DNA of 64,000 bases from Ricordea florida (taxonomy: Eukaryota; Cnidaria; Anthozoa; Corallimorpharia; Ricordeidae), in assembly GCA_949710005.1 (NCBI GenBank), contig OX453281.1, positions 29,629,839 through 29,693,838 of the forward strand, given 5' to 3'. Both the position numbers and the translations under genes were made by a program. This document shows, piece after piece, positions 1 through 64,000 of this stretch. The notes beneath the pieces were generated by a model. That model was not told the DNA's origin, did not search any database, and saw only the letters and a list, made by a program, of their open reading frames with translations. The stretch's first letter is position 1; each line of letters opens with the position of its first letter.

Positions 1-846
1 TATACCTCGTCAAACTGGTTTGTGTTGTCGTTGGCGGTCGCTGATCTCTGTGTGGGTGTGTTTGTGTTTCCGCTGGGATTTCTCTGTGACGTTTTATTCT
101 CATGCAACATGAGACTGTATACAGCATTTCACTGGTTCTTTCTCCACTCTTCGGTCGCCAATCTCTGTATTCTGACATGGGATCGTTTTACTGCTATTGT
201 TCATCCATTTAGGTACCACACATCGACTTCAGAGAGACGCCCTCTTTTGCTTATAATGTCAGCCTGGTTGACTTGTCTGGTCATTTCGTTGGCGCTCTTC
301 TTTGGCATGTATGTTATTGAGACCGACACAGCTCATAAAGTCTTGCGACTGGTGGGGGTCTCCGGTTTCGACGTCATTTGCTGTGCATATCTTTTATACG
401 CTGTTGTTAGAATACTTGTGGTAGCTCGAAGGCATTCTAAACATGATCAACATTTACAGCAACAAGTACAGTTTAACCAAAACTTATCCATCGAAAACAA
501 CAGTCAGTCTGTAAGTACACGAGTTAAGTGTACCAGGAGAGGCAGTGCAGCAGCCTTTATAGCTGTTATCGTTTTGTTTTTCTTGAGCTGTTACACGCTT
601 ATCAATTACCTGATTTTATGCTATGCTTTTTCGCCGTGCCACGGTACCGGAGCGCAGTACGCTTCGAAAGTTATAACTGTGCTACTTGTGTTCAATTCAG
701 CAGTGAATCCTGTGGTGTACGCTCTGCTGAAGAAAGATATTAAAACAGAACTGCAAAGGATTATTCTTCGAAACAAATTCGACTCACGCTCGCAAAATTG
801 CGAAAACCGACAGCAAGATACGGTAGCAATGGAACTGGCGCATTAA
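1..846 (+). CDS. Rhodopsin-class GPCR, 5' truncated by window edge
   Basis: The frame is open from base 1 to a TAA ending at 846 (281 residues), so the start codon and TM1 lie outside the window; the in-frame GTG at 22 is inside TM2 and is not a start. TM2 reads LSLAVADLCVG, the DRY position is TWDRF, and TM7 reads NSAVNPVVYALLKKD, which is NPxxY followed by helix 8. A hydrophobic TM6 follows a basic third loop (VKCTRRGSAAAF). There is no intron in the visible part. It should be a seven-helix plasma-membrane receptor signalling through G proteins. The ligand cannot be predicted; aspartate of the aminergic type is not visible in TM3. A cysteine (CNMRLYTAF) lies two positions before the usual TM3 site. 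A second receptor follows in the same orientation. Confidence 0.9.
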   Translation, partial: YTSSNWFVLSLAVADLCVGVFVFPLGFLCDVLFSCNMRLYTAFHWFFLHSSVANLCILTWDRFTAIVHPFRYHTSTSERRPLLLIMSAWLTCLVISLALFFGMYVIETDTAHKVLRLVGVSGFDVICCAYLLYAVVRILVVARRHSKHDQHLQQQVQFNQNLSIENNSQSVSTRVKCTRRGSAAAFIAVIVLFFLSCYTLINYLILCYAFSPCHGTGAQYASKVITVLLVFNSAVNPVVYALLKKDIKTELQRIILRNKFDSRSQNCENRQQDTVAMELAH

Positions 847-1340
847 AGCGTCTCTAAATCGAAAATTTTCACGACATTAAGTAATTGTCAAAACCTTTCT
901 TATTCAGAAAAACTTTACTTGAAACAATTGGGAAACGTCAGGAATTAAGCATGCACAAAAGCAATGCTTGAAGAACTCTGAACAAAACTAATCTAGCCTC
1001 CTCATTATGCAAGAGACTGTTAGAAACAAGGGCTACTGGGAGGGAGAGAATAAAAGAAAGGGGAAAAGGGAGAGGAACTGAGGGTTTCTCCCGTGGTTTG
1101 TTTTAAATATAATGGTGGTTAAAACAAAGAGAACAATTGCTCCTTCTCTGCAGTTAATCAGGCTTTTAGTAGTGAGAGTATCATGCAAAGTCTATATACT
1201 CCTTGATAACATACATAAAAAATTGCAACGCTCTGATTGGCTAAGAACACGTCAATTGCAACAGTGTAAAAAGTTGAAACAGACCTTATTCGCTTAAACA
1301 ATTTGTTTTCCCAATAACGATCACGTGATGATACTCAGGA

Positions 1341-1434
1341 GATTTGGTTCTCTTTCTTGTTCATTAAAGAGTGCAGGCAGACATATTCATGCTTGCATGC
1401 ACTCTTGTTAATGAACAAGACAGAGAACCAAATC
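1341..1434. repeat. Imperfect 94-bp hairpin (MITE-like)
   Basis: The left arm begins GATTTGGTTCTC at 1341 and the right arm ends GAGAACCAAATC at 1434. The arms are about 38 bp with a few mismatches and a short spacer rich in GCATGC. A mobile origin is inferred from the structure. Confidence 0.7.
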
Positions 1435-1821
1435 TAGTATATGATCTGTATTGGAAAAACAAAATGTAGAAGCGAATAAGGTCTATTGAGTCCAAGAAGT
1501 TGAAATTGAGAGCAGAAATTTGAAATTAAATTTTTGCATGTATATAAGTAACAATAAGTAATCAAATGATTTCGAGTGCAACTTTGTAATTGATAAGCAC
1601 ACGTAAATTCTTCAAAGACAACAAATTGCACTCGCTCTATAGGCTCGTGCTCATTTACTTCAAATTGCAATCGAAACCAAATGTAATAAAACTTTTAATC
1701 ACGAAATTTTCAGTTCAAATCAGTTAAGACATCCGTTGCACTGTTAAAGAACAGGTTAGCTGAGAAATGTGCATAAGTTAACTTGAATACTCCAGTAAAC
1801 ACTGCGTTCTTTGCATGGTAT

Positions 1822-2540
1822 CCAGTCGTTTCGTACCCACGACCAGTTCGTACAGAGACGATTCGTACCCGGCCAATCTGGGATGGTTCGTACCCAACCC
1901 TCTGGACGATTCGTACCATGGTCAACATTCATAACAAAAAGCATCTTTGAGAATGATTAAAGATCAACCGTAGTTACCTTGAATGATGCTGACTGTTTAT
2001 CCTCCTTGATTGATAAGTGCATTTTGACAAAGAAAACCGGCTTAAGCACGCGCAACACAAGCTTCACAAATTCTTTCTGTGATCGGCAACTCGATTGTTG
2101 CGTGCGACATGTCGTTAGAGATGTCACGAGTAGGATACGAGTAAACCCCTTTTGTTTATTTTAAAAGAGCATATTTAAGCGAAGTCAAGCGAAGCGAAGT
2201 CAAGTCACTGATTGATTACATTTAACTTTAGATTTAACAGGTTCCGGTTAAATCCGAGCGCGCGCAACACAAGTTAATAGCTTTTTCTTTCGATTCCGAG
2301 TCGCTCGTGATCGGGACAAGCCAATTTCCAAATTGTAAAGAAAGTTTGACTTCCTAAACAGTACCAGTTTATTAGTTGCTTAACTTTGCACTGCGTCAAA
2401 TGTAATAAGTAAAACACTATACTTGACAAGAACAAGATACTGTTTGACACAAAACAACTTGGTAATAGGATGGGTACGAAACGTCCGAGTTGGGTACGAA
2501 TCGTCCGAGTACGAACTGTTCGTGGGTACGAAACGACTGG
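1822..2540. mobile_element. Non-autonomous DNA element with ~31-bp terminal inverted repeats
   Basis: The left end (1822-1852) starts CCAGTCGTTTCGTACCCACG and is matched in reverse complement at 2510-2540. Sub-terminal copies of ACGATTCGTACCC recur inside both ends. No transposase frame is seen. The right end lies about 145 bp upstream of the start codon of the second GPCR, so it could contribute to that promoter. Confidence 0.75.
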
Positions 2541-2684
2541 TAGGCCTTTGCGTAGTAGCTTCCAGTCGATCAGCATCTTTCAGTCACAAACGGAAACCGT
2601 ATTCAAATATTTATGAGTGTCTGTTACTACTACAATTCAAATACTACTTCCGTGTTAAAGGAACAGTTCTTAATAATTTTGAAG

Positions 2685-3701
2685 ATGTTTTCACAAGAGA
2701 TAAATGACTCGAGTTCAAACAACAGCGATGAAATTCTCGAAGCGCACACGTGTTATTTCAGTCTTGGTTTCCGGGTTCCGCTCTCCATCTTATTTGTGGT
2801 TACGTTCGTGCTTTCTGTTGGTGAGAACATTTTGGTCTCGCTGGTCATTTTCTTCGACAAGAAACTTCGAAAACCTTCCAATGGTTACTTATTGAGCTTA
2901 GCAGTCACCGATATATGTAACTCCCTCAGTCTTATTCCCATGGAAATGACGTATATTTGGTGCTACCCACAGTGGCCACTAGGTTCGAAAGGAACAGATG
3001 TGCTGAACGCATTCTGGCTGTTCAGCCTCGTCACCCCGTTCATCACACTCCTGGTTATCAGCGTGGATCGTTTTAAGGCAGTCACCTCTCTTGTACGCTA
3101 TAGAGAGGTAATGTCTTGGTACAAAGCACTTGTATTTATCGTATTAGTGTGGGTATATTCAATTATGGTTGTGGTGCTAATGAGCGTATTTGCCTTTGAC
3201 GCCACAACGGGAGAGTCGTATGAATGGAATGTTAAATACCAATTTTACTATGGGTTTCTTGGATTGCATCTCGTTTTGCCGTTAATCATTATATGCATAC
3301 TTTACCGTACGATCTACCGACATGCTGTCATGAATCGGCGGGAACTGTCGGCGGTTCAAGGTCAGATACATTTAGGTGGCTCGGCCGAAGTGACAGAAAC
3401 AACGAGAGAAACTCGACTGGAAGTTAAAATGGCAAAGACTATTGCATTTGTTATTTTGTTTCTAGTCATTGTATGGATCCCAGTACTGATTCTAGAGGGC
3501 ATTTATGCCACAGAAAGCGAATCATGCGTTATTGAACAGTTGGGTGTGACCAGTGTCTGGCTGACATGCAGTAATGGAGTTGCTAATCCCATTGTTTACT
3601 CACTGAGAAACCCACATTTCAACAGAGCAATGAAACAACTTCTTCAATGCAGGAAGCCTAGGTCTAGAAATGCTAGTGAACGTAACAATGTCAGGGTGTG
3701 A
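2685..3701 (+). CDS. Rhodopsin-class GPCR, single exon, complete
   Basis: An open frame runs from 2613; I prefer the ATG at 2685 (338 residues) because it gives a short N-terminus with the glycosylation sequons NDS and NNS, as usual for these receptors. Seven hydrophobic segments are visible. TM1 is marked by GENILVSLVIF, TM2 by NGYLLSLAVTDI, the end of TM3 by SVDRF in place of DRY, TM6 by VIVWIPVLI and TM7 by NGVANPIVYSLRN. The residue 25 positions before the DRF arginine is threonine, so the usual TM3 disulfide cysteine is absent. The C-tail is short and basic with a cysteine (QLLQCRKPR) that could be palmitoylated. It lacks introns, like many cnidarian GPCRs. Ligand unknown. The stop is 84 bp from the stop codon of a convergent gene. 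Confidence 0.93.
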   Translation: MFSQEINDSSSNNSDEILEAHTCYFSLGFRVPLSILFVVTFVLSVGENILVSLVIFFDKKLRKPSNGYLLSLAVTDICNSLSLIPMEMTYIWCYPQWPLGSKGTDVLNAFWLFSLVTPFITLLVISVDRFKAVTSLVRYREVMSWYKALVFIVLVWVYSIMVVVLMSVFAFDATTGESYEWNVKYQFYYGFLGLHLVLPLIIICILYRTIYRHAVMNRRELSAVQGQIHLGGSAEVTETTRETRLEVKMAKTIAFVILFLVIVWIPVLILEGIYATESESCVIEQLGVTSVWLTCSNGVANPIVYSLRNPHFNRAMKQLLQCRKPRSRNASERNNVRV

Positions 3702-3784
3702 AATACAATTATGGTCTTTCATGTTCCATGAATTATCCCAAGGCATGGTCTGTAATTGTGATTGTAAACTGTCTCCTACTCTCT

Positions 3785-6432
3785 TCAGTTGGTTTGACTC
3801 GCCAAGAACACAGCCACTTGTTCCATAATATCTAAAACAGACACGGAAAGAGCATGTGAAATGATGAAAGACCATTCATAGCCAGTAATGTGATGTCAAG
3901 CATGGGGAGTGAGCCAATCAGAGAGGAGGTTATAATGGTTTTATTTCAGACATAGCAAATTATATATAATAATTTCATAATTAAGCAGAAATAAGATGGC
4001 TGGTATAGCTGGTTGAGAGGGGCATAAAAAGGTGGGAAAACTGTAACAAACATTTTTTGAAAAAACTGCAGCAAAAACAGACTATAATAATAATAATAAT
4101 AATAACTTTATTTCTATAGCGCTCTTATCCTATGTTCAAGGCGCTTTACAGTCATGTAAACAACATTATTAAAAATATTTACAAATTTACAACCATATCC
4201 TATTATATTTACAATGAATAAAAAAGGGAAAAATTAAAACTAACAGAATATATACAAATCTATAACAACAATGATCTGTTATTACTGAATTTAGTAAACA
4301 AGTACATCTTAAGTGATCTTTTAAAACTCGAGATGGTGTGGGACTTCCGAATTTCATAGGGTATTAAGTTCCATTCTCTTGGTGCATGAACAGCAAATGC
4401 TCTATCTCCATAGGTCTTGGTATATGATCTAGGTTGCATTAAAAGTTCATTACTAAGAGACCTCAACGATCTAGTATGAGCACGATAATATAAATTCTGA
4501 GCTAAATAGCTAGGCGATGTCCCATTCAGTGATTTATACACAAGGAGCAGAATGTTGAAAATAATACGATATTGAATCGGTAGCCAGTGAAGCTCGCACA
4601 AAACAGGTGTGATATGCTGAAACTTACTCACTTGCAACACAACTCTAGCTGCCGTGTTATAATGACTGAAACCTTCTTAAGTGCTTGTATTTACAGTGAT
4701 AGACTATCATCACCCCAGTGATAGACTATCATCACCCCAAACCCTTGTGTCTCCTTGTTGGTGGTATTAATTACATACACAGGCTAGAATCTAGAGCACA
4801 AAGTAAATCTTTACCTATTATTTTAAAAGAGTAAGTATCTTGCATGTTTCCCCAATCTTGGATTGCCTTGTTGACAACACCCAGTGAAGCTGTGTAAGTG
4901 AGGGAAGCTATTATATCAATTTTATCTTCATAGCTAGATTTCAGTGTTAAGGAGAAGAATACCTGACCACAGCTAAATGTAAACAGTAACTGGTCAGTGA
5001 TTTTAATAGTCCCCTCAAATGTACAAGTACTCGGATCTTATACCCTCTTAATACCAAGAAATTAAACATTTTACAATGACTGGGGTAAACATTGTTTAGA
5101 TTTGTAGTCTATCACTGTAAATACAACCACTTAAGAAGGTTTCAGTCATTATAAAACTATACCACTGGTGTGTTAGAAGGTAGTTTACTTCGATTTCCAG
5201 TTAAACCAGTAAAAACAGTATTAAGTAGACTGAGCACAGTGTAAGAGAACTAAATGAGATAAAATAAAGAAAATGCTGAAACCCTGAAATATTCCTACTT
5301 TCCATCATGCTGCTCCCTTCACCACCCAAACATCAGTGAAGATAAAAATAAATCCAATTATTGTTCCTACATTCTTGTGTTGCTTCAACACTAAATTCTC
5401 CAATCTGACATAGCATGGATGGTGAAGTGTATTTTGAAGTGGGGGGGGGGGGCTTGAAAACCAGTGCTTAAGGTGCGAGTTTGTAGTGTGGTGTGGGGGC
5501 ATCCTCCCCCAGAAAATTTGGAAATCTAGAGGCTCGGAAATGGTATTTTCAACATTTTCATGAGATATTTCTTAAAAAAAGACAACCTGGATAAGTGTAA
5601 AATGACAAAAAAATGTCATCATCGTAAAAAGTGGGGGGGGGGGGGTTAAATCCCCCCGGCTCTTAACAGTGAAAACTAATTAGCATCATGTCATACAGCA
5701 CTATCACAAAGGATACAGGTCACAGTGCACCTTTTCAAGAATACTAAGCCACTCAAGAAGATCAGCAATTGAAGGATGAGTTACACTTCTTTCACAAACC
5801 AATTTCATGGGAAGAGAACCTTGAAGTGCACAAACAAAGCTGCCATAAGAGCAAAACCCTACCTTAAGCAGTAAAAGGAATATTTATTGCCTCTGCTACG
5901 TTTTCATGCCATTAGAAATCAAGTTAAATTATGCAACTTTTTCGTGCATGTCTAGACAAGATAGAGTTTAGTTATTGGGAAGTTATCTCTTGTTAGTAAA
6001 GGGTTAACACGTACTTGAATGAAAGGAATAAACCTGTAAGCAGCTCAACCACAGCTTCGAAATTTTATCCGAAATGGCCTTGAAAATGCCCCTGTAAGAA
6101 AGCAGTGTTTCATTAGCGGATATCAAAACATGCAAAAGGTTACAGATTTCTCCAACATCAGCTTACAGATCGTCTTGTAGTCCTTTCATGATACATTCCA
6201 TTTGCTTTAACAGTTTGTGTCGAAGTCTTTGTTTCAAATCTTTAAACTCACAAAGTGGAGGATTAGTGAACGAGTTCTCCTCGCATTCGTGTAACTGCTC
6301 TAGCGGACTAGACAACAACTTAATCAGTCCGTGAGAATGACGCTCAGTTTCTTTCCAGCGAATTAGCTGGCTTTCAATCTCTCGGTAGGATTTTGCGAAC
6401 TTTTCATAACACAGAGCCTTTTCTTTTGCCAT
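3785..6432 (-). CDS. AIRIM: AIRIM (C1orf109)-like ribosome maturation factor, one exon not located
   Basis: AIRIM works with the SPATA5/SPATA5L1 AAA+ ATPases in cytoplasmic 60S subunit maturation. Four minus-strand exons fit one another: 6167-6432 (start at MAKEKALCYEKF), 6015-6091, 5731-5819 and a terminal 3785-3831. Family signatures are FKDLKQRLRHKLL in exon 1, SVTHPSIADLLEWL in exon 3 and the tail DIMEQVAVFL in the last exon. Donors gtaagc, gtacgt and gtgcac and all visible phases agree (2, 1 and 0; the last exon is entered in phase 1). At least one exon, expected to carry the tryptophan-containing segment before the tail, was not found between 3832 and 5730, where a LINE end and an inverted-repeat element sit. 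The human protein is about 200 aa. Assignment rests on recall of the family; the terminal exon is the least certain. Confidence 0.72.
4085..4640 (-). mobile_element. 3' end of a CR1/L2-like non-LTR retrotransposon
   Basis: A 126-codon minus-strand frame (4260-4640) carries reverse-transcriptase C-terminal signatures typical of these LINEs: HITPVLCELHWLPIQYRI, LLVYKSLNGTSPSYL, YGDRAFAVHAPREWN and SFKRSLKMYLF. The 3' untranslated part has the AAGGCGCTTTAC motif on the plus strand, and the element ends in an (ATA)n microsatellite near 4084-4104. It is 5' truncated, as is usual for LINE insertions, and lies in an AIRIM intron. Confidence 0.85.
4657..5154. mobile_element. ~500-bp inverted-repeat element (48-bp TIRs)
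   Basis: The end at 4657-4704 (TTATAATGACTGAAACC...) matches 5107-5154 in reverse complement with about one mismatch over 48 bp. A 20-bp piece containing GATAGACTATCATCACCCC is tandemly duplicated just inside the left end. No coding capacity is seen. It adjoins the truncated LINE within AIRIM introns. Confidence 0.85.
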
Positions 6433-6670
6433 TTCATGGGATCTGCTATGAAATCCACAGAATTGAAAGTACAGCCCGAAGTAAATGCATTTCTGACAAT
6501 TCTGCCGCCATTTTAAATCGCCTTTGAAGCTTTCTGCCAGCGGCAATTAACTAAGCTGTTACTTTCTTCAAATAATACTACTCCAATTTTACACAAAAAC
6601 TCAAGTGCAGTATTAAGTAATGATCCCGCTACGAAGCAGGCAGAAAAACAATAGCGCGCGGCAATATTGG

Positions 6671-6820
6671 GTAAGATTTCCGTACAGGTCCCTACTTCAT
6701 TATGCATTCTGTAACTATACTATTTCGTTCTTCGAACACAAGAAATATTTGCACGTGCATTACACCAGACAAGACAGCTTCAGCATGCATAATGAGTAGC
6801 GACCTGTGCGGAAATCTTAC
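6671..6820. mobile_element. Palindromic MITE, family 1, copy A
   Basis: It begins GTAAGATTTCCGTACAGGTC and ends with the near-perfect reverse complement (GACCTGTGCGGAAATCTTAC). It is about 150 bp with internal TTCGTTCTTCGAACACAAG. It lies about 240 bp upstream of the AIRIM start codon. Three further copies are in this window. Confidence 0.85.
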
Positions 6821-6972
6821 CGCAATAGTGTCAGTTAATTTTGTGGTGCTAATTGGCGCATAGAGCAAAAGCCACATTTGACCGAAAGATAGAAAATAGG
6901 GATATGGAAAAGACAAGGTCTAGAAATGACGTTTTTTGAATTTTTTCATTGTTTTGTCGGGGTTTTTTGGTA

Positions 6973-7386
6973 TTAGCCATGGAGATGAGGCGATTTAAAT
7001 GGAACAAGACGATCTAAGATCGTAAGTCGGACAACAGGTAGACGTGCTGTTATGATTGTTGACCACTTATGGTGCGGAGTGGTCCAAAAAAGAAATGCTA
7101 AGGGTACCAAGGTCCTAGTTTCCAACGTGGCATCTTTGTTGTCGTTTCCTCGAGTTTCATCGCGAGGCACCTTGTCTTTATCAGCAAATGCTCTTCTGTC
7201 ACTCTGTCCACATTTTCTGTTCACTGGTAACTCGTTTGATTTCTGGTTTGATTCTAGTGAGACATTCGCTAAATCATTTGATTCTTTTGCTATTTTCAGT
7301 TCGCGGAACGACCCGTTTCGAAATATACGTTCATTACACACGCCAGCGTTTAGAGTGGGTTTACCGCGAACGGTGTGTGGGGTCAT
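6973..7386 (-). other. Unassigned 137-codon open frame
   Basis: A hydrophilic open frame with no recognised domain lies between AIRIM and CCDC180. The opposite strand is also open over much of it (7052-7393), which weakens either as a gene. No splice partner was found. It could be an exon of an unknown gene, a decayed transposon or chance. Confidence 0.2.
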
Positions 7387-7399
7387 ATGTTAGAGCGTA

Positions 7400-8574
7400 G
7401 AAAAGATGACACCATTTGTTTTCAACATATTCGCCATCGACTTCGACATCGTAGAAAGAAGTTTGCGCCCGTATTACGTGTCTGCGGTATTTCCCATTGC
7501 ACGTGACTGCGATTTGCGATGAAACTCGAGGGTAAACCTATAGTCGGTTGCCCGACTAATTAACAATTAACTGTTCGCACCTTTTAAATGAGTTTTGCCG
7601 TACAACTGCCTACCTTTTAGCCGGACCATTACTTAAACTGGTTCACGTGTGATGTATGTTGCATAACTCATGATATAAATGACGCTAGCAACACTCAACC
7701 ATCTCACAGTGATACAGCTGGCGTCATCTGATCAATTTCTAACACTTATCATTTGTTTTGTAATTTGATATTGTTTGCTTTACTGTACAGTGTGATTTTG
7801 ACTTCTTTATATGACGAATGCCACTCCACAGTTTTTTTGCTACTGCATATGAAATAATGCCGGAGCCAATATGTCAAAGTAAACACGAGTGATTGAATGA
7901 GCGAAACAGCCAATCAGCGCGTGCCTATTATTTAGCTTATCATAATGCACAATACAATTCGAGCGATAGGTATGGCAAAAAGGTCCGAATAAACTTAATA
8001 AATGCAGAAGCCACATGCACGCAATGCTTGCCTATTTTTTTACTGGAGTAATGTTTGTCTTCAACTATGGAAGAAAAAGGCGGCTTAACCATTGAAACTT
8101 CAGGCAGAAAGATGAATATTGGGCACTAGCCACCTTGGTAAGAATAAAAAAAATTCAATGATTCCAGTCACCATTTTGTTCGTTCTCTTGTAAAAAAGTG
8201 CAAGGCTATGAAAAAAAAAAACAGAATCTCCCGACTAACACAGTAGTAAATGTATGAAGATTAGTTAGAATTCACGCTTCAGAAAAGAATATAAGTCATA
8301 AGAAATAGTACGGATGTTGTTTAATAGATTTACATTTTTACACTCAACAACTGTACATTTTCTACTAAGACAGGAGCCTATGACTAAGATTATGACCATT
8401 GCTCGGCTTACAAATGTAACAGTAGTAAAACCCGTATTCACCTTAGCTTTCTTGTAAGATGAACGCTTCTAAGCATCTTTTCGTTTAGTTGAAAATTTTC
8501 ATAAACGACTGAAACTGCAAAAAGTAAAGTGGCTTTTATCACAATGATAAGAGGTGTCTGTACAGTGAAAGTTA
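7400..8574. other. Gene-free interval downstream of CCDC180
   Basis: No exon is seen. A motif CCAATCAGCGCG near 7912, common to cnidarian inverted-repeat repeats, suggests a decayed element. The 3' untranslated region of CCDC180 should lie just below 8575; its stop codon sits within TTATTAATAAAG. Confidence 0.45.
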
Positions 8575-41288
<32,714 letters not shown>

Positions 41289-41608
41289 GAGTACCGTAAA
41301 CAATTCTAAAGTATGAAAAAGGGCAAATTATAGTTTTGAAAACTTCATGCAATCCGCCATTTTGCTTCAGCGTTTGTTTGGTAGCAACAATCATTCTAGG
41401 CCCCAGTTGCCTCCCGCGAAAATGTACGTCATACGTCATGTAACACCACAAATCAAAGAAGGCTTGGTGATTTACTTCCGGGCTATTAATTAACCAAAGT
41501 TCAGTTATATTATATAGATCAAAATCCAGAGAATTGGAACCATTTTATTTTAATGGATAGACATTTCTCAATGGAACTGAAACGTCGAAAGTTGTAACAG
41601 AGTTCAGC
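41289..41608. promoter_or_regulatory. Putative bidirectional promoter, CCDC180 / Roco-like gene
   Basis: Only about 320 bp separate the two divergent start codons. It contains two abutting TACGTCA words (41425-41438), which are CREB/ATF half-site-like, a GTTGCC word at 41406 and a GGTAGCAAC word at 41380. The last two resemble RFX X-box halves but do not form a full consensus. Promoter activity is inferred. Confidence 0.5.
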
Positions 41609-44600
41609 ATGTCTTCAAAGCAAACCGAACACGGTAAGTCATGTTCGAATTACGTTTTGAAAATAGACTCAGCCCAGCTGTGCACAGACAGCGGAATGAT
41701 TTCCGCACAGGTCCCTAATTCATTATGCATACTGTAGTCATACTGTTTCATTCTGCAATAACAAGAAATGTTTACATGTGCATTACCCTAAACAGTTCAT
41801 CTGCTGCATGCATAATGAAGTAGGTACCTGTGCGGAAATCTTGCCCGGACCGCAACTGGGCCTCTTTGATCTACCTCATTTGCATGCGTCTGAAAAACGC
41901 TAAGATTTCCGCACAGGTCCCTACTTCATTATGCATTCTGTAACTATACTATTTCGTTCTTCGAACACAAGAAATATTTGCACTGCACGTGCATTACACC
42001 AGACAAGACAGCTTCAGCATGCATAATGAGTAGGGACCTGTGCGGAAATCATTCTGTCAGTTCTGCTAAGAACAGTGCCCCCAAAAGGACTACGGTCTGC
42101 TGTGGATTTTTTGCCAAATCCAGACAAAGCAAATTATGAGTTTTTTTACTCTAAGGTGGCAACATGGCTGTGAGTAGTAACTGTTTCAAAGTTGTTCTTA
42201 TTGGAGATGCTAGAGTTGGGAAAACATGCCTCACAAAGGCACTAAAACATGATCCTGATTCCTGGGAGCTTCCAAAGAACTACAAACCAACAAATGGAGC
42301 CTGGATAACTTACTTTGATGTCTCCGATGCTTGCCGTCTTCTCATCTATGACACATCTGGAAGACAGGAGTTTAAATCACTTGTTCAACATTACTTGAAA
42401 CTATTACACTGCGTGGTTTTTGTTTTTGCCCTTGATGATTCATCAAGTTTTGAAAGACTCCATTATTGGCATGAAATTTTTAAGCAGGAATTTACAGGTG
42501 ACCCTACTAAAGTTTGTAAATTTGTCATTGGCACAAAGTTGGATTTAGCACGGTTTAACACTGAATTACAAACAAAAGCAACCTCCTTTGCTGAGGCATC
42601 AGGTGCTGAACTATGGGTGACATCTGCAGCTATGGCATTCAATGCCCATGAACTGTTTATAAGGATCTCTGAAAGTGCCATGAAAATGTTGCATGGATCC
42701 TTACGCTGGGTAGTGCCTCAGTATGCTTATTATCATGGCAATACAGGAGAGGAAAGGCCCACATTTTTGCTTGATGATAGTACCCTTGGGAAGGCTGTTC
42801 TGGTGAGATACCCTGATCCAATACTACTTGACACTGATGAAGTGCCAATCTCTAATATCGTCATGTGCTATCACTGTGTCGTGATGTCAGATGAAGATGG
42901 CAGAACATTCAAGTGGGGCACCTGGCATAATAGAAGGTATGCATTTACCATGACAACATAAAACAAGTAATGAACAGTTCCTTCCTACCAGCCTTTTTTA
43001 ACACTAATCAATTCCCTGTAGAATGCCTATATTTGGTACAATCGAAACTACCAGTATCTGTTATTTCATCACTGATGTAACCTAAACCTCATTTCAGTCA
43101 GTGTGATGCTACTGAAATCAATTCCAACCATTACAACTCTTTGATACATGTATGTAGTTTGCAGGAGGCAAAACTCCAGGAATGTCTATCCCCCAGAAAG
43201 AAAAATGCTCTGTGGTCATGTGTAATGTCACAGGCCCCAGCCAGCACATGGCAGCATGAGAATCTATCTGGTGAAACGGTTTTGGGTACAATGGTCAGGA
43301 GACAGCCCACAAAGACAAGACTTAAGGACTTTAAAAAGCTGTTCTTCAGTTCACGTGAGATCAAGTTTACTTGATTGTGATAAAGTTAAATCTTTTCACT
43401 TATAGCAAAAGATATGGTCAGATTTTTGTGATTGCTTTAAGTTTATCCCTTGAATGACTCTTCTTCATACCCCTTACCATGCATTCCCCATTAATATCAA
43501 TCTAGTATTTAATTCTCTTTTGATTTTATTGTTGTTTTTTTTTTCTTAGTTTCTTAACCATGTTATTTTATTATATGTATTGTTCCAAAAATGGGCATAA
43601 TGGACAAAATCTTTCTTTGTGAATAGCTTCCTTAGCTGGCAGTTTGAGGAATTTTCTTCTTTTTTTAGGATATCTTTTAGCTGCTATTGACCAAGCCTGT
43701 TAAGTCAAGATGGCTGAATATGGGTGGTGTTCTTTTTTCCTCTATTATTAAACTTTGGTTACATGTATTTTTGGTCCAATAAAAATGGAAAAATAAATGT
43801 AAGGTCAATATTCTGCTATTTTGACCTCAGGCTTGGTCATAAATAGATATTTGAAAGTAAACAACTTAATGCTGAAAATTATTTTCTTCTGGCTTGTCAC
43901 TGCTTTTAGGGAACTTAAATGGTAAAGAAGAGCCCAACCGCTTGTTTTATACACTGCTATTGACTGAGGAGGAAAGCCTCTTTGAATGTGGTCTGGATAG
44001 GTTAATGAACACCAGCAACATGGTAACAAAGCCTAGTGAGCAACGTACACTAATACAAAACCACTTTCACCTTGAACCAAAACAGCTCCCAGTTGATGGA
44101 AAAGTAACCTGTGTTAGTGTGTCAGAGAGTCATGCTGCCATTACTGTGGGCAGTGACAAAACTGTAATGACATGGGGTAATGGTCAGAATGGGGCCCTTG
44201 GGCTGGAGGAGCATTTGGTAACCAATTTCAACCCACCCTCCCCTCTCCCTGTGATATCACTAAACTGCAAGGTTGATCAAGTTGCTTGTGGTGTTGGCTT
44301 TACATTGATGTTGACTGCAGAGGGGCAAGTGTATTCATGTGGATCTGGTAAAATGGGAAAATTGGGTCATGGAGATGAGACAAACAGAATGCTACCAACT
44401 TTGGTAAGTTTTCATGTTACCTGTTATTTAATAGCTAATTAACAATAGTTATTAAATTCTTTTCCCCAGCTGGGAGGCAGTTCCAGAATGATAATACATG
44501 GTGATAAGAGAGCAGAGGAGTAATATTGCGTTGTCTCAGGCAAGGGGTGATGGCAACCTTTTGGACCACTCTCCCACTTCCCACTTCCATTCCCAAAATC

Positions 44601-47600
44601 ATTTTCACCATGTATCTCAGTGAATGATTTTCTTCTTATTTTGAATTTGGAGGACAATAGTTAGATGTTGAGTAAAAGGTAAATTAAGGTAAAGTAATAC
44701 ATGAATCAAGGGACAACATAGTGCTTGCTTATATGGTATTTAGGATTCTATATAACTACGTATAAGCCATCATAGATGAAAGGATGTCAGCTTTTAGATG
44801 CTCCATGTTTCATTGGATCTCTATGTTTATCTCATAGGGTCATTGTTTGTCTCTTTGCATTGTTTTTCACAACCTAGGTTGTATCCTATAGTGACACTAG
44901 AACATCAGACAGCTGAAAGATCCTTTGTTACTGGGTAACAGCCCCCTTAATTTTATTTCATACTTGTAACCAATAAAAGTTAGTTAAAGGCATGCAGTGT
45001 TGGTTTTATTATCTAGGGAAACAGCACAATCAAAAACCTCCAGACCTCTAGATCTGTTTCCCTATACGCACTATTTATTAATTCTGCTCTGAATGGTTTT
45101 CAACTAGTTATCTCTATTTGTTTTATCTTTCTTCAAAACTTAGATCAAAGATCTCACGTACATTCAAGCAATTGCGGCTGGGACTGAACATGCTCTTGCA
45201 TTAACCAACAAAGGTTCTCTTTACCACTGGGGTTTAGACTGTGGAGATGAAACCCTTGCTCGATTCACTGCCACACCCACTAGAGTTCAACAATTAGACA
45301 ATGTAGCTGTAAAAGCCATTTCTTGTGGTATGCATCATTCTGTCTGTCTAGCTAATGGTATTTGGTACTATGGAATTCCTTACACTTGGGGTAGAGGATC
45401 TCATGGACGCCTTGGCTTGGGTCATCTTAAAGGCTTATTCACACCTCGTTTTGTTCCAGAGTTCTATAACAAGGTTGTTACTGTTGTGCAAGTTTCAGCT
45501 GCAAGAAAGCACACTGGATTCTTAACGAAGGAAGGGGATGTGTACACCTGTGGAAATAATGATTGTGGGCAGCTGGGATATTTTACTGCATCAGGATATA
45601 GTGACATACCAGTCAAGGTGGACCTTAGTGGAAGTTTGGCTGCAGATGAGAGGTTAGTTCCAACATTGCTAAGAAAATGTTTGACAGAAGTTCTTATTTA
45701 GACAGATTAAATACGAATGAAATTAATTCCGGTGACATGAAACCTTATAGGTCAGATGGGACATTCCTTGCTGGCCCATCTATGCCCATTTCAAATATTG
45801 TACAGAATATACCGTACATAAACTTTTTACAGATCTGGAATAATTTTTGTGCCCTTAGTTCCCAGAGAGAGATTTTTGTTAGCAGCTCAATGGTGGGTAA
45901 GAATTTTGACCACACAACCTTGCAACTTAACCAGTCCAAGGGACAGAAACTGAGCTGAACTAGCCATCTATGCAAGACAACGTACCATTGATAATGATAA
46001 CGATGATAACAATAAGTTAGACAACAATGACAATTATAACCGTGACAGCAACCACAATGACAATGTTGATGAACATGGTGATGCTGATGATTGGTGATGG
46101 TGATGATTGGCCGGCATGTCCCTGAGTACATTTAGGAAGGAGAGCCTTTGAACTCTGAAAACTGTTTCCTCCTTAGGTTTATTTTGTCTTCTTTTATGTG
46201 GCTGAATAAAATTCTTAAGTTTCAATGCACAAGTCTCAAGGTACACCACACTTCATTTAGCCAGTGATTCTCATTTTGCAAATCTGTTTGTTCATTGCTA
46301 ACTAGCTTCTCCTTACTTGTTTCCAGAGCTACTGAAATATGCTGCCATGAGGACTACACCATGATTGCAACTGAGCAAGGAAATGTTGTAATATGGGGAA
46401 AGTGTTTCTACGGACCTAAAATTGATGAACCAGTGCCCATCAACAGAAGTGATGCTGGAAAGATGGTAGACTCCATTGCTGGAGCAGGGGACATTGTGGA
46501 TGTTACAACGTGCCATTTGCTGTGCAGTGATCCAGAAAAGTCAACCATTGAGCTCATCCTGGCATTAACAAGATGTAGTCACATGATGCTTTGTGCTGGG
46601 ATCACTGGTGACTGTGATTTCCAAGTTACCTTTGATTCCAACTCTCTTATTGCTTGTGACAGGCCAGACCTGGCAGCACTATCCTCTGTTGGATCTGTCT
46701 TGGTTGCCCTTGACAGCCACGGCAAATGTTACTTTACTAACATTTCTGATTGGGTCAAGTCATTACTAGGGGACACCAGTGTGTCACATGATCTTGTGCA
46801 TACACTTTTCTCTTCCCTCAAGCAAATGCATGCCACAAAGGTTTGTTTGCATAATGGTCTCATAGATTCCATTAAATTAAGCAGCTTAATTACACCGCAT
46901 ACAAAGTCCAATTTTATTTGTTCACACCACGACATTTGAGGCAGCTCTCTAAGGTGGAAAATCCTTTCTTGTTCAATCTGTCAAGGTGTGTTATAAGGTT
47001 CCTTTCTATATGATGCAGAAACAGGCTTTTCTCATATCTGTTAAATTCAGAAATGCAAGGATTTGATATTGATGTACTTATTCGTAGGTACCAAACATGC
47101 AGTTCAAACCCATTGATTCGCTTCCTGGACATGTAACCGCAGTTGAGACGACCCTGAGCTCATTTCTTTTTTCTACTGATATCGGTGACGTGTACAGCTG
47201 GTCTCCATTTTCAGGCGGACGTCTCCTTCACCACAGTGAATTAAATGGAGAAATTGTTACCCAGATTGCGTGCGGATCAAGCCATTTTGCAGCATTGACA
47301 GATGAAGGACTTTTATTCACGTGTGGGAATGGTTTGTCGGGTCAACTGGGTCATGGAAGTTTTGATTGGAATGTTGAGAAGTTCCAGCTTGTGTCATTGA
47401 CGAGGGTTCAACGAGTGCAAACTGTTTGTTGTGGATGGACAAGCACTGCTGTTCTCACACTGGATGGAAGGGTAATTTACCAGCTTAGTAGATGGGTTCT
47501 CAGTTCACTGTCGTAAAACCATTAGCATTCAGAACAGATGCACACAACCCCAGGAACCAATCTGAACTCAACGGAAATACATGTTGTTGGTACCTAGCAT

Positions 47601-50600
47601 GAAAAAACATCTGCGAACTGGTCATGTCTGATTTTAGTTTTACTTTTGATTGGTTAGAAAAGCTGCAATGCAAACCAAAGCAACTGCGCAATGACCTCCT
47701 ACAGTGAATTGAAAGGGGCCTTATGGCTACAATGGATAGTGACTTACATTGCACGAAGGAGCTGCTCCTTAGTTGTAATAGGGTAGACTTTATAGTCTCC
47801 TTACTAGTAAAATATTTGGGTTTTTCTTTTTGCTAAGAAGAGTTTTTCTTGCTGTGGTGACCAGGTGTTTTTCTGGGGTCAGTTGGACTTACCAAGAGGA
47901 GAGAAACGCCAAAGAAGATTTTTAAGTCTTGCCACCAGAGGAAGAACCTCCAACCTTGTACCAGCTCTTCGAAAAAACCAAGTTCAACAGAGGCCACCTT
48001 CCCCTGTGACATACAAAGTTGAGTTCATTGGGGATCAACTGGACCCTGATAAGCACTTGACCATTGTTGGAAAGCCATTTGTGTTTGAGATTGTTCCAAG
48101 GGATAAAAATGTCAGTAGAAGCTCCTGCATGGTGAGTAGAAGTAGTGTATTGTGTCATGTCATCCATATCATTGTGGTAAGTTATGTTTATTTATAAGCA
48201 CAGGAGGCCCATGGAGGAAGTGCTTATGTTGGATTCTGCAGCATGAAGCACCTATTGTTACTCCCCCGCTCCTGGATGAGATGTTAGTCTATGCACCTGG
48301 GTAGGGAGAGAGAGGGAAAGTGTGGGTGGTGTTTTACGTAATATCAAACACCTCAGAGATGTCAATCAACCAAGATCTAGTTGAGTTAAGTACGTACTGT
48401 GACAATCCTAAAAAGCAGAAGTCCAGTCATCACTAGAACAGCTTCTCTTCCCAAAAGTATGTGAAACGTTTAGTTTGACTGTACGCTCTTGAAGAACGAG
48501 TCATTTAACATGTCGTTTAACGCCTAAGTTTGATTTCATGGGAGTAGACTCAACTCAACCCAGGTGGATATGGATAAGAAAAAATCCCCTACTCTTCTGA
48601 TTTTCATCTCTCTTTATGGTGTTTCGTATTTGGTCAAGTGACATGTTTTCTTGTGTATTACGTATTACCCCACCCCCTTAGTTGTTCATCCCTATATTGT
48701 GATTGCTTCATGTAAAGGAATTCAGAGTTGAGGCCATGAGAATACCAGATTCTCTTCAAGTTAATTTCAAGGGGAAGATCAAGCAATGCCAGAAATCTAC
48801 TGGTTCCTACAGGGCTTCCATAAATTTCCATTCAGAGGGTGTTTACAAAGTTTTTGTGACCAGAAATGGTGACCACATTCTTGGAAGCCCCTTCAGAGTC
48901 CATGCAGAGAATGGCACGCAAGTTTCCAGGATGAAAGTATCGCTGATTGGCTGTGACGTAGAGTGTGTTAGAGCCGTGGGTGGTGTTCTCCAGCAGGTGA
49001 TAAATGCCAATGATCTGGGAATCGAACTGTGGGGTATCCCCAGTATTATAACTGAACTGCCAACGTTTGAGGCATACATACTTGCCTCCATAACTGATGG
49101 TGGGATTTTTGTCTATGTTTGGGATGCTACTTGTAACACCCTGTCTGAGCAGAATCTCAACTACTGGCTGCATCTCCTCAAAATGCGTGCTCCCTCTTCT
49201 GAAGTCATAATCTTGGGAATCAACTGTAGTTCTTCGTATGCTAATGAGTTAGATTTGAGGCCACTCCAGAACGCCAATCCCAGATTGACACGAGCCATTT
49301 TTGCTGGAACATCAGATTTGGCAGGGGTGTTAGAGGAAGTTCATTGCATGGGACACAACACTGAATGGCATCAAAATCTGGTATGGCATAGATTTGCAAG
49401 CTTTGCCTCAAAGGTGGAACAAATGAAGAAGAGAGGAGTCGAGATAATCGATGAGCACAGCTTGAAATGTTTGGCTGGAGAATGTGGTATTCATGGGGAT
49501 ACCATATGTAAAGAGGCAGTTGACCTCCTTCAGTTTCTAGGGCTTGGTCTTGTAATTGGGAGAGATCACCCCTTTCTCATGATTCATCCTAATTGGCTGC
49601 TTCGTCATCTGACTGAAATGTCCAGATCAAGTCATCATGGAATCCTGGACCTACGTACTATTGGTACAGTATAAACAGTTTGCTATTCACCTTGGTAGGC
49701 CAAAGACAAAGCACAGAAGCTAGTGTAACTATCAATTCATGCAACATATACACCTAATTTAGAATTTTGTGCATCAATAAATGCAAAGAAATTGTAAAAA
49801 ATGCGTGACTGATTATATATGTTCTACCATTTTTATCACATCTCAGAATCATAACAATAACTGTAGCCCTCGGGCTTCACCTTAAAATGTTTTGCTGGTC
49901 CGTTTAGAAGGACTGTTTCTTTTTTGCCGTATGCCAAACTTTGAGGGCCTCAGATCCAGCAATGCAAAATCTTGTGACAACTAAAATTTATTCAAGTAGG
50001 CTTTTTCAACATTGAGCTTGATGTGTCTTGCTAAAAGGTCAAGATGTATTTCTTAGCTGGACCAAACATAACACATACTTTTGTTGCAATATCTACAGAT
50101 TCACCAATGCAGCAAGAAATTGCGGAATTATTGGTTGAAAAGGGTGTGGCCATAAGAAGACGTGACAGTATTACGATGGACATCTTTCCTTTCCTGTGTG
50201 CAAGACCTGTGGAAAACTGGCCATCTGTAGCTGCGTCACAGTACACAGTCTACAGACATCTTGTTCTATCCAGGCCTCCATTTCATCTCCATTCTATTTT
50301 CCAGAATCTAGCATCAAATGTCGTACGATTATACGATGTCGTTGCGCTGGGAAAATTCACTATCGTTGTCCACGCTGAGGGATATGATGCACGTATTGAT
50401 GTTGGCCCTTGTGCTATCAACAAATCTCTCTCAGAGATCAGGGTTGCTGTGCGTGCCACTACACAGGACTATTGCACTGCAGCTGTTGAACCAATCATGG
50501 CCCAGCTTTCTAGGTTCCTTGTCATGTTTTTCCAGCCCGATGATTTCATAGTGAAGTTATCGTGTAATGTCTGTCGACAGCAGTACTTTGATCTTTCAGA

Positions 50601-52375
50601 CGTGCAGAGAATGGCGGATGAAGGAACGATCCATCTGAAATGTACAAAATGTGGTGAAAGTAAGGTAAATGTCAGTGAACTCTTAAGTGGATTCAAGGAA
50701 ACATGTCCCCCACAGGAATTGCAATGGAGTCCTTTCTATCAAACACCCAAACAAGGTATTACTCTATTTTTGCAGTTGTTTGTTCTTCTGTGCGGCGATA
50801 CATTTTGACCGAACACTCGCCAACAATTAAAGTAGCTTTTAAATTTAATCTGTTTTGCGAGCCTCAGTCAACCATTTCTAATGGATTAATTCATTTGAGT
50901 ATGGCCTCCACAGTGTTGCCCAGTTGACCCTGATTTTATTTTGGCCATTTGAAATTAAACAGGGAGTGCCCAGCTTGGCCCAGACACGCCCTCATCTCAG
51001 TATTTGTTGCACCCTTTGATGAGGTACTTCAGTGATGGGGAAGAACGGCAGGCCAGAACAATCCGACGTGAGATTCAGGAAATCAAAGAAACGATAAGAA
51101 ACATGGCAAAGGTCTTTGCAGATACAAAATTTGTAAGTAATATCTAAACCATAAGAGGTGTCTAATAAGTACCTTTGCTGGTATAACTGTTCTTTTGATG
51201 ACAGACTTACTGCTCAGAAGGTGAGCTGTTTAGGTTTCCATGTTGTTTTACTTATTTTCTCTTACTCATTGATAATGTATAAGTAAAAAGAAAGGAAATC
51301 AGGAACCTGTTTGGTAACCTGATGAAACGTCTCGTTTATGCATATTATATTTCTTCTTTTGACGTTTCAAACACTCAATTCATATATACAGTTGAAACGC
51401 CTAGCGCAAATTTTATCAAAATAGTTCCAACCAATTGATATGTAATGAGACACGGCATCTCATGTTGGATATACTACTTAATTACAAGATGCAGTGTTCC
51501 CATCATGCAGAAGGGTGCTGTTATGCCAGTTGATAACAAAAACAATGATACATAATGTAATGATAATCACTTCAGAAATTTAGTTTACAGCATTGCAGGC
51601 CAAAATTATGCAATTCACTGCTGCCTACCTTCTGTACTATCTATCATTTACTTTTAGTACACGACTCCCCGTACCGTCTGTCTTTTACCCGAAATCCAGA
51701 AGTCGTCTATTCTCAGATCAGACGCCGTTAGAATGCTGTTGACCTGGGGTAAACCCAAATATCGATTGTTTCTTTTGTGCGAGGGAAATGGCGATGGAAC
51801 AGGAGTTCATTTTCTGGACACCAAAAAGCACAAGGGATATCTGCTGGAGACCCGTGTGGCTGCTGATCTCATCTCAAACAGTGTCAACCTTCTGCGGCTT
51901 GCATTGCAAGTATGCATAATTATTTTTTTCTCAAGCATCTCAGCGGGCCGGAATCCCAAATCCTCGAATCTGATTGGCTAATCGTGCGCTCGTAACCGGT
52001 CCAGCTTTTTACGATACGGACCACGGTCCGGATTTTTATCCGCGCTATTAGTGGCAAATTGAAATTGTTGCGAAAAAAAAAGCAAACAAACAGAAAAAAT
52101 AAATAAGTTATTTACCGGTCTAGGTCGGTCCATATGGGAAAAAGCTCTGCCCTTGGTCTTGAGTACTCAAGACCTCGGGCACAGTTTTTTCCCATACGGA
52201 CCTCCCGCCCGGTAAATAACATGTATATATTTCCTCTTGAACATGTTCAACATTGCGATCTTTTTTTATGGCATTTATAGAGTGTAGTTTAGCCCAAAGG
52301 GGGGGGGGTACTGCCATATATGGGCTGTATAGGCATGTACTGCTGTGAAGGGTGTGGTTTTCCAGCAGTTTACTT

Positions 52376-52407
<32 letters not shown>

Positions 52408-54565
52408 CCTAGAATAGGGTATCATTTTTCACAAAATTTGCCATTTGGTTGAAGATTTTATGTAGACTAAGGAAATCAGCAATTGACTCTCAAAAATATA
52501 TAAAAATGAAATTGGCAAGTTCAAATTTTCGCAACTCAGCCTCAACAGCATCGATAGATGATTATCATAAAACACTACTTGATATTGTTAACTGTCAAAA
52601 ATCGGGATGCAGACGAAAATTGGTGGTTTTAATACTGGTTAAAATCAACAATGTGTATGTGTGTACTTGAAAAAAAAAACTGAACAAGTATAAATCTTTT
52701 CTTTTTTGAGAGAGATATGATTGTGGTATAAGGTTTTGTTTTGGCTAGGACTGTGCTAGTGACCTCAGTTTCTGGAAAACGACTACTCTAGGATAGGAGT
52801 GATTTGGGGGGTTTACTCTAGTATAGGGCAGCAAAATTCAGCTGAACCAGCTCTGGTATTGAAGGGCTCCAGAGTTCCAGCGGCGCATCCCCACCCAGAA
52901 ATTCCTAAAGTACCCCCCCCGGGGGGGGGGGTTTAGCGTGGCGTTGGCATATCAAAGGGGTGCACTTATATGGTTAAAACATTTTATAGAGACCGCCTAA
53001 GGTACTTCCGAGTCTTGTAGATGCCAAGGGCAGTCCTTCTGACAGGGTGCGGGAAAAAAGAAAATTGTGCGGGTTTTGGGAGGCAAATTGTGCGGTAAAA
53101 AACGGCGATTGTGCGGGATTGCGCAATCTTGTAAACAAACAAATATTCGATCATCGGGCCCAAAAAAACCGACGTGGAGGAATTTCTGGATAAATGAAAA
53201 GTGCAACAACTCCCCTCTTAGTTTGGCAATTAAAAATGAACGAAATTTCTATTTTGCTACAACTTTGGCCAAAGTTTGTATCAACAAAATCATGTTGCGT
53301 AACACGATCGATTAAGTTTATTCAAAACCGTAATTCCCGGGCGTAATTCCGCTTCGAAATAAAATGCTTTCGACCAGAACAAGTTACTTTATGAAAAATC
53401 CCAACATTTTTGTACTTTCTTTGATATGTGGAGAATATTAATATATTATCTCGTGAAGGTTTAAAACTCTTCACGCTGCAAAAACCGCAACACCAAGACA
53501 AGATTAGACGGAGACTAGTGCCCAGGCCGCCACGGAGCTATGAAGAGCCGCCTTGTTGTTTTTATATCCGCTCGAGCTGTTCAATCGCGGAAAGCGGCGG
53601 ATTTCTCGATTGTTTTGCTATGTAAATAGCCTAAAAAGTTTCTTTAAACCTTGGCAATCGATGGGAATACTGATTTAATTAGATTTTTTACCAAATCTTT
53701 CCATATTGTGCGGGATTTCGCGGATTTTCAGAGATTGTGCGTCTTTGATCGAATTGTGCGGTCCCGCACCCGCGCACCCTGTCAGAAGGTCTGCAAGGGT
53801 GAATTGTTTTTAGCTGTATGTTTCATATACAATTTTATCCCTTTAGATTTTGATTGCATCGTCAGTTGGCATTAATGCAATACGTGCCCTTGGATATCTC
53901 AACGTTGTAGAATGGGAGATGCTGAACAACCTACTTGGTACTATTGGCTTGAGTGGAGCCATACTGAGTCAAGTGCCGTGGAAAAGTCACTTTAAAGAGG
54001 TTTGTTACAAAAATGATCATCCTTGGAAAGTTCTCATTAAACACACCGCTTCAAGCAACTCTTGTGAAGTTGATGTGGAATGAATCGTTTGTTAGTTGCA
54101 AGTTATATGTGTTTGTTGTCACTTTTGTACCTATGTTGTTTAGAAATCTTACTTGTGATGGTTGTGAGTATCAGATGTATTGATTCTAAGTTATGCATGT
54201 TATTTGTTAGCATTACATGTGTTAATTGCAAGCACTGCATGTGTTGGTTGTAAGTATTAAGTGTGTTTTAATAATTATGTGCATCCTTATCCTGGCAGAT
54301 GGATAAATTTCTGAAAACTTTCCAGGAAACTGCCAAATCCATTCCACAACCCAAGGAGCTGAGTAAGTTATCAAGCCCGTGCCAGGGATACCAAGTCGGT
54401 GGTGAGAGCTACCATCACTTACGGGAATTGTTAACCAAATTCAAATCCAAAGATAATTTTGGTGGGTTGAGGCAAGAACCCCATGAGGGGGTGGGAGCTA
54501 TTTGGGTGTGTGAAAAACACAGTATTCATAATAACTCAAACAATCCGATCAAGGTCATGCCATAA
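41609..54565 (+). CDS. Roco-like protein: Ras/Rab GTPase, RCC1 repeats, filamin repeat, pseudo-Roc, COR
   Basis: Fourteen exons with GT-AG borders and matching phases: 41609-41633, 42156-42936, 43098-43354, 43910-44403, 45144-45652, 46327-46840, 47088-47471, 47865-48131, 48718-49668, 50038-50755, 50963-51132, 51658-51909, 53847-53999, 54299-54565. They sum to 5742 bases (1913 aa). Domains in order: small GTPase (about residues 17-185), RCC1 repeats (about 380-1005), filamin-type Ig (about 1036-1143), degenerate Roc (about 1149-1290), COR (about 1295-1575), CxxC pairs (1570-1599), and a tail with IWVCEKH. Roco proteins use COR to dimerise and couple to Roc nucleotide state; RCC1 folds can act as exchange factors. 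Thus the RCC1 part may regulate the N-terminal GTPase (inference). No kinase domain is seen. Weakest junction is the end of exon 9 (gtataa chosen for phase). The first ATG could instead be 42164. Confidence 0.88.
41698..41840. mobile_element. Palindromic MITE, family 1, copy B (diverged)
   Basis: GATTTCCGCACAGGTCCCTA at the left end and its inverse at the right. It is the most diverged of four copies and lies in intron 1 of the Roco-like gene. Confidence 0.8.
41904..42050. mobile_element. Palindromic MITE, family 1, copy C
   Basis: Nearly identical to copies A and D. It lies 64 bp after copy B and about 105 bp before exon 2 of the Roco-like gene. Confidence 0.9.
42156..43354 (+). other. N-terminal small-GTPase exons of the Roco-like gene
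   Basis: Exons 2 and 3. P-loop GDARVGKT (residues 24-31), switch I YKPTNGAWI with the conserved threonine, G3 DTSGRQEF, G4 GTKLDL and G5 TSAA are all present, so nucleotide binding is likely. The catalytic glutamine position after DxxG is arginine, followed by Q. No C-terminal prenylation site follows because the chain continues. Exon 3 adds a basic segment (RRQPTKTRLKDFKKLF). An upstream reading of exon 3 as a separate 77-codon gene is wrong: it splices into both neighbours in phase. Confidence 0.9.
43910..48131 (+). other. RCC1-repeat exons of the Roco-like gene
   Basis: Exons 4-8. Repeats show the RCC1 pattern of G/A-rich contact, then a V-x-x-WG strand: TVMTWGNGQNGALGL, QVYSCGSGKMGKLGHG, SLYHWG, YTWGRGSHGRLGLGH, DVYTCGNNDCGQLGY, NVVIWGKC, LLFTCGNGLSGQLGHG, RVFFWGQL. 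At least eight blade-like units are visible, so one seven-bladed propeller plus extra blades, or two diverged propellers. The second half of exon 6 is diverged. Exon 8 also starts the filamin repeat. Confidence 0.88.
45985..46110. repeat. Degenerate GAT/GAC trinucleotide tract
   Basis: GATAACGATGATAAC through GATGGTGATGATTGG. Intronic. Confidence 0.75.
48718..50755 (+). other. Filamin end, pseudo-Roc and COR exons of the Roco-like gene
   Basis: Exon 9 opens with the end of a filamin Ig repeat (YKVFVTRNGDHILGSPFRV). It is followed by MKVSLIGCDVECVRAVGG, where a Roc P-loop GxxxxGKT would be expected but K and T are missing. Later Roc elements persist: VYVWDAT, YWLHLLKMRAPSSEVIILG and FAGTSD. 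The COR domain starts near WHQNLVWHRF and includes AVDLLQFLGLGLVIG and FLMIHPNWLLRHL. Exon 10 continues with COR-B and ends with CNVC and CTKC, a likely zinc ribbon. Confidence 0.85.
51935..52220. mobile_element. Compound inverted-repeat element, copy 2
   Basis: AGCGGGCCGGAATCC...GATTGGCTAATC is followed by the GTTATTTACCGG palindrome (52107-52220), i.e. the mirror order of 33289-33600. It begins about 25 bp after exon 12 of the Roco-like gene. Confidence 0.8.
52297..52931. mobile_element. G-tract-bounded repeat (ATATGGGCTGTATAGGCATG)
   Basis: Starts GGGGGGGGTACTGCCATATATGGG and ends GTACCCCCCCCGGG. It shares internal GTGTGGTTTTCCAGC and ATAGGGTAT words with 61950-62370. Confidence 0.7.
53030..53794. 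mobile_element. ~765-bp inverted-repeat DNA element
   Basis: GCAGTCCTTCTGACAGGGTG at the left is mirrored at the right by CACCCTGTCAGAAGGTCTGC, with sub-terminal GTGCGGGATT repeats on both sides. No intact transposase. It ends about 50 bp upstream of exon 13 of the Roco-like gene. Confidence 0.85.
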
Positions 54566-54894
54566 GTCCTACAAACCAAATGCATGCCCCCAAAAACGTA
54601 CAGGCTCAGAAATTAGCTTTAATTTGGTTATGTCCTTCCTTTAAATTTCTATTGGAGGTCATCAGGTTTCAGCACTGCCAAAATCTAATGAAAACACATC
54701 TGGAGATTTTGAGGCCAGGGGAGTTTGCGAACTAGTCGCTAGCCTGTCATCCGCCGTGAAAGAAAGCAGCAAATCTTTTTACTTCAGCAATGTAATTTGT
54801 ATGACAAAACACATTTATCTGTCTTACACTCAATCAAATAATTTTAATAATAGGTGCATGGGAGCACTTTGGTTATTGATATCGTACACAAGAG

Positions 54895-55310
54895 TGGCTA
54901 TAGATTTGAAATAAAGCATGCCAACTGGGAGAATATTAGAATGTACAAATAAAGGGATGGCATGCTCTCTGTTATTCTGAAAATAAATTCAACCTTAAGG
55001 CTCTTTTTTGATGGATTAGGATTTTCTCCGGATTGGATTTTGAAATTTGGGCCATACCAAATGACCGTAAGAAATGTAGGGACGGATGGATTAGAGAACA
55101 ATAACTGAATATGAAGGATAGAAGTTGATAGAACATGTCTCAACTGTGATATAATACCGACTGTTTTACTTCTTGTAAGCGCAATATAATCGATGTGACC
55201 TTTCCAAGAGAGGTTGCTGTCAATCAAGAAACTGAGATTTCTTTTTTCAAATGGTTTGCAGTCAAATACTTTTATGTTACGGTGAATTTTCGCTGTTTGT
55301 CAGGGGTGCT
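54895..55310 (-). mobile_element. LINE reverse-transcriptase C-terminal fragment
   Basis: IDSNLSWKGHIDYIA, KTVGIISQLRHVL and, after a frame change, KRALRLIYF and HAIPLF fit the end of a CR1-like reverse transcriptase. It is frameshifted and dead. Confidence 0.75.
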
Positions 55311-55938
55311 GTAATACTTATTTTATAATAAATAGATTTTAGAAAGTTTTACAGCATGAAATGTAAAACGCAATTAATGGAGCGTGACACTAATCGCCCT
55401 GCAGGGCTTCGAGTTGGTTACTGTTATGAATCGGTTCATTGTACCTTTAAACCTCTGTTGTCGGTCGTTTTCTAGGGACCCATTGTACCATTTTGCAACT
55501 GTCTCATTGCAGTATACAGTGTATTCCAGTCTTTCTAAGTGGCTCAGTTTGTAAATATCCTCATTCATGTCTCGGTTCTTAACTCGTAATATCTAGATTT
55601 CTATGGTAGAACTGTGCCAAAATTTTGGCTTAGGCTTCAGACACTGTCTAACTATAAAAATGTAATGTACAAGGTCCAAGTCACATTTCTCGTAGCTGTA
55701 CTACTCACTGTTAAGTCAATTTTGTGAATTTACCCTCCCTCCCTCCCTTTAGGAGGCCAGTGTGCTAATTCAATAAACCGGGGGACACTTCTCTCCTGGT
55801 TAAGTCTGCGCAGCGACTTCCCCAAGCAAGTCCCTTTGTTTGATTTTGTTATTTTTCTAATGGCCAACAGTCTTGTCCGATCCAGCTCCACTGGGGAGAT
55901 AGGTGAGGCCCTATAGATTGTTTAGTCACTAGGTGTTT

Positions 55939-56641
55939 GCGTGTTGCTGGCCTGAGGTTTCAGCGTGTAGTGCTGCTGCAGTAGCACGTTGCTGGCCTGA
56001 GGTTTCAGCGTGTAGTGCTGCTGCAGTAGCACGTTGCTGGCCAAGGTTTCAGCGTGTAGTGCTGCAGCAGTAGCACGTTGCTGGCCTGAGGTTACAGCTC
56101 ATAGTGCTGCTGCAGTAGCACGTTGCTGGCCAAGGTTACAGCTCGTAGTGCTGCAGCAGTAGCACGTTGCTGGCCTGAGGTTACAGCTCGTAGTGCTGCC
56201 GCAGTAGCACGTTGCTGGCCAAGGTTACAGCTCGTAGTGCTGCAGCAGTAGCACGTTGCTGGCCTGAGGTTTCAGTGTGTAGTGCTGCTGCAGTAGCACG
56301 TTGCTGGCCTGAGGTTTCAGCGTGTAGTGCTGCTGCAGTAGCACGTTGCTGGCCTGAGGTTTCAGCTTGTAGTGCTGCTGCAGTAGCACGTTGCTGGCCT
56401 GAGGTTACAGCTCGTAGTGCTGCTGCAGTAGCACGTTGCTGGCCTGAGGTTTCAGCTCATAGTGCTGCTGCAGTAGCACGTTGCTGGCCTGAGGTTTCAG
56501 CGTGTAGTGCTGCTGCAGTAGCACGTTGCTGGCCTGAGGTTTCAGCGTGTAGTGCTGCCGCAGTAGCACGTTGCTGGCCTGAGGTTACAGCTCGTAGTGC
56601 TGCTGCAGTAGCACGTTGCTGGCCAAGGTTACAGCTCATAG
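55939..56641. repeat. 45-bp minisatellite, ~15 copies with 43-bp variants
   Basis: The unit is GTAGTGCTGCTGCAGTAGCA plus CGTTGCTGGCCTGAGG plus TTTCAGCGT. Some units read GGCCAAGGTTACAGC and are 2 bp shorter. Both strands are open (AAAVARCWPEVS-like frame), but low complexity argues against coding. Confidence 0.95.
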
Positions 56642-57087
56642 CGCTTGTAGGTTTTTCTGACCTGCCAATACTCTTCCTAAGTTGGCGCGTTGCTGGCCTC
56701 AGGTGTGCTGCTGCAGCAGTGGGTGGACCTTGGTTGCAGCTCACAGTGCCAAGTGAAGTGAGGCCTTGAAATGGTCACGCAAGCGAAGTTGCCTGTCATG
56801 CCAATCACTGAGCAGTGTCCCCCCCATTACACCAAAACAGGTGTTGTTGTCATGTTTTTAGTAATATGTGTAGTGGTCATGACATAAGGCATGCAGCGTT
56901 AATTAACACAAAGTCGTTTAGACGTTTACTTTGAACTGCGACATTAATTAGGTGATTTTTATTAATCACACTTTAGCATAGTTTTATTGTCTGAATTTTA
57001 TCTGACTTGGCTCTTGAACAGTAATTTTTAAAGCTTCAATAAACTATCTACCTATCTATTTGAGAGGTAGTCTAAATGAAGATGTCA

Positions 57088-57285
57088 AGAGGGTGTTCAT
57101 TGGGTATCGGAGATCGGAGATTTCTCCGGCTACCACCAAGAATTCTCTGGATACTACAAAGAATTCTTCAGCCAAATTTCGATGGCCTGAGCTACCGTAG
57201 TTTCAAATTTTGACATGGAGCGCTTTCAAAATATTCTGTTACTTTACACAATTGTCCTGCTGCTTCAATTCTTATTGAAAACCCT
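57088..57285. repeat. Dispersed ~180-bp repeat, copy 2
   Basis: Matches 20976-21160, same orientation. Confidence 0.8.
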
Positions 57286-57537
57286 GTGTTCAATATGAAA
57301 CTTTAATTCTTGTTAATGTTTACTTGTGGTTGTTGAGGTCAACCAATTTACAACAGTGCTTCAACACCTATTTGTTGTGGTAGAACCTTTCTTAGGAGCA
57401 AGCCTGTACTGTGAATTGCAGCTTGTTGGGAAAAAAAGTTCTTAACACCAAACTTGACAGGACAAACTAGGAAAACTCTAATGGAAAATGAATTTCCTTC
57501 CAACTGTGTCCAGCGTCTCTAAACGTTCATTCTGTTT

Positions 57538-60500
57538 TTAATTTGCGCCTTCGAATGCTACAGCTGATTCGGCTCTTACAAAGAACGGACCTTCGCGTTC
57601 ATATTCACGTAACCGCAAGTGATATGGCTTGTCGAACACTTCTTTGGAAAATGGAGAATGCACCAGCTCAGCTATCAGCTCGTACTTGTATTCCTTACCC
57701 ATCTTGTTAGTTTCTGTCTTTCGGTCCAACAAATATTCAAGGAAACCTACAGAACCAGTATTAACCAGAACATCAGAAAAGATTTCTTCTGTTTGTGGTG
57801 AACTTTATTGGAACCCTTTTCACAGCCAACACTTACCATCTGTGGTTGAGAAAGGGTTGTCAATATTTTGAACTGTGAAGGCAGCCCTGGGGGAGGGGGG
57901 TGGGGGAGCTCCAATAAAAAATGATAGGTAATGACATTAATTGAACATTGCAGTTATGTAGCTGTGTTAAAGCCTGAAAAAAAAACTCAGGCCTGAACGG
58001 GATTTGAACCCATGACCTCTGCGATACCAGAGCAGTGCTCTACCAACTGAGCGCTGCTTAAGTTGTGTACATAACCACGATGATCAATTAATGTCATTAC
58101 ATATTACTCTGCAGTTCAAATATATGGTCTTTCGCATGTTCATTTGCGTCATTCTTCTCCATCTACGGGTATATTATGAACCCACAATATGACCAGCTCC
58201 CAGTTGGCTTTATAGCTCAGTTGGTAGAGCACTGCTCCGGTATCGCAGAGATCACGGGTTTGAATCCCATTCAGGCCTGAGTTTTTTTCAGGCTTTAATT
58301 TCACAGCTGCTCAAGTTGTGTAAATAACTGCGATGATCAATTAATGTCATAACACATTACCCTGCAGTTCAAATATATGGTCTTTCATATATTCATTTGC
58401 ATCAAAAAATGACAGGGTTGCTTGTCGAAAATTTCAAAAAACACAGCGCAATCATCATGATATTTTCAACTTGTTTTGTTTTTTGTTTTTAGTCGGAGAT
58501 TTTTGGATGACTCATGAACGTGGACAGAGGCGGCCAAAAATTCAGTGATTAAAAACAAAAAGCTTAAAACTAGTGGTAACCACAGGTTAGAAAGTGCAGG
58601 CCTAGATGCACTTAAGGGAAAGTACGGGGACGAGAGTGTATAATTTTAAATTGCAAAATACATTCCTGTGAACGTGGACAGAGGCCGCCAAAAATTCAGT
58701 GATCAAAAACAAAAAGCTTACAAATATGTTGGTGATTGTGGGGTGCTTTTTGAAAATTACCAACATGCATCCTCAACATTTTCATTGCTCCCCACCCCCC
58801 CCCCCCCACAAAAAAAAGCCAACAGGAAGCTAAAAGTATGTCCACAACTAATCGTCAAAGAGTGCATGACATCAAGATAACCAAGAAAGAAAATTGACCT
58901 GACCTGGACAAGTCGTCATTTCCTGTTGCACCCACTTGTACTTAGCAAGACTTCTTAGCACTGTCAGTACCGTACAACGAACATCTTCAAAAGGTTGCCT
59001 GGCAATCTCCATTAAGACCTGAAGAGGGTTAGAAGCCATAGCACTGAAGAGCATCTTTACAAATGCTGACAAATCCTCTGAAGGGACATCAGAGGAGTGG
59101 AAAATGGTTGCCAGTGCCTCAAGCGATCTGATCCTTACATCAGCTTCAGGGGATCTGATATTAGTGCATAATGTGCCCATAACTTCTTCATTTCTTGCCT
59201 TGTTATCAAAGACAACATGCAGGCCTGACTCAGAATGTGCCAGTACACCAATGGTTTGAATTGCAATCAACTTCAGAGTTTGGTCACTTGATGTCAGAAA
59301 AGAGAAAACATTCTGAAGGAAGAGAGGGTACTGACGTGCCACTTCTGATGGGTGTGACTGGGCCAGGTAACCAAAGAACTTGATAACACCTACATATGAT
59401 GGACAGTATAAAAGATAGTTTGATGATTAAGCATTTTCTTTTTTGGACATAATTTAATGCTATGCTGGTTTGAAATAATGAATGTATGATGGACGGTATA
59501 AAAGATAGTTTGATGATCAAGCATTTTCTTTTTTGGACATAATTTAATGCTATGCTGGTTTGAAATAATGAATGTATGATGGACAGTATAAAAGATATTA
59601 TGGGGATAGTTTCTAAAGAAACTGGTGCTGCGTCGGTGGGAAATTGAAACACAAGAAATTGGCTAAATCAAACGAGTTGATTAAGTAAGTTATACCACCG
59701 TAAGGTAAAAGGGAGGTGCTGACGTTTTAAGCGTTAGCCCTTCGTCGGAGCACCTCCCTTTTACCTTACGGTGGTATAACTTACTTAATCAACTCGTTTG
59801 ATTTAGCCAATTTCTTGAGTGTAAAAGATAGTTTGATGATTAAGCAATTTCTTTTTTTGGACATAATTTATTGCTATGCTGGTTTGGAATAATGATTGTA
59901 ATTTAAACAGTTACAATTCACAAACCCAAATTTTGACACTCCTGTCTGGTGTTTTCTTCAGGGGTTTTAAACCAGCCAAGCATCAAACTATGTCTGATTG
60001 TCCACCAGGTGGCAATGTGCACATTCCCTTTAGCTATTTTCTTTTATCTTTGTTTAGTTTTTAATCAACCTCAATTGGATCTTTGATTTAGAGAGTTCAA
60101 GAAAAGTTATGCTTTCAGAGGCTCATTATCATTTCTGAAGGGCCATTATGTAGTCTTCTTACTAAAAACAAACTAAACCTTGAATATAAATAAATTAAAA
60201 AATAAAAAAAAAATAATAAAGTTGTCTGATAATTTTGATTTGCCCTGCCAATGCCACATAGAATTGTGTGACATTTTAGTGCTAAATTCGGTAAGATTTC
60301 CGCACAGGTCCCTACTTCATTATGTATTCTGTAACTATACTATTTCATTCTTCGAACACAAGAAATATTTGCACATGCATTACACCAGACAAGACAGCTT
60401 CAGCATGCATAATAAAGTAGGGACCTGTGCGGAAATCATTCCCTAAATTCTTCCTACATACAGTGGACTGACTGCCTTATAACACGTGCCTGTCTACCAG

Positions 60501-61424
60501 TTAGAGAATTTGACAAACAATCATCAAATCCTTGTAAAAATATGCACAGATATATCTAATATATAATATATATATTATTACATATTATCAACAAGTCTTA
60601 CTTGGTAGCATTAAAGACATCATTGGGTCTGCATCACCGCTTCTTAACAGATTGTCTAGCTTTGCTATCATGCCACTTTCCTCCAGATAACTCAATCCAT
60701 TTCTTCCTGATCCGGCTATCTGAGTGAGCAGCTCGATACAGTTCAGACGAAGAAGAACATCATCCCCATCCAGCTCTTCTACTAGCTTGTCTAACACTAC
60801 AGATTTACGACACGCTAGATATGCTATTTCGGACAAAGCTTGAATGTTTACCATTAGTTCAAAAACCCGAAAACGAATGACATCTTTCTTTAAAAGTAGT
60901 TCACCCAGTTCGCTTTGTATCTGATGTTCAAAAAACACCTCAAGGCCTGAATCAAGTTTTGCAGCGTTAGTCAGAGTGTTCATAGCTAACTTGGCGCATG
61001 TGAGATTCTCATCTCCGATGGCGCGTGCAGTGTACACCAGAATATCTACATTGTCCAACAGCGCGAGTAGCCCATTCATACTTGACGAACATCTCTCCAG
61101 CTCACCCAAACAAAGTTCACGAACATCAAACAACGGATGATTCAAGCCTTCGATTACAAAATCGCGGTAGTGAGTGATGACTTTGTCAGCTTTTTCAATG
61201 GACAAAAGCTTCTTTAAAATGGCTTTGCACAACAAAACTTGTTCTTCGTTTTTCGTATTTAAGCACCGAAAAAGCCAATGCGCTGGGATGTTAGGTGCTA
61301 ATTCACGCAGACTAAAGGAGGGGCTGTTGAGTAGGGCGGCGAGCTCCTGCAAAGCAACCAACAGTGCTGGTCCAGTTGACGTTGAAATCTTCTCCACAAT
61401 CTTGTCACACTTTTCAGCCGCCAT
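57538..61424 (-). CDS. PSMD5: PSMD5, 26S proteasome assembly chaperone (S5b), three exons
   Basis: PSMD5 is a HEAT/ARM-type chaperone that binds the Rpt1-Rpt2-Rpn1 module during 19S assembly and inhibits premature assembly. Exons in coding order are 60602-61424, 58904-59389 and 57538-57746; phases are 1 and 1, and the total of 1518 bases gives 505 aa against about 504 in human. Signatures: KAILKKLLSIEKADKV near the N-terminus, VIKFFGYLAQSHP at the start of exon 2, and FLEYLLDRKTE, LRLREYEREGPFFV and AVAFEGAN at the end, the last matching the conserved VEGA-type C-terminus. The start MAAEKCDK is the first Met after in-frame non-coding sequence. The gene is much less intron-rich than its vertebrate orthologues. 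Introns hold tRNA-like repeats, a perfect palindrome and a MITE. Confidence 0.95.
57985..58140 (-). repeat. tRNA-like repeat, inverted copy 1
   Basis: The minus strand keeps a D arm (GCTCAGTTGGTAGAGC), an anticodon arm with loop CTGGTAT (GGT, Thr-like), and GGGTTCAAATCCC. A 7-bp acceptor stem does not pair, so it is a tRNA-derived repeat and not a working tRNA. Confidence 0.8.
58180..58400 (+). repeat. tRNA-like repeat, inverted copy 2
   Basis: TAGCTCAGTTGGTAGAGC, loop CCGGTAT and GGGTTTGAATCCC, followed by the unit GCTCAAGTTGTGTAAATAAC and CAATTAATGTCAT, which also flanks copy 1. The tRNA-like parts face opposite ways while the flanks run in the same direction. Confidence 0.8.
59398..59910. 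repeat. 90-bp tandem repeat, three units, third one interrupted
   Basis: GATGGACAGTATAAAAGATA at 59398, 59488 and 59578. The third stops near 59597 and resumes at about 59820 after a palindromic insertion. Confidence 0.85.
59652..59817. mobile_element. Palindrome with 69-bp perfect arms
   Basis: 59652-59720 is the exact reverse complement of 59749-59817, with a 28-bp spacer (GACG...CGTC at its edges). It contains the words TTATACCACCGTAAGG and CGTTAGCCCTTCGTC. A shorter relative is at 14788-14830. It is intronic in PSMD5. Confidence 0.95.
60294..60437. mobile_element. Palindromic MITE, family 1, copy D
   Basis: GATTTCCGCACAGGTCCCTA through GACCTGTGCGGAAATC. Intronic in PSMD5, about 165 bp from exon 1. 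Confidence 0.9.
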
Positions 61425-61544
61425 CTTTACTTCAATGAGCCCTCGGTTGGCAAGAACGTCATGCTAGCCCACATATAAGGCACTATTATCGTAAACATAC
61501 TATATGTATATATACACGAAGTAATAAATGCACCTACCTCCACT

Positions 61545-61885
61545 AACACTCACCTTCCTTCACTCGTACTCACTTTCCTTCACTTGTACTCACTTTCCTT
61601 CACTTGTACTCACTTACCTTCACTTGTACTCACTTTCCTTCACTCGTACTCACTTACCTTCACTTGTACTCACTTTCCTTCACTTGTACTCACTTTCCTT
61701 CACTTGTGCTCACTGTCCCTCACTCGTACTCACTTACCTTCACTTGTACTCACTTTCCTTCACTTGTACTCACTTACCTTCACTTGTACTCACTTTCCTT
61801 CACTCGTACTCACTTACCTTCACTTGTACTCACTTTCCTTCACTTGTACTCACTTTCCTTCACTTGTACTCACTTACCTTACTTA
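61545..61885. repeat. 20-bp minisatellite, ~17 copies
   Basis: CACTTGTACTCACTTTCCTT with variants CTCGT and CTTAC. All three plus frames are open since no stop occurs in the unit; not coding. Confidence 0.95.
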
Positions 61886-61949
61886 GCAGCTTTGAAAGCA
61901 ATCTAATCGTGCAAAATGTTGTCTTTTACCCAATAATATCGTAATATAA

Positions 61950-62370
61950 CCCGGAGGAGTAGTCCCTTATATGGGTTATATAGGTATGTGCGGCCCAAAG
62001 GGTATGGTTTTTCAGCCGTTTTGATCATAAATAGGGTATCGAATTTAGCCATTTTGCCCCCATTTTGGTAACAAATTAGGTATCGATTTTTGAACTCTCA
62101 TTTAAGTGTGGAAATCTGAGCTTGAAACTTTGCACAAGCAGTCTTGTAACCTACCTAATAAAAGCAGATAAACATTGACTTTAACATTGGTCTGAACTCG
62201 GGAAATAATTTTAAGGCAGTGTCAGGTCATAAATAGGGTATTAAATTTTTGGTCAGGTCATAAATAGACTAGGGGAAATTGCAGATTTTGGTCATAAATA
62301 GGGTAAGGGTTTTGGGAAGCAGGCCATGCACCCCTATTCAATTTTTCTGGGAGTACCCCCTCCCCCCGGG
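61950..62370. mobile_element. Inverted-repeat element with 8-bp target duplication TAATATAA
   Basis: Bounded by CCGGAGGAGTAGTCCC and GGGAGTACCCCCTCCCCCCGGG. TAATATAA occurs immediately outside both ends (61942-61949 and 62371-62378), the length typical of hAT insertions. It resembles 52297-52931. Confidence 0.75.
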
Positions 62371-62521
62371 TAATATAATAATCCTTGGTGGAATAAAGCC
62401 GTTCTTATGAAGTCATAGTGCTGTGTGAGTGACCATGCATGCTAATCTTGATCCGACTTCCTGTGGTATGATTCTAATGTCAATAATTTACTTTATAAAA
62501 CCTACACATTTGATTCAACAG

Positions 62522-62716
62522 GTATTGTTAGCTACAGGTCGCTTATCACACCCTGTAGATGTACGCCGGAGGCTGTTTGAAACCCTTTCCTTTGTGCGTG
62601 ATGTTGTTGTTGGGTCAGCCAGTGATATCAAAGAAGGCTGTTTGAGAGTAAGACTGCTTCATGCAGCTATACGGTACCACCTCCATCATTGCGATACTGT
62701 CTGGAAAACAGAAATG
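62522..62716 (+). CDS. Internal exon of a DUF2236/mpaB-like oxygenase gene
   Basis: A 65-codon exon, phase 0 at both sides, flanked by a cag acceptor and a gtagga donor. It encodes GRLSHPVDVRRRLFETL and LRVRLLHAAIRYHLHHC, which match the helix with the haem-ligand-region pattern RxRxxHAxxR of the ER-bound oxygenase mpaB / latex-clearing-protein family (DUF2236). The next segment of the family should lie in an exon downstream, outside or unrecognised. No upstream exon was found between PSMD5 and here, so the gene may be broken, or its 5' part may lie far away. Assignment is from memory of the family pattern. Confidence 0.5.
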
Positions 62717-62934
62717 GTAGGATTTCAAACTACAGTGTACAAAAGCTATTTTTGGTTTTCAAGGGTGCATTCAACTGGGAAATCCAGATTTAGACTCTTC
62801 TAAATCCAAATTGATTGAATCAATATATATTATATTATATGCATTTATATCATGTAGTCTGTTGAGAAGCAAGTTTGGCGCAGTGGCACCTGGCTGTCCC
62901 ATCTCTGTAACCCAGCTTTTTGGTTCCCGTCACG

Positions 62935-63175
62935 ACACCTCACCCATCTTCCTTCTGCCATGTGGCACATAAGGCCTCACCACAAGCCTGCCAACCAGCT
63001 CTATAAGCTGTTACAATTTTTTCCTTACTCCAGGCTTCCATCCAGCTTTTTCCCTTTCTCTCTTCTTTCTCTGCGGTTCTCCTCCATGTTGTCCTTGGTC
63101 TGCCATGTTTTAATCGGCCTTCTGGGGTCCATGTTAATGCAGTCCTGCAGTAATTATTTGGTTCTTTCCTCATGA
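62935..63175 (-). mobile_element. LINE C-terminal fragment (GRPRTTWRRTAEKE)
   Basis: A minus-strand 77-codon frame with TPEGRLKHGRPRTTWRR and ALCATWQKEDG, the typical tail after the reverse transcriptase in many invertebrate LINEs. No upstream RT domain is seen. Confidence 0.7.
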
Positions 63176-63745
63176 TGTGGCCAATGAATTTTCATTTTCT
63201 TCTTCACACGTCCTCGCTGACATTTTCCATCTCAGCCATTTTCACCATTTCATGTGGGTCAAGTTTGTTCTTCACCCTTGCTCCTCACTTTCCAATTTCT
63301 TCTGTTTTCCTCACTCCACAAAACCAACACTTTTGAATCCCAATGTGGTCAGGAACCAGTGGACCAATAATCATCTAGTTAAGTGGATGTGCCACTGGAA
63401 AAACTTATTTATTTATTTGTTTGTTTGTTGTTTGTTTGTTTATTCATTTATAAAGTGGTCCTTCAGTGAATTCCACAATGACTGAAGTCTTCAAAGGTAA
63501 ATTGTTTATGTGGCGATTTGGTCATAAAAGTTAATAATGGTGATTGTGAGCTCCAGTAACATTTTCTTTCGACTGTTTGTTATTTTACAAAATATACAGC
63601 CTGTTTGTTCGTGGAAACAATGATTTTCTTGGTGCAGGCTGCCCATTTGTTTATTAGAATAGCCTGTCAGGAAGGGCAAACTATGGTCATTTCGCTACCA
63701 AGTCACGTGGCTTGGTAGCATGATGATTCAGCCTGGTGGAGAGAT
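63176..63745. other. Interval with no recognised gene
   Basis: Pyrimidine-rich, with an (ATTT/GTTT)n stretch near 63405-63450. No supported exon. Confidence 0.4.
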
Positions 63746-63747
63746 TG

Positions 63748-64000
63748 GTTTGTGGCAAGATGACCTGTTGGTGGCAAGATGACCTGTTGGTGGCATGATG
63801 ACCTGTTGGTGGCATGATGACCTGTTGGTGGCAAGATGACCTATTAGTGGCAAGATGACCTGTTGGTGGCAAGATGACCTGTTGGTGGCAAGATGACCTG
63901 TTGGTGGCAAGATGGCCTGTTGGTGGCATGATGACCTGTTGGTGGCAAGATGACCTGTTAGTGGCAAGATGACCTGTTGGTGGCAAGATGACCTGTTGGT
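63748..64000. repeat. 19-bp minisatellite running off the window
   Basis: GATGACCTGTTGGTGGCAA repeated at least 13 times with A/T alternation in GGCAA/GGCAT. It continues past the end. Confidence 0.95.

Follow-up and report, generated by a model that had tools for sequence, protein, structure and literature searches.

It was LRRK2 that brought Roco proteins to wide attention, and how they work remains a matter of debate; the passages on classification in PMC6337361 divide them into groups with LRRs only, with LRRs plus a kinase, and with a death domain. According to the portion of PMC11378527 on domain architecture, up to forty combinations of domains with Roco occur in animals, and an unusual one is thus no surprise by itself. 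Degenerate G domains occur elsewhere too: in p190RhoGAP, as described in the excerpt of PMC5593906, pseudoGTPase domains form part of a larger chain that begins with a GTPase. Here we describe a gene of Ricordea florida, found in a window of 64,000 nucleotides (the whole stretch of DNA that was analysed), that encodes in order a Rab-like GTPase domain, RCC1 repeats, a filamin Ig domain, a predicted degenerate Roc, a COR and a C-terminal region of about 295 aa. On the basis of gene structure, domain order, conservation, the predicted COR fold and the state of the GTPase motifs, we favour, with a probability of roughly 0.55, a scaffold that is built on COR, is probably intracellular and would have its sole GTP site in the Rab-like domain.

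The coding gene lies on the plus strand at 41609..54565 and is defined by GT-AG introns, an open frame and colinear homologues. It has 14 exons, at 41609-41633, 42156-42936, 43158-43354, 43910-44403, 45144-45652, 46327-46840, 47088-47471, 47865-48131, 48718-49663, 50099-50755, 50963-51132, 51658-51909, 53847-53999 and 54299-54565. The start codon is the ATG at 41609 and the stop codon the TAA at 54563-54565, exactly the limits given in the original prediction, and the coding span of 12,957 nt includes 13 introns with GT donors (13/13) and AG acceptors (13/13). Exon phases fit throughout and yield a single open frame of 1871 aa. The earlier claim of one phase-consistent gene therefore stood, and its length of 1913 aa proved slightly high. 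The same order of domains had also been predicted (GTPase, RCC1, filamin Ig, a Roc-like domain, COR), and it is upheld by Pfam together with the predicted fold of COR. An intermediate model of 1885 aa, on which the Pfam scan of the whole chain was run, has the same residue numbers upstream of exon 10. Two other splice sites were rejected: a start of exon 10 at 50057, which adds 14 residues opposite a gap in 4/4 relatives and was replaced by 50099, and an end of exon 2 at the earlier GTGAGA near 42800, which loses an F-WGTW segment present in the 3 relatives covering that part. A tblastn search of the window with the model (E ≤ 1e-3) found no second copy of the gene, and five off-register rows fall inside the RCC1 part of the same gene.

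Intron 1 contains a repeated sequence. The window has five copies of the 14-mer CGCACAGGTCCCTA, at 41704, 41910 and 60301 on the plus strand and at 42031 and 60418 on the minus strand, and the regions around it (41704-42045 and 60301-60431) have in common the peptide reading FPHRSLLHY.FCNYTISFFEHKKYLH. Because of the repeated 14-mer and the common reading, these regions look like a dispersed inverted-repeat element, one copy of which would lie in intron 1. The window also contains long tandem arrays at 13018-13748 (period 39), 27395-27920 (period 51), 31645-32243 (period 42), 55943-56636 (period 45), 61548-61884 (period 20) and 63748-64000 (period 19), and the long ORFs that such arrays create are probably meaningless. 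A minus-strand neighbour at 57541-61463, which we take to be PSMD5-like, has strong matches to Proteasom_PSMB (26S non-ATPase subunit) in three ORFs. On the plus strand, ORFs of rhodopsin-type GPCRs lie at 1-843, cut by the window edge, and at 2559-3698 (7tm_1, 85.5 and 139.7 bits, respectively), and a minus-strand ORF at 36983-37291 matches DUF4455 with 46.4 bits and is perhaps an exon of a CCDC180-like gene.

When the full-length chain was compared with a protein collection, 242 sequences matched at E ≤ 0.001, 120 of them listed. Among the matches listed, four extend along the chain: LOC144666360 of Oculina patagonica (P0001; 1864 aa, covering 99% of the query at 52% identity), LOC111329287 of Stylophora pistillata (P0002; 1853 aa, 47% over 100%), an 1843-aa sequence on a 5770-nt contig (P0003; 48% over 99%) and a 1489-aa sequence on a 7350-nt contig (P0004; 45% over 81%). 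The remaining matches listed cover 9-39% of the query, through RCC1 repeats as far as their Pfam entries were read. In a multiple alignment the four homologues are colinear and 47-53% identical to the query (Oculina 53%, Stylophora 49%). Oculina and Stylophora are stony corals (Scleractinia), and both of their proteins carry the name 'uncharacterized' and the label 'isoform X1' at NCBI, with no function in the names. The ORF of P0004 starts inside the RCC1 part, where exon 4 lies in the query, so that neither the GTPase nor the first of the RCC1 repeats is included; either this ORF is truncated or the protein exists naturally in a short form that has no GTPase.

Wherever the relatives cover an exon junction they align across it (P0004 only from exon 4 on), and the chain is therefore not a chance joining of ORFs. 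P0003 is an uninterrupted ORF of 1843 aa on its contig, in contrast to the coding span of 12,957 nt with 13 introns in Ricordea florida, and we infer that this contig is an assembled transcript; it makes a single mRNA for the whole chain likely and is the strongest evidence for it. A wrong joining of two neighbours, a Rab-RCC1 gene and a filamin-COR gene, would find some room in the indirect nature of the transcript evidence for one chain, which comes from the sequences of relatives, but two NCBI coral proteins and the one uninterrupted ORF span 99-100% of the chain and exon phases connect all along the gene. This explanation is barely credible, and we treat an origin of the exons from two genes as ruled out by the full-length homologues. 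By these alignments the gene is real and conserved in at least two coral genera, Oculina and Stylophora.

The Rab-like GTPase domain occupies aa 16-190 (42176..42700, plus strand), within exon 2, and was identified by Pfam Ras, PDB profile matches and motifs. Pfam Ras scores 75.6 bits over aa 20-183 (cut-off 21.6), and the motifs read GDARVGKT (G1), DTSGRQEF (G3), TKLD (G4) and TSA (G5). All four, as GxxxxGKT, DxSG, TKxD and TSA, are kept in 4/4 sequences that include the domain, which bears out the Ras/Rab-like N-terminal GTPase that had been predicted. The domain is 53-61% identical to its relatives. It also lies over the Pfam Roc cut-off (63.6 bits over aa 20-138, cut-off 27). A four-sequence profile of the domain gave 383 PDB matches at E ≤ 1e-12, the best 60 of which are all Rab or Ypt, with Rab7-type proteins on top, and judged by these profiles we assign the domain to the Rab type and not to Roc. 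A Rab is a stand-alone protein with C-terminal prenylation cysteines. Here the domain stands at the N terminus of a chain of 1871 aa, which ends in PIKVMP, without C-terminal cysteines, and we therefore speak of a Rab-like domain and not of a Rab.

In the four sequences DxSG is followed by R, K, K and M, respectively. Classic Ras and Rab proteins usually have Gln at this position, and LRRK2 has Arg there, in switch II. Because R, K or M replaces the usual Gln, the Rab-like domain would probably hydrolyse GTP slowly on its own, although a non-Gln residue is no proof of this. The same substitutions, found in 4/4 sequences, would also suit a domain that binds GTP and never hydrolyses it, making the protein a permanently 'on' scaffold; but in some GTPases hydrolysis relies on residues other than Gln or on a partner GAP. 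The model for such a state would be the Rnd family, which the excerpt of PMC5593906 cites as nucleotide-binding and without catalytic activity. On balance we think a permanently 'on' domain distinctly unlikely.

Next in the chain come RCC1-type repeats (aa ~246-985, exons 2-8, 42866..47915, plus strand), recognized by Pfam, a blade profile and PDB matches. The Pfam RCC1-like domain (WD40_RLD) scores 270.2 bits (cut-off 150) and the Pfam RCC1 repeat 176.9 bits (cut-off 21.7) in six stretches. We also built a blade profile from six blades of the same protein family; it recovered those six as strong blades, by construction, and added two weaker blades (aa 420-433, aa 672-694) and three fainter blades (aa 248-264, 348-364 and 864-878). 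A divergent stretch lies near aa 700-860. The predicted 'at least eight' RCC1 units is a fair count, made up of the six strong and two weaker blades, with the fainter ones in addition. Compared with the PDB, aa 349-985 of the propeller (the first blades were left out) matched 35 sequences at E ≤ 0.001. UVR8 and HERC2 stood on top, at E 9e-42 to 4e-40 (UVR8 9e-42, HERC2 1.6e-40), and HERC1, RPGR and then RCC2 and RCC1 ranked lower, the last two at about 1e-26 (RCC1 7e-26). By this ranking the propeller is nearer to UVR8 and HERC2 than to RCC1 and is not especially RCC1-like.

RCC1 is the exchange factor of Ran, and the propeller of the coral protein comes directly after the Rab-like domain. Both facts would suit a propeller that promotes nucleotide exchange on the N-terminal GTPase of its own chain, one of the two roles (exchange factor or scaffold) put forward in the original prediction, as would the activity of HERC1 on ARF proteins and, going by reference titles, on Rab proteins too (PMC6692442, excerpt). 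However, according to the same excerpt neither GEF nor GRF activity has been reported for HERC2, which together with UVR8 leads the PDB relatives, and the blades adjoining the GTPase are among the most degenerate. Since the propeller resembles UVR8 and HERC2 more than RCC1, which ranks well lower, the proposal of exchange in cis is not supported, and we consider it quite doubtful.

Between the propeller and the Roc position lies a filamin-type Ig domain (aa ~1017-1120, exons 8-9, 48009..48906, plus strand). Consistent with the earlier assignment, Pfam Filamin scores 29.7 bits, over the cut-off of 26.9. The filamin profile is matched by 4/5 members at E ≤ 0.01, and the Foldseek rows for the exon 9 model include filamin-type structures (probability 0.69-0.99, E 0.16-0.34).

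The second GTPase-like domain, a predicted degenerate Roc (aa ~1128-1268, exon 9, 48928..49350, plus strand), was examined by motif scan, PDB profile and Foldseek. In the motif scan, the P-loop (G1) and [NT]KxD (G4) were absent from 5/5 sequences, and DxxG was present in 1/5, as DLAG near the end of the domain and not at switch II. Scanning the five members of the alignment from Roc through COR to the C-terminal region gave no Pfam Roc match for this domain at E ≤ 1. A PDB profile search at E ≤ 10 gave 17 rows, the ten best of which belong to just two proteins, LRRK1 and LRRK2, at marginal E values of 0.047-0.09, and we take these matches to fall at their Roc domains. Foldseek, queried with a low-confidence model of exon 9 built from 5 sequences (mean pLDDT 46.7), placed structures of Roc-COR or LRRK2 in its first five rows (E 2.5e-3 to 4e-2, none ≤ 0.001, TM ~0.2). 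Because G1 and G4 are missing in 5/5, we regard the domain as a predicted pseudoGTPase, a Roc by position whose Roc fold is weakly supported. Thus, of the two GTPase-like domains in the original prediction, the N-terminal one stands and the second does not stand as a working switch; a second working GTPase was rejected for want of a P-loop in 5/5. Recent duplication of one G domain into two was rejected as well, as a profile comparison gave a probability of 0.3%, with thin profiles (Neff under 2). Despite the loss of G1 and G4, the domain is 48-59% identical to its relatives, about as well conserved as the GTPase, which suggests that it has a retained role.

COR follows directly, and its limits, assigned here, are approximate: the winged-helix half, COR-A, lies in exons 9-10 (49384..50214, plus strand) and the dimerisation half, COR-B, in exon 10 (50236..50709, plus strand). 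COR-B scored 13.3 and 15.3 bits in Pfam, under the cut-off of 27, and in a scan of five members COR-B and COR-A were each matched in 2/5 (best E 0.018 and 0.12, respectively). The predicted fold of exon 10 is clearly that of COR: Foldseek gave 15 matches at E ≤ 0.001, every one of them a structure of a Roco protein or an LRRK, so that the predicted presence of COR is borne out by its modelled structure although Pfam stays below the cut-off. COR-A and COR-B are 37-50% identical to their relatives. A CxxC...CxxC pair in COR-B (50563-50652), present in 5/5 sequences, suggests a metal-binding knuckle. The well-conserved C-terminal region covers about 295 aa of exons 10-14 (50710..54562, plus strand). 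It has no Pfam family over the cut-off, with a match to CDO_I below it, and its 50-56% identity to 4 relatives is nearly at the level of the GTPase; conserved stretches include YRLFLLCEG.GDG.GVH and FGGL.QEP.

How might these parts work together? In the scaffold reading that we favour, COR would hold two chains together. Dimerisation through COR has been shown for bacterial Roco, according to passages in PMC6337361, and with the predicted fold this makes dimerisation of the coral chain, which the original prediction had also assumed, a reasonable inference. The apparently dead yet well-conserved Roc region could be a structural or docking piece, by analogy with p190RhoGAP, in which deleting the pseudoGTPase domains lowers RhoGAP activity (PMC5593906, excerpt). 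The Rab-like domain would be the single nucleotide-binding site and would alone carry out GTP switching. GTP binding might uncover or mask surfaces of the RCC1 propeller and of the filamin domain, two candidate sites for the binding of partner proteins.

A different relation between the two G domains is conceivable, in which the Rab-like domain replaces the dead Roc and docks on the core of COR and pseudo-Roc, within the chain or across the dimer; the protein would then be a Roco with its G domain moved to the N terminus. Such a move would fit the loss of G1 and G4 from the second domain in 5/5 sequences alongside the keeping of the Rab-like motifs in 4/4, the Pfam Roc match of the N-terminal domain (63.6 bits) and the DTSGR of the Ricordea florida sequence, which resembles the basic residue in switch II of LRRK2. 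By contrast, the PDB profile ranking makes the N-terminal domain Rab-like, and the two halves have no similarity to one another at the profile probability of 0.3%, as far as profiles with an Neff under 2 can tell. We judge transplantation of this kind unlikely. A related reading, in which Roc has lost its nucleotide site and the Rab-like domain of the same chain drives the COR dimer, is rather unlikely. The propeller and the filamin domain separate the Rab-like domain from COR, and LRRK2 meets Rab proteins as separate partners, as in the Rab29-LRRK2 and Rab12-LRRK2 structures among the exon 10 matches. If it were true, the chain would contain its own Rab-like partner and provide a natural fused test of the talk between Rab and Roc-COR.

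In the open-licence PMC literature we found no description of a Rab-RCC1-filamin-COR protein or of a Roco with RCC1 in cnidarians, and no joint description of a pseudoGTPase with Roc-COR or of a COR domain with an RCC1 repeat. In passages of three related papers, RCC1 occurs in a reference title only (PMC6337361), RCC1 proteins figure as candidate Ran exchange factors separately from the Roco passages (PMC8923023), and the text on Nematostella LRRK2 does not mention RCC1 (PMC10659525). The coral domain order may be among the forty combinations counted in the portion of PMC11378527 cited above. The protein matters because COR is kept, the nucleotide motifs of Roc are lost and a Rab-like G domain is present in the same chain, so that their roles would be separated by a natural experiment; it may also be worth studying in corals, whose versions of it bear 'uncharacterized' labels.

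Compared with known systems, the coral protein is a conserved rearrangement of an LRRK2-related Roco theme. As in LRRK1, LRRK2, MFHAS1 and the Roco of C. tepidum, a COR fold follows a Roc-positioned region just upstream, but this region lacks G1 and G4 in 5/5 sequences, and because a Roc with GTP-binding motifs is missing we file the protein as Roco-related rather than as a Roco GTPase. Groups 1 and 2 of Roco proteins have LRRs before Roc, and group 2 a kinase; a Pfam scan of the full chain at E ≤ 1 matched neither LRR nor ankyrin nor kinase profiles. In front of its Roc-positioned region the chain carries instead the Rab-like domain, the RCC1 propeller and filamin, and behind COR a region without a Pfam family. 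Rab7, Rab33B and Rab1 have a similar G domain and similar motifs, whereas the coral domain is embedded at the N terminus of a large protein, has a non-Gln residue after DxSG and belongs to a chain that ends in KVMP without C-terminal cysteines. RCC1-type blades are common to the propellers of UVR8, HERC1, HERC2, RPGR and RCC1, but the coral propeller sits between a GTPase and COR and has a divergent middle. p190RhoGAP, with its N-terminal GTPase domain and degenerate G domains further on, offers a functional likeness only, as it has FF and RhoGAP domains and the excerpt of PMC5593906 mentions neither COR nor RCC1. The closest counterparts are the coral homologues LOC144666360 (Oculina patagonica) and LOC111329287 (Stylophora pistillata), which are full-length and colinear and differ by sequence divergence only.
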